Origin: Desulfosporosinus youngiae DSM 17734
Lineage (GTDB): Bacteria; Bacillota; Desulfitobacteriia; Desulfitobacteriales; Desulfitobacteriaceae
Length of the DNA stretch: 64,000 nt
Reading direction: 5' to 3'
NCBI RefSeq assembly: GCF_000244895.1
Contig: NZ_CM001441.1
Span: forward strand, 930,001-994,000
Numbering within the stretch: the first letter of the stretch is position 1; each line of letters opens with the position of its first letter. Of the stretch, positions 1 to 64,000 are shown piece by piece. A model generated the notes under the pieces. The model was not told the origin of the DNA. It ran no database searches and saw only the letters and a list, made by a program, of their open reading frames with translations. Both the position numbers and the translations under genes were made by a program.

Positions 1-1
1 G

Positions 2-184
2 GGATTGCGGCGGGGAAACTTGTCCTTCGATACGGGTCAGGTTGATATAGTAATTGAGTTGAGCGGAGGAGAATACAAAGTGACATCGAAAGGACTTGCC
101 GGATTAGCTGTTCGAAAAATTGAGGAACGATTACAGATGGATAATGGGACCTGGGTCATAATAAGCTATCAGGAGTTGCATTAG
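2..184 (+). CDS. C-terminal fragment of an unidentified protein (5' truncated)
   Basis: The frame starting at base 2 is open for about 60 codons and ends in TAG at 182-184, followed in frame by TGA. The fragment ends ...GTWVIISYQELH. I do not recognise the family. It lies directly upstream of pilB on the same strand with only 7 bases between, so it may be the preceding gene of the pilus operon. The start lies outside the window, and a short open frame at an edge can arise by chance. Confidence 0.4.
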   Translation, partial: GLRRGNLSFDTGQVDIVIELSGGEYKVTSKGLAGLAVRKIEERLQMDNGTWVIISYQELH

Positions 185-191
185 TGAGATT

Positions 192-1889
192 ATGATAAAC
201 CAACATGAATTGGGTCAGTTTTTGCTCGCTAATCAATATGTAGATAAGGCGGGATTGTCAGCTGGATTAGAATTAGCACTCCAAAGTGGAGAATCAATTG
301 GAGATGTGCTTGTGCGTACGGGTGTTTTGTCCAAAGCCGCGTTGTTAGAAGCTATGAGCCGGTATTTGGGCATCCCGCAAGTTTCCCTGACCCGGGTCAT
401 CATTGACTCTGCTGTAGCAAGCTTGATTCCTGAAGAAATGGCCCGCCGTTATACTCTTATCCCGTTGGAACAGCGATCTGGGACCCTAAGAGTCGCCATG
501 CTTGACCCTACCCACCAACGAGCTCTTCGCGACGTTCGAATGTTTACGGGGTTAGAGATTGAGCCGGTTTTCGCTAAGGCAGGGGAAATCGAAGCAGCCA
601 TTCGTCAGTTTTTAACCGTAGAACAGTCTGTTGCACACCTTGCGCATTACGCGGACCATGTCGTTGAAGATCAGGCAGCCCGGTCAGGTGAGTTTTCTGA
701 AACGACAGACGGCGATTCTCAAGAGGGCGAGGCCCCAATCCTTAAATTTGTGTATTCCGTATTGCATGAGGCGGTTGTGCAGGGGGTTAGTGATATTCAC
801 TGGGAACCTCGCAAAAGTGAGTTTGTTGTGCGCTATCGTATTGATGGCAAATTAATCGGTAAGCACACTCTCTCTGCTAAGGTCGCCCGAACGATCGTCT
901 CTTGCTTAAAAGTGATGGCTCAAATGGATGTTGCAGAACGCCGATTTCCCCAAGATGGCCGAATGACCTTCACGGCAGGACTTCGGACGGTTGACCTGCG
1001 GATGTCATCAATGCCCACAGTATATGGAGAAAAAATAGTGGTGCGAATTTTAGATCCGAAGATGGCTCAACGTTCCCTCAATGATTTAGGTATGCGCTCA
1101 GAGGTTGAAAAAGGGGTAAAAGCTTTATTGAAACGCCCTAATGGTTTGATATTAGTTGTCGGGCCAACGGGAAGCGGAAAGACGACAACTCTCTATGCGC
1201 TGCTCAGGGAATTAAATGCTGAGGAGCAAAACATTATATCCATTGAAGAACCTGTGGAATATCAACTATCCGGAGTGAATCAGGTTCAAGTCAATCTTCC
1301 GGCCGGACTCAGCTTTCCTGTCGGCTTAAAATATATCCTGCGGCAAGATCCGGATGTCATTATGATTGGGGAAATCCGTGACGAAGAAACTGCGTCAATC
1401 GCTATCACCGCTTCTCTGACCGGGCATTTGGTTTTATCAACCCTACATACAAACACAGCTGCCGAGGCCTTAGCTCGACTCATCGATATGGGAGTAGAAC
1501 CCTTTCTGCTGGCGTCTGCGGTCAGTGGGGTTTTATCCCAACGTTTAGTGCGTCGACTATGTGAGCATTGTAAAATCCTGCAGGATGTTTCCGAGGCGGA
1601 AAAAAGGGCCCTGCAATTACCGGAGTCGGTTTTTCAGCTGCATCGGGCGGTTGGATGCCCGAATTGCCTGGGAACAGGTTTTCGAGGTAGAATTGGGATA
1701 CATGAATTTATGCTCTATGATCAGGAGATTAAAGAACTGGTCCTTTCCGTGCAAAATGCCAGAGAGATTGAGCAGCAAGCCATGGTTTCAGGAATGCTCA
1801 CGGTCTATGAGGACGGGCTGTTGAAGGTCAGGCGAGGACTTACAACGGTAGAGGAAGTATTGCGGGTTACTTCAAGAATAGAAGGATAA
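192..1889 (+). CDS. pilB: Type IV pilus assembly ATPase PilB (GspE family)
   Basis: Cytoplasmic hexameric ATPase that powers pilin polymerisation. The 565-residue protein has an N-terminal MshEN/GspE_N region (about 1-150), then the secretion ATPase domain. Walker A GPTGSGKTTT is at about 324-333, and the Walker B region DPDVIMIGEIRD at 386-397. A tetracysteine zinc motif is formed by CEHC (457-460) and CPNC (about 489-492). Length and domain order match full-length PilB. The ATG at 192 has only a weak upstream ribosome binding site. First recognised gene of the pil operon, 15 bases before pilT. Confidence 0.93.
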   Translation: MINQHELGQFLLANQYVDKAGLSAGLELALQSGESIGDVLVRTGVLSKAALLEAMSRYLGIPQVSLTRVIIDSAVASLIPEEMARRYTLIPLEQRSGTLRVAMLDPTHQRALRDVRMFTGLEIEPVFAKAGEIEAAIRQFLTVEQSVAHLAHYADHVVEDQAARSGEFSETTDGDSQEGEAPILKFVYSVLHEAVVQGVSDIHWEPRKSEFVVRYRIDGKLIGKHTLSAKVARTIVSCLKVMAQMDVAERRFPQDGRMTFTAGLRTVDLRMSSMPTVYGEKIVVRILDPKMAQRSLNDLGMRSEVEKGVKALLKRPNGLILVVGPTGSGKTTTLYALLRELNAEEQNIISIEEPVEYQLSGVNQVQVNLPAGLSFPVGLKYILRQDPDVIMIGEIRDEETASIAITASLTGHLVLSTLHTNTAAEALARLIDMGVEPFLLASAVSGVLSQRLVRRLCEHCKILQDVSEAEKRALQLPESVFQLHRAVGCPNCLGTGFRGRIGIHEFMLYDQEIKELVLSVQNAREIEQQAMVSGMLTVYEDGLLKVRRGLTTVEEVLRVTSRIEG

Positions 1890-1904
1890 GAGGAGACGAA
1901 CAAG

Positions 1905-2951
1905 ATGCTGTCACTTAAAGAACTTATGGTTTTAGCTGGAGAACAAAAGGCGTCAGATATCCATTTGACGGTGGAGAGCCCTCCGGTTTTTCGTATTAAC
2001 GGTGCAATGATTCAACAAACGGCGGAAAAACTTTCTCAGGCTGACTTAGAAACCTTTGCTCATTCATTGCTGAATGAAAACCAAGCTAAACGGTTTGCTG
2101 AATCCGGTGAATTGGATTTATCTTACAGCTTGCCCGGCGTCGGGCGTTATCGGGTTAACATGTTTCGGCAAAGGGGATCTATTGGAGTGGTTATTCGCTT
2201 AATTCCTTTTGTGATTCCGAGCCCGGAAGACTTGGGTTTGCCGCCTGTAAGTATTGAGTTGGCTAAACTGCATAAAGGGTTGGTTTTGGTGACAGGCCCG
2301 ACTGGAAGCGGAAAATCGACAACTCTGGCTTCGCTGCTGGACTATATCAATCGTACACGGGCTTGTCACATTGTTACGATCGAAGATCCGATCGAATATT
2401 TACACCGTCATAAGCTGAGTTTAGTCAATCAGCGGGAAGTTGGCAATGATACGCATTCATTTTCGAATGCGCTTCGGGCCGTCTTACGACAAGATCCGGA
2501 TGTGATTTTAGTTGGTGAGATGCGGGATTTGGAAACCATCTCGACGGCTGTGACGGCGGCTGAAACAGGGCACTTAGTTTTCAGCACGCTTCATACAAAT
2601 GATGCCACCCAGTCAGTTGATCGTATGATTGATGTTTTCCCTCCCCATCAGCAGCAGCAAATTCGTGTACAACTGGCAGCGGTTCTGCAGGGGATTATGT
2701 CTCAACAATTGTTTCCCAGGGCAGATCACAAAGGAAGAGCCGCAGCTATTGAGGTCTTGACAGCCACACCTGCGGTGAGGAGCCTGATCCGAGAGGGAAA
2801 AACCCATCAACTGCCGACCGTGATTCAGACAAATGCAAAGTTAGGAATGCAATCCATGGACAAAGCTATTATGGATTTAGTCCAAAGGGGTCTGGTGGCT
2901 TACGAAGTTGCTAAAGAAAAGCTCCAGAGTCCGGATAACTTAAGGAGATGA
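1905..2951 (+). CDS. pilT: Type IV pilus retraction ATPase PilT
   Basis: Hexameric ATPase that depolymerises pili and so drives twitching motility. The 348-residue protein has the PilT N-terminal PAS-like region, Walker A GPTGSGKST at 131-139, and the Walker B region DPDVILVGEMRD at 197-208. The ATG is preceded by AGGAG with good spacing, and the stop overlaps the pilC start by four bases (ATGA), suggesting translational coupling. Having both PilB and PilT implies a dynamic pilus rather than a com-type pseudopilus only. Confidence 0.93.
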   Translation: MLSLKELMVLAGEQKASDIHLTVESPPVFRINGAMIQQTAEKLSQADLETFAHSLLNENQAKRFAESGELDLSYSLPGVGRYRVNMFRQRGSIGVVIRLIPFVIPSPEDLGLPPVSIELAKLHKGLVLVTGPTGSGKSTTLASLLDYINRTRACHIVTIEDPIEYLHRHKLSLVNQREVGNDTHSFSNALRAVLRQDPDVILVGEMRDLETISTAVTAAETGHLVFSTLHTNDATQSVDRMIDVFPPHQQQQIRVQLAAVLQGIMSQQLFPRADHKGRAAAIEVLTATPAVRSLIREGKTHQLPTVIQTNAKLGMQSMDKAIMDLVQRGLVAYEVAKEKLQSPDNLRR

Positions 2952-4153
2952 GTGGGAAACGTTTCATCTGGAAAGCTGTTGACCAAAATGGAAGAATTCA
3001 GTACGGGGCATGGTCGGGAGATGGTTTTTCTGAGGTTCAGTCACGCTTAAGGAAGGAAGGCTACTTCCCGGTCTGGGTCCGTTCTGCTCTTAATTTGAAC
3101 AACGTATTCTTTTTAAATCGAACAAATCTCAAGTGGAGCGGCTTCGCCCGCCGCTTGGCTACTTTATTAGAAGCGGGGATTCCCTTGCTTCAGGCTTTAG
3201 AAATGATGACCTGCCATGAGAAAAAATTAACGCCTGAGCAAGAACAATGGCATAAGGTTAAGGAGCGGGTAGAAACAGGCAGTGACTTGTCAGCGGCGTT
3301 AGCCGATCTTACCTCTGCTCCCAGCGCCTTTGTACTCTCAATGATTAAAGCGGGTGAATACACTGGGACTGTAGGAAAGGTGCTGACTGAAATCGCCGAT
3401 GAATTAGATCAGGAACAGGTTTATCAACAAAAAATTAAGTCTGCCCTTGCCTATCCGATGTTTTTGTTGGTTGCTGTGATCTTAGTAATCTACGTCCTCT
3501 CTGTCTGGGTTCTCCCGATGTACGAAAAACTATTTTTGAGTGTAGGCGCTGTAGATTTGCCATTTTTGACTAAAGTCATTTTTGCCGGCGGTCAAAGACT
3601 TCCCTGCGTTTTGTGGAGTGTCCTTGGTTTGGCCGGTTGTGGATTACTAATTTTGAGATTCACGAGACCCGATCACTGGAAAATTCGTCTTGAGAATTTG
3701 CTGAGTCGCCTCCCTCTCATCGGAAGAGTTCTCCATCTACGAGATTTAGTTCAGTTTAGCCGGATGTTAGGTCGGTTATTGGCGGCCGGAATTCCCTTAC
3801 TGGAAGCATTACGTCTCACAGCAGGAATGCTGCGCCGTCCTGAGATGCTGGAGTTAACGAACCAACTTGTACTAAGTGTTCGTCACGGGAAACGAATGGC
3901 ACCTTTGTTGCGTGCGAGTAGAATTTTTCCTAAGGAAGGAGCTGAAATGATAGGGGTCGCCGAGGAAGCCGGAGAGTTGGATCAGATGCTCCATTATGTT
4001 ACGCAAATGTTTAGCCGTGAACTTGAGGGTCAGCTCGATCGTTCAACGCGTATGATTGGACCGGCACTTATTCTTGTTATAGCTGGGCTGATCGGTTTAG
4101 TTGCAGGTGGGATCATGCTTCCGATGATTGATTTGAGTTCAAAGCTTCAATAA
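2948..4153 (+). CDS. pilC: Type IV pilus inner-membrane platform protein PilC
   Basis: Polytopic membrane platform that couples the PilB and PilT motors to pilin assembly. The 401 residues contain two tandem T2SSF (GspF) domains, each opening with an RRLATLLEAGIPLLQAL-type motif (second copy RMLGRLLAAGIPLLEAL). Three hydrophobic segments are visible at about 170-195, 210-235 and 370-395. It overlaps pilT by four bases. Confidence 0.93.
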   Translation: MSGKRFIWKAVDQNGRIQYGAWSGDGFSEVQSRLRKEGYFPVWVRSALNLNNVFFLNRTNLKWSGFARRLATLLEAGIPLLQALEMMTCHEKKLTPEQEQWHKVKERVETGSDLSAALADLTSAPSAFVLSMIKAGEYTGTVGKVLTEIADELDQEQVYQQKIKSALAYPMFLLVAVILVIYVLSVWVLPMYEKLFLSVGAVDLPFLTKVIFAGGQRLPCVLWSVLGLAGCGLLILRFTRPDHWKIRLENLLSRLPLIGRVLHLRDLVQFSRMLGRLLAAGIPLLEALRLTAGMLRRPEMLELTNQLVLSVRHGKRMAPLLRASRIFPKEGAEMIGVAEEAGELDQMLHYVTQMFSRELEGQLDRSTRMIGPALILVIAGLIGLVAGGIMLPMIDLSSKLQ

Positions 4154-4300
4154 AGAGAAATTGCATGGCAGAAGTCGAACGCCGGAAGAAGCAAAAAGTA
4201 AGGGGTCCGGGATAACAATGAAATTATAAACATGTGACCGCAGATAAGTTTAGTTTACTCAAGATCCTAAAAGACTCCAGGGTATTAAGGAGGTATTGAG

Positions 4301-4798
4301 ATGAATCATCTTAAGCGGGACAATGGGTTTACCTTGATTGAAGTGCTGGCTGTCATTATTATTATTGCTGCGCTGGCCTATATTGCGATCCCAAAATTGG
4401 TCTCAAGTACTGCAAATGCACGGCAAAAAGCAGATATAGCCACAGCGCACCAGGTTAAAGCGGCCTTAGATCGTTATCAGGTTGAAAATGGGGTGTATCC
4501 GAAAAGCACAGAATTTACTGCAGATGAAGGAACTGTAACAAGTACGAAACTTATTCCCAAATACATAAGTAAACTAGACAAAACAGTTACTCAACAGGTC
4601 GCAGAGGGTAAAGAAGGTTTTGGTGTCAAAGCTCTGGTGCAAGATGGTGCAGATGAAACGCTACTTGTTATTCCAGATAATACAACTGCATCACCCACAA
4701 ACTTAATTATGGTCTATTTGTCGGCCAATGGGTTGGGTGCCGAAGTTCGAGTCTATGATTCCACTTTAACACAGATTCTTTGGACCTCGGCTAATTAA
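4301..4798 (+). CDS. pilA: Type IV prepilin (major pilin candidate)
   Basis: Structural pilin subunit. It has a short positively charged leader, then the class III signal with cleavage expected between Gly9 and Phe10. FTLIE follows, with the conserved Glu at mature position 5, and then a hydrophobic helix (about 15-37). The rest of the 165 residues is a soluble globular domain without an obvious disulfide pair. A strong AGGAGG lies 7 bases before the ATG. A 147-base gap separates it from pilC, so it may have its own promoter. It is the only pilin-like gene seen here; calling it the major pilin is inference. Confidence 0.85.
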   Translation: MNHLKRDNGFTLIEVLAVIIIIAALAYIAIPKLVSSTANARQKADIATAHQVKAALDRYQVENGVYPKSTEFTADEGTVTSTKLIPKYISKLDKTVTQQVAEGKEGFGVKALVQDGADETLLVIPDNTTASPTNLIMVYLSANGLGAEVRVYDSTLTQILWTSAN

Positions 4799-4890
4799 TG
4801 TATTAAGGAATCACAAAAAATAACTAAATGTTTAGATAAATACCCAATAGTTGATGTTCAATATACATAAATCAAGAAAAGAGGTATGAG

Positions 4891-5661
4891 TTGTTGTACT
4901 TGATGAGTATAACAATAGGGTTTTTAGGGCTCGTAATTGGAAGTTTTCTGAACGTAGTCATATATCGTGTCCCGCGGGGAGAATCCATTGTATCCCCCGG
5001 TTCTCATTGTACTGCTTGCGGGCATGCTTTACGGGCCTGGGAATTAATTCCGGTGCTCAGCTTTATCATTCAAAAAGGGCAATGCCGTAACTGTCAGGCT
5101 TCTATTTCCTGGCGTTATCCGGCCGTTGAACTTTTAACCGGTATCCTCTTCTTTCTTACAGCATCCTTTAGTTTATATATGGGTATTCATTTGGCTCGTT
5201 TAGTTCTAAACCTTGTCTTTGTAGCGGTTTTGATCGCCTTAGCTTTTATTGATTTGGACACCTTCCGTTTACCGGATGTGCTCACCCTTCCCCTTTTGGG
5301 GTTAGGCTTATTAGGGTCTTTTTTCATACCGGGAAATCCGGCTGGCTGGGAGAGCTTGCTCAGTGCTTTGGGCGCAGGAGGAATATTCCTGATTATTGCC
5401 CTTGTTTATCCCCAAGGAATGGGTCTGGGCGATGTTAAATTGGCTGCGGCGATGGGCGCTTTCTTAGGGTTTCCGTCAATTTTCCTGGCGATTTTTGTGG
5501 GAAGTTTAGCAGGAGCCTTCGTTGGGACCGTCCTCCTTATGACTGGTCAAAAGCGCTTTCGTCAACAGATTCCTTTTGGACCCTATCTGGCCTTAGGGGC
5601 AATTCTAACATTATTATGGGGAACCCAAATTTTTGACTGGTATTGGACTTGGGTAAGATGA
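4891..5661 (+). CDS. pilD: Prepilin peptidase / N-methyltransferase PilD
   Basis: Membrane aspartic protease that cleaves the prepilin leader and methylates the new N-terminal Phe. The 256 residues include the N-terminal methylase region with a zinc-type CxxC pair (C40/C43 and C65/C68). The peptidase Asp residues lie in FIDLDTFRLPD (about D121) and GLGDVK (about D181), within multiple membrane segments. The start is TTG (4891 or 4894) behind AGAGG; an ATG at 4903 is possible. Confidence 0.93.
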   Translation: MLYLMSITIGFLGLVIGSFLNVVIYRVPRGESIVSPGSHCTACGHALRAWELIPVLSFIIQKGQCRNCQASISWRYPAVELLTGILFFLTASFSLYMGIHLARLVLNLVFVAVLIALAFIDLDTFRLPDVLTLPLLGLGLLGSFFIPGNPAGWESLLSALGAGGIFLIIALVYPQGMGLGDVKLAAAMGAFLGFPSIFLAIFVGSLAGAFVGTVLLMTGQKRFRQQIPFGPYLALGAILTLLWGTQIFDWYWTWVR

Positions 5662-5718
5662 TGTTCGATCTATCCGAGTGCTAGCTCTGATTGATACTGC
5701 AATAATCAAACCCCGTAC

Positions 5719-5737
5719 TTCGAACCTCGAACCTCGA
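5719..5737. repeat. CGAAC-family intergenic repeat (copy 1)
   Basis: Two tandem CGAACCT units form ttcgaacctcgaacctcga in the gap between pilD and the pilM-like gene, just before its Shine-Dalgarno. It belongs to a degenerate family of CGAAC-rich spacers seen in at least six other gaps of this window. Confidence 0.6.
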
Positions 5738-5753
5738 TAAAGGGGGGGTTTTC

Positions 5754-7253
5754 ATGCAAAAAAATTCCGTGGTCTTTGAATTGACGAATGGAGAAATTCG
5801 AGTTTTTGATTTTTCGGTCTCTTCGTTCTGGAAACCGGGTCATAGTTCTGCAAAAGTCAAATATGACCGCATTCCAATACCGACTGGAATCATTGAACAG
5901 GGAACTGTGCGTGACAAGAACTCCTTAATTGACATTTTATTGACCTATAGGTCAAGGAACTCAGGTAAGTATCAGAAGGTATACTTGGCTATTTCACTGC
6001 AGCAAGGATTTATTCAAGCCTATACCCTGCCCTGGCTTCCTAAACGCGACAGAACATCGGCACTGTCTTTATTGGTCGATGAAGAAATTTCGATTGCAAG
6101 ATCGGACTTGCTATATGATTATCTGGTCATTTCTGAAGAAAAGCACAAAAACCTCAAAGTTCTGCTCGGCGCAGCAAGGCGAAGTCTCCTTGAACATTAT
6201 GTTTTTATCTTCGGACAAGCAGGCTTTACAATTACTGAAGTGGACTTTGGTTTTTCAATATTAGGTCAAGCCTTAGGATTTGAGGCAAAGGAAGATGCGC
6301 TTTACCTTCAGGGGGAGTCTGGGAGTTTACAATTGGTATTATTTCGGGGGATAGTTCCTGAAAATATACGTACTTTATCCCCCTGGCCTGCGAAAAATGA
6401 ACTTGGTCAGCTAACGTTGAATCTCGGGTCCGCAGAGGATGAGAGGGAGATAAGTTTAAGTGCACAGGTCGAAGTATGGGAAAACGAAATAAACCGCATT
6501 CTCTTGTACTATAGAACACAGTACCAAGATCTTAATTTGAAAAGTTTGGTTTGGACCGGGAACTATGCAGCAGAAAAACTGGCCCGGAGGCTGGCAGATT
6601 CTGTTCAAAGCCTGACAGTTAAACAAGCCGGGCTAAGGGATATTCCCGATCCGTGGCAGAAGGTGATTGAAGACAGCCCAGGATGTGGTGAAGTGGCAGT
6701 TGGCTATGCCCTTAGAATTTTGACGCGGCGTCCTGGGCTTAACCTTTGGCGTCAGCCGACTTCTGAACAGAAAGTTCAGCGAACTTACCTTAGGTTAGCG
6801 TTTTTGGTCGTATTTCTTTTAATAATACAAATTTTAATAGGGGTTTCTCTCTCTCACATGGCGATGCCTTTGCAGCAGGAGGTAAATCAGCTTTCAAGTC
6901 AAGGACTAAAGGTTGATGAGCAGAATAACAGTCAGGAAGCGCTCGCAACGGCCTGGAATAAGGTGAGTGTTCACTCAGAAGAAATTGGAGAGAGATTGGC
7001 CGAAGTTTATGGCTTGGCGGAAACAGGACTTAATATTGAGCAGGTGGTCTTTAAACAAGATATCCTGTCTGTGCGTGGAAGTGCTATTGGCTCAAAGAGT
7101 GTTCAAACAACGATCCGGGATTTACGGTTCTTAGGCTGGGAAGAGCTGGCTTTGACTAGTTATAAAGTGACGGAGCCAGACAATGTTGAGTTTGCTTTGA
7201 GTGCAAAATATGGTCGCAGCAGAAGGGAGGAAACATTGCTTTCGCTTCCTTAA
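5754..7253 (+). CDS. PilM-PilN fusion-like pilus assembly protein
   Basis: The N-terminal about 340 residues look like the actin-like PilM ATPase that sits under the pilus platform. A single membrane helix follows (about 347-370), then a coiled-coil and a small PilN-like extracytoplasmic domain to residue 499. In most pil systems PilM and PilN are separate. The fused layout resembles GspL of type II secretion, where an actin-like domain is joined to a membrane helix and ferredoxin-like domain. A PilO-like gene follows, completing the alignment complex. The assignment rests on architecture and position more than on a single motif. Confidence 0.72.
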   Translation: MQKNSVVFELTNGEIRVFDFSVSSFWKPGHSSAKVKYDRIPIPTGIIEQGTVRDKNSLIDILLTYRSRNSGKYQKVYLAISLQQGFIQAYTLPWLPKRDRTSALSLLVDEEISIARSDLLYDYLVISEEKHKNLKVLLGAARRSLLEHYVFIFGQAGFTITEVDFGFSILGQALGFEAKEDALYLQGESGSLQLVLFRGIVPENIRTLSPWPAKNELGQLTLNLGSAEDEREISLSAQVEVWENEINRILLYYRTQYQDLNLKSLVWTGNYAAEKLARRLADSVQSLTVKQAGLRDIPDPWQKVIEDSPGCGEVAVGYALRILTRRPGLNLWRQPTSEQKVQRTYLRLAFLVVFLLIIQILIGVSLSHMAMPLQQEVNQLSSQGLKVDEQNNSQEALATAWNKVSVHSEEIGERLAEVYGLAETGLNIEQVVFKQDILSVRGSAIGSKSVQTTIRDLRFLGWEELALTSYKVTEPDNVEFALSAKYGRSRREETLLSLP

Positions 7254-7301
7254 CACCCCTCTGCTTCACGGGAAAAATTTCAGTGTGAAGGAGCGGTTAC
7301 C

Positions 7302-7844
7302 ATGGCTTTTTTCTTAAGTGAGATCAAGGATAAAACAATCACTGAATCTTCTGTGCCATTTCTTTGGCGACGTCTCTCCCCGCGTAGTCTAAGGGGTGTC
7401 ATTATTGGAGTTCTCGCCTGCAATATCATGGTGTTTCTGATGCTTTGTCAGCCCGCCTATTTACGACTGAGTTCCTTACAGGAGGATAAGATACATTGGG
7501 AAGAAGTATTGAGGAGGGGAGTAAGCTATACTAGCCCTATTATTCCTACAATGGATCAATTGCCTGATATGATTGAGCAATGCCGTAATGCCTTTGTAAA
7601 CCAAGGCGTGAACGTGGTTTCGGTAAATGTCGAACGGTTTGGTGAAAGGCGGGAGGCCGGAAAAGGTGCGAGTATTGATTACGCTTTAGTTCGTTTGCGT
7701 TTACTTGGGCAATGGCAAGGAATCGTCACATCTCTCAAAGAACTTGAGGAAATGCAAGGCGTCGGCATTCATGCTCAGGAAGTAGTATTAGCGGAACCAG
7801 GTGGAGAAGCTCTGCTCCAGATCTACTTCTGTACAGGAGAATAA
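7302..7844 (+). CDS. PilO-like pilus alignment protein
   Basis: 180 residues: cytoplasmic N-terminus, one membrane helix at about 33-55, a short coiled-coil, then an extracytoplasmic alpha/beta domain. This is the topology of PilO, which pairs with PilN. The ATG is preceded by AAGGAG with good spacing, 48 bases after the PilM-PilN-like gene. Sequence similarity is weak by eye, so the call depends on topology and neighbours. Confidence 0.65.
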   Translation: MAFFLSEIKDKTITESSVPFLWRRLSPRSLRGVIIGVLACNIMVFLMLCQPAYLRLSSLQEDKIHWEEVLRRGVSYTSPIIPTMDQLPDMIEQCRNAFVNQGVNVVSVNVERFGERREAGKGASIDYALVRLRLLGQWQGIVTSLKELEEMQGVGIHAQEVVLAEPGGEALLQIYFCTGE

Positions 7845-7930
7845 TAATTTGGTAAGATATATAAGTTAATGAATTTTATGTAACAAGACATTCCTTATCT
7901 TCCATAATCTAAGGAGAGGAGGAATGTGAC

Positions 7931-8410
7931 GTGAAAAGGGAATATTGCATTCAACCCGGGGACAATTTTCATGCTTTAGCTCAACGCTGGGGCGGGACCT
8001 GTGAGGATTTTTTACAGATCAACCCGAATGTTGATCCCCTTAGACTTCAAATTGGGCAAAAAATTGTTCTCCCTGAATTTAAAGGGACTAAAGGGATTGA
8101 GCAATATGCAGATATTAGTGAAGACCAGGGACATCAGTTTGCCGGAGAATATTTAGACGAAGTCGAAATGGAAGTCGAAGGAGTTCATGTTCGTCTGCGA
8201 CGCATCGGTGAACCAAAAACTCCTCATGAAATCCATTTAATACTCCCAAGAACTGAAATACGTAAAATCCAGCCCGCCGGACCATGTGGACCAACAGAAG
8301 TACAAATCATGCTAAGTAACTTGAATGTTGTGCTCTCCCCTCGCTTAATGAGCGGAGATGGGGACAAAGCGGAACAGGGGAAACCCGCGGTGCAGACAAC
8401 ACAGGAGTGA
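7931..8410 (+). CDS. LysM-domain protein closing the pil operon
   Basis: The N-terminal about 48 residues form a LysM peptidoglycan-binding domain (YCIQPGDNFHALAQRWG ... LQIGQKIVLPE). About 110 residues of unrecognised, mostly polar sequence follow. No signal peptide or membrane segment is visible, which is odd for a wall-binding protein unless it acts inside the spore or is exported otherwise. The GTG start follows AAGGAGAGGAGG. Its position suggests a role in anchoring or assembling pili through the wall, but that is inference. Confidence 0.6.
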   Translation: MKREYCIQPGDNFHALAQRWGGTCEDFLQINPNVDPLRLQIGQKIVLPEFKGTKGIEQYADISEDQGHQFAGEYLDEVEMEVEGVHVRLRRIGEPKTPHEIHLILPRTEIRKIQPAGPCGPTEVQIMLSNLNVVLSPRLMSGDGDKAEQGKPAVQTTQE

Positions 8411-8423
8411 CAAGAGTGACAAG

Positions 8424-8481
8424 ACGAGTGTGAAACGTTGCCCGACATTTTTGTTATGGGTGAAGATTTTTTCGCACTCGT
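8424..8481 (+). terminator. Possible terminator after the LysM gene
   Basis: A 12-bp stem pairs acgagtgtgaaa (8424-8435) with tttcgcactcgt (8470-8481) with one G-U wobble. The loop is long, 34 bases, and a T-rich stretch follows. It lies between the pil operon and aroQ. The long loop makes it a weak candidate. Confidence 0.35.
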
Positions 8482-8574
8482 TTACTTTGATTCATGCCGC
8501 CTCTTTGACGAAAATACTATGCTACAGTAGGAAATTGTGTTAAAATTTTAAAGGCGAGTTGAGGAAGTGATAAA

Positions 8575-9021
8575 TTGGGTAAGATATGGGTATTCAACGG
8601 TCCTAATTTAAATTTGCTGGGACTTCGTGAACCTGAGCATTATGGATCACGCACATTGGCGGAGATCAATCAGGAGATATTGAGGATAGCTAATGAGGCG
8701 GGAATTAACGTCGAATGCCGGCAAACGAATCATGAGGGAGATCTCTTAGATTGGATTCAAGCCTTAACGCCTGCTGATTTTTTGATTCTCAATCCCGGGG
8801 CCTGGACGCATACAAGTTATGCCCTTCGGGATGCTATTAGTGCAGTGAAAGTTCCTGCGCTTGAAGTACATCTATCCAATATCCATGCACGGGAAGCGTT
8901 CAGAGCCAATTCGGTTATTGCCCCGGTCTGTATCGGACAAATCTCGGGCCTGGGTGCTGAAGGGTATGAATTAGCCTTGCGTTATGCCATCGCTTACCAA
9001 GTCCGAACGGCTGATGCATGA
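8575..9021 (+). CDS. aroQ: Type II 3-dehydroquinate dehydratase
   Basis: Converts 3-dehydroquinate to 3-dehydroshikimate in the shikimate pathway; dodecameric cytoplasmic enzyme. The 148 residues match the family length. Motifs include NGPNLNLLG with the lid loop after it, QTNHEG, NPGAWTHTSYALRD (catalytic His and active-site Asn) and EVHLSN. The start is TTG at 8575. The aroQ-peptidase-efp order is common in Firmicutes. Confidence 0.95.
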   Translation: MGKIWVFNGPNLNLLGLREPEHYGSRTLAEINQEILRIANEAGINVECRQTNHEGDLLDWIQALTPADFLILNPGAWTHTSYALRDAISAVKVPALEVHLSNIHAREAFRANSVIAPVCIGQISGLGAEGYELALRYAIAYQVRTADA

Positions 9022-9029
9022 ATTTTGGA

Positions 9030-9074
9030 AACTACAAATCACGAACTATGAACCAAGAACCACGACTACGAAAA
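9030..9074. repeat. CGAAC-family intergenic repeat (copy 2)
   Basis: The short gap after aroQ holds a run of acgaactatgaacca, aagaaccacgactacg and similar units. An open frame from 9018 reads through it into the peptidase gene, but it resembles the other intergenic repeats and so is probably untranslated leader. Confidence 0.55.
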
Positions 9075-9086
9075 GGGGGAACATCA

Positions 9087-10151
9087 ATGAGTCGCCTGCA
9101 ACAAATGCGTCAGCAGATGCTTAAGGATAATATAGACGCTTATGTTGTGATGCGCCCGGAGAATGGACGATATTTAAGCGGGTTTTCCGGCGGAGAAGCC
9201 ACACTGTACATCACATTCGATAAAGCCTTATTATTGACCGACTTTCGCTACATAGAACAAGCTAAGGCTCAGGCCCCTGATTTTGAAATCATTGATGCCG
9301 GACAACAGACTCATTTTTCAAAATTGGCAGAAGTTGGGCAACAGGCCCAAAGAGTTGGATTTGAAGGGGACTTTGTCACATATCTGGACTTTGGAAAACT
9401 TAAGGATGCCTTTGCGCAAGGGGAACTTTTGTCGCTTCCGGATCTTGTCAGTCATTTACGCTCAGTGAAGGATGATTCCGAAGTTGAATTGATTCGGCAA
9501 GCTGTTAAAATTGCCGATAATGCATTTAATGAAGTATTGAAGACCATCGAAAGCGGACAGACTGAGGAAGAAATCAGCTTGAACTTAGAATTTTCGATGC
9601 GGCGGGCTGGTGCAAGCGGAGGTTCATTTGAGTTTATCGTAGCTTCGGGTGTTCGTTCGTGTATGCCTCACGGGACCGCCAGCTCTAAGCGGGTTCAATC
9701 AGGTGAGTTTCTGACAATGGACTTTGGAGCGATTTATCAGGGCTACTGTTCAGATATAACGCGAACAGTGTTTATCGGAGATCCTGAGGACAAGCACCGT
9801 CATATTTATGAAACTGTCTTGGCAGCACAATTGGCAGGAATCCAGGCTGTTGCACCCGGAAAATCCGGAAAAGAGGTCGATGCTGTAGCCCGTGGGGTTA
9901 TCGAACAAGCAGGCTACGGAGACTATTTTGGACATGGATTGGGACATTCGGTCGGTCTGGCTATTCATGAAGGCCCTAATCTTAATAAACGGGAAGAGCG
10001 TATTCTGAAACCAGGCATGGTTGTTACCGTCGAACCGGGTATCTATATCCCGGATTGGGGCGGTGTTCGGATTGAAGATATTGTCTTGGTAACTGAAAAC
10101 GGCTGTGAAGTCTTAACAAAAGCACCGAAAGACTTTATTGTTTTGGAATAA
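9087..10151 (+). CDS. M24B metallopeptidase (Xaa-Pro aminopeptidase, YqhT-like)
   Basis: Cytoplasmic dinuclear-metal peptidase that removes N-terminal residues preceding proline. An N-terminal creatinase-like domain (about 1-125) is followed by the pita-bread catalytic domain. Metal-binding motifs are [17 protein letters not shown] (two Asp), [14 protein letters not shown] (His) and [18 protein letters not shown] (Glu residues). I place the start at ATG 9087 behind AAAAGGGGG; a longer frame from 9018 would add 23 residues encoded by repeat DNA. It sits between aroQ and efp, as yqhT does in Bacillus subtilis. Confidence 0.88.
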
Positions 10152-10174
10152 AATTTTTAGGGGGAAGTATTGAC

Positions 10175-10732
10175 ATGATTTCAACAAATGATTTTAAGAC
10201 TGGGTTAACCATCGAGATAGATGGTGATGTGTTTTCAGTGGTTGAATTCCAACATGTTAAGCCAGGTAAGGGTGCGGCATTTGTGCGTACTAAACTGAAA
10301 AATGTCAAGACGGGCGGAGTCGTAGAGCGGAAGTTTAATGCCGGAGAAAAAGTTGAAAAAGCGCATGTAGAACGCCGTGAGATGGACTATCTCTATAAAG
10401 ATGGAGAACACTTTGTTGTCATGGATAAGGAAACCTATGAGCAAACCTCCTTGACAGATGCACAAATCGGAGACGGTGTTAAGTGGCTGAAAGAAAACAT
10501 GACCTTAGGGGTACTTTTCTTTGGTACACAGGTTATTGGAGTTGACCTGCCCAATTCTGTCCAGCTCACGGTTGCAGCTACTGAACCAGGGGTCAAAGGA
10601 GATACAGCTACCGGCGGTACAAAACCAGCGACTCTGGAGACCGGTGCTGTAGTGCAAGTTCCCTTCTTTGTCAATGAGGGAGACCTTCTTATTATTGATA
10701 CCAGAACAGGAAACTATGTTCAACGGGCTTAG
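10175..10732 (+). CDS. efp: Elongation factor P
   Basis: Relieves ribosome stalling at proline-rich stretches. 185 residues with the three-domain EF-P layout; the N-terminal KOW-like domain carries the loop [14 protein letters not shown] with the lysine at about position 32 that is modified in many bacteria. The C-terminal domain ends [16 protein letters not shown], the EF-P signature. It follows the M24B peptidase by 23 bases. Confidence 0.96.
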
Positions 10733-10830
10733 GTTGCCGGAAGGCAGAAATCTCTAAGAAGCCTGAGCTTTAGACTGGGACTCACTGAACTAAAACCAGA
10801 GTGCTTTAAAAGTATATACTTATAAACATG

Positions 10831-10880
10831 AAAACACCTTCTATGGGGCAAAGTAATAGTGCTGCCATAGGAGGTGTTTT
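10831..10880 (+). promoter_or_regulatory. Hairpin occluding the RNase J ribosome binding site
   Basis: aaaacaccttctatgg (10831-10846) pairs with ccataggaggtgtttt (10865-10880): 15 Watson-Crick pairs plus one G-U wobble around an 18-base loop. The 3' arm contains the AGGAGG that serves the ATG at 10882. Folding would therefore hide the ribosome binding site. The A-rich and T-rich ends also resemble a bidirectional terminator, so it could attenuate transcription between efp and the RNase J gene. Confidence 0.65.
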
Positions 10881-10881
10881 T

Positions 10882-12558
10882 ATGTTGCCTGATAAGACGT
10901 CAAAGCTTAGTGTTATTCCGCTCGGAGGGACTGGAGAAATTGGGAAAAACCTGCTTGTCTTTGAATACGAGGATTCCATAGTTGTTATTGACGGAGGCGT
11001 AAAATTCCCGGATGATGAATTGCTGGGTATTGATTTAGTGATTCCCGATAGTTCTTATTTGGAGAAAAATCGCGAGCGCATTAAAGGCCTCTTTATCACC
11101 CATGGACATGAAGATCATATTGGCGGACTTCCCTTTATTTTGCCAAAATTGAACATCCCAATCTATGGAACTAAATTGGCCCTGGGATTAGTACAGGCAA
11201 AGTTTCAGGAACGAGCGGCCTACCCTGAATCGCTGATGCATATTCTGGAACCGGGTAAGCCAATTCAGGCGGGGGCCTTTGAAGTAGAAGCATTTCGGGT
11301 TACTCATAGCATTCCCGATGCTGTTGGGTATTCTTTACATTCGCCGGTAGGCCGGGTGATTTATACCGGAGACTTCAAAGTCGATTATACTCCAATCGAT
11401 GGTCAGGATATGGAACTTGGCAAGCTGGCAGCTTGGGGGCAGGAGGGTGTACTTGCCCTGCTTTGCGATTCTACAAACGCAGAGAGGCCGGGGGTTACTG
11501 TGTCGGAAATGGTTGTCGGGAAAACGCTGCGAGAGTGGTTCGAACGGGCTGAAGGGAAAATCATAATGGCTTCCTTTGCCTCTAATATTCACCGGATCCA
11601 ACAAGCGATTGACGCAGCCGCGGATATTGGCCGTAAGGTTTGCGTTGTAGGAAGAAGTATGGAAAATGTGGTTCGAACGGCGACTGAGCTCGGATATTTA
11701 AAATTAAGAGATGAAAGTATCTTAGTCCCTAGTTCAGAGGTGGCTAATCTGCCTTCTGAGAAGTTGCTGGTGCTTACGACCGGAAGTCAAGGAGAACCGC
11801 TGGCAGCCTTGACAAGGATGGCTACCAGAACTCACCGGCAGATCAATGTTTTACCGGGAGACATGGTCATCATGGCGGCAACCCCAATACCTGGAAATGA
11901 GAAACTGGTTGGCAAGACAATAAACCATCTATATCAAATCGGAGCTGAAGTTGTCACCAAAGATATGGGACAGGTTCATGTATCCGGACACGCCAATCAA
12001 GAAGAGATCAAACTCGTGATTCGCCTCACTCAGCCACGTTTCCTCATACCTCATCATGGTGAAATCCGCCATCAAGTTGGTTTTAAACGAATCGGAAACT
12101 CATTAGGCTATACGGATCAAGACATCGCAATAACTCAGCTGGGTTCACGGGTTGAACTCTCTACAGATCGAATGGAATTCGGAGAACCTGTAGAAGCTGG
12201 AAGTGTTTATATCGACGGGTTAGGTATAGGAGATGTAGGGCAGATTGTCTTGAGAGATCGCCAGCAATTGGCGCAAGATGGAGTAGTAGTGGTTGTAGCC
12301 GCAATTTCTAAGGCTAAACCTTACAGGATCTTATCCGGTCCGGATATAATTTCAAGAGGGTTCACATTTATGAAAGAAGCAGAAACGTTAGTGGACGGAG
12401 CTAAGGCAGAGGTATTAAATACTCTGGAAAGACAAATTCAGAAAGATCAAATGGAATGGGGAGTTATTAAAGCCAATATTCGGGATAGCCTCGGCAAATA
12501 CTTATGGGATAAAACTCGCAGACGGCCTATGATCCTGCCTGTGTTACTGACTCATTGA
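10882..12558 (+). CDS. rnj: Ribonuclease J
   Basis: Metallo-beta-lactamase/beta-CASP nuclease for mRNA decay and rRNA processing. The 558-residue product carries the zinc motif THGHEDHIGG, downstream ligands HSIPDAVG and TGDFKVD, then the beta-CASP insert and C-terminal dimerisation domain. ATG 10882 follows AGGAGG by 7 bases. An in-frame ATG at 10828 would give a longer protein, but its codons encode the regulatory hairpin, so I reject it. A hairpin-controlled start suggests autoregulation, which is inference. Confidence 0.93.
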   Translation: MLPDKTSKLSVIPLGGTGEIGKNLLVFEYEDSIVVIDGGVKFPDDELLGIDLVIPDSSYLEKNRERIKGLFITHGHEDHIGGLPFILPKLNIPIYGTKLALGLVQAKFQERAAYPESLMHILEPGKPIQAGAFEVEAFRVTHSIPDAVGYSLHSPVGRVIYTGDFKVDYTPIDGQDMELGKLAAWGQEGVLALLCDSTNAERPGVTVSEMVVGKTLREWFERAEGKIIMASFASNIHRIQQAIDAAADIGRKVCVVGRSMENVVRTATELGYLKLRDESILVPSSEVANLPSEKLLVLTTGSQGEPLAALTRMATRTHRQINVLPGDMVIMAATPIPGNEKLVGKTINHLYQIGAEVVTKDMGQVHVSGHANQEEIKLVIRLTQPRFLIPHHGEIRHQVGFKRIGNSLGYTDQDIAITQLGSRVELSTDRMEFGEPVEAGSVYIDGLGIGDVGQIVLRDRQQLAQDGVVVVVAAISKAKPYRILSGPDIISRGFTFMKEAETLVDGAKAEVLNTLERQIQKDQMEWGVIKANIRDSLGKYLWDKTRRRPMILPVLLTH

Positions 12559-12580
12559 ATAATTCAGAAACTTAAGGTTA

Positions 12581-12612
12581 GAGCGCTGGGGATTGATAAA
12601 AACCGAAGCGCT
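12581..12612 (+). terminator. Possible terminator after RNase J
   Basis: gagcgct (12581-12587) pairs with agcgctc (12606-12612) around an 18-base loop. Flanking gtta/taac could extend the stem with a bulge. There is no strong T tract, so function as a terminator is uncertain. Confidence 0.35.
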
Positions 12613-12711
12613 CTTAACTAATTTAGGATATTTGCAGAATCTAAGTATATTTGCAGGAATATTGAATGATATTGAAGAATAATCAAGCAAGCGGGAAAGG
12701 AGTGCTTGTTT

Positions 12712-15042
12712 ATGCCGCATAATGGAAAACGGAACTTAAGCAAGGTCACTCCTTTACGGATTACCATTCTGTATGGGGTAGTAGGTTTGCTATGGATTCT
12801 TTTTTCAGACCATTTATTAGTCTTAATTGATTTGGATTCACAGACGCTCCTCGGATTGTCTACGTTTAAAGGGGGGCTCTTTGTCTTACTTACGGCGATA
12901 TTGCTTTATTTCCTGATTCAATTCGGATATAACTCCCTTCAGGAATCTGAGAAAGCCCTGATTAGAGATCGAGTTAACTTAGAGCGCTATCGGCTTTTGG
13001 CAGATGAGGTTTTAGATATCATCCTATTTATTAGTCCCGACGGACAAATCATCGATGCCAATGAGGCGGCTGTGAAGCGTTATGGTTATACTCGCCAGGA
13101 ATTGACGAATATGCCTGTCAGTAAGCTGCGCTTGCCTGAAGACCAAGTAACCGTACCTCACTTCCTCCATAACGCACCGCAAGGGATGCAGTTTGAGCTT
13201 AGGCATGTTTGCAAAGATGGAAGTGTATTTCCAATTGACATTAGTTCTAAAGGAGCAACCTCAAATGGTAAACCGATTATTATAAGTCTTATTCGGGATA
13301 TTTCTCAACGTAAAATAGCAGAAGATGAACGTGTGAAAGCGGAAGCAGAAGTTTGGCTGGAGAAAGAACGTGCCCAAGTCACTCTTGAGTCCATCGCAGA
13401 TGCTGTGATCGCTACGGATGTTCAGTCGGTCATCGAGTATATGAACCCCGTTGCTGAAGCCTTAACAGGTTGGTCCAAGGCAGAGGGGATAGGTCTTTCT
13501 TTAGAAAAAGTCTTTAATATCGTAAATGAAGAAACAGGGAAAGCCCTTGAAAGTCCGGTTGTCCGCAGTCTTCGGGAAGGAAGAGTTATCTGTATAGCAA
13601 GCAATCCCGCCCTGATCAATAAGGACGGAATTGCTCTGGCAATTGAGGATTCGGCTGCCCCTATACGTGACAGAGATAATACAATTATTGGTGCGGTTTT
13701 AGTATTTCGTGATGTCAGCTATAAGCGAAATCATATGAAAGAGCTGACACACCAAGCTCAGCATGATGCTTTAACCGGGCTTCCTAACCGATTGCTTTTT
13801 TATGAACATCTAAAGCAGGCATTAGCTCAGGCTAAGCGTAAACAAAACAAGCTGGCGGTCATGTTCTTGGATTTGGACCGTTTTAAATTAATTAATGATA
13901 CTATGGGGCACAATCTTGGTGATCAGCTTCTCAAAAATGTGGCAGGTCGAATTCGCCAAACCGTGCGCGGAGGAGATACAGTTGCCCGGCAGGGAGGAGA
14001 TGAATTCTTAGTTTTACTTCCGGAAATAAACGATGAATTAGAAGCAGCGTTGGTGTCGGACCGGATTTTAGGAGTTTTTGAACAACCCATTATCATCGAG
14101 GACAAAGAAGTTTACATAAGCACGAGTATAGGGATCAGTCTCTATCCAAACGATGGCGGCGATCCGGAGTCCTTGGTGAAGCAGGCGGATACGGCCATGT
14201 ACTATGCTAAAGAGAAGGGGCGGAATAACTGCCAGTTTTTTACGGAGGGGCTTAATATTAAAGCCAATCAGAGACTTTTGACCGAAAACAGTCTTCGTAA
14301 GGCATTAATACGCAAAGAATTTATCCTGTACTATCAGCCTCAAGTTGATTTAAAGAGCGGAAAAATTGTTGGACTGGAAGCTCTCATACGGTGGAACTCA
14401 GTGGAATTAGGTCTGGTTTCCCCGGCAACATTTATCAATATAGCGGAGGAAACCGGGTTAATACTGCCAATTGGAGAGTGGGTTTTACGTACAGCTTGTG
14501 CACAAAATAAGAAATGGCAGAATCAAGGATTTGCGCCTTTGCGTATGTCGGTTAACATCTCTGCCCGGCAATTTCAAGAACCAAGTTTTATTAAGCTGGT
14601 TAAGCAAATTTTGGAGGAGACTAACTTGGATCCGCGATGGCTGGAGCTGGAGATTACGGAAAGTATCGCGATGGAAAAAGGTGAACCTACACTCGAGATG
14701 TTGAATTCCTTTAAAAAGCTAGGGGTGCGGATTTCGATAGATGATTTCGGTACAGGCTTTTCTTCCCTTAATTATTTGAGCCGCATGCCGATTGATACTT
14801 TGAAGATCGATCAGAGCTTTATTCAGGACATCAGCAAGGGAGAAAATGGGGAAGAAGTTGTCACGGCTATCATTCAGCTAGCTAAAAACTTACGCTTAAA
14901 AGTGATCGCCGAAGGGGTGGAAACGAATACCCAAAGGACCTTTCTTGAAGATAAGCTCTGTGATGAGATGCAGGGATACCTCTTTTGTAAGGCAGTCCCT
15001 TCAGAAGAGGCCGAAAGGTTATTTGTTCGGACTTCAAACTAG
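12712..15042 (+). CDS. Membrane-bound PAS-PAS-GGDEF-EAL cyclic-di-GMP protein
   Basis: Synthesises and/or degrades cyclic-di-GMP at the membrane. Two N-terminal membrane helices (about 18-40 and 48-72) are followed by two PAS domains (about 90-205 and 222-340). The GGDEF motif is intact at 428-432, with an inhibitory-site RGGD at 419-422, five residues upstream. The EAL domain also looks intact (EALIRW from 556, DDFGTGFSS later). Both activities are therefore plausible. ATG 12712 is preferred over TTG 12706 because it lies 9 bases from AAAGGAG. It stands alone between rnj and spoIIIAA; a link to the pilus genes is only suggestive. Confidence 0.9.
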   Translation: MPHNGKRNLSKVTPLRITILYGVVGLLWILFSDHLLVLIDLDSQTLLGLSTFKGGLFVLLTAILLYFLIQFGYNSLQESEKALIRDRVNLERYRLLADEVLDIILFISPDGQIIDANEAAVKRYGYTRQELTNMPVSKLRLPEDQVTVPHFLHNAPQGMQFELRHVCKDGSVFPIDISSKGATSNGKPIIISLIRDISQRKIAEDERVKAEAEVWLEKERAQVTLESIADAVIATDVQSVIEYMNPVAEALTGWSKAEGIGLSLEKVFNIVNEETGKALESPVVRSLREGRVICIASNPALINKDGIALAIEDSAAPIRDRDNTIIGAVLVFRDVSYKRNHMKELTHQAQHDALTGLPNRLLFYEHLKQALAQAKRKQNKLAVMFLDLDRFKLINDTMGHNLGDQLLKNVAGRIRQTVRGGDTVARQGGDEFLVLLPEINDELEAALVSDRILGVFEQPIIIEDKEVYISTSIGISLYPNDGGDPESLVKQADTAMYYAKEKGRNNCQFFTEGLNIKANQRLLTENSLRKALIRKEFILYYQPQVDLKSGKIVGLEALIRWNSVELGLVSPATFINIAEETGLILPIGEWVLRTACAQNKKWQNQGFAPLRMSVNISARQFQEPSFIKLVKQILEETNLDPRWLELEITESIAMEKGEPTLEMLNSFKKLGVRISIDDFGTGFSSLNYLSRMPIDTLKIDQSFIQDISKGENGEEVVTAIIQLAKNLRLKVIAEGVETNTQRTFLEDKLCDEMQGYLFCKAVPSEEAERLFVRTSN

Positions 15043-15082
15043 TTTTACAAATCGTAAAAATCTATAGCCGTCTCCAAGCCAG

Positions 15083-15120
15083 TAAAGCCGAGTACATGAG
15101 TGCCATGTGCCGGCTTTATT
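15083..15120 (+). terminator. Terminator-like hairpin after the GGDEF-EAL gene
   Basis: taaagccg plus gtacat (15083-15097, one bulged A) pairs with atgtgc plus cggcttta (15105-15118), followed by TT. The arms are strong but the T tract is short. Confidence 0.5.
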
Positions 15121-15209
15121 AATTTGGGGCTAACTTCCTCGCTTTTTGTGAGGGATTCATGTCTAAAATTAATAAGTAGGACATACCTTCTATCAAGGGG
15201 GGCATTGAT

Positions 15210-16274
15210 GTGTCGCTGCATTACACTCTATCTGTCGTTCAGACACCCAAAGTGAGCCCGAAAGCGCCGCAGACCATACCAAAGCAAAGGGAAGAGAACC
15301 TTCCTGGGCTTAATAAGTGTGCAGCTTTATGGGCGGACATAGTCAGGTGGTTTGGGGATGATATCCGTTCAATTTTAGTCGGTCTTAAGGGTGTGGCCTT
15401 TCATGAGATTGAAGAGCTGCGCTTAAGAGTGGGACAGCCGCTCTTAGTTCGGACGTCAAACCAGGATCTTTTTATAAACCAGAATGGTGGCGTAACAAGT
15501 CCTCAAAAAGCTTACTTTATAAAATCCGAAGATCTGGTCTGTGCTCTGGAAAGGATGACCTATAGCTCGGTCTATGCAGTTGAAGAGGATTTAAAGCAGG
15601 GTTTTATAACCCTTCCCGGAGGAAATCGAGTAGGTATAACCGGTGAGGCAGTCCTCCAACAGGGTCAGATTCAGACAATCAAGCACATTTCATCCTTAAA
15701 TCTTCGTATCGCCAGGGATGTTCCGGGATTGGGTCTGAAAATTTTGCCGCTGCTATTAGATGAAGAGGGTGGGATTTTTCATACGCTTTTGATTTCCCCT
15801 CCCCGTGCCGGTAAAACAACTCTCTTAAGGGATCTTATTCGTTCGATCAGCAACGGGGTTCCCCAGTTAGGCTTAAGAGGGCAGACTGTTGGAGTTGTGG
15901 ATGAACGCGGAGAACTTGCCGGGATGTGGCAAGGGGTCCCGACTTATGATCTGGGATATCGGACGGATATTTTAGACGGGTGTCCAAAAGCCAGGGGAAT
16001 GAGCATAATGGTTCGGTCCATGTCCCCTCAAGTGCTGGCTGTGGATGAGCTTGGGCATAGGGAAGATGTTATCGCTATTGCGGACGCCTTGCGTACAGGG
16101 GTGCAGATTCTTAGTACGGCTCATGCCGGCACGATAGAGGAGGCGAGGAGCAGACCTGTGATAAGTAATCTGTTGGATCAAGGTGTGTTTGAGCGTTTGG
16201 TTGTTTTAAGCAGGCAGCATGGACCGGGCACGATAGAAGGAGTTTATGATCTCAGAACAGGGAGGATCCTTTGA
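15210..16274 (+). CDS. spoIIIAA: Stage III sporulation protein AA (SpoIIIAA ATPase)
   Basis: Secretion-type ATPase of the SpoIIIA-SpoIIQ feeding-tube complex between mother cell and forespore. Walker A lies in SPPRAGKTTLLRD (about 195-207), with VVDERGELAG and the Walker B region LAVDELG downstream. The 354 residues include an extended N-terminus. The GTG start follows AAGGGGGG. Upstream, CATACCTT at 15182-15189 resembles a SigE -10, but the -35 is poor. First gene of an eight-gene spoIIIA operon. Confidence 0.95.
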   Translation: MSLHYTLSVVQTPKVSPKAPQTIPKQREENLPGLNKCAALWADIVRWFGDDIRSILVGLKGVAFHEIEELRLRVGQPLLVRTSNQDLFINQNGGVTSPQKAYFIKSEDLVCALERMTYSSVYAVEEDLKQGFITLPGGNRVGITGEAVLQQGQIQTIKHISSLNLRIARDVPGLGLKILPLLLDEEGGIFHTLLISPPRAGKTTLLRDLIRSISNGVPQLGLRGQTVGVVDERGELAGMWQGVPTYDLGYRTDILDGCPKARGMSIMVRSMSPQVLAVDELGHREDVIAIADALRTGVQILSTAHAGTIEEARSRPVISNLLDQGVFERLVVLSRQHGPGTIEGVYDLRTGRIL

Positions 16275-16783
16275 TGGTGGTGATTGGATGTATTGCGCTC
16301 ATTGCCGGGTGTGGGTTCCTGGGGCTGTGGATCGCTCACCGAATTCGCCGCCGCCCCATAGAATTACGGGAATGTACGATGGCCTTGGCCCTCTTAGACA
16401 CTGAAATCGTTTGGGGAGCAACCCCTTTGCCGGAAGCGTTCAACATACTGAAAGAACGAACGGATACACCCTGGCAAGGGTTTTTTGCAGAACTGCAGGA
16501 ACGATTGCAGCGGGGTGAGTCAGCAAGTACCGCTTGGAAAGAAACAGTGATGGCTCAGAATGCTCATTTTTGCTTAAAGCCAGAAGACTGGCTGGTGATT
16601 GGTGATGTTGGCAAAGGTTTAGGACGGTCTGACCGGACAGAGCAGCACAAACAAATTGAATTTGTGCAACGGCAACTTAGTCTGATAAAGGAACAGGCAG
16701 AGATCTGGTCGGGCAAACAAGCGAAAATGTGGTCGTATTTAGGTTTTCTCGGCGGAATTGCAGGAGTGCTCATTTTGATTTAA
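16274..16783 (+). CDS. spoIIIAB: Stage III sporulation protein AB
   Basis: Membrane partner of SpoIIIAA, distantly related to the GspF/PilC platform family. About 169 residues, with an N-terminal membrane helix, a conserved helical cytoplasmic domain and a C-terminal helix (MWSYLGFLGGIAGVLILI). I choose ATG 16274, overlapping the spoIIIAA stop by one base and 8 bases after GGAGG; TTG 16271 is an alternative. Confidence 0.93.
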   Translation: MVVIGCIALIAGCGFLGLWIAHRIRRRPIELRECTMALALLDTEIVWGATPLPEAFNILKERTDTPWQGFFAELQERLQRGESASTAWKETVMAQNAHFCLKPEDWLVIGDVGKGLGRSDRTEQHKQIEFVQRQLSLIKEQAEIWSGKQAKMWSYLGFLGGIAGVLILI

Positions 16784-16805
16784 ACCATGGAGAGGAGTCG
16801 GGGTA

Positions 16806-17003
16806 ATGAGCTTTAACTTAATCATTACAGTCGCAGGAATTGGTATTTTGGTTGGGGTATTAGCCTCTGTATTGAATCAATCCGGGCGCAGCGAAATGGC
16901 TCAGGGTGTTACAATTATGGGCGTTATAGTGGTCCTCTATATCGTAGTACAGTCCATCGCAGAATTATTTACTCTGGTTAAGAGTGTTTTTAACCTTTAT
17001 TAG
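16806..17003 (+). CDS. spoIIIAC: Stage III sporulation protein AC
   Basis: 65-residue membrane protein with two hydrophobic helices; part of the SpoIIIA channel base. Length and sequence (GVLASVLNQSGRSEMAQGV) match the family, and it sits between spoIIIAB and spoIIIAD as expected. Confidence 0.95.
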   Translation: MSFNLIITVAGIGILVGVLASVLNQSGRSEMAQGVTIMGVIVVLYIVVQSIAELFTLVKSVFNLY

Positions 17004-17014
17004 GGGGCTGAAAT

Positions 17015-17401
17015 GTGGAGATATGGCAGATTGTGGGACTAGCCCTGATTGTGACAATTCTTAGTGTCGTTCTTAAGCAGATCCGGCCGGAAATTGCTTT
17101 GCAGCTTTCCATATTAGCAGGAGCGTCAATCTTTATTCTTATTATCAGTAAAATCAGAGTTGTTGTGGATTTATTACAGACTCTTGCAGACCAAGCCAAT
17201 ATTAGTTCCTACTATTTGCTGATCATCTTAAAAATTGTGGGTGTGGCCTATCTTGCAGAGTTCGGAGCCCAAATTTGCCGTGATGCAGGAGAAAGTGCCT
17301 TAGGTACTAAGATTGAACTTGCCGCGAAGGTCGGAGTTATTATTTTAGCGATTCCTATTATTGTAGCCATTACAGAGTCATTGGTACGACTCGTTCCGTG
17401 A
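17015..17401 (+). CDS. spoIIIAD: Stage III sporulation protein AD
   Basis: 128-residue membrane protein related to SpoIIIAC, with about four hydrophobic segments; contains the family sequence LAEFGAQICRDAGESALGTKIELAAK. The GTG start follows AGGGGG. Only eleven bases follow spoIIIAC and four precede spoIIIAE. Confidence 0.95.
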   Translation: MEIWQIVGLALIVTILSVVLKQIRPEIALQLSILAGASIFILIISKIRVVVDLLQTLADQANISSYYLLIILKIVGVAYLAEFGAQICRDAGESALGTKIELAAKVGVIILAIPIIVAITESLVRLVP

Positions 17402-17405
17402 GGTG

Positions 17406-18584
17406 ATGTATTTGCCGCGATTCATCGTCAGTTTGGTATTATTAGTTTTCTTCTTCAGTGGGACAACTTCTCCGGTCTATGCTGATGAGGCAGCCCCTCA
17501 ATCCCCGGTTAAGGCAGACCTTTTGCAGGAAGTCGATTTAAGCCAAATGCGGGGTTTTCTTGAACAGCTGGACAGCGATGTTCAGAAAGCGATGCCGGGC
17601 TTTTCGTTAATTCGTACGTTTGAAGAGCTTAAGAGCGGAGAGTTGAGCCTGAAACCGGAAAATTTAGGGAAGACGTTGCTGTCGGTCTTGGGTCATCAGG
17701 TCTTAGGGACAGCGCCCTTGATTGGGAAACTGCTCATCTTAGCTGTACTTGGTGCCGTATTGGGACAACTTCAAGTAGCTTTTGGCGGAAGCGTCGGAAA
17801 GACTGCTCAGGTCATGACTTATCTGGTTCTTTTAAGTCTGGCGATAACCTCCTTCAAAGAGTCTTTAGACATCGCTACCGGAGCCATTGATCAAATGGTC
17901 GGTCTGATGCAAACCATGTTTCCGGTTATTCTGACCTTATTAGTTACCATGGGGAATCTGACCAGTGCCGCACTTTTTAAACCTCTGATTATGGGCAGCT
18001 TGACAGTCTTAGCAACGATTATCAAAACGGTGATTTTACCGCTTTTTTTTCTGGCAGCCGTGCTTAAGCTTTTTAACAATATCTCTGAGCAATTTAAGCT
18101 CAGTAAACTTGCCGGACTGTTTGAATTCGCAGGTAAGGTTGCCTTAGGCGGGATTATGACGGTGTTTATCGGAGTCATGACGGTTCAGGGGGTCACCGGA
18201 GGGGTTGCAGATAGCGTTGTTTTTCGTACAGCCAAGTATTCTGCCGATCTTGTCCCGGTTGTTGGCAAATTTTTTAAAGATGCTGTTGAACTAGTGATTA
18301 CATCGGGTCTGCTTCTGAAAAATGCGGTGGGTATCGTTGCCTTATTGGCCATCATTATTATTTGCTTGGGACCTTTGATCAAAATTTTAGCCATGATCCT
18401 GGTTTTCCGTATTTCGGCTGCTCTTATTGAGCCCCTTGGTGAAAAGCCGCTTGCGGATAGTCTTCAGGACATGTCCAAAAGTTTAATTTTCATTTTAGTT
18501 ACAGTTGCTTCTGTAGCAGTCATGTTTTTTATGGCTGTAGCAGTGGCTGTAGGAACGGGAACTTTTTCGGTGATGTTGCACTAA
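17406..18584 (+). CDS. spoIIIAE: Stage III sporulation protein AE
   Basis: Large polytopic membrane protein proposed as the channel core of the SpoIIIA complex. It has an N-terminal signal-like helix ending near VYADEA, a soluble stretch, then about seven hydrophobic segments. About 392 residues, normal for the family. The start is ambiguous (GTG 17403, ATG 17406); the ribosome binding site is weak, suggesting coupling to spoIIIAD. Confidence 0.95.
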   Translation: MYLPRFIVSLVLLVFFFSGTTSPVYADEAAPQSPVKADLLQEVDLSQMRGFLEQLDSDVQKAMPGFSLIRTFEELKSGELSLKPENLGKTLLSVLGHQVLGTAPLIGKLLILAVLGAVLGQLQVAFGGSVGKTAQVMTYLVLLSLAITSFKESLDIATGAIDQMVGLMQTMFPVILTLLVTMGNLTSAALFKPLIMGSLTVLATIIKTVILPLFFLAAVLKLFNNISEQFKLSKLAGLFEFAGKVALGGIMTVFIGVMTVQGVTGGVADSVVFRTAKYSADLVPVVGKFFKDAVELVITSGLLLKNAVGIVALLAIIIICLGPLIKILAMILVFRISAALIEPLGEKPLADSLQDMSKSLIFILVTVASVAVMFFMAVAVAVGTGTFSVMLH

Positions 18585-18597
18585 GGAGGAGAGTGCC

Positions 18598-19179
18598 GTG
18601 CAGACGCTGCAAACGCTCGTACGCAATTTAGCGATCATTTTATTGATAGCCACCTTTCTGGAAATGCTGCTGCCCAATAAATCAATGCGCGGATTCGTCC
18701 AGATGGTGATGGGATTATTTGTGATTTCGGCGGTCCTCACTCCAATTACTGCGCTTCTAAAAACTCCTTTGTCGATGGATATTCCGGCTTGGACAGCGAC
18801 AACCCAACAGGATTTGCCTGCCATAGCTGTTGAAGGGCAAGGGGCTAAAATTGGAGGAGATGCAGTTCAGGAACAATATCGTCAGATTCTGATAAATCAA
18901 ATTAAAGCGCTGGTATTAGGTATTTCAGGCGTCGGGGATGCGGAGGTTGACGTTAAATTTGAAGAGGGAGCAGGGGGGATAATCGATCAGCCTTTAATTG
19001 CTGAGGTGAATGTGTTATTAACGTCTGCCCAAGAAACGATTCAACCGGTACAGCCCATTATTATCGGGGAATCACAAACCCCAATGACAGCTCAATCTCC
19101 AAAAGCCGAAGAGGTTAGGGAGCGGGTTGCCGTATTTATGAATTTGGCTAAAGAGAAAATTTTTGTTCAGGAAGGTTAG
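18598..19179 (+). CDS. spoIIIAF: Stage III sporulation protein AF
   Basis: 193 residues: two N-terminal membrane helices, then a ring-forming extracytoplasmic domain. The GTG start follows AAGGAGG, 13 bases after spoIIIAE. Family and place in the operon are clear. Confidence 0.94.
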   Translation: MQTLQTLVRNLAIILLIATFLEMLLPNKSMRGFVQMVMGLFVISAVLTPITALLKTPLSMDIPAWTATTQQDLPAIAVEGQGAKIGGDAVQEQYRQILINQIKALVLGISGVGDAEVDVKFEEGAGGIIDQPLIAEVNVLLTSAQETIQPVQPIIIGESQTPMTAQSPKAEEVRERVAVFMNLAKEKIFVQEG

Positions 19180-19215
19180 CGGTCATGTAAAGTAATGAAA
19201 GGGGGTATACTCAAT

Positions 19216-19779
19216 ATGGAGTGGATGAAAAAAATTTCGTCTGATAAAATGTTAGTAGGGTTAGTATCTCTTGCAGCGGTGGGGATGGCTTTTATTTATC
19301 TCGGCAAGGGGCCAATAGCCCCTCCTCAAAGTGAACAAACGCAATCTGCAGTAACAACGGTTGCAAGTCCGACGACTAAAATCGGGGTTTTAGAAAAAGA
19401 ATTAGAGAGCAAACTCCAAACTAATATTTTAATGATGGAAGGGGTAGGCAAGGTTCAAGTCTCGGTAAATTTTTTGACAGGGCTTAAAAGTGAGTATGTG
19501 CGTAATAATAATGTCACAAAACGAACGAATAAAGAGACTGACAAAACCGGGGGTACTCGTGAAACTACGGAAATTACGGAAAATCACCAAGTAGTCATGC
19601 CTAATGGTGCTTCCCAACCGGTTATTGCGATGGAAGATCGTCCGGAAATTGGGGGGGTATTAGTGATAGCTGAGGGTGCACGGGACCCAAAAGTAAGAGA
19701 AGGAATTCATACGGCGGTGCAAACCCTTTTAAACATTGAAAGTGCCAGAATTACGGTTGTGCCAATGGGTGGAGTATGA
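19216..19779 (+). CDS. spoIIIAG: Stage III sporulation protein AG
   Basis: One N-terminal membrane helix (about 13-30) and a ring-building extracytoplasmic domain that forms a large secretin-like ring in Bacillus. ATG 19216 is preferred over ATG 19195 because GGGGG lies 10 bases upstream of it. The stop overlaps the spoIIIAH start by four bases. Confidence 0.93.
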   Translation: MEWMKKISSDKMLVGLVSLAAVGMAFIYLGKGPIAPPQSEQTQSAVTTVASPTTKIGVLEKELESKLQTNILMMEGVGKVQVSVNFLTGLKSEYVRNNNVTKRTNKETDKTGGTRETTEITENHQVVMPNGASQPVIAMEDRPEIGGVLVIAEGARDPKVREGIHTAVQTLLNIESARITVVPMGGV

Positions 19780-20351
19780 TGTTTAAGCGTTTGAGCAGGC
19801 CTGTGCTTTTAATTGTTGGTCACAAATCGCGGCTGGGATTAGTTTGCCTTTTAGGGGTGGCGGCCTTACTGGGAACATTAGGAGTTGGCTTGATGACCTT
19901 CGAACCACAGACCTATCTTTCGGGACAAGCCAGTTTTCCTGTCAATGCTCCGGTAGTAGACCCTTCAATTCAGTTTCAAGCAGAAACCGTCAAGCCGAAT
20001 GATTCAGGCGGAAACTATTTTGTTAATTATCGCCTAAAACGAGAACAGGTACGCCAAGAGGCGAAAGCGATGCTTGCCAAGCTGTTGGATTCAACTGTCG
20101 AAAAAAGTAAAACTCAAGCCCAAGAAAAATGGCTGGAACTTAGTTCGGAAATTCAACAAGAGGAAGAAATTGAAAATTTACTTAAGATTAAAGGATTTCA
20201 AGATGCCGTAGCAGATGTTTGTTCAGAACATGTGACCGTGATCGTGTATGCAGCAAATTTAACCCCTCATGAAGTGAGTCTGATTCAAGATATTGTCGTT
20301 CGGACGACGAATGTTCGTTTAGATAAGATTACAGTATCAGCTAAAACGTGA
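19776..20351 (+). CDS. spoIIIAH: Stage III sporulation protein AH
   Basis: Single-pass membrane protein whose extracytoplasmic YscJ/FliF-like domain binds SpoIIQ from the forespore side in Bacillus. 191 residues, N-terminal helix at about 20-40, a charged helical linker, then the ring domain (FQDAVADVCSEHVTVIVYA). Last gene of the spoIIIA operon. Confidence 0.93.
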   Translation: MMFKRLSRPVLLIVGHKSRLGLVCLLGVAALLGTLGVGLMTFEPQTYLSGQASFPVNAPVVDPSIQFQAETVKPNDSGGNYFVNYRLKREQVRQEAKAMLAKLLDSTVEKSKTQAQEKWLELSSEIQQEEEIENLLKIKGFQDAVADVCSEHVTVIVYAANLTPHEVSLIQDIVVRTTNVRLDKITVSAKT

Positions 20352-20448
20352 AATCTCCGTTAAAAAGTTCTATAAGGTTGAGCAGGAAAATGACTGTATC
20401 AAAGCGAATTATATTGAATCAATAGGACTATAGTCCCGGGACGAGAGG

Positions 20449-20829
20449 ATGATAGCACTGAGAATGAGCAAAATTCTTATTGCCGATGATGCCAGTTTCA
20501 TGCGTCTAATGATTAGTCAGATTCTTGCTCGACAGGGTTTAACGGACATTATCGAGGCTGAAAACGGTCAGCAGGCTGTAGAGCAATTTAAATCTAATAA
20601 TCCGGACCTGACCCTCATGGATATCACTATGCCGGAACTTGACGGATTAGCTGCTCTTGAGGAAATCTTGAGTTTTGACCCTTTAGCCAAAGTGGTTGTA
20701 TGTAGTGCAGTTGCCAACGAGAATATTGTTATGGAAGCCTTAAGACGAGGTGCGGTTGATTTTGTAGCTAAACCGTTTCGACCAGAGGAACTGCTGTGTA
20801 TCGTCCTTAGAAACCTAAAGGATAACTAG
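20449..20829 (+). CDS. Stand-alone CheY-like response regulator
   Basis: A receiver domain only, 126 residues. Acidic pocket Asp13/Asp14, phospho-acceptor Asp58 (LTLMDITMP), conserved Ser in VVVCSAV and Lys in VAKPF are present, so it should be phosphorylatable. No DNA-binding domain is fused. It may act on motility or pili or within a phosphorelay; no kinase lies nearby. Start is ATG 20449 or 20464. Confidence 0.9.
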   Translation: MIALRMSKILIADDASFMRLMISQILARQGLTDIIEAENGQQAVEQFKSNNPDLTLMDITMPELDGLAALEEILSFDPLAKVVVCSAVANENIVMEALRRGAVDFVAKPFRPEELLCIVLRNLKDN

Positions 20830-20856
20830 TGTCTTGCTCCCTATTAAATTACTTGT

Positions 20857-20889
20857 AAGCTGTCACCTTATGATGGAAGACAGCTTTTT
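20857..20889 (+). terminator. Rho-independent terminator after the response regulator
   Basis: aagctgtc (20857-20864) pairs perfectly with gacagctt (20879-20886), followed by TTT. It separates the sporulation block from the carboxylase operon. Confidence 0.8.
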
Positions 20890-20986
20890 AATTTGCCGTA
20901 TTCGTTAAATTAGGAAACATAATTAAGCTTAAATACATAAATAGTGATCATAATAAGGTGTTTATTGTATACTTGGGCTCATTTTG

Positions 20987-21015
20987 TTGAAAAAGGCAGG
21001 TCACCCCCATATAAT
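20987..21015 (+). promoter_or_regulatory. SigA-type promoter for the carboxylase operon
   Basis: TTGAAA (20987-20992) and TATAAT (21010-21015) are separated by exactly 17 bases, about 66 bases upstream of the carboxyltransferase start. Confidence 0.75.
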
Positions 21016-21081
21016 AGTACATATGCATTTCAGGAGCGCCTATTATAGACACCTTAAGAATGGGTATAAGAAAAAGAGGGG

Positions 21082-22977
21082 ATGAAGGCAGTGAAACCGG
21101 TTAAGATTACAGATACTACCTTGCGAGATGCTCATCAAAGTCTTTGGGCGACTCGGATGACTACGGAAGATATGCTGCCCATCCTAACTGAACTGGATGA
21201 GGTGGGATATTTCTCGTTAGAGGTATGGGGTGGAGCTACTTTTGATGTATGTCTGCGTTTTTTAGGTGAAGATCCTTGGGAACGTCTGAGACAAATCAAA
21301 AGCCGTGTTAAGAAGACACCCTTGCAAATGTTACTAAGAGGCCAGTCTTTAGTCGGGTATCAGCATTACCCGGACGATGTTGTGCGGGAATTTGTGACGC
21401 TGAGTGTGAAAAACGGGATTGATATTATTCGGATTTTTGACGCTCTAAACGATGTCCGAAATATGGTTGTTCCTATAGAGGCAGCTAAAAAAGCAGGGGC
21501 TCATGTTCAGGCATCTGTTGTATATACAATCAGCCCGGTGCATACTACGAAACATTACTTGGAAACTGCCACGGCGCTGGCTGAACTGGGTGCGGATTCC
21601 ATCTGTATCAAAGATATGGCTGGATTGCTCACTCCGATCAAGGCATATGAATTAATCTCTTTGTTAAAAAAAGAGTTAGGAATTATGATTCATTTGCACA
21701 GCCATTACATTGGTGGCATGGCTGTCGGCACCTATTTAAAGGCAGCTGAAGCAGGGGTTGATGTGGTTGACACCGCTAGCGTTCCCTTAGCCTTTGGCGC
21801 AAGCCAACCTCCTGTTGAAACCGTGGTTAGGACCTTTCAAGAAACGGAATTTGATTCGGGCTTAAATATACGTAAACTATTCCGTATCGCCAAGTATTTT
21901 GAAGCACTGCGTAAAAGCCGTGGTTTCGAGCGTGGTATCACTCGGATTTCAGATATGAGGGTCTTTGAACATCAGGTTCCGGGAGGGATGATTTCTAATC
22001 TGGTATCCCAATTGGAAGAGCAAGGGGCCTTGGAGCGCATCCATGATGTCTTAGAAGAGATTCCCAAGGTGCGTGCAGAATTAGGATTTCCGCCGTTAGT
22101 AACCCCTACTAGTCAAATTGTCGGAACTCAAGCCGTATTAAATGTCCTCAGCGGGGTAAGATATAAATTAGTGCCCGGTGAAGTTAAAGGGTATGTGCGG
22201 GGGTTATATGGCCGTCCTCCAGCTCCTATAAACTCTGAGATCCAGCGCAAAATTATCGGAGATGAGGAGCCATTGTTGGTTCGGCCGGCAGATATTTTGG
22301 AACCTGGCATGGTGAAAGCAAAACTCGACAGCATTGATTTTGCTCAGTCTGCTGAAGATGTTGTGAGTTATGCTCTTTTCCCTCAAGTAGCCAAGAAGTT
22401 TTTTGAAGAGCGGGAACGTGGTGTTCTATCCAGAATGGAACCGAAAGCAGTCAAGGAAACCCGAACCGCGTTCTTAACTAAGGAGGATTCGAAATTGAAT
22501 TTACAAGAAATTAAAGAATTAATCCAGATCATAGATGTGACAGAAATTAGTGAGTTAAACCTTGAAAGTGATGGAGTCAAAATAGCGATCCGCAAAGGAC
22601 CAAGTGCAGGTGCGCTTATTCCTGTAACTGCCGTTGCACGCCAAGAGGGAATTCCGCTGGCTGCAGCTAATGTTTCTGCTCAAGCCACTCCAAGTGTTGA
22701 GCCTTCCGGCAGCGCCCCGGAACCCGTCTTTGCCGCGAACACAGAAACGATTAAGTCTCCCATGGTAGGGACGTTTTATAGTGCACAGTCCCCTGATGCC
22801 GCTCCCTATGTAAAAGTTGGCCAGCATATTGAAGTGGGACAACCGGTTTGCATTGTTGAAGCCATGAAACTTATGAATGAAATCGAGTCGGAAATCGAAG
22901 GAAACGTGATTGAAATTCTTGTAGAGAACGGACAGCCTGTAGAATATGGGCAACCGTTATTCGTCATTGAAAAATAA
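21082..22977 (+). CDS. Carboxyltransferase (PycB/OadA/5S type) fused to a biotin carboxyl carrier domain
   Basis: Transfers a carboxyl group between carboxybiotin and a 2-oxoacid. The N-terminal about 460 residues are the HMGL-like TIM-barrel and conserved carboxyltransferase domain ([28 protein letters not shown]). The C-terminal about 160 residues look like a complete AccB, ending in a biotinyl domain with the biotin-accepting Lys in EAMKLMNEI. Substrate could be pyruvate, oxaloacetate or methylmalonyl-CoA. Biotin carboxylase follows directly. The AccB-like part has its own internal ribosome binding site. No sodium-pump subunits are adjacent, which disfavours a decarboxylase pump. Confidence 0.88.
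22495..22977 (+). CDS. accB: Possible internally initiated AccB (biotin carboxyl carrier protein)
   Basis: Inside the carboxyltransferase gene, AAGGAGG (22480-22486) lies 8 bases before an in-frame TTG (22495). Translation from there gives a 160-residue protein starting [17 protein letters not shown], which is how free-standing AccB proteins begin, and ending in the biotinyl domain. It could supply BCCP for acetyl-CoA carboxylase with the adjacent AccC. Whether the internal start is used is inference; it may instead be a relic of gene fusion. Confidence 0.5.
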
Positions 22978-22990
22978 GGAGAACAAAAGC

Positions 22991-24337
22991 ATGTTTAAAA
23001 AAGTCCTGATCGCGAATCGTGGAGAAATTGCCTTGCGCATTATTCGAGCATGTCGTGAGCTTGATATTGAGACTGTCGCTGTTTTTTCTGAGGGTGATCG
23101 GGAAGCCTTGCACGTCAAGGCAGCAGACGAAGCGGTCTGTATCGGCCCTGTGTCAAGTGCCAAGAGTTACCTTAATATCCCTAACATCATTAGTGCAGCA
23201 GAATTAACCGGTGCTGATGCAATTCATCCCGGCTACGGTTTTCTATCTGAAAATGCCCGATTCTCTGAGATATGTGAATCGTGTAATATTACGTTTATCG
23301 GGCCATCCCGTCAGGTTATTGAAACGATGGGGGATAAGGCTATGGCTCGAAAAACGATGATTGAGGGCGGGGTTCCTGTAGTTCCAGGCTCAAAAGATAT
23401 TATTACAGATGAAAAGAAGGCTGCAATTGTAGCACAGGAAATTGGCTATCCCGTATTAATTAAGGCCTCAGCAGGCGGCGGGGGCAAAGGAATGCGAGTT
23501 GCTCAGAATGCCAAGGAATTAAGCAAATCCATTCAGGCGGCTCAGAATGAGGCGCAGGCCTCATTTGGCAACGCTGAGGTTTACCTTGAGAAATACGTAG
23601 AGGAGCCAAGACACATAGAGATTCAAATATTAGGGGATAACTATGGTAATGTAGTCCATCTTGGGGAACGGGATTGTTCCTTACAAAGACGTCATCAGAA
23701 ACTTCTGGAAGAGTCCCCTTCAAGTGCCATTAATCCGAAATTGAGAGCAAAGATGGGGGCTGTGGCGGTTCAAGCAGCCAAGTCAGCAAACTATTCGAAC
23801 GCTGGAACGATTGAGTTTTTGCTGGACCGGCATGGGAACTTTTACTTTATTGAAATGAACACACGCATTCAGGTTGAGCACCCGGTGACAGAAATGGTAA
23901 CAGGGCTTGACTTAGTGAAAGAGCAAATTCGATTAGCCGCAGGTGAACCGCTGGGCTATACTCAACAAGATATTCAACTTCGGGGCTGGGCCATAGAGTG
24001 CAGAATTAATGCCGAAGATCCGGATAAGAACTTTATGCCTTCGCCAGGGCTGATCAATATTTACCATGTTCCGGGCGGGCCGGGGGTTCGTGTCGATAGT
24101 GCGGTTTACCAAGGCTATACGGTTTCTCCTTATTATGACTCGATGGTTGGAAAATTGATTGTTTGGGGCGCTACCAGACAGGAGGCCATTGCCCGAATGA
24201 AACGAGCCCTCGAGGAATTTGTTATAGAAGGAATTCATACCACAATACCGTTCCATTTGAAAGTATTGGACAATGCTTTCTATCAACGGGGTGAAGTGTA
24301 TACGAACTTTATTCAGCGCCGTATCCTGGGAGAGTAG
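22991..24337 (+). CDS. accC: Biotin carboxylase (AccC/PycA)
   Basis: ATP-grasp enzyme that carboxylates biotin on the carrier using bicarbonate. About 448 residues, beginning [20 protein letters not shown]; the ATP-binding [12 protein letters not shown] loop and [16 protein letters not shown] catalytic region are intact. ATG 22991 follows TAAGGAG, whereas a longer frame from 22946 overlaps the upstream gene. It serves the fused carrier, and perhaps acetyl-CoA carboxylase too. Confidence 0.95.
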
Positions 24338-24341
24338 ATCT

Positions 24342-24702
24342 ACATGCCGCTAAGGCGGTACCATCAGAGGATGATAAAGAGGGCGCTCCCGGGTCGGGCA
24401 GTTTCGCCCACATCCGCTCACTCAGCACTCCGAGGCTCGCCCACTCGCCGGTGCGGGAGCTACCTTCAGCGGATAAGTATTCTTTGGGGATAGCCGCTTC
24501 GGCGAAAATGTCCACCGGACATTTTCGTGCCAAACCTCCGGGTAGTACCTGATGTGAACCCGTGGCTACGTCTCCCCGCACCGTCTTGTGGGCTTTTACC
24601 GCCTCTCCATGCCATGGGTTCGCTTCTGTGGACGAAGCTGCCCTGCTTGCGGGTCTGGGGATTCTTCTGAATGTCTTTAGGGTCTTCTTTTCAAAGTAGA
24701 AT
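24342..24702 (-). repeat. Dispersed structured repeat, copy A
   Basis: A roughly 350-bp non-genic element whose reverse complement matches 45493-45770 over most of its length at roughly 85% by eye. On the minus strand, 24643-24627 pairs with 24412-24396 (17-bp arms, one wobble and one mismatch). A nested stem pairs gcccac...acggtgcggg with cccgcaccgg...gtgggc. It carries an extra arm of about 66 bases absent from copy B. It begins within about 10 bases of the accC stop. It may be a structured RNA gene or a small non-autonomous element. Confidence 0.75.
24503..24527. repeat. Perfect palindrome in the copy-A-specific arm
   Basis: cgaaaatgtcc (24503-24513) and ggacattttcg (24517-24527) are perfect reverse complements around a 3-base loop. 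It lies within the segment missing from copy B. Confidence 0.8.
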
Positions 24703-24768
24703 TCGTGACTTTTAGTTCGACATTCGTTTTACGAACTACGAACCAGGAAGGATGAATTATGAATATCG
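24703..24768. repeat. CGAAC-family intergenic repeat (copy 3)
   Basis: Contains attcgtgac, agttcgacattcg, acgaactacgaacca and tgaatatcga, much like copies 2 and 6. It lies between structured repeat copy A and the asp23 promoter. Confidence 0.5.
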
Positions 24769-24776
24769 AATAACCT

Positions 24777-24805
24777 TTGCTACATCCGCCTTAATTTGGT
24801 ATAAT
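24777..24805 (+). promoter_or_regulatory. SigA-type promoter for the asp23 operon
   Basis: TTGCTA (24777-24782) and TATAAT (24800-24805) are separated by 17 bases. The predicted transcript starts near 24812, with a long leader before the ATG at 24951. Confidence 0.65.
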
Positions 24806-24833
24806 ATCAACGTCATGTAGATAATGGAAACTT

Positions 24834-24865
24834 AGTATAGATGGAGTGTTAACTCCATCTATACT
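24834..24865 (+). promoter_or_regulatory. 14-bp perfect hairpin in the asp23 leader
   Basis: agtatagatggagt (24834-24847) and actccatctatact (24852-24865) are perfect reverse complements with a GTTA loop. It lies about 20 bases downstream of the predicted transcript start. It could be a leader structure, an mRNA stabiliser or an operator; there is no proper T tract. Confidence 0.65.
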
Positions 24866-24911
24866 TTAGTTGATTATCTGGAGAAAAGTGCAATAGGTAC
24901 TTAAGGCAATG

Positions 24912-24931
24912 TGCGAAGTTCTATCGAACTT
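24912..24931. repeat. CGAAC-family palindrome (copy 4)
   Basis: cgaagttc and gaacttcg form an 8-bp stem around tatc, just upstream of the asp23 ribosome binding site. It shares the CGAAC/GTTCG core of the other intergenic repeats. Confidence 0.55.
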
Positions 24932-24950
24932 CGAATCGGGGGGTGAGGGC

Positions 24951-25346
24951 ATGGAAAGTTTAGGATCAGATAATTCCCTGGGATCTATTCGAATTGCTGA
25001 TGAAGTGGTTGAGGTTATTGCCGGATTAGCCGCTTCTGAGGTGGAGGGCGTAGTGGGCATGAGCGGAGGTCTGGTGGGAGACCTGGCGAACATGTTAGGG
25101 AGAAATAAAAACCTGTCTAAAGGGGTTAAGGTCGAAGTTGGTGAACATGAAGTAGCAGTAGACTTATTTATTGTAGTAGAGTATGGTGTCTCTATTCCAG
25201 ATGTGGCTATGGGTGTTCAGGAGGCTGTCAAAGATGCCATTGAAAGTATGACTGGTCTTAAAGTGGTAGAAGCTAATGTTCATGTACAAGGAGTCAATTT
25301 TAAACCTTTGCCGGAAACCAAAGAGGAAGATTTGCGTCTGAAGTAA
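24951..25346 (+). CDS. Asp23/Gls24 family envelope-stress protein
   Basis: 131-residue Asp23 (DUF322, YqhY-like) protein of the envelope-stress family. IRIADEVVEVIAGLAASEVEGV is the family's opening. YqhY next to accBC has been linked to control of acetyl-CoA carboxylase in Bacillus subtilis, so the position after accC is meaningful. ATG 24951 has a GGGGGTGAGG ribosome binding site; the longer frame from 24909 begins inside repeat DNA. Confidence 0.9.
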   Translation: MESLGSDNSLGSIRIADEVVEVIAGLAASEVEGVVGMSGGLVGDLANMLGRNKNLSKGVKVEVGEHEVAVDLFIVVEYGVSIPDVAMGVQEAVKDAIESMTGLKVVEANVHVQGVNFKPLPETKEEDLRLK

Positions 25347-25352
25347 AGAAGG

Positions 25353-25380
25353 CCCCCCCTGGAACCACCAGGGGGGGTTT
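25353..25380 (+). terminator. Strong GC-rich terminator within the asp23 operon
   Basis: CCCCCCCTGG (25353-25362) pairs with CCAGGGGGGG (25368-25377) around AACCA, followed by TTT. It lies 7 bases after the asp23 stop and 19 before amaP, so it may reduce downstream expression relative to asp23. Confidence 0.85.
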
Positions 25381-25398
25381 CTGAAAGAAGGGACGACG

Positions 25399-25917
25399 AT
25401 GTTTGCTTATATTCTTGGATTGCTTCTAATCCTTACGGCGATCTGGTTATTATCTATTGCCACAGGATGGGGGCTTCCATATTTTCTGATGGCTCAGGGG
25501 CTGAACTGGCTAAGAGCCAATCCCTGGGAAAGTACTGTTGTAGCGGGAGGTTTACTCTTGCTGGGATTACTATTGTTTATTCGGCCGCGCCAAAGTGCCG
25601 CCGAGGATTCATTTAGAACATCTTCGAAAGATGGGGATATTCGTATTTCTCTGGATGCACTCCAAGAAATTATTGCCCGAAGCGCCAAGTCCGTGTCTGG
25701 AGTGGTGCAAGTAAAATCAAGTCTCAGACAACGTGATGCCGGGCTTGAAATTCTAGTGTCCTGTCAGTTTGAACAGGGTGTTGTAATTCCCAAACTATCT
25801 GAGGAAATTTTGTCCAAGGTCAAGGAGGATGTCGAACACTATACGGGAATCAATGTGGCAGAGGTGAAAGTGCTGGTCCGTCAGTTAGAAAAGGTCCGCT
25901 CAGCACGAGTCCGATGA
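25399..25917 (+). CDS. amaP: Alkaline shock response membrane anchor AmaP
   Basis: Membrane anchor for Asp23-type proteins. Two N-terminal helices (about 5-25 and 45-65) precede a cytoplasmic Asp23-like domain (about 80-165) with ISLDALQEIIARSAKSVSGV. 172 residues. Overlaps the DUF2273 gene by four bases. Confidence 0.88.
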   Translation: MFAYILGLLLILTAIWLLSIATGWGLPYFLMAQGLNWLRANPWESTVVAGGLLLLGLLLFIRPRQSAAEDSFRTSSKDGDIRISLDALQEIIARSAKSVSGVVQVKSSLRQRDAGLEILVSCQFEQGVVIPKLSEEILSKVKEDVEHYTGINVAEVKVLVRQLEKVRSARVR

Positions 25918-26162
25918 GTGGGTTTTGGTTAAGCCTTGGAGAGAAGATTTCTAAGTTTTTAGTTTGGGCATTAGACAATCATCCGGGAAAGCTCTTCGGA
26001 ACTTCAGCAGGTTTTTTGTTGGGACTGCTATTGGTTACCCTTGGTTTTTGGAGGACCTTGGTATTGGCCTTATTTGCGACGCTGGGATTTATTTTAGGAA
26101 AGCGGCAGGATGATCGTAAAGATATTTCGACATGGTTGGAAAAGTATTTTAACAAATTCTAA
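25914..26162 (+). CDS. DUF2273 small membrane protein
   Basis: 82 residues with two hydrophobic helices separated by a short turn; matches the DUF2273 proteins that accompany Asp23 and AmaP. Starts in the ATGA overlap with amaP. Molecular role unknown; probably part of the same membrane complex. Confidence 0.85.
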   Translation: MSGFWLSLGEKISKFLVWALDNHPGKLFGTSAGFLLGLLLVTLGFWRTLVLALFATLGFILGKRQDDRKDISTWLEKYFNKF

Positions 26163-26205
26163 AATTTATAGTTCAAAATTTCAAGTTACTTAGGGAGGAA
26201 TTTTC

Positions 26206-26637
26206 TTGAGTCGACGATTAGCCCGTGAAACAGCATTGCAAGTGCTTTTTCAAAGGGACCTGACGAAAGAACCGATGAATACAGCTGAAGAAGTTCAACG
26301 TTGGGCTGAGGAATTTGTGGTTCCTGAACCCAGCAGAAACTTTGCTCAGGAACTTGTCGATGGAACAATAGCCCATCAGGATGAGATTGATCAAACAATC
26401 TCTTCATTTGCTCAAGACTGGACGCTTAACCGTATGGCGAAAGTGGATCGAAATGTCATGCGTTTGGCTGCGTATGAAATTCTTTACCGTTCGGATATAC
26501 CAGGCAGAGTAAGCCTCAACGAAGCAATCGAGTTAGCTAAACGCTTTGGGGGAGAGGAATCTGCAAAGTTTGTAAACGGTATCTTAGATCGGATTGTGGA
26601 TAATGCTATGAAAGTAGAACAAAAGGGCTCCGATTAA
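26206..26637 (+). CDS. nusB: Transcription antitermination factor NusB
   Basis: All-helical RNA-binding factor for rRNA antitermination with NusE. 143 residues, starting SRRLARETALQVLFQ and ending with AIELAKRFGGEESAKFVNGILDRI, both classic. TTG start behind GGGAGGAA. nusB usually precedes xseA in Firmicutes; here about 5 kb of other genes intervene. Confidence 0.95.
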   Translation: MSRRLARETALQVLFQRDLTKEPMNTAEEVQRWAEEFVVPEPSRNFAQELVDGTIAHQDEIDQTISSFAQDWTLNRMAKVDRNVMRLAAYEILYRSDIPGRVSLNEAIELAKRFGGEESAKFVNGILDRIVDNAMKVEQKGSD

Positions 26638-26894
26638 AGTTAATTTATAAAAAACCACGGCCGATAAGGCAGGGAGTAAGTTATTACGTCATTAATCTGT
26701 ATATTTAGAATAGTCGGATAATTGCAAGGGGAATCTTATGCTAAGTTTATTACAGAAATCTGCGTATTTCATATTTTTAAAGATAAGATAATTCAATTTT
26801 TTTAAAAATTATACTGGGATCTATGAAGGAAAAATGAATAAACATATCGAATTAACCTAAGAATAGCGAGTAACTTATATTGAGGAGGAGACAC

Positions 26895-27743
26895 ATGTAC
26901 CACGTTGTTAAAAAAAGATTGTTGGCAACCGGTATTGCCTTGCTGGATGTCAATGCACCGGCCGTGGCCGCGAAAGTGGAACCAGGGCAATTTGTCATTG
27001 TACGTGTAGATGAGCTTAGTGAGCGTATCCCACTGACAGTTATGGATTTTGATCGGGAAAAAGGTACTATTACGATTGTTGTGCAAGATGTAGGATATTC
27101 TTCAGCCATCATTACCCGCATGAATGAAGGGGATCAATTCCAGGATTTTGTGGGTCCGCTGGGAGTTGCTTCAGAAGTTGAAAACTATGGCACGGTTGTC
27201 TGTATTGGCGGAGGTTTAGGGATTGCTCCTGTCCATCCAATCGCCCGGGCTTTAAAAGAGGCTGGAAATCATGTGATATCCGTCTTAGGTTCAAGAAGTG
27301 CAGATTTATTGATTTTAGAAGATGAGATGCACGCTGCAAGCAGTGAAGTTGTCATTGCCACTAATGACGGGAGTAAAGGGGTTAAAGGGTTCGTTACAGA
27401 CGGTCTTGCCGAAGTATTAGCTCAAGGACATCAAGTTAAGGCGATTTGGGCGATCGGTCCTATGATTATGATGAAGGCTGTCGTTGATTATACCCGGCCT
27501 TTGGGCATCAAAACAATTGTCAGTATGAATCCAATTATGGTTGACGGGACAGGTATGTGCGGTGCTTGCCGGATTAGTGTCGGCGATGAAACCAAGTTTG
27601 CTTGTGTCGATGGACCAGAGTTCGATGGACATTTAGTTGATTTTGATTTAGCTATGAAACGCCTCGCTTTTTATAAGGATGAAGAAAACCAGGCTAAGGC
27701 ACGCCTGGAATGTGATTGTGGTAAAGAAGGGGGGCATCACTAA
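26895..27743 (+). CDS. nfnA: NfnA-like FAD/NAD-binding ferredoxin-NADP reductase subunit
   Basis: Small subunit of the electron-bifurcating NADH-dependent ferredoxin:NADP oxidoreductase (also annotated SudB, sulfide dehydrogenase beta). It has a ferredoxin-reductase fold: FAD domain (about 1-95), NAD domain with CIGGGLGIAPVHPIA, and a C-terminal iron-sulfur segment MCGACRISVG...FACVDGPEFDGH. ATG 26895 follows GAGGAGG. Overlaps nfnB by one base. Bifurcation versus sulfide dehydrogenase activity cannot be told apart from sequence alone. Confidence 0.87.
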   Translation: MYHVVKKRLLATGIALLDVNAPAVAAKVEPGQFVIVRVDELSERIPLTVMDFDREKGTITIVVQDVGYSSAIITRMNEGDQFQDFVGPLGVASEVENYGTVVCIGGGLGIAPVHPIARALKEAGNHVISVLGSRSADLLILEDEMHAASSEVVIATNDGSKGVKGFVTDGLAEVLAQGHQVKAIWAIGPMIMMKAVVDYTRPLGIKTIVSMNPIMVDGTGMCGACRISVGDETKFACVDGPEFDGHLVDFDLAMKRLAFYKDEENQAKARLECDCGKEGGHH

Positions 27744-29155
27744 TGACAGAAAAAGTTGAAAGCACGAAAAAAGTAAAAATCCCTCGTCATGAAATGCCTT
27801 GCCAGGAACCTCAAGTCAGAGCACATAACTTTGAAGAGGTCGCTTTGGGCTATTCAGAAGAAACTGCCATTGAGGAAGCAAAGCGTTGCTTACAATGTAA
27901 AAAGCCTAAATGTATAAGCGGATGCCCTGTGTCAGTTCTTATCCCTGAGTTCATTAAAAAGATTGCAGAAGGGGATTTCCAGGAAGCTGGTAATGTCCTG
28001 AAGATTAAAAATTCCCTGCCGGCAGTTTGTGGACGGGTATGTCCTCAAGAAAATCAATGTGAAAGCAAATGTATTCTGGGGATCAAAGGAGAGTCTGTGG
28101 CAATTGGCCGGCTGGAGCGTTTTGCCGCTGACTTCGGCATGAAAACTGGTAAATCCGAGGTTCAAAAGCCTGAACCGAGCGGTAAACGTGTCGCCATCAT
28201 CGGAGCTGGTCCTGCCGGATTGGCTTGCGCCGGTGACTTAGCAAAAGCGGGACATGCGGTGACCGTTTTTGAAGCCTTGCACGTTGCCGGCGGCGTTCTG
28301 ATGTATGGAATTCCCCAGTTCCGTTTGCCAAAGGAAATTGTACAAACGGAAATTGACAACCTCAAGGAAATGGGCGTTGAAATCCTGACAAATCAAGTTG
28401 TTGGTAAAATCACCTCTGTCGATGAACTTATGGAAAATGGCTATGATGCCGTATTTATTGGGACCGGAGCCGGACTTCCGTACTTCATGGATATCCCGGG
28501 AGAGAACTTAAATGGGGTTTATTCCGCAAATGAGTTTTTAACTCGGACGAATTTGATGAAGGGTTACAAATTCCCTGAATATGCGACTCCGGTAAAAGTA
28601 GGAAAAAATGTTGCCGTATTGGGTGCCGGTAATGTTGCCATGGACTCTGCACGTACAGCTTTACGTTTAGGCGCTGAAAATGTCTACATCATCTACCGTC
28701 GTTCCCGGGATGAAATGCCGGCCCGTAAAGAAGAGCTTGAACATGCGGAAGAAGAGGGAATCCAATTCCGTTTATTAACTAATCCCGTTTCCATCGAAGG
28801 GGATGAGCGCGGATGGGTTAAGAGCCTGACCTGCCTGCGTTATGAACTCGGAGAACCGGACGCTTCAGGCCGTCGTGCGCCTATTGCTATTAAAGGATCT
28901 GAATTCGAAATTCCTATGGACACAGTTGTCGTAGCGATCGGACAAGGTCCCAATCCTTTGGTAACGACCTCTACTCCCGGCTTGGAATTAAATAAGCGAG
29001 GGAACATTGTTGCTGATCCAGACACCTTGATGACATCAAAACCAGGTGTTTTTGCAGGCGGAGATATCGTGACCGGTGCAGCAACCGTTATTTTGGCTAT
29101 GGGTGCCGGCAAAAAGGCTGCTGCAGGCATTGAGGAGTATCTCAAAACGAAATAA
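27743..29155 (+). CDS. nfnB: NfnB-like subunit (glutamate synthase small-subunit homologue)
   Basis: 470-residue flavoprotein partner of NfnA. The N-terminus carries [4Fe-4S] cysteines (CLQCKKPKCISGCPV; CGRVCPQENQCESKC). The FAD site IGAGPAGLACAGDLAKAG and the NADPH site LGAGNVAMDSARTALRLGAENV follow, ending in the AGGDIVTGAATVILAMGAGKKAA flavin motif. No glutamate synthase large subunit is nearby, supporting NfnAB over GltBD. It would provide NADPH, useful for the FolD reaction encoded next. Confidence 0.88.
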   Translation: MTEKVESTKKVKIPRHEMPCQEPQVRAHNFEEVALGYSEETAIEEAKRCLQCKKPKCISGCPVSVLIPEFIKKIAEGDFQEAGNVLKIKNSLPAVCGRVCPQENQCESKCILGIKGESVAIGRLERFAADFGMKTGKSEVQKPEPSGKRVAIIGAGPAGLACAGDLAKAGHAVTVFEALHVAGGVLMYGIPQFRLPKEIVQTEIDNLKEMGVEILTNQVVGKITSVDELMENGYDAVFIGTGAGLPYFMDIPGENLNGVYSANEFLTRTNLMKGYKFPEYATPVKVGKNVAVLGAGNVAMDSARTALRLGAENVYIIYRRSRDEMPARKEELEHAEEEGIQFRLLTNPVSIEGDERGWVKSLTCLRYELGEPDASGRRAPIAIKGSEFEIPMDTVVVAIGQGPNPLVTTSTPGLELNKRGNIVADPDTLMTSKPGVFAGGDIVTGAATVILAMGAGKKAAAGIEEYLKTK

Positions 29156-29180
29156 GTTGACAGGTTAAGGGTGACACCGG

Positions 29181-29210
29181 GACTCTCGCTTCTATAAAGA
29201 AGTGGGAGTC
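29181..29210 (+). terminator. Intercistronic hairpin between nfnB and folD
   Basis: gactctcgcttct (29181-29193) pairs over 13 positions (two G-U) with agaagtgggagtc (29198-29210) around ATAA. Only TT follows, so it may be a partial terminator or an RNA stabiliser. Confidence 0.5.
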
Positions 29211-29253
29211 TTGGAAGTGAATATATCATAATATTTCGAAAGGAGTGTGTATT

Positions 29254-30105
29254 TTGGCTCAATTATTGGATGGTAAAGCAGTATCTAAAATCCTAAAGGA
29301 AGAAATTCGTGAGGAGATTGCACAGTGGAAGGAAAAGGGAGTGCAGCCTAAGCTTGCGGTAATTTTAGTTGGCGATGACCCGGCATCTGTCGTATATGCA
29401 CGGTCTAAACAGAAGGTATGCGAAGGTATTGGTATGGCCTTTGAACTTTTCGAAATGCCCGGTTCTACACCTGAAGCAGAGATTTTGGCAAAGATCGAAA
29501 GCCTTAATAATGATCAAAGTATTCATGGCATTATGATTGAACTCCCGCTCCCAAAAGGAATTCAAAAGGAAACGGTTATGGCCGCAGTGCGCCCTGATAA
29601 GGACGTCGACGGAGTTCATCCTATCAACCGCGGATATATTCTAAGCGGTGAGGAAGGACTATTTCCGGCTACCCCACAAAGCTGTATTGAGTTGCTTCTG
29701 CGCTCAGGGGTTGAAATTGCGGGAAAACATGTTGTTATTGTTGGTCGGGGAGAAACTGTTGGTAAGCCATTAGTTTTCCTAATTCTCAAGCACAATGCAA
29801 CCGTGACGATTTGTCACTCAAAAACTCCTGATTTGGGAGCTTTCACCCGTCAGGCGGATATCTTAATTGCTGCTGTGGGACGCGCAAAGCTGATCAAAAA
29901 AGATATGGTTAAAGCCGGAGCTATCGTTGTTGATGCCGGAATCAATGAAATCCCTGGAGGAATTTGCGGAGATGTCGATTTTGAAGCGGTACAAGATGTG
30001 GCAGATCGAATTTCTCCGGTACCGGGTGGCGTAGGTTCCTTGACAACCGCCCTTATTATGCGTAATGTTCTGAAGGGAATCGTTCTGCAAGGAGGGGCTC
30101 GCTAA
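29254..30105 (+). CDS. folD: Methylene-THF dehydrogenase / methenyl-THF cyclohydrolase FolD
   Basis: Bifunctional folate one-carbon enzyme. About 283 residues, with YARSKQKVCEGIGM (catalytic Tyr and Lys region), the IHGIMIELPLPKGI motif, DKDVDGVHPINRG, and the NADP-binding VIVGRGETVGKP. ISPVPGGVGSLTTALIMRN closes the family signature. TTG 29254 follows AAGGAG at good spacing; GTG 29245 is too close to it. Confidence 0.95.
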   Translation: MAQLLDGKAVSKILKEEIREEIAQWKEKGVQPKLAVILVGDDPASVVYARSKQKVCEGIGMAFELFEMPGSTPEAEILAKIESLNNDQSIHGIMIELPLPKGIQKETVMAAVRPDKDVDGVHPINRGYILSGEEGLFPATPQSCIELLLRSGVEIAGKHVVIVGRGETVGKPLVFLILKHNATVTICHSKTPDLGAFTRQADILIAAVGRAKLIKKDMVKAGAIVVDAGINEIPGGICGDVDFEAVQDVADRISPVPGGVGSLTTALIMRNVLKGIVLQGGAR

Positions 30106-30740
30106 TGGATATGAACAAAATTTGGGAGTGGAGCACTGAAGAATTTTTGAATGTGTCTGCCAGTTCCTCGCCAACACCCGGCGGCGGAAGTGTTTCTGCG
30201 TATGTCGGAGCACTGGCGGCCTCAATGACTTGTATGGTGGCTAATCTTACAATCGGTAAGGAAAAGTATAAAGACGTTGAACCTGAAGTGAAAGAAATCC
30301 TGGCTGAAGCAGAAACTGTCTTAAACAATTTGAAGAGCGGTCTAAGTCAGGATATCGCTGAATTCTCGAATTTCATGGATGTCTTGAAATTACCCAAAGG
30401 CACTGACGAAGAAAAAGCCCTGCGTGCTAAGAAAATGCAGGAAGTCTTAGTATCCGCTACGGATACTCCGCTGGGGATTTCTCAAAATTGCTTCAAAGTT
30501 TTGCAATTAGCCCAGAAGCTTGCCCCGATCGGAAACAAAGGCGCGATCAGTGATGTTGGGGTTTCCGCTTACTTAGCAGAGAGTGCCCTTAAGTCGGCTA
30601 TGCTCAGTGTCGATATCAACCTGCCTGGGATTAAAGACGAGGGCTATCAAGAGCGGGTTAAGGCTGAACGAGCCAGACTCTTCGAGCAAGCCGCGGTCAT
30701 TTGCGCAGAGACTGTTGCTGTTGTTCAAAGCAGAATGTAA
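30105..30740 (+). CDS. fchA: Methenyl-THF cyclohydrolase / cyclodeaminase family (FchA)
   Basis: 211 residues of the formiminotransferase-cyclodeaminase fold; SSPTPGGGSVSAYVGALAASM near the N-terminus is diagnostic. In anaerobes FchA-type proteins hydrolyse methenyl-THF in one-carbon (Wood-Ljungdahl or purine) metabolism. The start overlaps the folD stop by one base. FolD already has cyclohydrolase activity in many species, so this may be redundant or serve formimino-THF. Confidence 0.88.
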   Translation: MDMNKIWEWSTEEFLNVSASSSPTPGGGSVSAYVGALAASMTCMVANLTIGKEKYKDVEPEVKEILAEAETVLNNLKSGLSQDIAEFSNFMDVLKLPKGTDEEKALRAKKMQEVLVSATDTPLGISQNCFKVLQLAQKLAPIGNKGAISDVGVSAYLAESALKSAMLSVDINLPGIKDEGYQERVKAERARLFEQAAVICAETVAVVQSRM

Positions 30741-30757
30741 TTTTCATAGAATATCGT

Positions 30758-30811
30758 AAAATGAGCCGTTGCAAAACGAACAGAGTTCGTGGAGCACGGC
30801 CCATTTTGTTT
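30758..30811. terminator. Bidirectional terminator between convergent genes
   Basis: aaaatgagccgt (30758-30769) pairs with acggcccatttt (30796-30807) with one mismatch; an inner acgaa/ttcgt hairpin lies in the loop. A- and T-rich ends suit termination in both directions, between fchA (+) and the membrane protein gene (-). Confidence 0.6.
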
Positions 30812-30817
30812 GACTTT

Positions 30818-31264
30818 TCATTTATCGCCATCAAATTCATTTTCGTATCTATGAGCTCTGATCTGATTATACTTATTGGCAATAAAATAGATTGACGTAA
30901 ATAGTACTAAGAATATGCTTATGAAAACTACTGAAGATTGCCAGTTATACAAGTCAGACTTTTTAACGGAATTAATAATAATCACTGAGAATACAAACAC
31001 AATTACTGCAATTGCTATAAGGAAATTTCTTATAGATTGCTTATTTAAACGTTTGCTATAAATACTTACCTTCATCATATGCATTCTTATAAGCTGATAT
31101 AGTGGGAAAAATATCAAGATGATATATTCCGTGATACATTCCTGTAAATCCATGTTAAATACTAAGGTTTTTACTAAAAACGATATAGCTACTGCATAAA
31201 GAATAATAATTGCCATTTCACTTCGTATTTTATTTTTGGCTTGTTCAATTCTTTCATCTTTCAT
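30818..31264 (-). CDS. Small four-helix membrane protein (DUF6773-like)
   Basis: About 148 residues with four predicted membrane helices and short charged ends. It resembles small membrane proteins of the DUF6773 type that are paired with XRE regulators, though I cannot confirm the family. ATG 31264 follows GGAGGT. Very AT-rich compared with neighbours. Function unknown. Confidence 0.6.
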   Translation of the reverse strand: MKDERIEQAKNKIRSEMAIIILYAVAISFLVKTLVFNMDLQECITEYIILIFFPLYQLIRMHMMKVSIYSKRLNKQSIRNFLIAIAVIVFVFSVIIINSVKKSDLYNWQSSVVFISIFLVLFTSIYFIANKYNQIRAHRYENEFDGDK

Positions 31265-31266
31265 TA

Positions 31267-31461
31267 TTATACCTCCCAAAATAATTCGTCTAATGTCTTA
31301 CCTAGCGTTTTACATATAGCAATACACAATTGTAAAGACGGATTAAATTTCCCGGCTTCAATCATTCCGATTGTTTGTCTCGTTACGCCTACTGCTTCTG
31401 CCAATTGCTCTTGTGACATATCTGAAAGAGCTCTTGCAGACTTCAACTTAAGATTTTTCAA
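31267..31461 (-). CDS. Compact XRE-family helix-turn-helix regulator
   Basis: 64 residues, essentially one helix-turn-helix (SQEQLAEAVGVTRQTIGMIEAGKFNPSLQLC). TTG 31461 sits 6 bases from AGGAGGG; TTG 31467 is possible but too close. The downstream membrane gene starts 3 bases after its stop, so they form one operon. This two-gene layout is common in Clostridia, where the regulator probably controls the pair. Confidence 0.85.
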   Translation of the reverse strand: MKNLKLKSARALSDMSQEQLAEAVGVTRQTIGMIEAGKFNPSLQLCIAICKTLGKTLDELFWEV

Positions 31462-31581
31462 ATACAACCCTCCTTATATTGAATATCATACATTATAGTA
31501 TTCTAAATGTAAAATATAAATTACATATTGTAACATCAATTCTAATAATTTTTATGTCTTACCTTAATAGATAATAGATAA

Positions 31582-31642
31582 GAAGGCGTGTCAGGGGGAC
31601 AGGATTATTGACACACCTTCTTTTGACACACTTCCAGTGTGT
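31582..31642. repeat. REP-like element 1 (GGGGAC family) with two hairpins
   Basis: gaaggcgtgtca (31582-31593) pairs with tgacacaccttc (31609-31620), one mismatch. The loop contains ggggacaggattattga, nearly identical to the element at 52376. A second hairpin acacac/gtgtgt follows at 31626-31642. It lies between the divergent regulator gene and xseA. It may also act as a terminator. Confidence 0.55.
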
Positions 31643-31713
31643 AAGACCGTCTCCTTGTCACGTGTTTCCACAGTACTTTTCTTTGTGTTATGATAGGCAT
31701 TGAGGTGAAGGTT

Positions 31714-32916
31714 GTGCCAAAAATATGGACGGTTTCTGAGTTGGTAGGCCGCATAGGGCAAGTCCTGCAGGAACGAACGGAGTTGCAGAATTGTTGGATC
31801 AGTGGTGAACTTTCGAACTTTAAAAATCATCGGGCATCCGGACATTGGTATTTTACGCTTAAAGATGAATCATCCAATCTTAAAGGGGTTATGTTTAGAA
31901 GTCGGTCGGAACGGGTTCGCTTCGTTCCGTCAGACGGTTTAAAAGTCTTAATTCGTGGCAATATTCGTATGTATGAGCGGGATGGGACCATTCAGCTCTA
32001 TGGCGAAGAGATGGAGCCGAGTGGACTTGGGCAGCTCTATTTGGCGTTTGAGCAGCTTAAAAAGAAACTCGCCGAAGAAGGATTGTTTGATCCGACACGT
32101 AAGAAGAGTATACCGCGCTTACCACGCCGGATCGGGATCGTAACAAGCCCGACGGGTGCGGCGATCCGGGATATCCTGAATATTATTGAACGCCGGCATC
32201 CGGGAATGTCATGGATCTTGGCGCCTGCCGCGGTCCAAGGAGAAGCCGCGCCCCGTGAAGTAGCTCAAGCGATCGCTCGGCTTAATCGACATGGGAATGT
32301 GGATGTCATTATCGTTGGTCGTGGCGGAGGCTCGTTAGAAGAGTTATGGGCCTTTAATACAGATATCGTCGCTCGTGCGATCTCGGCATCCGTTATTCCG
32401 ATCATTTCAGCCGTGGGGCATGAAACGGATGTAACGATTTCAGACTATGTGGCAGATTTGCGGGCCCCGACCCCTTCCGCGGCCGCTGAGCTGGCTGTCC
32501 CTATTCTATTAGATCTGGAACTCCATGTGGCCCAACTCCGGGACCGGCTTCAGAACGCTATGGGAAGTCTAATCCAGCGGAAACGCCAATACATTGAAGG
32601 GATTGCCAACAAGGGACCGCTTAAAGATCCTTTCTGGCGAATTGATCAGAATCGACAACGCCTTGATGCCCTGCAAATGCGGCTTCAAGAAGGGATGACT
32701 AGATTTGTAATCGATAAAAATGGTATACTAAATTTATTGGCTGCTAAGCTTGATCTGCTGAGTCCCTTGAGCATTTTAGGAAGAGGATACTCGCTAACCT
32801 ACAATGCAGAAGGACAGCTTCTGCGCTCCGCGAGCCAGGTGGAGCTTCACGATCCAATTCGGATTCGTTTAGGAGAAGGAAGCTTACGCTGCCAAGTGTT
32901 GGAGAAGGAGATTTGA
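31714..32916 (+). CDS. xseA: Exodeoxyribonuclease VII large subunit
   Basis: Catalytic subunit of the single-strand-specific exonuclease VII. About 400 residues: OB-fold N-terminus (about 5-100), catalytic region with IGIVTSPTGAAIRDI, the VDVIIVGRGGGSLEELWAFN motif and SAVGHETDVTISDYVADLRAPTPSAAAE, then a helical C-terminus. I prefer GTG 31714 after GAGGTGA over ATG 31690. xseB follows by 3 bases. Confidence 0.94.
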   Translation: MPKIWTVSELVGRIGQVLQERTELQNCWISGELSNFKNHRASGHWYFTLKDESSNLKGVMFRSRSERVRFVPSDGLKVLIRGNIRMYERDGTIQLYGEEMEPSGLGQLYLAFEQLKKKLAEEGLFDPTRKKSIPRLPRRIGIVTSPTGAAIRDILNIIERRHPGMSWILAPAAVQGEAAPREVAQAIARLNRHGNVDVIIVGRGGGSLEELWAFNTDIVARAISASVIPIISAVGHETDVTISDYVADLRAPTPSAAAELAVPILLDLELHVAQLRDRLQNAMGSLIQRKRQYIEGIANKGPLKDPFWRIDQNRQRLDALQMRLQEGMTRFVIDKNGILNLLAAKLDLLSPLSILGRGYSLTYNAEGQLLRSASQVELHDPIRIRLGEGSLRCQVLEKEI

Positions 32917-32919
32917 TCT

Positions 32920-33231
32920 ATGGGTTTAGATAAATGGACTGAAAATCTTTTTGAGAAAGAGCAAGAACAAGACAAGAGTAATAAGAATATACCATCAGAA
33001 GAACCCAAATCTCTGGAGACTGGGCTTCAGGATTTGGAAACCATCGTCAAAACACTTGAGCAAAAAGATCTCCCCTTAGAAAAGGCTTTGAGTTTATTCA
33101 AAGAAGGGGTGGGTCTTGTTCAGTATTGTTCGAACGTATTGGACCAAGCTGAAAAACAAATGGAAATATTGCTTGAAGGCCCGGATGGCCAGTTGCAGAT
33201 CAAGCCTGCTAGTTTTGATGTGGAAGGATGA
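32920..33231 (+). CDS. xseB: Exodeoxyribonuclease VII small subunit
   Basis: Small helical subunit. The XseB core (LETGLQDLETIVKTLEQKDLPLEKALSLFKEG) occupies residues about 30-65, preceded by a longer-than-usual charged N-terminus; total 103 residues versus the common 70-85. Confidence 0.92.
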   Translation: MGLDKWTENLFEKEQEQDKSNKNIPSEEPKSLETGLQDLETIVKTLEQKDLPLEKALSLFKEGVGLVQYCSNVLDQAEKQMEILLEGPDGQLQIKPASFDVEG

Positions 33232-33240
33232 GCGTAAAAC

Positions 33241-34107
33241 GTGTTCAAAGAAACCTTTCAGCGCTATCTCACGATGATAGAAAATACTCTAACCCAATTG
33301 CCGTGGGAAAAGGATATTCTAAATGAGAGTATGTATTATTCCCTCATCGGAGGGGGCAAACGAATTCGTCCTGTGCTGGCTTTGGCCTCAGCAGAAGCTG
33401 TGGGCGGCAATCCGGAAACTATTTTGCGGGCAGCAGTGGCTTTAGAACTCATCCATACATACTCATTAATTCATGATGATTTACCGGCGATGGATAATGA
33501 CGACTATCGAAGGGGAAGATTATCCAATCATAAGGTTTTTGGGGAGGCTCAGGCAATCTTAGCCGGAGACGCCCTATTAACCTATGCTTTCGAATTGCTT
33601 GCTGATTCGGACCTCGGTCAGCCTGAACGACAACTGCGCGTTATTCGGGAGGTGGCTGTGGCTGCCGGAAAAGAAGGTATGGTTGGAGGGCAGGTCGCTG
33701 ATCTGGCTGGAGAGGGAAAAAGCCTGACTTTAAATGAAATAGAAGAGATTCATAAGGCTAAAACCGGTGCTTTGCTGACAGTTTCAGCCCGGTTGGGAGG
33801 AATTTTAGCAGGGGGCACTGAGGATCAGGTTAAGGCACTAACAGATTATGCTAAGGCTTTAGGCTTAGCGTTTCAGATTAAGGATGATATTTTAGATATC
33901 GTCGGGGATAGTGAAACTCTTGGGAAACCTGCCGGAAGCGATCTGAGGCAAGGGAAGTCGACCTACGTTTCTTTACTCGGCCTGGAGGGCGCTGCTCAGC
34001 AATTGCATGCTCAAATTCTTAAAGCTCAATCCTCTTTAGAGGTATTTGATGAAAGAGCGGTCTTTTTAAATCAACTCGCACTCTATATCGAAGAACGCAA
34101 ACATTAA
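33241..34107 (+). CDS. ispA: Farnesyl/geranyl diphosphate synthase (IspA family)
   Basis: Condenses IPP with allylic diphosphates for isoprenoids. 288 residues with the first Asp-rich motif in IHDDLPAMDNDD and the second in FQIKDDILD, plus GGGKRIRPVL. GTG start. Grouped with dxs, as in many Firmicutes. Confidence 0.94.
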   Translation: MFKETFQRYLTMIENTLTQLPWEKDILNESMYYSLIGGGKRIRPVLALASAEAVGGNPETILRAAVALELIHTYSLIHDDLPAMDNDDYRRGRLSNHKVFGEAQAILAGDALLTYAFELLADSDLGQPERQLRVIREVAVAAGKEGMVGGQVADLAGEGKSLTLNEIEEIHKAKTGALLTVSARLGGILAGGTEDQVKALTDYAKALGLAFQIKDDILDIVGDSETLGKPAGSDLRQGKSTYVSLLGLEGAAQQLHAQILKAQSSLEVFDERAVFLNQLALYIEERKH

Positions 34108-34121
34108 ACGAGGTTGTGATT

Positions 34122-34562
34122 ATGCCAATCGTTCCAGGGATTTTCAACAATGCAATCCTTATTTCGGCTGTAACCGCTTGGTTTACAGCTCAGATGTTAA
34201 AGGTAATCATAAATATAATTTTATCAAAAAAATTTAAGCTCCAACTTTTTTTTAGTTCAGGTGGATTTCCAAGTTCCCATTCTGCTACGGTGAGTGCCTT
34301 AGCATTAGGAATTGGGAAATACTATGGATGGGATTCTCCAATCTTTGCAGTCGCAGCTGTTTTTGGGATGATTGTTCTGTACGATGCCGCCGGGGTAAGA
34401 CGAGAAGCTGGAAAACAAGCAGAGGTTCTTAATCAGTTAGTCGAGCGCTTATACCATGGTCCTGATATTGCTCAAGAGCAATTGAAAGAGCTCATTGGAC
34501 ATACCCCTTTTGAAGTTTTTGGGGGGGTAATGGTTGGAATTATTGTGGGACTGCTAATTTAG
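34122..34562 (+). CDS. Divergent PAP2-family membrane protein (YuiD-like)
   Basis: About 146 residues with four hydrophobic segments and GGFPSSHSATVSALA, the acid-phosphatase-like motif of the divergent PAP2 (DUF212) family. A role in prenyl phosphate or lipid phosphate handling is suggested by its place between ispA and dxs, but is not proven. ATG 34122 lies 7 bases after GAGG. Confidence 0.85.
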   Translation: MPIVPGIFNNAILISAVTAWFTAQMLKVIINIILSKKFKLQLFFSSGGFPSSHSATVSALALGIGKYYGWDSPIFAVAAVFGMIVLYDAAGVRREAGKQAEVLNQLVERLYHGPDIAQEQLKELIGHTPFEVFGGVMVGIIVGLLI

Positions 34563-34612
34563 ATATACAGTGTCAGTAAAAATAACGGATCGGATTATGA
34601 GGGGGCAAAAGA

Positions 34613-36517
34613 ATGGGACTACTTGAAAAAATTCATGGACCGAGGGACTTGCGCACATTAAATTCATCCGAACTTAAAATTTTGGCGCAGGAGATTCGGC
34701 AGGAAATGATTGAAGTGGTCTCCAAAAATGGAGGGCATTTAGCGCCTAATCTTGGGGTAGTAGAACTTACCTTGGCGTTGCACCGCGTATTTGATAGCCC
34801 TCAAGACAAGATCGTATGGGATGTCGGTCATCAGACCTATGTGCATAAGCTTATTACCGGGCGATTGAGTCGGTTTAAGACTATTCGCCAATATAAAGGA
34901 TTATCTGGCTTTCCTAAACGGGGGGAGAGCCCGCACGACAGTTTTGAAACCGGCCATTCCAGTACTTCCATTTCCGCAGCGGTGGGGTTTGCTAAAGCAC
35001 GGGATGTTCTTCAAGAGAAGCACCATGTTGTGGCAGTCATCGGAGACGGGGCGATGACCGGAGGTATGGCTTATGAAGCTTTAAACCATGCGGGGCATAG
35101 TGAAACAAATGTTATCGTAGTTTTAAATGACAATGAGATGTCGATTTCACCGAATGTGGGTGCCATGTCTACCTATCTTAATCGGCTGAGGACAGATCCG
35201 ATGTATGACAAACGAAAAGAGGATCTGGAGTACTTATTAAAACGAATACCGGGAATTGGAAACCAAGTGGCAAAATTAGCGTCTAAGGCTAAAGATAGCT
35301 TAAAATATTTGCTCGTGCCGGGATTACTTTTTGAAGAATTGGGCTTCACTTATTTAGGTCCGATTGATGGACATGATCAAGCCTTAGTAGAAGAAGTTTT
35401 AGAACAGGCAAAAAATAAGAAATGTCCCGTACTTGTCCATGTTGTAACGCGTAAAGGAAAAGGATACAAACCGGCAGAGGAAAATCCGGATATCTTTCAT
35501 GGGATTGGTCCTTTTGATGCCGAAACAGGTAAAGTAACTAAAAAGCCGGCTCCACCGACTTACACTGCGGTTTTCGGTGACACTCTCTGTAAACTTGCCC
35601 GGGAGAATTCTCAAATCGTCGCTATCACGGCAGCAATGGCGGGCGGGACAGGTCTAAATAAGTTTGCGGGTGAGTTTCCGGAACGGTTTTTTGATGTTGG
35701 GATTGCGGAACAACATGCAATAACCTTTGCGGCCGGATTGGCATTTGGGGGATTAAAACCTGTTGTAGCGATTTATTCCAGCTTTTATCAGAGAGCCTAT
35801 GATCAGGTGTTGCATGATGTCTGTTTGCAGAATGCTAATGTTGTGCTGGCAATCGACCGTGCAGGAGTGGTCGGGGATGATGGGCCTACCCATCATGGGG
35901 TGTTTGATATTTCCTTTTTACGGATTATTCCTAACTTAGTTTTTATGGCCCCTAAAGATGAAAATGAATTGCGCCATATGCTTTATACTGCGATCAAGCA
36001 TAACGGGCCTGTTGCGCTGCGTTATCCGAGATCCGCCGGACAAGGGGTTGTGCTGGATGAGAGGTTAGCAGAGATTCCCATTGGCAAAGCGGAAGTCATG
36101 CGGGATGGTCGGGATATTACCTTGATCGGAGTCGGTCTTACAGTTCATACGTGTCTGCTTGCGGCTCAGGAATTGCGTCATCTAGGGGTTGATGCAGCAG
36201 TCATCAACTTGCGTTATATTAATCCTCTCGATCGTAACGTCTTGTCACACTATGCTCGGCTTACCAAGAAAATAATCACAGTGGAAGACCATTCTCTTAA
36301 AGGAGGGATGGGAAGCGCGATTTTAGAGTTTCTTGAGGAAGAAGGAATCAATGGAGTAGCTGTTGAACGCTTGGGATATCCTGGATTTGTAGATCAAGGG
36401 CCGATTCCTCAGCTCTTTATGGCCCATGGATTATCAGTCAAAGGAATAGTGAAAGCTGTTGAACGATTAAAACCGTTTCGGCGCGTCGCGCCATCCCAGG
36501 ATGGGTCTGCCTCATAA
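34613..36517 (+). CDS. dxs: 1-deoxy-D-xylulose-5-phosphate synthase
   Basis: Thiamine-diphosphate enzyme that starts the MEP isoprenoid pathway from pyruvate and glyceraldehyde 3-phosphate. 634 residues; TPP motif GDGAMTGG...[13 protein letters not shown], the transketolase pyrimidine-binding domain ([30 protein letters not shown]) and C-terminal domain are present. Confidence 0.96.
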
Positions 36518-36535
36518 ATAAAAGGACGGGATATA

Positions 36536-37345
36536 GTGGCTAAAGGGAAAGAACGAATTGATGTATTGATGGTTAGGACTGGATTGGCAGCCAGCCGTGA
36601 AAAAGCTAAGGCAATGGTGATGTCAGGAGTTGTGTTTATCGGCGGTCAACGGGTAGATAAGCCAGGTGCGGAATTCCCTCCGGAAACTATAATAGAGATA
36701 AAAGGAGAAATTCTGCCGTTTGTTTCCCGGGGAGGATTAAAATTAGCTAAAGCGCTGGAAGCCTTTCCAATCTCCTTTAAGGATCAGGTGATTGTAGATA
36801 TTGGTGCTTCAACAGGAGGCTTTACAGATTGCGCTTTGCAAAATGGCGCAAAACGGGTTTATGCCGTGGATGTTGGGTATGGACAGTTGGACTGGAAACT
36901 TCGGACAGATTCCCGAGTCGTCTCGATGGAACGAGTCAATGCCCGTTATCTCACCAAAGACACCCTCCCGGAGAAGATAGATTGGGTCGTATCAGATGTG
37001 GCCTTTATCTCCATAACGAAGATATTTTCAGCTATGATTGCTGTTCTTAAAGAGGATGGACAAGTACTATCTCTCATCAAGCCTCAATTTGAGGCTGGAC
37101 GAGAGCATGTAGGAAAAAAGGGTGTCGTTAAAGATGGAACCGTACATAAACAGGTTTTGGAGACTGTCCTTGGCCAGGCGGAAGGTATAGGATTTACAGT
37201 CTTAGGGTTAGACTATTCACCGATTCGTGGTCCTGAGGGAAATATCGAATATTTGGTTTGGTTGGGGTTACAAAGGGAATCAGGTATAGATTGGCATTCA
37301 GAGCTGGAACAGGTAGTTCACATGGCTCAGAAAGAGACGGAATAA
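36536..37345 (+). CDS. tlyA: TlyA family rRNA 2'-O-methyltransferase (YqxC)
   Basis: S4 RNA-binding domain (about 5-65) followed by an FtsJ-like SAM methyltransferase with DIGASTGGFTD near residue 88 and SLIKPQFEAGREHVGKKGVV. 269 residues. TlyA enzymes methylate rRNA in other bacteria; substrate here inferred. GTG start; dxs-tlyA-nadK-argR-recN order is conserved. Confidence 0.92.
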   Translation: MAKGKERIDVLMVRTGLAASREKAKAMVMSGVVFIGGQRVDKPGAEFPPETIIEIKGEILPFVSRGGLKLAKALEAFPISFKDQVIVDIGASTGGFTDCALQNGAKRVYAVDVGYGQLDWKLRTDSRVVSMERVNARYLTKDTLPEKIDWVVSDVAFISITKIFSAMIAVLKEDGQVLSLIKPQFEAGREHVGKKGVVKDGTVHKQVLETVLGQAEGIGFTVLGLDYSPIRGPEGNIEYLVWLGLQRESGIDWHSELEQVVHMAQKETE

Positions 37346-37348
37346 TTA

Positions 37349-38164
37349 ATGGAAAAAATCGTTGGTTTGTGGCGCAATATGAGTAAACCGGAAGCCATAG
37401 CTCTGGCTCTCCAAATTGAGGATTGGTTCCAAGCTCGTGGATGGGTCGTTTTAACTGAGTGGGAAGACATTACTCGGCGCAAGGCTCAATTTCTAATATC
37501 CTTAGGAGGGGATGGTACCCTTCTTCAGGCGGCACGGGAAGCTTCTACGTATAAAATCCCTGTGTTGGGGGTTAATTTTGGACGTTTAGGGTTCCTATGT
37601 GAAATTGAGCGGGAAGAAGTTTTCAGTGCCTTGGAACAGATTCTGCGCGAAGATTTTGAGATTCAAGAGAGGTTAATGTTAAATGCGGTTATTAACCAAG
37701 ACGGGCAGGAGACCTCTCAATTGGTCTTAAATGATGTTGTTTTTTCCAGAGAAGGCAGAGATGGAATCATTACACTTCAAGCGAACCTTTCCGGAGAACC
37801 TACAGTTAGTTATCCGGCTGACGGGTTGATTGTTTCCACTCCAACTGGTTCCACAGCGTATTCACTTTCTGCCGGTGGACCAATCATCAGTCCTAATGTA
37901 CAAGCGATTTTGCTGACTCCTTTAGCGGCGCATTCTCTTTCGGCTCGTCCTATGCTCGTCTCAGATGAGGAAGAAATTGAAATTCTTATTGCTAATGGAG
38001 AAAAATGCATGGTGACCTTTGATGGTCGTCATAGTATCGTACTTTATTCCGGACAGTCCGTGATTATTAAAACTGCTCCCATAAGCGCCTTGCTGATTCG
38101 GCTAGGTGCTCGCAGTTTTCCCCAAGTGGTTCGAGAAAAGTTAAGAGATCGCTGGCATGAATAA
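37349..38164 (+). CDS. nadK: NAD kinase
   Basis: Phosphorylates NAD to NADP. 271 residues; GGDGTLLQAAR at about 53, LNDVVF, and TPTGSTAYSLSAGGPI are the conserved active-site motifs. Starts 3 bases after tlyA. Confidence 0.95.
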   Translation: MEKIVGLWRNMSKPEAIALALQIEDWFQARGWVVLTEWEDITRRKAQFLISLGGDGTLLQAAREASTYKIPVLGVNFGRLGFLCEIEREEVFSALEQILREDFEIQERLMLNAVINQDGQETSQLVLNDVVFSREGRDGIITLQANLSGEPTVSYPADGLIVSTPTGSTAYSLSAGGPIISPNVQAILLTPLAAHSLSARPMLVSDEEEIEILIANGEKCMVTFDGRHSIVLYSGQSVIIKTAPISALLIRLGARSFPQVVREKLRDRWHE

Positions 38165-38230
38165 GCACGAGGCGCGATGTACGGGCAAAACATTCGAGCA
38201 TCGAGCATGAACCTCGTGCTTCGCGAAAGG
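38163..38230. repeat. Inverted repeat of the CGA-rich spacer family (copy 5)
   Basis: aagcacgagg (38163-38172) and cctcgtgctt (38212-38221) are perfect 10-bp reverse complements. The loop contains attcgagcatcgagcatgaa. It overlaps the nadK stop and ends before the argR ribosome binding site. It may be a weak terminator as well as a repeat. Confidence 0.6.
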
Positions 38231-38241
38231 AGGCTTAGTGT

Positions 38242-38694
38242 ATGAAAGCACGTCGCCAGATAAAGGTTCAAGAAATCATTTCGAAGGAAGTCATTCATAC
38301 TCAGGAGGATCTTGCGGATAGACTTCGTGCTGCCGGTTTCGAGGTAACCCAAGCAACCGTCTCCAGGGATATTAAGGAAATGGGCTTGGTTAAAGTTCCA
38401 AGCCCAGGAGATGAATATCGCTATGCGGTTCCGATGGAAGCGCATCCAACTAACTTACAAGATCGCTTAAAACGTTTGCTGCGAGAAACGGTGGTTTCCA
38501 TTAATGACACAGAAAGTCTGATTGTTATTCATACTATACCAGGAAATGCACATGCCTTAGCAGCAGTCATGGATAACAGCAACTGGGAAGAGGTCATTGG
38601 CACAGTGGCTGGGGATGATACGATTCTCTTGGTTATTAAGCCTAAAGAAGCCGTTCAGACGGTTTTGGAACGGATTAGCACCTTGCTTGGATAG
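38242..38694 (+). CDS. argR: Arginine repressor ArgR/AhrC
   Basis: Hexameric arginine-responsive regulator. N-terminal winged helix (about 1-70, with QATVSRDIKEMGLVKV) and C-terminal arginine-binding domain with GTVAGDDTILLV. 150 residues. As in Bacillus it precedes recN. Confidence 0.95.
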   Translation: MKARRQIKVQEIISKEVIHTQEDLADRLRAAGFEVTQATVSRDIKEMGLVKVPSPGDEYRYAVPMEAHPTNLQDRLKRLLRETVVSINDTESLIVIHTIPGNAHALAAVMDNSNWEEVIGTVAGDDTILLVIKPKEAVQTVLERISTLLG

Positions 38695-38704
38695 GAGGTT
38701 CGTT

Positions 38705-40387
38705 ATGCTAGCAGAGCTGCACGTGGAGAATTTTGGGCTTATGGAGTCAGTACGTCTGAATTTCGGTAATGGTTTAACCGTTTTTACAGGTGAAACAGGC
38801 GCAGGCAAATCGATGCTGATTGATTCACTTGGGGTTCTCTTAGGTGGACGCGCTAACACAGATCTTATTCGGCATGGAGAAACGCGAGCCAGGATTGAAG
38901 GAGTCTTTGAAGATCTGCCTCCCGAGTGCTTACAGAGGCTCGAAGAGGCAGGTTATTCAGCAGAAGACGGTCAAGTGTTTCTTTTTCGTGAAATAAACTC
39001 CACTGGAAAGAACATCTGTCGTATTCAAGGCCGGTCGATTCCGTTAACCCTCTATCGCTCCCTATGTGTAGGTCTTGTGGATATTCACGGACAAATAGAA
39101 CATCTGTCTCTCTTTCGCCCGGAAACACACCCGAACTTATTGGATGATTTAGGAGGGCTGCAAGAGGATGTCAGTTTAGTCAATGAAGCAGCCAAAGCCT
39201 ATCATAGAGTTATGCGCAGAGAGCGTGAGTTGTCTATTTCAGAAGAGGAACGTCAAAAACGTGAAGAATTTCTTCGTTATCAGATAGAGGAGATAGATCG
39301 GGTTAGTCCCATTCCAGGTGAAGAAGAAAATCTCATTCAGGAAAAGAAACGCCTAAGCAACGCGGAGCGAATTAATAGCCTGGTTTCTGATGCCTATGGA
39401 GCCCTTTATGAAGGTTCTGCGGGTAAGCCCTCAGCGTTTGATAGGTTGGGCCAGGCGCGGAAAGCCCTGCAAGAATTGGATCGGCTGGATGATACCTTAA
39501 ATGTTTATGAGCAAATTGAGTCTATCTATTATTCCTCAGAAGATTTGGCTGAACAAATCAGGGGGTATCGAGATAATTTTGAGTTCGAACCGGAAAGGCT
39601 TGACCAAATTGAAGAGCGGCTTATTCTACTTAAAAAGCTTCGCAGATTTGGAACAACGATTGAAGAGGTCTTAGAAAAACGGGAGAACATGCTTCAAGAG
39701 CTGGATCAGATAACTCATGTTCAGGAGCAGTTCGAAACAATTCATAATGAAAAGCAGGCAACTCGTAAAGCCTATGAAATTGTCGCAGAACAGCTTAGCT
39801 TAAAAAGACAGCAAGTAGCCGCCAGTATCGAAAACGGACTAGCACTGGAACTTGCGGATCTGGGCTTAGAGAAAAGTCGTTTTGAAGTTCGCTTTATGCC
39901 AAATGAGGACCCTGCAATTGGTGGTGCAGAAACTGCAGAATTTTATTTCTCAGCCAATATGGGAGAGCCGCCTAAGCCCTTGGCTAAAGTCGCCTCGGGA
40001 GGGGAAATGTCTCGTTTGATGTTAGCTTTAAAAAGTCTGCTGGCAAAAGTAGAGTCTGTCGGAACCTTCATCTTTGATGAGGTAGACAGTGGGGTTGGAG
40101 GCCGAACGATTCATAGAGTTGGTGAAAAGTTGGCTAAAATCGCCCGGAATAAACAAGTATTTTGTATCACACATGCCGCACAGGTGGCAGCATTTGCTGA
40201 GGCTCACTATGGCATAGTAAAAGAAGTGAGTGCTGATCGGACTCGGACTCGAGTTGACATATTAACCGAGTCTGACCGTATTGAAGAACTTGCCCGGATG
40301 CTTGGGGGCGGGGAGATAGAGATAACACGTAAACACGCCCAGGAATTATGGGAACGGTCTGTGCGGGGCAAGAGGCACGAAGCTTGA
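38705..40387 (+). CDS. recN: DNA repair protein RecN
   Basis: SMC-like ATPase acting early in double-strand-break repair. About 560 residues: Walker A TGETGAGKSMLID near residue 30, long coiled-coil, signature KVASGGEMSRLMLALKSL, and Walker B TFIFDEVDSGVGG. ATG 38705 follows AGGAGG; a frame from 38597 overlaps argR and is rejected. Confidence 0.95.
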   Translation: MLAELHVENFGLMESVRLNFGNGLTVFTGETGAGKSMLIDSLGVLLGGRANTDLIRHGETRARIEGVFEDLPPECLQRLEEAGYSAEDGQVFLFREINSTGKNICRIQGRSIPLTLYRSLCVGLVDIHGQIEHLSLFRPETHPNLLDDLGGLQEDVSLVNEAAKAYHRVMRRERELSISEEERQKREEFLRYQIEEIDRVSPIPGEEENLIQEKKRLSNAERINSLVSDAYGALYEGSAGKPSAFDRLGQARKALQELDRLDDTLNVYEQIESIYYSSEDLAEQIRGYRDNFEFEPERLDQIEERLILLKKLRRFGTTIEEVLEKRENMLQELDQITHVQEQFETIHNEKQATRKAYEIVAEQLSLKRQQVAASIENGLALELADLGLEKSRFEVRFMPNEDPAIGGAETAEFYFSANMGEPPKPLAKVASGGEMSRLMLALKSLLAKVESVGTFIFDEVDSGVGGRTIHRVGEKLAKIARNKQVFCITHAAQVAAFAEAHYGIVKEVSADRTRTRVDILTESDRIEELARMLGGGEIEITRKHAQELWERSVRGKRHEA

Positions 40388-40465
40388 TGGGCTTTGGGGC
40401 TAGTTAAGCCATTCCAGAGAACGATCAGGATCGTTTTTACTTAGTTTAATAATAGATTTAGTTTT

Positions 40466-40506
40466 AAAAAGATTGCGTAAACAAATTTATGCAGTCTTTT
40501 TTGTTT
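40466..40506 (+). terminator. Terminator after recN
   Basis: aaaaagattgcgtaaa (40466-40481) pairs with tttatgcagtcttttt (40486-40501), 16 positions with two G-U pairs, followed by further T-rich sequence. The rest of the 283-base gap before spoIVB shows no clear promoter. Confidence 0.75.
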
Positions 40507-40670
40507 TGTTTAATTTGCCATTGTTTTAGGAATCTGGAACACTTTTGGCAGGATGAAAAACAAGCGATTTGGATAATTTAACGTTAGAATTTCACAAAAA
40601 AATGGTCACTTCACTTATTATGTTACCGCTCTAAACGAGGAAAAAGGAGAGATTAAATGGGGAGAATAGA

Positions 40671-41939
40671 GTGGAGGATGATAAGAGAGTGAAAAAAAGA
40701 AGTGTTCTATTAATCATCAGTCTCTTGTTCTGTACCTTCCTTCAACTATTAGTTGAATTGCCTCGGATTCACCAGATTCAAATCGGTCAAATGGAACCTG
40801 ACCTAAAGGGTATCTGGTCCAGTATAATCAAGGTAGAAAAAATCTCTTCTAATCCGACAGTTTCAGTATCTTCAGGAATGTCTACTTCTCCAGTATCAGA
40901 GAAATTGGAAGTAGCCTACAAACTTTTTGGGATTTTCCCTTTGCGGTCAGCTGAGGTCGAAGTCATGAATCCCATCAAGTTAGTACCTGGCGGTCAATCG
41001 ATTGGAGTAACATTACAAACTAAAGGTGTTATGGTTGTGGGGCAAGCTCCGGTCGTTGACAAAGATGGAAAGAGTTGTTTTCCCGCTAAGGAGGCCGGAA
41101 TTCAGGTCGGAGATATACTATTGAAAATTGAAAACCAAGAAGTTAAAACAGATCAAGAAGTATCAAATGCCATCAATTTAGCTGGAAAAGAAAAAGGAAC
41201 AGCGAAAGTTCTTTTCAAACATGAAGAACAAACTATTGAGAAAGTAGTACAGCCAATTTTTTGCAGTGAAACAGGAAGATATCGCATGGGTTTATTTGTT
41301 CGGGATGAAGCAGCAGGTGTCGGTACCTTGTCTTTCGTAGATCCAGTTTCAAAATTATACGGCGCGCTCGGGCATGTGATCACGGATGCAGATACCAACC
41401 AGAAAATTGAAGTTTATAATGGTAAAGTCATTGCCTCCACTATTTATGCTATTGAAAAAGGAAAACGCGGTCATCCAGGGGAAAAAATCGGTTCCTTTAT
41501 CCCAAATTCTGTTTTCAGCGGAACGATTGAAAAGAACACGATAACAGGAATCTTTGGCCGGATGAGCGGGCAGATTGAGAATCCATACTTTAAGGAGGCA
41601 ATACCGGTTGGATGGGAAACTGAGATTAAGGTGGGTCCGGCCAAAATCTATACGGTAATACAAGGAGAAAAGATTGAGGAGTTTGAGGTTAATATCGATA
41701 GAGTAATGCACAATCGAACCGACAGCAAAAATATGATTATTAGAGTGACTGATCCCAGGTTATTAGAAGCTACAGGCGGTATTATCCAGGGAATGAGCGG
41801 AAGCCCCATAGTACAAAATGGGAAACTGATAGGAGCGGTCACCCATGTTTTTGTGAATGATAGTCAACGGGGATATGGTGTCTTTATTCAAAACATGCTG
41901 AACGACAGCAATCAACTGACCAAAAAAGAAGCGGCTTAA
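40671..41939 (+). CDS. spoIVB: SpoIVB serine peptidase
   Basis: Secreted by the forespore to trigger sigma-K (SpoIVFA/SpoIVFB) activation in Bacillus. 422 residues: N-terminal membrane/signal helix (about 10-28), a PDZ domain (about 105-190), and an S55 peptidase domain with the catalytic His in ALGHVITD and Ser in QGMSGSPIVQNG. GTG 40671 or GTG 40689 could start it. spo0A follows, as in almost all spore formers. Confidence 0.93.
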   Translation: MEDDKRVKKRSVLLIISLLFCTFLQLLVELPRIHQIQIGQMEPDLKGIWSSIIKVEKISSNPTVSVSSGMSTSPVSEKLEVAYKLFGIFPLRSAEVEVMNPIKLVPGGQSIGVTLQTKGVMVVGQAPVVDKDGKSCFPAKEAGIQVGDILLKIENQEVKTDQEVSNAINLAGKEKGTAKVLFKHEEQTIEKVVQPIFCSETGRYRMGLFVRDEAAGVGTLSFVDPVSKLYGALGHVITDADTNQKIEVYNGKVIASTIYAIEKGKRGHPGEKIGSFIPNSVFSGTIEKNTITGIFGRMSGQIENPYFKEAIPVGWETEIKVGPAKIYTVIQGEKIEEFEVNIDRVMHNRTDSKNMIIRVTDPRLLEATGGIIQGMSGSPIVQNGKLIGAVTHVFVNDSQRGYGVFIQNMLNDSNQLTKKEAA

Positions 41940-41963
41940 AGTTTCTATCAAAATTTATCCTTG

Positions 41964-41998
41964 GAGCAGCCTGAAAATTGGCTGCTCTATTCTTTTTG
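41964..41998 (+). terminator. Terminator between spoIVB and spo0A
   Basis: gagcagcc (41964-41971) pairs perfectly with ggctgctc (41980-41987), followed by TATTCTTTTT. Confidence 0.8.
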
Positions 41999-42029
41999 AA
42001 ATAAAAAGTACAAAATCTTGTTATTAAAA

Positions 42030-42056
42030 GAAGGAGTATTTAAACAATTGTCGAAA
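42030..42056 (+). promoter_or_regulatory. SigH-like promoter with overlapping 0A box upstream of spo0A
   Basis: gaAGGAGTA (42030-42038), eleven bases, then gtcGAAA (42050-42056) resembles a SigH promoter, with mismatches. TTGTCGAAA at 42048-42056 is an excellent Spo0A box. The arrangement suggests autoregulation, as for the sporulation promoter of spo0A in Bacillus. Confidence 0.5.
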
Positions 42057-42097
42057 ATATAAATTGAACGCGGTAGAAATGAGGGGGATCCTGGGAA

Positions 42098-42976
42098 ATG
42101 CAAAGGCCTATACGTGTCTTATTAGCAGATGACAACCGAGAATTTGTCGAGGTTGTCAAAGAGTATATTGAGCGGCAGGAAGATATGAGCCTTGTTGGGG
42201 TAGCATATCATGGAAATGAGGCTCTGGATTTAATATCTCGGGAAGAACCTCATGTTGTGCTATTAGATATTATTATGCCTCATCTTGATGGCTTAGGTGT
42301 ACTAGAAAAACTGCAAAACGCACCGCTTAGACCTAAAATTATCATTTTGACTGCCTTTGGACAGGAATCAATGACTCAACGTGCAGTAAGCCTTGGTGCA
42401 AATTACTACATCCTGAAACCGTTTGACCTTGATATTTTAGGTAAACGCATTCGCCAATTACAAGATGATTTTTCTAATAGTATTAATATAGCTTCTAACG
42501 TCCATACGGCGTCCAATAGAAATACTCTTTCAAATTCAAATGCGAATTTAACTAACAATGGGAATGCGGGTTCAAGTACTAGTTTGAATTCGCAAATTCC
42601 AAATAGCATCTTGCCGCCATCGTCTAAAAACCTTGAAGTAGAAGTTACAAGAATGATTCATCAGATGGGGGTACCCGCCCATGTCAAAGGGTATCAATAT
42701 TTACGGGATGCTATCGTAAACGTAGTGACGGATGTATCCCTGCTTGGAGCAGTTACCAAAGAGTTGTATCCCATGATTGCTGCCAAATATCAGACCACTC
42801 CCAGTCGTGTTGAACGGGCTATTCGCCATGCCATTGAATTGGCCTGGGATCGCGGCAATGTCGATTTCATGAATCGCTTTTTTGGCTATACGATTAATGT
42901 GGATCGGGGTAAGCCCACGAATTCGGAGTTTGTGGCCATGGTGGCTGATAAACTGCGAATGTCGATCATGTATTAA
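42098..42976 (+). CDS. spo0A: Sporulation master regulator Spo0A
   Basis: Receiver domain with acidic pocket Asp11/Asp12 and phospho-acceptor Asp57, then a C-terminal DNA-binding domain ([35 protein letters not shown]) that is the Spo0A signature. 292 residues against a usual 255-275; the excess is an Asn/Ser-rich linker at about 127-172. Confidence 0.97.
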
Positions 42977-43024
42977 AGTTAAACTACCGAAGGCTATAAG
43001 CATTGGTTAGATAGAGAAATTTGT

Positions 43025-43080
43025 TAATAACACCTTAATCATTACCCTTTCAGGGTTCTGTATAGGTGTTATTATTTTTT
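43025..43080 (+). terminator. Terminator after spo0A
   Basis: taataacacct (43025-43035) pairs perfectly with aggtgttatta (43064-43074), followed by six T. An inner ccctttcaggg hairpin occupies the loop. Confidence 0.85.
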
Positions 43081-43146
43081 ATTGAATCATATATCGAGCA
43101 TGGGGTAAGATGATTAAAGAGGAATGTAAAGGAAAGAAGGAAGCTC

Positions 43147-43683
43147 ATGGAAAAGCAAAACTTGCAAGAAGAACGCATTGATGGGGATGTGCTTTTTGAG
43201 GGACGAATGCTGCGTATCGAACGGGACACGGTTCGTTTGCCAAACGGGCATGAGTCCTCCCGAGAAGTTGTGAGGCATCCGGGTGCGGTCGGGATTATAG
43301 CTATACAGGATCAGCAGGTTCTCTTAGTCCGTCAATACCGCTATGCCATTGCTCAGGAAACCTTAGAAATCCCCGCAGGTAAACTTGATCCCCAGGAACC
43401 TCCCCTTGATTGTGCTGTACGGGAACTTCGCGAAGAGACAGGTTATCGGGGAACTATGGAACATATCGGCACTTTTTATACGACACCAGGTTTTTCAGAT
43501 GAGGTGATGCATCTTTATCTGGCCCGGGATTTAGTCTGGGATCCGCTCACTCCCGATGAGGATGAATTTATCGGGGTTGAGAAAATTTCCTGGGATGAAG
43601 CTCTGCGTGGGGCACTGAAGAATAAGTATAATGATGCCAAAACAATCCTTGGTATTTTATTAGTACAGGGAAGAATTCGATGA
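43147..43683 (+). CDS. nudF: Nudix hydrolase, ADP-ribose pyrophosphatase type
   Basis: Hydrolyses ADP-ribose to AMP and ribose 5-phosphate. 178 residues with a complete Nudix box from GKLDPQEP to LREETGY (about 79-102) and downstream FYTTPGFSDE typical of NudF. Overlaps the next gene by four bases. Confidence 0.9.
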   Translation: MEKQNLQEERIDGDVLFEGRMLRIERDTVRLPNGHESSREVVRHPGAVGIIAIQDQQVLLVRQYRYAIAQETLEIPAGKLDPQEPPLDCAVRELREETGYRGTMEHIGTFYTTPGFSDEVMHLYLARDLVWDPLTPDEDEFIGVEKISWDEALRGALKNKYNDAKTILGILLVQGRIR

Positions 43684-44849
43684 TCTTTGCAGATTTGCAT
43701 ATACATATCGGACAAAGCTTAGACGGGAAGTTTGTTAAGATTACTGGGGCCAAGACGTTAACCTTACCTAACATTTTTAAAGCTGCGAGGGATATAAAAG
43801 GACTTTCATTGGTTGGGATTGTTGATTCGCATTCGATCGGGGTTCAACAGGATTTCAAGGAGTTGCTTGCTTCGGGTCATCTGCGGACCTTATCTGCGGG
43901 AGGGTACTCTGCCGGCGGGTTAACAGTGATACCGGGACATGAAATAGAATTACAAGTCGGAGAAGGGAATGCTCACTTCTTAGCTTATTTTCCCTTTATC
44001 GAACAAGTGGAACAGTATGTACGGTTGATTAAACCTAGTATTAAGAACTGGCAGTTAAGTACTCAAAGGGGCTTTCTGCCTATCGATCTGTGGTTGGAGG
44101 CAGTCAGCAAAGCAGAGGGAATTTGGTTTCCGGCTCATGCCTTCACTCCCCATAAGGGGGTTTATGGAAACTGCTGCCGGAGATTGAGAGAGGTTCTGCC
44201 AGTCTTGCCTAAGGCCCTGGAAATTGGGCTAAGCGCAGATCGAGCCATGGCTGAGTGTATCAGTGAATTAGACTCTCTGGTGATGTTTAGCAATTCTGAT
44301 GCCCACTCTTTGCCTAACATTGCCCGGGAGTATAACTCATTTGCTCATACAGACGCCACGTTTGCAGGACTATTAGATTTAATCCAAAGGAAAACCAAAC
44401 AGGGTGTGCGAAACTACGGCTTGCCTCCCAGAATGGGTAAATATCATCGTACGTATTGTCTAAGCTGCGAAAGAGTTGTCCAAAGCAGCGCGCCACAATT
44501 GATGTGTCCAAAGTGTGGAAGCGGAAATGTTGTGATGGGTGTCTTAGATCGTTTAACTAGTATAGCTGATCGTCCTTTAGGGAAACACAAGGTTTCGAAT
44601 TATGTCCATCAGGTACCGCTGCGACAGCTTCCCGGGATTGGGCCCAAAATGTATGAACGCCTCTTGCAGGCTTTTGGTACGGAAATGGCCATACTTCACC
44701 AGGTTGATGTGGAAGAGCTGCGGTGCATTGCCGGTGAAAAGGTTGCGGACTGGATTATCAAAGACCGTTGCGGAGAATTAATAATAGAAGCCGGCGGAGG
44801 AGGACTATTTGGCAGAGTTGTGGACATACTTTCTCACCCTGTGGAATAA
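43680..44849 (+). CDS. PHP-zinc ribbon-HhH protein (EndoQ-like)
   Basis: 389 residues. An N-terminal PHP metal-dependent phosphoesterase domain (FADLHIHIG; FPAHAFTPHKGVYG; FSNSDAHSLP) is followed by a four-cysteine zinc ribbon (CLSCERV...CPKCGSG, about 260-285) and a helix-hairpin-helix region (LRQLPGIGPKMYERLL). This layout is that of endonuclease Q, which cuts 5' of deaminated bases in archaea and some Bacillus. Repair function is inference from architecture. Confidence 0.72.
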   Translation: MIFADLHIHIGQSLDGKFVKITGAKTLTLPNIFKAARDIKGLSLVGIVDSHSIGVQQDFKELLASGHLRTLSAGGYSAGGLTVIPGHEIELQVGEGNAHFLAYFPFIEQVEQYVRLIKPSIKNWQLSTQRGFLPIDLWLEAVSKAEGIWFPAHAFTPHKGVYGNCCRRLREVLPVLPKALEIGLSADRAMAECISELDSLVMFSNSDAHSLPNIAREYNSFAHTDATFAGLLDLIQRKTKQGVRNYGLPPRMGKYHRTYCLSCERVVQSSAPQLMCPKCGSGNVVMGVLDRLTSIADRPLGKHKVSNYVHQVPLRQLPGIGPKMYERLLQAFGTEMAILHQVDVEELRCIAGEKVADWIIKDRCGELIIEAGGGGLFGRVVDILSHPVE

Positions 44850-44884
44850 AATTCCATAGAGGACTATGGGAAGGGGTGCGCAGG

Positions 44885-45484
44885 ATGTGGAAACAACTTG
44901 GCGATCACATTCGTCAATATTGGGTTATTTATCTTACACTTTCAAGTGTTTATCTTGCCGGTGTCGTTTTTGGCGGGGTTGGGGTCAATGCTCTGGGGGT
45001 ATCTGAAACCTCACAGCTAGGGAAGTTTTTAGATACACTTCTCAAAAGTCAGCCCACAAGCTTTGAACCGGCCTTTTTGGGACAACTTGCCAGGGATATG
45101 TTTATCATGATGGCCGGAATTTGGATTTTAGGTCTCACGATTATTGGAGCGCCCTTAATTTATTTAATCGTCTTTACAAGGGGATTTATTCTCGGCTTTA
45201 CAATCAGCTTTATTATTGGAGCGAAAGGGACGCTGGGAATTGCTCTTGTATTAACAACGGTTTTTATACCTACGATGTTTGCTGTGCCCTTACTTCTCCT
45301 TGGAGCGGGACTAGCAACGATCTTTTCCTTTCTTTTACTTCGCGGAAAAGCCCGGGGAGAATCGCTGCGCAGAGAATTTCTTTATTATACTGCAGCAGCA
45401 GCGTTTGTTTCCGTTGGTGCAGTCGCAGTAGGTGTTGCACAAGGTTATTTTTCAATCCTTGGGCTGCGCCTATTTCACCTCTGA
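44885..45484 (+). CDS. spoIIM: Stage II sporulation protein M
   Basis: Membrane component of the SpoIID-M-P peptidoglycan-remodelling machine that drives engulfment. 199 residues with about five hydrophobic segments and the conserved GLTIIGAPLIYLIVFTRGFI region. ATG 44885 has an AAGGGG site 9 bases upstream; an earlier start at 44768 would overlap the PHP gene. Confidence 0.92.
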   Translation: MWKQLGDHIRQYWVIYLTLSSVYLAGVVFGGVGVNALGVSETSQLGKFLDTLLKSQPTSFEPAFLGQLARDMFIMMAGIWILGLTIIGAPLIYLIVFTRGFILGFTISFIIGAKGTLGIALVLTTVFIPTMFAVPLLLLGAGLATIFSFLLLRGKARGESLRREFLYYTAAAAFVSVGAVAVGVAQGYFSILGLRLFHL

Positions 45485-45492
45485 AAAGCTCC

Positions 45493-45772
45493 TCTACCCT
45501 AAAAAAGACCCTAAAGATCTGCAGAAGAGTCCCCAGGCCCGCAAGCAGGGCAGCTTCTCCCACAGGAGTGAACTCATCGCATGGAGAGGCGGTAAAAGCC
45601 CACAAGCCGGTGCGGGGAGACGGAGCCACGGGTTCACATCAGGTATTACCCGGAGGTTTGGCGGAGTCCCGCGCTGGTGAGTGGGCGAGCCTCGGAGTGC
45701 TGAGTGAACGGATGTGGGAGAAGCTGCCCGACCCGAGCGACCTATTTTCATCATCTAATGGTGCTGTCTCAG
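45493..45772 (+). repeat. Dispersed structured repeat, copy B
   Basis: Inverted counterpart of the element at 24342-24702. gggcagcttctcccaca (45548-45564) and tgtgggagaagctgccc (45713-45729) are perfect 17-bp reverse complements. Nested within are gcccac (45598-45603) with gtgggc (45681-45686), ccggtgcggg (45607-45616) with cccgcgctgg (45668-45677), and a cgggt/acccg hairpin. It starts within about 10 bases of the spoIIM stop. The spoIIM frame cannot read through, as its stop is intact. Confidence 0.78.
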
Positions 45773-45848
45773 AGGCATGAACAGCCACTCAAGAGTTCAT
45801 CAACATTCACTCCCAGCGGGCACCGAATTTAACTGAAGATTGCAAAGC

Positions 45849-45878
45849 TTGCTAACCGCACAATAATTGCATTATAAT
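45849..45878 (+). promoter_or_regulatory. SigA-type promoter for ald
   Basis: TTGCTA (45849-45854) and TATAAT (45873-45878), 18 bases apart, lie 42 bases upstream of the ald ATG. Confidence 0.65.
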
Positions 45879-45920
45879 ACAGCTATACATAAGCTAATGA
45901 CTGAGATGGAGGTTTAATCA

Positions 45921-47036
45921 ATGCTGATTGGAGTACCTAAAGAGATTAAAAATAATGAAAGTCGGGTGGCTATTACCCCAGCTGGTGTCCATGCTTTTAC
46001 GCTGACGGGGCATCAAGTTCTTGTGGAAAAGTCTGCTGGCGAAGGCAGTGGCATCACCGATCAACAGTATATTGATGCTGGTGCTCAGATCGCTGATTTA
46101 GCCGAAGATGTTTGGCAAGCCGATATGATTATTAAGGTTAAAGAACCCATCCCCTCTGAATATGGATATTTTAAACCCGGACAAATTCTATATACTTATT
46201 TGCATCTGGCTAAAGAACCTGAATTAACAAAGGTACTTATGGAAAAACAAGTCGCGGCGATAGCTTATGAAACCATCCAATTGGATAATGGTTCATTGCC
46301 TTTACTTACTCCTATGAGCGAAGTGGCCGGACGCATGGCGATTCAAATCGGTGCTCAATTACTGGAAAAACCAAGCGGCGGAAAAGGAGTTCTGCTTGGG
46401 GGAGTTCCCGGCGTTACTCCTGCAAACGTAACCATTATTGGCGGCGGAATTGTAGGTACAAATGCGGCAAGAATGGCTGTCGGACTAGGGGCAGGAGTTA
46501 CAATTGTGGAAAAAAGCACACAGCGTTTAAGAGAAATTGATGAAATGTTTAACGGCCGAGTGAGAACTCTGGCTTCAAATCCCTTTAATATAGCGAACAG
46601 TGTTGCTAAATCGGATTTATTGGTTGGGGCAGTGCTTATTCCCGGTGCCCGTGCGCCTCATCTGGTTACAGAGGAGATGGTGAAAGCCATGTCGCCCGGA
46701 AGTGTCCTTGTCGATGTTGCAATCGACCAAGGAGGCAGCATTGCAACCGTTGACCGGGTTACAACTCATGATGATCCTACCTATATCAAATATGGAGTGG
46801 TTCATTACTCAGTGGCCAATATTGCTGGTGCAGTTCCCCGAACCTCAACTTATGCCTTGACCAATGTAACCCTTGGTTATGCACTTGAAATTGTCAATAA
46901 AGGATTTTTCAAAGCGATTCAAGAAAATCGGTCACTGCGTAAAGGGGTAAATGTTATCAATGGCAAGTTAACCTATAAAGCAGTCGCAGAATCACTGAAT
47001 ATAATGTATACTCCGCTGGAAGAAGCTTTGCTCTAG
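45921..47036 (+). CDS. ald: Alanine dehydrogenase
   Basis: NAD-dependent conversion of L-alanine to pyruvate and ammonia. 371 residues; [22 protein letters not shown] start, [26 protein letters not shown], and the NAD-binding [20 protein letters not shown] are all classic. Has its own promoter and terminator, so probably monocistronic. Confidence 0.96.
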
Positions 47037-47083
47037 ACTCTGGAGCGCTCTTTGGCTAATGCTGAAAGGTAAATGTGTTTATC

Positions 47084-47123
47084 AAACGAGTGGAACCCAA
47101 TCATTGGGCTTCACTCGTTTTTA
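47084..47123 (+). terminator. Terminator after ald
   Basis: aaacgagtggaaccca (47084-47099) pairs with tgggcttcactcgttt (47104-47119) with one mismatch and one wobble, followed by TT and T-rich sequence. Confidence 0.8.
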
Positions 47124-47134
47124 TTAATGGCCCG

Positions 47135-47168
47135 GGACCGACTAAAGATATTCGGTCCATTCTTTTTT
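47135..47168 (+). terminator. Second terminator-like hairpin before the DUF4227 gene
   Basis: ggaccga (47135-47141) pairs with tcggtcc (47152-47158), followed by ATTCTTTTTT. It lies only 11 bases after the ald terminator and could be a backup. Confidence 0.6.
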
Positions 47169-47222
47169 CAAGGATAAGGACAATCAGGAAGTGCATAGGT
47201 TTTAAGGATAGGGGGGAGCGTG

Positions 47223-47429
47223 ATGCTACCAACAAAACGCTGGAGGGATTTTTTTCTTTATCTTGGCAGGGTCTTTGTCCTTCTGATTTTACTGGCATTT
47301 CTTCTGCCAAAACTAGTAGCTATGTGTAATAGTTGGATGTCCACACTCTTACATAATGATCAAAAACCCCATGGTAACCCCTTACGTGTAGAGACGACCA
47401 CTCAACCCAGGCAAATGGCTGAACAGTAA
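47223..47429 (+). CDS. DUF4227 small membrane protein (YqzK-like)
   Basis: 68 residues with one hydrophobic helix (about 12-34). Sequence RWRDFFLYLGRVFVLLILLAFLLP and its position just before xerD match YqzK of Bacillus subtilis. Function unknown. ATG 47223 follows GGGGGG. Confidence 0.75.
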   Translation: MLPTKRWRDFFLYLGRVFVLLILLAFLLPKLVAMCNSWMSTLLHNDQKPHGNPLRVETTTQPRQMAEQ

Positions 47430-47478
47430 AGGAATATTCCCTTCCTATGTAGAAGATAGTAGAAAAGGGGGGGATGGC

Positions 47479-48387
47479 TTGACCTCCGAAGAAACGCTTT
47501 TGAAAAGATACATGACGTACTTGCATGTGGAGCGGGGGCTTTCAGAGAACACGAGGCAAGCGTATGAGCGTGATTTGCGCCAGCTGATAATTTACCTCAA
47601 GCAGCGGGGTACGGATGTCTCCCGCTGCGAGGGGAATGACTTGTTTTTATTTTTGCTGAAATTAAAAGAAAATGGCAAAGCACCTCGAACGATTGCACGA
47701 TGTAATGCAACACTCCGAGGATTTTTCGCGTTTTTGCTGGATGAAGGGCTGCGGAACGATAATCCAAGTACTTATTTAGTGACTCCAAAGTTAAATCAGC
47801 CGCTTCCGAAGGTGTTGTCGGAAGGGACAATGGACAAACTATTGCAATCAGAGGAAGAAACGGTTTTAACTTTGAGAAATTTAGCTATGCTGGAAGTAAT
47901 TTACAGCAGTGGACTTAGAGTTTCTGAACTGATTAGTTTACGGGTGTCGGATGTGTCATTGGATGTGGGTTATGTACGTTGTGTCGGGAAAGGGAGTAAG
48001 GAGCGGATTGTGCCGTTAGGTGAACCGGCGATCCGTAACTTGGAACGTTATTTAGATGGACCACGTGCGCATTTATGTGGTAAACAAACAAGCGATATCC
48101 TTTTTTTAAATAGCCATGGTCGTCCCTTGACCCGCCAAGGAGTTGTTCACATTCTTAATAAATGGGGAAAAGAACATCATCTTGAACAAAGGATTTCTCC
48201 GCACATGTTTCGGCATAGTTTCGCAACCCATCTCCTGGATCATGGAGCTGACCTGCGTTCTGTGCAGGAAATGCTGGGGCATGCGGACATTGCGACGACT
48301 CAAATTTATACTCATCTGACCCGGAAACGCTTGTTAGATGTCTTTCAGAAAGCCCATCCACGAGCGGATCATAAGATTAGGGAGTGA
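47479..48387 (+). CDS. xerD: Site-specific tyrosine recombinase XerD
   Basis: Resolves chromosome dimers at dif with XerC. 302 residues: SAM-like core-binding domain (about 5-90) and catalytic domain with Arg in [34 protein letters not shown] and nucleophile Tyr in [11 protein letters not shown] start after GGGGGGG. Position before deoB and punA matches the usual xerD (ripX) locus, not an integrase. Confidence 0.93.
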
Positions 48388-49577
48388 AGGAAGCTGTGCC
48401 GAGAAGAGTTATATTAATCGTTTTAGACAGTGTTGGAATCGGAGAACTGCCTGATGCAGGAGACTATGGGGACTCAGGAAGCTATACACTGGGCAACATT
48501 GCCCGGGAACGCGGCGGACTCAATTTACCTCATTTAGAGAAACTTGGACTAGGAAGAATAAATTCCATCATAGGGGTTCCGGCAGTTCCCGACCCTGAAG
48601 GCTGTTTCGGAAAAATGGCAGAACAATCATCAGGTAAGGATACAACCAGCGGACACTGGGAAATAGCCGGAGTGATCTTGGAGAGAGCCCTTCCGACCTT
48701 CCCCCATGGTTTTCCAAAGGAGTTTATTAAACGCTATGAGGAAGCGATCGGGAGAAAGGTGATTGGCAATGAAGTAGCCTCCGGAACGGAGATTATTCAG
48801 CGTCTTGGCGAAGAGCATGTGCGAACGGGAAGGCCCATTGTGTATACTTCGGCGGATTCAGTATTTCAAGTAGCAGCCCACGAAGAAATTATTCCGCTGC
48901 CGGAGCTGATGCGCATCTGTCAGACAGCACGTACTATGCTGACGGATGAACTTCAAGTTGGGCGCGTGATTGCCCGTCCCTTCCTTGGGGAAGTCGGACA
49001 CTTCTATCGTACTTCCAATCGGCATGATTTTGCCCTGGAACCCCCTCATAAAATATTATTAGAATACATAGAGGAACGCGGACTGGAAGTCTGCGCAGTG
49101 GGTAAGATTAAGGATATCTATGCAGGCCGGGGTGTGACCCATCATGTGACTTCCAAGGGAAACATGGAGAGTGTTGATAAGACGCTGGATTATATGGAGA
49201 AACTTGAGAAGGGTCTGATTATGACCAATCTGGTTGATTTCGATATGCTTTATGGACATCGTAATGATGTGGAAGGGTATGCCCGGGCCCTTCAGGAGTT
49301 TGATGCCCGCTTACCGGAGATCTATGCAGCTCTGCGCTCAGAGGATATGCTGATTATTACAGCGGATCACGGGTGCGACCCAACCATGCCCAGTACGGAT
49401 CACAGTAGGGAATATGTTCCGTTATTAGTTTACGGTCCGGGCTTGAAGAAGGGGGTTGACCTGGGTGTAAGATCAACCTTCGCAGATTTAGGAGCAACAG
49501 TGGCCGAATACCTGGAAACCGAACCGCTGAAAAATGGAATGAGCTTTTATGCATCAATATTTGAGGAGGATGATTAA
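48384..49577 (+). CDS. deoB: Phosphopentomutase
   Basis: Interconverts (deoxy)ribose 1- and 5-phosphates in nucleoside salvage. About 397 residues; [23 protein letters not shown] and [11 protein letters not shown] (phosphorylated Thr region) and [21 protein letters not shown] metal motifs. GTG 48384 overlaps the xerD stop; GTG 48396 is an equally possible start. Confidence 0.95.
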
Positions 49578-49578
49578 A

Positions 49579-50409
49579 ATGACTTCGGAAATAGAATATA
49601 ATGCTAAACTGGACGAAGCACGTAGTTACATTATGGAGCAAGTCCCTTCCCTTCCCGAGCTCGGCATTATTTTAGGCTCAGGGTTAGGGGCGTTTGCAGA
49701 TTTAGTAGAGAATAAAGTAACCATTGGTTACCAAGATATTCCCCATTTCCCGATTTCAACGGTCGAAGGGCATGCCGGGCAATTAGTTTTCGGCAAGGTA
49801 AAAGGCCGGTCCCTGGTGGTTATGCAGGGACGCTTTCACTACTATGAAGGGTATACAATGCAGGAAGTAACCTTTCCGATTCGGGTTATGCAGGTCTTAG
49901 GAGTAAAGGGTCTGATTGTAACAAATGCAGCCGGAGGAATAAATCCTGATTTTCAAGCAGGGGATTTAATACTTATCAAAGACCATCTCAACCTAATGGG
50001 GGAAAATCCTTTGCGCGGGCCGAATCTGGCAAAACTAGGTCCTCGTTTTCCGGACCTGAGTGAGGCCTATAATTCTGAGTGGCGTCAAAAGGCCTTAGCG
50101 CTCATGCCGGATTATGAAATTCGTCCCCAAGAAGGGGTTTATGCAGGGATGAGCGGTCCCAGCTATGAAACTCCGGCTGAAATTCGCTATTCTCGCTCGA
50201 TTGGCGCGGATATGGTCGGCATGAGTACAGTTCCGGAAGTGATTGTTGCTAATCACGGAGGTATGAAGGTCTTAGGGATTTCGTGTGTAACTAATATGGC
50301 TGCTGGAATTTTGCCTCAAAAACTTAGCCATGGGGAAGTTATGGAGACGGCCGAACGGGTCGGGAAAAAATTTGTAAACTTTGTAGAGGGGCTGATGAAG
50401 GTACTTTAG
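49579..50409 (+). CDS. punA: Purine nucleoside phosphorylase
   Basis: Phosphorolysis of purine nucleosides. About 276 residues, with LGIILGSGLGAFAD, GRFHYYEGY, TNAAGGI and MSGPSYETPAEIR, all typical of trimeric PNP. ATG 49579 follows GAGGAGG; a start at 49549 lies inside deoB. Confidence 0.95.
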   Translation: MTSEIEYNAKLDEARSYIMEQVPSLPELGIILGSGLGAFADLVENKVTIGYQDIPHFPISTVEGHAGQLVFGKVKGRSLVVMQGRFHYYEGYTMQEVTFPIRVMQVLGVKGLIVTNAAGGINPDFQAGDLILIKDHLNLMGENPLRGPNLAKLGPRFPDLSEAYNSEWRQKALALMPDYEIRPQEGVYAGMSGPSYETPAEIRYSRSIGADMVGMSTVPEVIVANHGGMKVLGISCVTNMAAGILPQKLSHGEVMETAERVGKKFVNFVEGLMKVL

Positions 50410-50460
50410 GAGTATCTGCCGGAAATCGTTTAAGACTTATCGGGGAGGGAAAATGGCAGC

Positions 50461-51762
50461 TTGAGAGTTGTAGATATAATTCAGAAGAAAAAACGCGGTG
50501 AAGCTATAACTGAAAATGAAATTAACTTCATTGTGCAAGGATATGTAAATGAGGAAATTCCCGACTACCAGATGTCGGCGTTTTTGATGGCAGTTTACTT
50601 TAAGGGTATGAATAAAAAGGAAATTGCTGATCTTACGTTAGCCTTTGTAGAGTCTGGTGATAGGAACGATTTATCAGCTATCCATGGAGTTAAAGTTGAC
50701 AAGCATTCTTCAGGAGGCGTAGGTGATAAGCTTAGTCTTGTAATCATTCCGCTTGTTGCATCTGTTGGAGTTCCGGTAGCAAAAATGTCGGGGAGAGGGC
50801 TTGGACATACCGGCGGAACCATCGACAAACTAGAAGCAATTGAAGGTTTTAAAACGGTGTTAGACAGGGAAACATTTATTAACAACGTTAATAACTATAA
50901 GATGGCAATAGTGGGACAGAGTGCTAATTTAACACCGGCAGATAAGAAAATATATGCACTCAGGGATGTGACTGCAACAGTGGACAGTATACCTCTAATT
51001 GCCAGCAGTATTATGAGCAAAAAGATTGCTTCCGGTGCCGACTGTATAGTGCTTGACGTTAAAGTTGGTTCAGGTGCATTTATGAAGTCAATTGATGAAG
51101 CCGTTGAACTGGCAAGGACTATGGTTGAGATAGGGAAGTCATTAAATAAAAAAACAATCGCCGTTGTAACGGATATGAATCAGCCACTCGGACATGAGGT
51201 TGGAAATGCCAATGAAGTTAAAGAGGCCATTGAAATACTGAAGGGAAACGGGTCAGAGGATGAGACCACAATAGCGTTAACTCTGGCATCATACATGACC
51301 GTGTTAGGAGGAGCTTTTAAAGACTTTGATACCGCTTATCAAGAGCTAAGACGAATCATAAAATCAGGTAAAGCTGTTGAAAAGTTTAAAGAGTTGTTGA
51401 GTATACAAGGCGGAAATCCGGAGGTTGTTAATGACCCAAACATTCTCCCGCAAAGTAAGTATCACATTGAAATTAAATCTTCAGAGAGTGGCTACGTTTC
51501 CGCTATTGATGCCGAAAGTATAGGAATTACCGCTATGCTGTTAGGAGCGGGCAGAGAAAAGAAAGACGATCCAATTGATTTTTCAGCAGGAGTTACAATG
51601 GTGAAAAAGGTTGGAGATAAAGTTAATCCAGGGGATGTTCTTTGTATCCTGCACACTAATCTTGAAGACCGCCAAAAAGCCGGTCAAATAGCAAAAGGGG
51701 CATATTCTTTCAGCCTTCAGAAACCGGAGCCCGGTAAGTACATTCATGAAGTGATACAATGA
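50461..51762 (+). CDS. pdp: Pyrimidine-nucleoside phosphorylase
   Basis: Phosphorolysis of thymidine, deoxyuridine and uridine. 433 residues; KVDKHSSGGVGDKLSLVIIP, MSGRGLGHTGGTIDKLEAI and the C-terminal PYNP domain are present. TTG start. Its bases and codons look more AT-rich than deoB and punA, hinting at a separate origin. Confidence 0.94.
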   Translation: MRVVDIIQKKKRGEAITENEINFIVQGYVNEEIPDYQMSAFLMAVYFKGMNKKEIADLTLAFVESGDRNDLSAIHGVKVDKHSSGGVGDKLSLVIIPLVASVGVPVAKMSGRGLGHTGGTIDKLEAIEGFKTVLDRETFINNVNNYKMAIVGQSANLTPADKKIYALRDVTATVDSIPLIASSIMSKKIASGADCIVLDVKVGSGAFMKSIDEAVELARTMVEIGKSLNKKTIAVVTDMNQPLGHEVGNANEVKEAIEILKGNGSEDETTIALTLASYMTVLGGAFKDFDTAYQELRRIIKSGKAVEKFKELLSIQGGNPEVVNDPNILPQSKYHIEIKSSESGYVSAIDAESIGITAMLLGAGREKKDDPIDFSAGVTMVKKVGDKVNPGDVLCILHTNLEDRQKAGQIAKGAYSFSLQKPEPGKYIHEVIQ

Positions 51763-51860
51763 GTAAACATTGATCTATAAAACAGGGATCCTAGCTATGA
51801 ATAATATCCTCCTCCTGACGTATGCATAGTATAAGTGCTACTGGGGAGGGGGATTTTAAT

Positions 51861-52358
51861 ATGGCGCGCGAGAAAACGATTTATCCTTTGGCAGAGGGGT
51901 TATCAACTCAGGATACATATGCGGTTTTGGGAAATGCTCAAAAATTTCAAAAGCATAAGCATGCCTGGAAGGCTTGGCGGGCATTGAAAGATTTTGGATG
52001 TGTTGTTTATCCCGTTGCGGAAGGTTTGGCACGCATAGACGGAAGCAAGGTTTATTCCAACTTAGCGGAGCTGACAGATAAGGTTTCGGTCGTCGTCCCG
52101 TGCCTGCTCCCGGAAAACCTTAAGTCGTTAGTACAGGATGCTGTTTTGGCAGGATGCGGTAAGATTTGGTTCCAGGAACAAACCTGGAGCCGGGAGCTCC
52201 AACAAGAGTGCGACAGCGCAGGGATCGAGGTAATTCGGGGGTGTGTGCTCAGACATAGAATCTATCCATCTAAAATAAGCCTTCGGTATCTCAGTCCCTG
52301 TTATTGGCATGGGCTGAGAGATGTGAAAGTACCGGTGAAGAAGTTCGGAAGGTATTAA
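51861..52358 (+). CDS. CoA-binding domain (Rossmann) protein, YccU-like
   Basis: 165 residues resembling the CoA_binding_2 family (TYAVLGNAQKFQKHKHAWKAWRALKDFG; YSNLAELTDKVSVVVPCLLPE; GCGKIWFQEQTWSRELQQEC). These small proteins bind CoA or a nucleotide; no catalytic role is known. ATG 51861 follows GGGAGGGGG. Confidence 0.7.
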   Translation: MAREKTIYPLAEGLSTQDTYAVLGNAQKFQKHKHAWKAWRALKDFGCVVYPVAEGLARIDGSKVYSNLAELTDKVSVVVPCLLPENLKSLVQDAVLAGCGKIWFQEQTWSRELQQECDSAGIEVIRGCVLRHRIYPSKISLRYLSPCYWHGLRDVKVPVKKFGRY

Positions 52359-52373
52359 GGATAAAAGTGTGAC

Positions 52374-52421
52374 AAGGGGACGGGATTATTGAAAGTTAAG
52401 TTTCAATAACCCCGTCCCTTT
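52374..52421. repeat. REP-like element 2 (GGGGAC family), 21-bp inverted repeat
   Basis: Arms 52374-52394 and 52401-52421 are 21 bases each, pairing with one G-U wobble and one mismatch around GTTAAG. The 5' arm contains ggggacgggattattga, closely matching the element at 31594. It lies between the CoA-binding gene and dacF and could double as a terminator. Confidence 0.65.
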
Positions 52422-52528
52422 GTCTGTGCTCAAAAAACGAAAGCTTTTGCTATTTCATAGCAGAATTCCAATATAATTTACGTTTTCGGGAATAATAAAT
52501 TCACACCAATTATAAGGGGGGACAAAAG

Positions 52529-53677
52529 ATGCGCAAAGTTTTAGCAATTGTTTTAGCCATAGGGATTGTTCTTGGGAACATAGGTTTGGCGAACGTAAAG
52601 CCGGTACAGGGAGTTGAGATTGAGACTGAAGCAACTAGTGCGATTTTGATGGATGCAGTTTCTGGTCGAATATTGTATGAAAAAGAATCACATAAGGAAT
52701 TACCACCGGCCAGTGTCACTAAGATTATGACCTTATTGGTTGCTGCAGAGGCAATTGAGCAAGAAAAGGTGAAGCTGACAGACACTGTAACGGCCAGTGA
52801 AAATGCTTGTAAATTAGGCGGTTCTCAGATCTACCTTGAACCAGGAGAAACGTTTTCGTTAGAGCAGATGTTAATTGCTATAGCCGTTGGCTCGGCCAAT
52901 GATGGCTGTGTGGCAGTAGCCGAACATATTAACGGTACCCATGAAGCCTTTGTAGAAGACATGAATCGCAAAGCTCAGGAATTGGGATTGAAAAACACGC
53001 ATTTTGTTAATGCTTATGGGCTCCCTGCCGAAGGGCATTATACGAGCGCCTATGATTTAGCGATAATTGCTAAGGAAGTTCTTAAATATCCTCTGATCCG
53101 TAAGTTGACCAGCATTAAAGAATACGACTTACGGGAAGGGAAGTTTAAGCTTTACAATACAAACAAATTATTATGGTGGTACCCTGGAGCAGATGGTCTT
53201 AAAACCGGCTGGACGAATGAGGCTAAGTATTGCCTGGCTTCAACGGTTGAGAGAAACGGCTTGCGCTTGATTTGTGTCGTAATGGGTGTACCCCAAGTCA
53301 GAGGACATTTTGCCGAATCAATGAAAATCTACAACTACGGCTTTGCTAAATATGAATTTAAACAGTTTGCCCCTGCTGAAGAGAAACAAGGAGTCGTTAA
53401 AGTTACCAAAGGGGTAGAAGATGAAATAACTGCGGTTACGGAAACAGCTTTAGGAGCAACTGTGGAAAAAGGAAAAGATAAAAATTTCTGGGTCGAGACT
53501 AAGCTGAACCCAGAAATTAGTGCACCTATTGAGAAGGGTCAAAAGATAGGGGAAGTACTGCTTTATCAGAATGATCAGTTACAAGCGACCGTAAATTTAA
53601 TAGCGGATCACGCGGTGGCAAGGGCAGGCTTAGTTGATCAATTGACACGGACCATGAAAGGTGTCTTCGGTTTCTAA
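52529..53677 (+). CDS. dacF: D-alanyl-D-alanine carboxypeptidase DacF
   Basis: Penicillin-binding carboxypeptidase that trims peptidoglycan; DacF acts in the forespore in Bacillus. Signal peptide (about 1-24), then SxxK at Ser62-Lys65, SAN in VGSANDGC and KTG in GLKTGWTN, and a C-terminal PBP5 domain. 382 residues. GGGAATAATA at 52489-52498 resembles a SigF -10, but no convincing -35 is seen. Its stop codon overlaps that of sigF on the other strand. Confidence 0.92.
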   Translation: MRKVLAIVLAIGIVLGNIGLANVKPVQGVEIETEATSAILMDAVSGRILYEKESHKELPPASVTKIMTLLVAAEAIEQEKVKLTDTVTASENACKLGGSQIYLEPGETFSLEQMLIAIAVGSANDGCVAVAEHINGTHEAFVEDMNRKAQELGLKNTHFVNAYGLPAEGHYTSAYDLAIIAKEVLKYPLIRKLTSIKEYDLREGKFKLYNTNKLLWWYPGADGLKTGWTNEAKYCLASTVERNGLRLICVVMGVPQVRGHFAESMKIYNYGFAKYEFKQFAPAEEKQGVVKVTKGVEDEITAVTETALGATVEKGKDKNFWVETKLNPEISAPIEKGQKIGEVLLYQNDQLQATVNLIADHAVARAGLVDQLTRTMKGVFGF

Positions 53678-54477
53678 CCGTCGTCTTTTTCTAAGTTCGA
53701 CCGGTCGTTGATCTCGGCTAATTGGCGGATTCTTAGGAGTGCTGCCCGTTCAATGCGAGAAATCTGAACTTGAGAGAGATTAAGCAGGCTGGCGATTTGG
53801 CTCTGGGTTTTGTCCTCAAAAAATCGCATCAGAAGGACACGTTTTTCTCTTTCAGGCAGCTTGTCCAAGACTTCGTTGAGGGCAATTTTTTCGAACCAAC
53901 TGGAATCAGGCCCCTTTTCTTCAGAGAGTTGATCGAGAACGTAGATGGGATCCGAGTCGTCTTGATAAAGGGTATCGTAGATGGAAGTGGGGCTTTGGAT
54001 AGCTTCAAGAGCCGCGACGATCTCATCCCGGTCAACTCCAATATTAGCTGCAATTTCCCCGATGGTTGCTTCTCTGCCTAAGGTGGCAGAGAGTTCATCC
54101 CGAGCGCGATTTACTTTATACACAAGTTCCTTATAGGAGCGGGGAACTTTAACAGGGTGATCATCCCGGAGAAAACGTCGTATTTCCCCAATAATCATGG
54201 GGACTGCATAGGTTGAAAACTTAACCCCATAGGAGAAGTCAAATTTGTCGATCGCTTTAATTAAACCGATCGTTCCAATCTGAAAGAGGTCCTCCATTTC
54301 ATACCCTCGATGTGCAAAACGTTGAACTAAGTTAAAAATCAGCTTCAGGTTGCAATTAATCAGGCGTTCCCGGGCCTCAGTATCTCCTTCTTTGGCGGCA
54401 TGAAGGTATTCCATCATCTCTTTATCCGAGAGCAACGGAAAGTGGGGTAAATTCATTTCTGATAGTCGTTGAATCAT
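53674..54477 (-). CDS. sigF: Forespore RNA polymerase sigma factor SigF
   Basis: First compartment-specific sigma factor of sporulation. 267 residues: region 2 (LIFNLVQRFAHRGYEMEDLFQIGTIGLIKAIDKFD), region 3, and region 4 with helix-turn-helix QSQIASLLNLSQVQISRIERAALLRIR. It could be mistaken for SigG, but the two genes upstream encode SpoIIAB and SpoIIAA, fixing it as SigF. Confidence 0.95.
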   Translation of the reverse strand: MIQRLSEMNLPHFPLLSDKEMMEYLHAAKEGDTEARERLINCNLKLIFNLVQRFAHRGYEMEDLFQIGTIGLIKAIDKFDFSYGVKFSTYAVPMIIGEIRRFLRDDHPVKVPRSYKELVYKVNRARDELSATLGREATIGEIAANIGVDRDEIVAALEAIQSPTSIYDTLYQDDSDPIYVLDQLSEEKGPDSSWFEKIALNEVLDKLPEREKRVLLMRFFEDKTQSQIASLLNLSQVQISRIERAALLRIRQLAEINDRSNLEKDDG

Positions 54478-54488
54478 AATACGCCCCC

Positions 54489-54926
54489 CTAATGAGAGGA
54501 GATGGGTGTTTGCTTGAAGTGCTTCTTCATGGTTACCGTTGTTCCTTCTTCAAGTGCTGATTCTACTTGAAGCTCGTCCATGAAAGATTGCATGAAGACA
54601 AAGCCCAGGCCCATTCGCTCAGGATCCGTACTATAAGCAGGCTGCATGGCTTGCTCGACGTCGGAAATTCCACATCCTTCATCCTTTACAACGATTGTAA
54701 GGGTGTTATTGGTGATATCCAGATCAAGGTAAACAATGTTGTCAGGGACATTCTTGTATCCGTGGATGATGGAATTCGAAACTGCCTCAGAAACTGCGAC
54801 CTTGAGTTCTTCGATATCATTAAGTGATAGATCCAGCTGCCCTCCGACAGAAGCAATGAGTAAACGGGCAATACTAACATTTTCGGCAATACTCGAAAAC
54901 GAGAGGGTTATTTGGTTCGATTTCAT
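54489..54926 (-). CDS. spoIIAB: Anti-sigma F factor and protein kinase SpoIIAB
   Basis: GHKL kinase that holds SigF inactive and phosphorylates SpoIIAA. About 145 residues with the N box EAVSNSIIHGY, DEGCGI and GLGFVFMQSFMD. ATG after AGGGGAG, one base after the spoIIAA stop. Confidence 0.95.
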   Translation of the reverse strand: MKSNQITLSFSSIAENVSIARLLIASVGGQLDLSLNDIEELKVAVSEAVSNSIIHGYKNVPDNIVYLDLDITNNTLTIVVKDEGCGISDVEQAMQPAYSTDPERMGLGFVFMQSFMDELQVESALEEGTTVTMKKHFKQTPISSH

Positions 54927-54927
54927 A

Positions 54928-55278
54928 TTAAGCTCCCCTTCCTTCCTCATAGGCGTGTGCTTCATCTACATAGAAGCTGATGATTTTAGGTAACCCGGAC
55001 AGTTCCATAATCTTATAAATGTGAGGGGGTACATTCGTGATTTTAAGTTTCCCGCCCACGGGAAGTAGTTTCTTATACCTGCCCAGGATTACACCCAGTC
55101 CAGAACTGTCAACAAACCGAACACCTTGAAGATTAAGGATGACCGTACGTATCCCTCGTTTCTCAATCTCGCTATCAATGGCTTGTCGAAGAGCAGAAGC
55201 TGTATGCATATCCAGTTCGCCGTCTAAGCGTATAAGCAGGGTCAGGCGCTCTATTTTTTTTTCAAGGTTCAAGACCAT
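54928..55278 (-). CDS. spoIIAA: Anti-anti-sigma factor SpoIIAA
   Basis: STAS-domain partner of SpoIIAB. About 116 residues; the phospho-acceptor serine lies in RFVDSSGLGVILGRYK (Ser58/59). ATG 55278 gives the usual N-terminus, but TTG 55272 has better spacing to AGGGGG. A longer frame from 55395 would run through the promoter region. Confidence 0.94.
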   Translation of the reverse strand: MVLNLEKKIERLTLLIRLDGELDMHTASALRQAIDSEIEKRGIRTVILNLQGVRFVDSSGLGVILGRYKKLLPVGGKLKITNVPPHIYKIMELSGLPKIISFYVDEAHAYEEGRGA

Positions 55279-55305
55279 TCCCCCTAACTTAATCGATACT
55301 AATGA

Positions 55306-55332
55306 TTTCGCCTTAATCCATAATTTTCCTGC
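55306..55332 (-). promoter_or_regulatory. SigH-like promoter of the spoIIA operon
   Basis: On the minus strand gcAGGAAAA (55332-55324), eleven bases, then ggcGAAA (55312-55306) resemble a SigH promoter. The spacing equals the candidate upstream of spo0A. The predicted start would give a leader of about 20 bases. Confidence 0.45.
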
Positions 55333-55361
55333 TGAGATTTTGAGAATTCCTTGGAAAGCTG

Positions 55362-55369
55362 TGTCGAAA
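55362..55369. promoter_or_regulatory. Candidate Spo0A box upstream of spoIIA and spoVAC
   Basis: TGTCGAAA is a core match to the 0A box. It lies about 30 bases upstream of the SigH-like -35 of spoIIA, where activating 0A boxes are expected. Confidence 0.45.
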
Positions 55370-55397
55370 TAAGAAATCTGTAAAACCAACGTCATAA

Positions 55398-55427
55398 GTA
55401 TAATTTCCCTGTTAATGCCAGATAATA
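55398..55427 (+). promoter_or_regulatory. Possible SigG/SigF-type promoter of spoVAC
   Basis: GTATA (55398-55402), 16 bases, then CAGATAATA (55419-55427) loosely resembles a forespore sigma promoter, as expected for spoVA genes. The match is weak. Confidence 0.25.
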
Positions 55428-55465
55428 GAATTTATATGCGGTTGAAATGAAAGGAGGAAGTTCAG

Positions 55466-55933
55466 ATGCCTGACCAAACTCAGCAGAAGCCCTCGATCCC
55501 TGTAACTCCGGAAAATTATCAAACACTAACTCAACAATATACACCCAAGCCCACAATTGTCAAAAATGTTGTTCGAGCTTTTCTTGTAGGTGGTATTATT
55601 TGTACGATCGGGCAGCTTTTTATCAATTTATTTGTCATGCTTGGCTTGGCCCGCCTGGAAGCATCGACAGCGGCAACCGCAACGATGATTTTTATAGGGG
55701 CTTTATTAACAGGCTTAGGTATTTATGATGAAATAGGCAAATTTGCAGGTGCCGGTTCTATTGTCCCCGTAACAGGGTTCGCTAATTCTATTGTTGCTCC
55801 TGCAATGGAATTTAGACGTGAAGGATATGTAATGGGTGTTGGGGCAAAATTATTTACAGTTGCAGGGCCTGTTCTAGTGTATGGTATCGCCACCTCGATT
55901 GTCGTGGGTTTAGCTTATTTTCTTTTACACTAG
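55466..55933 (+). CDS. spoVAC: Stage V sporulation protein AC
   Basis: Membrane protein of the SpoVA channel that moves dipicolinate into and out of spores; SpoVAC is a mechanosensitive channel in Bacillus. 155 residues, a soluble N-terminus and about four hydrophobic segments. GIYDEIGKFAGAGSIVPVTGFANSIVAPA is the family core. ATG after AAAGGAGG. Confidence 0.95.
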   Translation: MPDQTQQKPSIPVTPENYQTLTQQYTPKPTIVKNVVRAFLVGGIICTIGQLFINLFVMLGLARLEASTAATATMIFIGALLTGLGIYDEIGKFAGAGSIVPVTGFANSIVAPAMEFRREGYVMGVGAKLFTVAGPVLVYGIATSIVVGLAYFLLH

Positions 55934-55977
55934 CGAATATGGAACAATAACTCCAACTAATGAATGGAGGGTTACTA

Positions 55978-56985
55978 ATGAACTCGAAACGTGTGGGAAA
56001 TCAAACGGTGGTATTTGCTAACCCGCCTGTTATCCTATCCTCCTATTCCGTAGTAGGTCCCAAAGAAGGGCAAGGCCCTCTCGGAAAAACCTTCGGTAAA
56101 GTATGGGAAGATGGTTTAAATGGTGAAAAATCTTGGGAGGTTGCGGAAAGCAAAATGCTTCAAGAGGCGATGCAGGGGGCTATGGATCAAGCCTCTGTTC
56201 AAAAGGAGCAAATTGACTTTATGATGGCAGGAGATTTGCTAAATCAAATAATCTCATCAAATTTTGCAGCGCGCCAAATGGCGCTGCCTTTTATTGGGTT
56301 ATATGGAGCCTGCTCTACAATGGCCTTAAGTATGGCGGTTGGGAGCATGTTAATTGACGGCGGATTTGCCCAAAATGTTTTAGTGGGGGTATCCAGCCAC
56401 CACGATACAGCTGAGCGTCAATATCGGCTGCCAACTGAACAAGGTGCCCAAAGAGCTATGAGCGCACAGTGGACAGTGACAGGAGCAGGCAGTGTGCTTC
56501 TCAGCAGCAGCGGAGCGGGACCGCGAATCACCTCAGCAACGATTGGAAAAGTAATCGACTTTGCTGTGAAAGATGTGAATAATATGGGGGCGGCAATGGC
56601 ACCGGCGGTAGCTGATACTATTCTGAATCATTGCCAGGATATGCAGCTCAAACCGGCAGACTACGATTTGATAGCCTCGGGTGATTTAGGAGCAATTGGG
56701 CTGGGCTTGGCCTGTGAACTCCTGAAGCAAAGCGGTATGGACACGGGCACCAGCTTCACTGATTGTGGGGTTATGATCTATGATGACAGCCAGGATTCTC
56801 ATGCAGGAGCGAGTGGATGTGGCTGTTCGGCTGTTGTTTTTGCCGGGAATATTATGCAGAGGATTAAATCAGGGGAGTTAAAGAAAGCAATGCTCGTTGG
56901 CAGCGGCGCACTTCATAGTCCAACGTCTTGTCTGCAAGGGGAATCCATTCCTGGTATTGGACATGCTGTTGTTATTGAGGGGTGA
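55978..56985 (+). CDS. spoVAD: Stage V sporulation protein AD
   Basis: Soluble thiolase-fold protein that binds dipicolinic acid. About 335 residues; GLYGACSTMALSMAVGSMLIDGG and CLQGESIPGIGHAVVIE are typical. ATG 55978 follows GGAGGG; the frame from 55960 adds six doubtful residues. Confidence 0.95.
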   Translation: MNSKRVGNQTVVFANPPVILSSYSVVGPKEGQGPLGKTFGKVWEDGLNGEKSWEVAESKMLQEAMQGAMDQASVQKEQIDFMMAGDLLNQIISSNFAARQMALPFIGLYGACSTMALSMAVGSMLIDGGFAQNVLVGVSSHHDTAERQYRLPTEQGAQRAMSAQWTVTGAGSVLLSSSGAGPRITSATIGKVIDFAVKDVNNMGAAMAPAVADTILNHCQDMQLKPADYDLIASGDLGAIGLGLACELLKQSGMDTGTSFTDCGVMIYDDSQDSHAGASGCGCSAVVFAGNIMQRIKSGELKKAMLVGSGALHSPTSCLQGESIPGIGHAVVIEG

Positions 56986-57003
56986 AAGGAAGGAGCGTAA
57001 CCT

Positions 57004-57366
57004 ATGTTTGAGATGATTATTCCGGCTTTCATCGTTGGCGGAACAATTTGTGTAATTGGGCAGCTGCTTATGGACTTAACCAAGCCTTCATTTACACCTG
57101 CCCATGTGCTGGTTTCCTTTGTTTCCGGGGGAGCGATTCTAGGTGCATTGGGGATCTACGAGCCATTAGTTAAAATCGGAGGAGCTGGAGCATCAATTCC
57201 CTTATCCGGCTTTGGCTATTCTTTAGCAAAAGGGGCTATGGAGGCTGTAGAAAAGCGTGGAATTCTTGGCGCCTTTTCCGGAGGAGTTGAAGCAACTGCA
57301 GTAGGGATCGCAGCGGCTGTCTTTTTTGGGTACTTAATGTCAGTTGCCTTTAAACCAAAGGGATAG
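57004..57366 (+). CDS. spoVAE: Stage V sporulation protein AE (SpoVAEb)
   Basis: 120-residue membrane protein related to SpoVAC, sharing the GIYEPLVKIGGAGASIPLSGFG core; third member of the spoVAC-D-E core set. Confidence 0.94.
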   Translation: MFEMIIPAFIVGGTICVIGQLLMDLTKPSFTPAHVLVSFVSGGAILGALGIYEPLVKIGGAGASIPLSGFGYSLAKGAMEAVEKRGILGAFSGGVEATAVGIAAAVFFGYLMSVAFKPKG

Positions 57367-57375
57367 CTGCCAGTT

Positions 57376-57411
57376 CTGATGTTCGTACCACGAACATCGA
57401 ACCACGAATAG
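57376..57411. repeat. CGAAC-family intergenic repeat (copy 6)
   Basis: gatgttcgt (57378-57386) and acgaacatc (57390-57398) form a perfect 9-bp palindrome, followed by gaaccacgaat. Lies between spoVAE and spoVAF. Confidence 0.6.
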
Positions 57412-57426
57412 GGGAGTTGCATAAAT

Positions 57427-58905
57427 ATGGATAATAATTCAAGCGAGAAGAACATTCCCGTCAGTAAGAATTATCAAGAAAACGTAGATTATCTCAATCG
57501 GGAATTGGGAGTACCTGATTGTTTTGATATTGTGCTTCGGGAAATGTCCATCGGCGGTAAGAAAGTGGCCATCTATTCGGTTAATGGTATGGTCAACACT
57601 CAGGTCGCCAGCTTAATTATCGATGCTTTAATCGACTTAGAACGCTCCGACCTTATTGTCAATGCCTTGGATAAACTAGTTAAGGGCCGGATTATTAATT
57701 TACAAGTATCCGAAGCCCCAACGATGGATAAAGTCTTATACTTCGTTTTGTCCGGCCCTATGGCAATCTTTGTTGAAGGGCAAGACAAAGCAATTATCGT
57801 GGATGCACGGTCCTATCCTGCCCGAACCCCCCAGGAACCAGATATTGAGCGTGTGACCCGGGGCAGCAGGGATGGATTTACAGAGACGCTGGTTATGAAT
57901 ACAGCTTTAGTGCGCAGACGTTTAAGAGATCCCAAACTGCGTATGAAGCTAGTTCAGGTGGGCGGGCGATCAAAGACGGATGTATGTATCGCCTATATTG
58001 AGGATATCACCAACTTGGATATGGTCAGGAAGATCGAAAATGATATTCAAGGCATAAAAATTGATGGAATCCCCATGGCTGAAAAAAGTGTCGAAGAGTT
58101 TATTTTAGGAAGTAAATTTTGGAATCCCTATCCTCGTGTTCGTTATACCGAACGCCCGGATGTGGCAGCCATTCATTTGCTTGAAGGGTATGTTGTTATC
58201 ATAGTAGATACTTCTCCATCTGTCATGATTGCTCCGTCCACCTTCTGGAGTCATGTTCAACATGCGGAAGAATACAGGCAGGAACCGATTGTAGGCGCTT
58301 ATCTGCGCTGGATACGCTTCTTAGGGATCTTTGCAGCGCTCTTTCTATTACCCCTTTGGCTGGGTGCGGCCCTAAATCCGCAGTTGCTTCCGGAATCACT
58401 TCGGTTCATTGGGGTTACGGAACCGGCAAAAGTCTCCTTACTGATACAAGTCATATTGGCTGAGCTTGGCGTAGATCTGCTGAGAATGGGTACAATTCAT
58501 ACTCCGGGTCCCCTGGGAACCGCTTTAGGTTTGATTGCTGCCTTTATGCTGGGAGATATTGCGGTGAAAGTGGGATTATTTACGCCTGAGGTTGTCATGT
58601 ATATAGCTATCGCCGCGGTAGGAACATTCGCAACACCCAGCTATGAGTTAGGCTTGGCCAATCGTTTAGCACGGTTGTTCTTGATCATAATGACAGGACT
58701 GTTTAATTTTATTGGGTTTTGGATCGGGGTTGCAGCAGTTTTCTTTCTTTTATGGAGGACAAAATCCTTTGGTGTTCCTTATCTCTGGCCGCTCCTGCCC
58801 TTTGATGCCAAGGCAATGAAAGGGATTCTGGTTCGTTCGCCGGTTCCGGTTAAAAATCAACGCCCAAGTATTTTGAAACCGCAGGATAAAGATCGTCAAC
58901 CGTAA
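57427..58905 (+). CDS. spoVAF: SpoVAF (GerA-family membrane protein)
   Basis: 492-residue relative of the germinant receptor A subunits. A soluble N-terminal region (about 1-280) with RVTRGSRDGFTETLVMNTALVRRR precedes about five membrane helices. In Bacillus SpoVAF amplifies germination. Follows spoVAC-AD-AE. Confidence 0.93.
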   Translation: MDNNSSEKNIPVSKNYQENVDYLNRELGVPDCFDIVLREMSIGGKKVAIYSVNGMVNTQVASLIIDALIDLERSDLIVNALDKLVKGRIINLQVSEAPTMDKVLYFVLSGPMAIFVEGQDKAIIVDARSYPARTPQEPDIERVTRGSRDGFTETLVMNTALVRRRLRDPKLRMKLVQVGGRSKTDVCIAYIEDITNLDMVRKIENDIQGIKIDGIPMAEKSVEEFILGSKFWNPYPRVRYTERPDVAAIHLLEGYVVIIVDTSPSVMIAPSTFWSHVQHAEEYRQEPIVGAYLRWIRFLGIFAALFLLPLWLGAALNPQLLPESLRFIGVTEPAKVSLLIQVILAELGVDLLRMGTIHTPGPLGTALGLIAAFMLGDIAVKVGLFTPEVVMYIAIAAVGTFATPSYELGLANRLARLFLIIMTGLFNFIGFWIGVAAVFFLLWRTKSFGVPYLWPLLPFDAKAMKGILVRSPVPVKNQRPSILKPQDKDRQP

Positions 58906-58942
58906 GCGAGGTTCGAAGTTCGATGCACGAGGTTCGAATTTG
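58906..58942. repeat. CGAAC-family intergenic repeat (copy 7)
   Basis: gcgaggttcgaagttcga and cacgaggttcgaattt are two near-identical units (GAGGTTCGAA twice) in the gap after spoVAF. Confidence 0.6.
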
Positions 58943-59017
58943 GTACGCCTTACGTCTTAAAATGTCATTTTGCCAAAAACCTTACGAATTGAATGTATAT
59001 GAAAGGATGCAAGTTTA

Positions 59018-60100
59018 GTGAGAATTGGGTTTCCACGTGCTCTATACTATTTTGATCACTTTCCTTTTTGGGCCGGCTTTTTTCATAGCCTGGATATCGA
59101 AGTAGTCACTTCGCCGCCCACACATCGTCAAATTATGGATCAGGGTCTAAAGAAAGCCAATGATGAAACGTGTTTACCTCTTAAACTTTTAGCAGGACAT
59201 ATTCAAGCCCTTAAGGATGTCGATTGGATTTTTCTGCCCCGTATTGTGAGTGTTGAGGCAAATACTTATACTTGCCCCAAATTTTTAGGTATTCCGGAAA
59301 GTCTGCTTCCTGCAGTACCCCAGGGAATGCCGGTTCTAACGGTTACGATGAACTGGAGAAAGGGTAAGCGTCAGGTACTTAAGGAACTGGACTTTCTGGG
59401 AGAGCAGCTGGGCAAAAGCAGGTCTGATATCCGCAAGGCCTTTAGCAAAGGTTTAGAGTGGCAGAAGAAGTATCAAGACTCTATGGGGGCAGGCTGGAAT
59501 TTTGAGGAAAGTATCCTTGAGCTTAAACAAGCCGCCAAGAACTCAGCAGAAAGTACTAAAGTGCCCGCCCCAATCCTATGGAAAGAACGACCCACTCCTC
59601 AGTTTCCTGGCGATGCTCAAACGACAGATCGTTTGAGGATTGCTTTAGTCGGGCACTCCTATTTAACCCAGGAATCTTATGCCAACCTGAACCTTCTCAA
59701 ACGACTTCGTGAGAAAGCGGACGTCGAATTAGTCCAAAATGTTCATCATGAAGAAGTCGAGAGTCATTTGCTGGGACTGCGGAAAAAGATCTTCTGGAGT
59801 CATTCCAAGCAAATCTTTGGTGCGGGCAATAAGTTTGCCGGAGATCAAAGGGTTGATGGGATTATTTATCTGACTTGTTTTGGATGTGGGACAGACTCAA
59901 TGGTACAAGAGCTGGTATCACGCAAAGCTCGCGAACATCATAAACCTTATATGGTGGTTACCCTTGATGAACACAGTGGTGAGGCAGGCTTAGTCACTCG
60001 CCTGGAGGCCTTTTTAGATATGGTTGAAAGGAGGAAGGTTCATGAAGGTTACGTTTCCGCATATGGGGAACGCTTGGATCGTGATTCAAACGCTCTTTGA
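59018..60100 (+). CDS. 2-hydroxyacyl-CoA dehydratase subunit-like protein (COG3580 type)
   Basis: 360 residues. Cysteines at CLPLK (about 48), CPKFLG and FGCGTDS are the candidate iron-sulfur ligands; the opening MRIGFPRALYYFDHFPFW is typical of DUF2229/COG3580 proteins. These relate to dehydratase subunits that need one electron from an activase. Substrate unknown. GTG start; its 3' end overlaps the next gene by 59 bases. Confidence 0.75.
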   Translation: MRIGFPRALYYFDHFPFWAGFFHSLDIEVVTSPPTHRQIMDQGLKKANDETCLPLKLLAGHIQALKDVDWIFLPRIVSVEANTYTCPKFLGIPESLLPAVPQGMPVLTVTMNWRKGKRQVLKELDFLGEQLGKSRSDIRKAFSKGLEWQKKYQDSMGAGWNFEESILELKQAAKNSAESTKVPAPILWKERPTPQFPGDAQTTDRLRIALVGHSYLTQESYANLNLLKRLREKADVELVQNVHHEEVESHLLGLRKKIFWSHSKQIFGAGNKFAGDQRVDGIIYLTCFGCGTDSMVQELVSRKAREHHKPYMVVTLDEHSGEAGLVTRLEAFLDMVERRKVHEGYVSAYGERLDRDSNAL

Positions 60101-61187
60101 ATCCCTTAATGTTGAGGTAGTGGTCCCTCCCTTCAACAGTAAAAAAACACTGAATTTAGGAACAAAATTATCACCGGAATCGGCATGCTTACCTTTAAAA
60201 TTGAATCTTGGCAATTATTTAGAAGCAGCAAGTGCCGGGGCTGATACAATTGTTATCACCGGTGGAATCGGCCCCTGCCGGTTTGGCTACTATGGAGAAG
60301 TGGAACGCCAAATCCTTCGGGATGCCGGCTATAACTACGAAGTAGTGACACTTGAGCCGCCTGATGGAAGTTTAATAGGGTTGGGCAAACGTATTCGCTT
60401 TTTAGCCGGATCGAAGAACTCCTGGCCAAAGATTTTTAAGGCTATGCGGTTCGCCTATTTGAAAAGTGTTGCTTTAGATCGGATTGAAGATTTGATCCAT
60501 GCAGCCCGTCCCAGACTTCCTGACCCTCTGCTTACAGAGAAATTATACGAGAAAGCCAGGGATCAGCTTGCTCAGACAATGACGGAAAAAGGGGTTAGGG
60601 ATACCGTCCGCTGGGTCCAAGAGAGCATTCGTGAACGGCAAGAAGCATCATACAGCAATTCGGGAGGTCCGTATAAACCTTTGCGGATAGGGATTGTCGG
60701 TGAGATTTACACGATTCTTGATCCCTTTAGCTCCGTGGGCATTGAAGAAGAATTGGGACGCTTAGGAGTGGAAGTCGATCGTTCTATTTATTTATCAGGG
60801 TGGGTCGGGAGTCATATTTTCAGAGGGCTCGCACAGGGCTATCGATCTATCAGATCTTATTCCAGGCATGCCAAACCCTTTCTGCCGCATTTCGTAGGAG
60901 GGCATGGGCTGGAAACAGTTGGTGCTGCCGTAAAATTCGCGCGGGAAGGTTATGATGGAATCATTCAAGTATTCCCCTTGTCTTGCATGCCTGAAATTGT
61001 AGCATCCAGTGTTTTGCCCCAGGTTCAGGAAACTTATAAGATACCGATTATGACGCTGATCGTAGATGAGCATACTGGGCACGCAGGTATACAAACCCGC
61101 TTGGAAGCGTATGTTGACCTGCTCGAAAGGCCCCGCCTTCTAAGAGAAAGCGCCAGAACAAGAGAAGGAGTGTTAGGTGTTGGTTGA
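60042..61187 (+). CDS. 2-hydroxyacyl-CoA dehydratase subunit-like protein (COG3581 type)
   Basis: 381 residues. Shares the CLPLK motif with its upstream neighbour and has further cysteines in GGIGPCRFGYYGEVERQIL and FPLSCMPEI, plus VDEHTGHAGIQTRLEA, which echoes LDEHSGEAGLVTRLEA in the preceding protein. The two are therefore likely paralogous partners. ATG 60042 follows AAAGGAGG; it overlaps both neighbours. Confidence 0.75.
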   Translation: MKVTFPHMGNAWIVIQTLFESLNVEVVVPPFNSKKTLNLGTKLSPESACLPLKLNLGNYLEAASAGADTIVITGGIGPCRFGYYGEVERQILRDAGYNYEVVTLEPPDGSLIGLGKRIRFLAGSKNSWPKIFKAMRFAYLKSVALDRIEDLIHAARPRLPDPLLTEKLYEKARDQLAQTMTEKGVRDTVRWVQESIRERQEASYSNSGGPYKPLRIGIVGEIYTILDPFSSVGIEEELGRLGVEVDRSIYLSGWVGSHIFRGLAQGYRSIRSYSRHAKPFLPHFVGGHGLETVGAAVKFAREGYDGIIQVFPLSCMPEIVASSVLPQVQETYKIPIMTLIVDEHTGHAGIQTRLEAYVDLLERPRLLRESARTREGVLGVG

Positions 61188-62211
61188 TGATAAATACTTT
61201 CTTGGTGTTGACGTGGGGTCTGTCAGTACAAATATGGTCTTATTAGGACAGGACAATACCGTGAAAGAGGCACTTTATCTAAGAACACAAGGACGTCCTA
61301 TGCATATTATTCAAGAGGGGATTAAACTCTTAAGGTCGAAAATAGGGAAGTCGGCTCAAATAATGGGGGTTGGAGCCACGGGTAGTGCCCGTCAGCTTGC
61401 GGCAACTTTATTAGGAGCGGATGTGGTGAAAAACGAGATCACTGCCCATGCTGTAGCAGCCTCAAGGGTTAATCCTGAAGTGCAGACCATCCTTGAAATT
61501 GGCGGACAGGATTCGAAGATTATTATTCTCAGAGACGGTGTTGTTTCTGATTTTGCCATGAACACCGTTTGTGCGGCCGGTACAGGGTCATTTCTTGATC
61601 AACAGGCCTCAAGATTGGGAATCAAGATTGAAGAGTTCGGTCCATTAGCCCTTGAAGCAAAAAATCCTGTGCGGATCGCCGGCAGGTGCTCTGTTTTTGC
61701 GGAATCCGATATGATACACAAGCAGCAGTTAGGACATTCATTACCGGATATTTTGGCAGGGCTATGTCAGGCCATGGTGCGCAACTACTTAAATAATGTG
61801 GGTAAAAACAAAGACATTCGAGGTCCCATCTTTTTTCAAGGGGGAGTGGCCGCTAACCCGGGTATATGTAAAGCTTTTGAAGACGAGTTGAGCCAGCCAA
61901 TTATTGTACCTAAAAATTATGATGTTATGGGTGCTTTAGGGGCGGCTTACCTGGCCCAAGAGAAAGTAGCATCACGCCCGGATTGCCGGACCCAATTCCG
62001 CGGTTTAAACTTGGGTGAGACCCAATTCCAAGCGAAAAGCTTTGATTGCACAGGATGTGCCAATCGCTGTGAAGTTGTAGAGATCACTCAGGATGGAGAA
62101 AGCCTGGCCCGATGGGGGGATCGCTGCGGCAAATGGTCGGCTGTAGGGGTGGCCGGCATTGCCCCGGGTACAAGTGAGGTAAACTTAAAGGAAGAACAAC
62201 AGGGAGCTTAG
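61177..62211 (+). CDS. 2-hydroxyacyl-CoA dehydratase activase-like ATPase (BadF/BadG/HgdC family)
   Basis: ASKHA-fold ATPase that would inject an electron into a dehydratase partner. 344 residues: GVDVGSVSTNMVLL, GVGATGSARQLAA, EIGGQDSKIIIL, the conserved Cys in NTVCAAGTGSFLD and in RCSVFAESDMIH (bridging [4Fe-4S] ligands). A C-terminal extension adds CTGCANRC. GTG start overlapping the upstream gene. Supports a radical-type enzyme with its two neighbours. Confidence 0.82.
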   Translation: MLVDDKYFLGVDVGSVSTNMVLLGQDNTVKEALYLRTQGRPMHIIQEGIKLLRSKIGKSAQIMGVGATGSARQLAATLLGADVVKNEITAHAVAASRVNPEVQTILEIGGQDSKIIILRDGVVSDFAMNTVCAAGTGSFLDQQASRLGIKIEEFGPLALEAKNPVRIAGRCSVFAESDMIHKQQLGHSLPDILAGLCQAMVRNYLNNVGKNKDIRGPIFFQGGVAANPGICKAFEDELSQPIIVPKNYDVMGALGAAYLAQEKVASRPDCRTQFRGLNLGETQFQAKSFDCTGCANRCEVVEITQDGESLARWGDRCGKWSAVGVAGIAPGTSEVNLKEEQQGA

Positions 62212-62284
62212 CAATAATTAATAGTTTAGCTGCAGTCTCATTAGCTTGGTTCAAATCCTAAGTAGAACGTGAAGAAATCATGTG

Positions 62285-62318
62285 ACAGAGTCCAATAAAA
62301 AGGGGCTCTGTTTTTTTT
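62285..62318 (+). terminator. Terminator after the dehydratase-like module
   Basis: cagagtcc (62286-62293) pairs with gggctctg (62303-62310) with one G-U pair, followed by eight T. Confidence 0.85.
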
Positions 62319-62375
62319 ATGGGCAACTGACCTTTCAATGTTCTTCTCATTACACACCATTTTTTAGTTTGATTA

Positions 62376-62404
62376 TTGACAGGGTATACCCATAGGGGTA
62401 TAAT
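62376..62404 (+). promoter_or_regulatory. Consensus SigA promoter for the metal ATPase
   Basis: TTGACA (62376-62381), exactly 17 bases, TATAAT (62399-62404): perfect in both boxes and spacing. A promoter this strong is usually repressed, fitting the operator sites that overlap it. Confidence 0.88.
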
Positions 62405-62426
62405 CTACCCATACCCCTATGGGTAG
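62387..62426 (+). promoter_or_regulatory. Twin inverted 15-bp operator sites (CsoR-family-like)
   Basis: TACCCATAGGGGTAT (62387-62401) lies between and into the promoter boxes; its exact reverse complement ATACCCCTATGGGTA (62411-62425) lies just downstream. The second is also part of a perfect palindrome ctacccata/tatgggtag (62405-62413, 62418-62426). TACCC/GGGTA sites suit CsoR/CstR-type repressors; no repressor gene is visible. Confidence 0.7.
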
Positions 62427-62441
62427 AAAGGATGGTGTAAT

Positions 62442-64000
62442 TTGGTACAATTATTTAAAGATGAGGAGAAACGAACAATTTTATTCCTTGTGATATCCTT
62501 GGTCTCAGTCATTGTCAGCTTCTTTAATATCGGGAATTTACCTATTAACCCTGCATGGGTGGCAATTTTACTTTGCGGCATACCCATTATCAAGGGGGCT
62601 ATTGTCGGTCTTGTTACCGAATTTGATATCAAAGCAGATGTGTTGGTATCTATCGCCTTAATCGCATCGGTTATAATCGGTGAAATCTTTGCCGCCGGCG
62701 AAATAGCCTTTATCATGGCACTCGGCGCGTATTTAGAAGAACGCACTGTAGCGAAAGCCCGTGCAGGTATTGAAAAGCTGGTCCATCTCACCCCGACGAC
62801 AGCAAGAGTTATCAGGAATGGAGAAGAAAGCATTGTCCCTGCCGAACAGATTAAGGTCGGCGATATCCTGCGTGTGCTCGCGGGAGAAACCATTGCCGTG
62901 GACGGTATCATAGTAAGCGGTCAAACCTCTGTCAATCAGGCGGTGATGACCGGAGAGTCCCTGCCGGTTGACAAGAATGCTGGAGATGAGGTTTCCAGCG
63001 GTACGGTGAATCAGTTCGGAACCTTTGAAATGGAAGCTACAAGGGTTGGCGAGGACAGTTCTTTGCAAAGAATGATCAGGCTCGTCCAGTCGGCCGATGC
63101 CAGCAAAGCAAAAATCGTTGGAATTGCGGACAGATGGGCTACCTGGATCGTTGTAATCGCGCTTATTTCCGCTGTCGCCACATGGCTTATTACAGGTGAA
63201 ATTATACGTGCCGTGACGATATTGGTTGTGTTCTGCCCCTGTGCGTTGGTGTTGGCAACGCCTACGGCTATTATGGCCGGTATCGGCAATGCCACAAAGT
63301 TTGGCATCCTGATCCGTGAGGGCGACGCCCTGGAAAGGCTTTCTGAGGTCAAGTGTATTGCCCTTGACAAAACCGGCACGCTTACTTACGGAAATCCCGC
63401 TGTTGCGGCCGTCGAGAGCTTTGATTCCGGCCTGTCCGGTGAAGCATTGTTATCCCTGACAGCCTCCGCGGAGTTACGTTCCGAGCATCCTTTGGGAAAA
63501 GCAATTGTCGCCCATTATAAGGCTTCTTCAAGCGCATCCTTGCAGGAACCCAGTGATTTTCAAATGCTGGCTGGGCGCGGTGTTTCCGCAGTTGTAGAAA
63601 GCCGCGGCGTGCTGGCGGGCAATATGGAAATGCTGCGCGACAATTCTATCCCGCTGCCCCAAGCTATAATAAATAAAGCTGATCAATACAGAAATGACGG
63701 CTGTACCGTCATCTATATTTCTGCGGACGGCCATGCGGTGGGCTTCATTGCTTTGTCGGACACCTTAAGGGCGGATACCGTCGATATGATAAAAGGCGTT
63801 GAGAAAATCGGCGTGAAAAGTGTGCTGCTCACAGGTGACAATTGCCACGCAGCTTCCCATATCGCAAGGATTGCAGGCATCAGTGGTGTCCATAGCGATT
63901 GCCTGCCTGAAGATAAGATGGCTGTCATCGAGCAATATCAAAGTCGTGGTGATAGGGTCTGCATGGTAGGCGACGGTATAAACGACGCACCCGCCCTGAA
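62442..64000 (+). CDS. P1B-type heavy-metal-transporting ATPase (3' truncated by window)
   Basis: Exports a transition metal, probably copper, cadmium or zinc. The visible 519 codons start at TTG 62442 behind GAAAGGA. They include the actuator motif MTGESLPV, the CPC membrane motif in VVFCPCALVLATPTA, phosphorylation site ALDKTGTLT, SEHPLGKAI and the hinge VGDGINDAPAL at the window end. There is no N-terminal HMA (GMxCxxC) domain, so it is a short form. More GC-rich codons than the genes before it suggest transfer. Metal specificity cannot be set from what is visible. Confidence 0.9.
   Translation, partial: MVQLFKDEEKRTILFLVISLVSVIVSFFNIGNLPINPAWVAILLCGIPIIKGAIVGLVTEFDIKADVLVSIALIASVIIGEIFAAGEIAFIMALGAYLEERTVAKARAGIEKLVHLTPTTARVIRNGEESIVPAEQIKVGDILRVLAGETIAVDGIIVSGQTSVNQAVMTGESLPVDKNAGDEVSSGTVNQFGTFEMEATRVGEDSSLQRMIRLVQSADASKAKIVGIADRWATWIVVIALISAVATWLITGEIIRAVTILVVFCPCALVLATPTAIMAGIGNATKFGILIREGDALERLSEVKCIALDKTGTLTYGNPAVAAVESFDSGLSGEALLSLTASAELRSEHPLGKAIVAHYKASSSASLQEPSDFQMLAGRGVSAVVESRGVLAGNMEMLRDNSIPLPQAIINKADQYRNDGCTVIYISADGHAVGFIALSDTLRADTVDMIKGVEKIGVKSVLLTGDNCHAASHIARIAGISGVHSDCLPEDKMAVIEQYQSRGDRVCMVGDGINDAPAL

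Follow-up and report, generated by a model that had tools for sequence, protein, structure and literature searches.

The window, that is, the whole stretch of 64,000 nucleotides of Desulfosporosinus youngiae DSM 17734 analyzed here, carries two inverted copies of a structured element outside the annotated genes, one following spoIIM (copy B) and the other following accC (copy A). The question raised by this locus is whether the fold of the element is selected as an RNA, or whether the two copies are insertions of a young, folded mobile repeat. Both possibilities had been put forward in an initial annotation made from the sequence.

The two copies in the window

Copy B extended over positions 45494–45790 (+ strand) and consisted of a 5′ leader, a rod, and a 3′ hairpin unit. 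Its limits were set by the alignment of 83 copies, outside which conservation was at background level, and by the empty orthologous sites of relatives. The rod core (45548–45729, +) was a single extended imperfect hairpin, as seen in the consensus fold of 54 copies, the fold of copy B itself, and covariation. It was closed by two 17-bp arms, 45548–45564 (GGGCAGCTTCTCCCACA) and 45713–45729 (TGTGGGAGAAGCTGCCC), which were read as perfect reverse complements. The apex motif (GGTTCACATCAGGTATTACCCGGAGGTTTGGC), near-invariant across the family, was located at 45631–45662 (+). The pentamer GACCC immediately followed the rod on its 3′ side (45730–45734, +), and a GACCC-like repeat, here GGCCC, was also present 5′ of the rod. 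The 3′ hairpin unit, designated U (TTTTCATC..GGTGC..GGCATG..), was a conserved 3′ block at 45745–45790 (+), also recovered in genome searches.

Copy A (24331–24707, − strand) was antisense to accC and the next gene, and could be aligned with copy B along the entire element. It comprised the rod core (24396–24643, −), the apex motif (24529–24560, −), and unit U (24331–24377, −). An additional block of approximately 66 nt (24528–24463, −; ACGAAAATGTCCGGTGGACATTTTCGCCGAAGCGGC...) was found in the apical region next to the apex; this block, insert module 1, forms a hairpin and occupies a loop whose position in the rod is fixed. In the arms of copy A (GGGCAGCTTCGTCCACA and TGTGGGCGAAACTGCCC), one T-A pair was changed to G-C, one pair to G-U, and one was mismatched (C opposite A). 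The long-range stems, the 17-bp arms, and these three changes had all been listed in the initial annotation and proved correct when re-read. The description of A and B as inverted copies was likewise borne out over the full element, and each copy folded better than every one of 100 shuffles of its own sequence (z −3.95 and −3.20).

Both copies had been said to begin near a stop codon. This is true only of their left edges in the window: it is the 5′ end of copy B that meets the spoIIM stop, and the 3′ end of copy A that meets the accC stop. The accC stop codon TAG (24335–24337, +) was located inside the reverse of the terminal CTACTCT of copy A and was thus apparently provided by the insertion. 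A TTGCTA-TATAAT promoter near copy B had also been linked to the element; the box belongs to ald, is also present at the element-free orthologous site L113, and was not seen to play any role in the element.

Family size and distribution

The genome of the window (G000, one contig of 5,660,978 bases) yielded at least dozens of matches when searched with copy B. The apical core motif was found in 83 copies (40 forward, 43 reverse) and in none in the reversed control, which excludes chance. Following the 3′ hairpin unit brought up about six more cores, in which the stem or the apex was a variant form, giving a total of about 89. The two copies noticed at first are thus real, but they are not a pair; they are two out of about 90. 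When the 83 copies were fetched with their flanks, conservation was at least 95% at most positions of the core and roughly 50–90% in the leader and the 3′ unit, and the flanks were random.

The family was detected by BLAST in 29 of the 46 genomes of the bacterial family, and by a covariance model based on 54 copies in 40 of the 74 genomes and 12 of the 22 genera of the order, several genomes having at least 20 copies. The label "young" therefore suits the insertions in the genome of the window, but not the family itself. Among related genomes, the copy number ranged from 0 to about 100. The apex motif occurred in six of 398 evenly sampled Bacillota genomes, all six from the window's own family. 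Among about 85,000 collected species, the named carriers were Desulfosporosinus, Paradesulfitobacterium, and two MAGs, one from Clostridiales and the other labelled Gracilibacter. Either the copy in the latter MAG (L172:1654–1788, 36.7 bits) arrived by horizontal transfer or the bin is mislabelled.

The apex motif had no match in phages, plasmids, or viral contigs, and an origin from any of these was rejected on that ground. The Rfam covariance models gave no match at the gathering threshold and no credible match at a relaxed one. Known RNA families (HEARO, group II intron, and others) were accordingly rejected, and the good Rfam match named in the initial annotation as evidence against a new element was not found. 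The family is found only within one order (Desulfitobacteriaceae and close relatives) and is absent from Rfam 15. None of the papers searched contained the apex motif, a genus-wise literature search gave nothing on the repeat, and the main text of two recent structured-RNA surveys does not name the carrier genera.

Rod structure and selection on the fold

The consensus fold of 54 copies showed the core as one extended rod hairpin of approximately 187 nt, with 59 pairs broken by internal loops. The apex (GGTTCACATCAGGTAYTACCCNGAGGTTTGGC; also written GGTTCACNTCAGGTAYTRCCCNGAGGTTTGG) was near-invariant, including across genera. The stems varied between copies and retained their complementarity; the middle helix was largely rewritten between genera with pairing kept (e.g., L046, L049, and L103). 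When 55 cores drawn from several genera were aligned with MAFFT without reference to the structure, double changes were observed in 39 of the 59 pairs, against 25.1 ± 2.5 in shuffled data, and 257 cells were counted against 64.6 ± 6.3. Sliding the pairing partners destroyed this signal (31–73 cells). The same test within G000 alone gave 12 pairs with double changes against 5.0 ± 1.0. Numerous copies lacking covariation had been considered in advance as evidence against selection; the copies found were numerous and covaried, both with one another and across genera. A coding origin was rejected, as copies differed by single-base indels, modules were inserted at loops, and a shared reading frame was not evident.

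The direction of the changes was then counted by tree parsimony with a filter symmetric in both outcomes. Watson-Crick pairs changed to G-U 61 times and to A-C 20 times (p 6e-6), and 43 and 19 times, respectively, in G000 only (p 0.003); these counts are to be read with the reservation that parsimony is approximate here (short sequences, possible gene conversion) and that the structure was predicted under RNA rules. A constraint on double-stranded or cruciform DNA would give equal numbers of G-U and A-C changes, so the folded form is that of the strand written here. The bias indicates selection on this strand in its folded form, as RNA or single-stranded DNA, and most simply as RNA. Terminal branches also preferred G-U (51:27 in G000 and 33:12 in G018), the preference was not clear among the strictly private, youngest changes (10:7), and no difference between internal and terminal branches was detected when per-copy selection was compared with lineage-level selection.

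The strand bias is compatible with a purely DNA-level element as well, since single-stranded DNA accommodates G-T wobble pairs. In that case, the rod would form a hairpin in single-stranded DNA while replication is under way, and a transposase or recombinase specific for single strands would move it, as in REP/RAYT or integron attC. However, a rod of 59 pairs with an invariant apex far exceeds the size of known sites of that kind. Further evidence on this explanation is given below with the rod-less copies and the genomic sites.

Modular, rod-less, and composite forms

A full copy opened with a short 5′ leader and a GACCC repeat, followed by a rod of 187–390 nt, a second GACCC, and, in Desulfosporosinus, the 3′ hairpin unit. 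Rods fell into length classes of 187 (54 copies), 223, 253, 289, 324, 355, and 391 nt. The lengths are quantised because hairpin modules (+36 and +66) insert at fixed loops: the 36-nt module (ACGAAGACACTGTCTTCGCACGAATTAACTAATCTTGC) and the 66-nt module, as in copy A, occupied two fixed loop positions. Judged from rod length, the 66-nt module is present in about 20 of 81 measured rods, and a related module was sometimes lodged within it. The 36-nt module (CGAAGACACTGTCTTCGCACGAATTA) had 67 genomic occurrences in G000, of which 29 were inside rods and more than half outside; it may be a mobile unit in its own right.

Three copies were rod-less (L137:440, L023:1799, and L081:2269) and had their junction at, or between, the two GACCC repeats found on either side of the rod in other copies. 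They are either empty forms or hairpin-mediated deletions. Exact joining at GACCC resembles excision or slippage at a hairpin, which also fits the DNA-level explanation.

A divergent version of the apex (GGTTCACATGCAGAAATACCCAGAGGTTCGG) was carried on a larger rod (L144:515–889, L145:430–895, and L138:404–870). Seven exact cases were found in G000 (45947, 453985, 1707392, 2431961, 2797337, 3080806, and 3324243), and all seven were located approximately 320–390 bases upstream of a core on the opposite strand, which shows that a head-to-head composite form exists. Comparable opposite-strand matches adjoined cores in relatives. A further palindromic repeat (GGTTGTCCAAATTGnCCTGCGCAGGCCAATTTGGGACAACC) adjoined two copies (L147, about 400–460, and the 3′ flank in L087).

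Genomic sites and mobility

In G018, G036, and other relatives, the spoIIM-ald interval was free of the element, i.e., the site of copy B was empty there. In G018, spoIIM stops at the identical codon. The same interval in L112 and L119 contained other repeat-like insertions with a common segment (GTTTAG..GAACTTATCCAGG). Copies were intergenic and in both orientations, and were adjoining or nested within other repeats, copies, and modules. The complete genomes showed no preferred orientation relative to genes (78 sense and 82 antisense in G000; 33 and 26 in G018), and a cis-regulatory leader was rejected because of this inconsistency. A set of draft genomes (L148–L210), unlike the complete ones, had copies antisense to flanking genes more commonly (77:39, p 0.0005). 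A molybdenum cofactor riboswitch was located at L083:3476–3605, 1.5 kb from one copy.

The variation in copy number from none to about 100 among relatives, the inconsistent orientation, and the empty site speak for an element that is mobile and probably selfish, and the covariation together with the strand bias indicates that the folded strand matters for propagation or function. Thus, of the two possibilities in the initial annotation, selection on a folded RNA and a folded mobile element, both hold: the former in the covariation and strand-specific tolerance of G-U, the latter in the dispersal and the empty copy B site.

The copies could also be dispersed RNAs of benefit to the host, serving as processing, terminator-like, or stabilising sites for neighbouring transcripts, or jointly as a trans-acting RNA. 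Structure-keeping changes prevailing on terminal branches too, and an apex near-invariant across genera, would fit such RNAs. The inconsistent position and orientation relative to genes, the range of 0 to about 100 copies among related genomes, the empty copy B site in relatives, and the nesting with other copies and modules make this explanation quite unlikely.

Flanks of 28 copies, compared with shuffled pairings, showed no target-site duplication. No terminal inverted repeat was found at the outer ends, which were direct-repeat-like (CTACYCT). Within 3.5 kb of copies, no gene for a transposase, reverse transcriptase, integrase, nuclease, helicase, or intron protein recurred (clusters judged by first residues). 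An autonomous, ORF-bearing version was rejected, as no nearby protein recurred and the longest copy showed nothing suggestive of one.

The Y1 transposase (PF01797) was not detected in G018 or G007 despite their many copies (at least 35 in G018, about 100 on the 112-candidate scale; at least 20 in G007), and HUH/Y1 mobilisation, as judged by co-occurrence, was rejected as not required in two well-populated complete genomes. The strand of the copies was also unbiased relative to the replication fork (48:41), with the origin assumed near coordinate 1 and the terminus near the middle. With these two results and the size of the rod against it, the DNA-level explanation is considered unlikely.

RVT_1 domains were found in 44 of the 46 family genomes, including all well-assembled carriers. 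This ubiquity and the strand-specific selection would suit a SINE-like retro-element, whose folded RNA would serve as template for a reverse transcriptase from another locus. However, RVT_1 and element abundance were not associated (13 matches and no element in G001; one match and about 40 elements in G004), and the element was without target duplication or tail. Co-occurrence with reverse transcriptase was uninformative. The SINE-like route, which is the most specific form of the explanation preferred below, is doubtful but deserves some weight. Its fullest version, a protein-free RNA parasite, held at its apex, recognised in trans, copied back into the chromosome, and growing by hairpin modules that preserve the rod, would be a bacterial analogue of a SINE and is improbable.

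The element is probably a non-autonomous, non-coding mobile repeat for whose spread a folded RNA, recognised at its apex by a putative trans-acting factor of presumed mobilising chemistry, is required. It would be transcribed by read-through, and the strand written here would fold into the rod. The apex would then be the recognition site for a trans-acting protein copying or moving the element, with RNA or single-stranded DNA as the likely intermediate. Such a recognition site cannot drift, whereas the stems, which need only pair, can. Given the lack of target-site duplications and terminal inverted repeats, the transposition step is a candidate only.

Interspersed repeats of bacteria tend to be regarded as DNA debris that folds only incidentally. 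In this family, which is missing from Rfam, different genera have retained the fold, and an asymmetry points to a single folded strand. The approximately 90 natural variants per genome and the quantised insert states form a ready mutational data set on apex binding and movement, and the near-invariant apex could serve as bait in a search for the putative mobilising protein.

Comparison with known repeats and structured RNAs

REP palindromes are 20–40 bp long (PMC3733652). The present element resembles REP/BIME with RAYT in being a dispersed palindromic intergenic repeat able to cluster, but differs in its rod of 187–390 nt and in occurring in genomes where no Y1 transposase was detected (G018 and G007). 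Structured RNAs are also carried on mobile elements such as IscB/HEARO, with its omega-RNA, and group II introns, some copies of which are ORF-less. Unlike these, the family had no Rfam match, and a recurrent nuclease or intron protein was not found near copies.

The BOX elements known from Streptococcus pneumoniae and S. suis are high-copy composite intergenic repeats with exchangeable modules, a predicted RNA fold, and mutual insertion (PMC3049150). They can supply gene stop codons and have been judged parasitic, their mobiliser not being proven; in S. suis, different outer parts surround common inner modules (PMC3049150). The present element is similarly composite, folded, and probably parasitic, with a variable number of modules (quantised lengths, two fixed insert positions), and its rod variants have hairpin modules in common, as in S. 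suis. However, BOX elements end in terminal inverted repeats and are accompanied by target-site duplications (PMC3049150), neither of which was found here, and a 59-pair rod, a near-invariant apex, and cross-genus covariation are not described for it (PMC3049150); the comparison is one of features.

Candidates classed as mobile or repeat sequences are often located near transposase, integrase, nuclease, or helicase genes (PMC11109978). One of them, MRSC-65-2, has dozens of copies per genome in inconsistent orientation and a single long covarying stem, and was judged selfish, the authors leaving RNA or DNA open; it has more than 20,000 examples in diverse phyla and a UYCCGG repeat (PMC11109978). 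The many copies per genome, inconsistent orientation, and single covarying stem are shared with this class, but no recurrent cluster of such genes was present within 3.5 kb. Unlike MRSC-65-2, the core consensus lacked UYCCGG on inspection, the distribution was limited to one order, and a conserved apex and nested modules were present. As far as tested, the element represents a separate new family, comparable to BOX and to the mobile or repeat sequence candidates and a member of neither named family. It is set apart by its near-invariant apex, strand-specific constraint, and head-to-head composite form.
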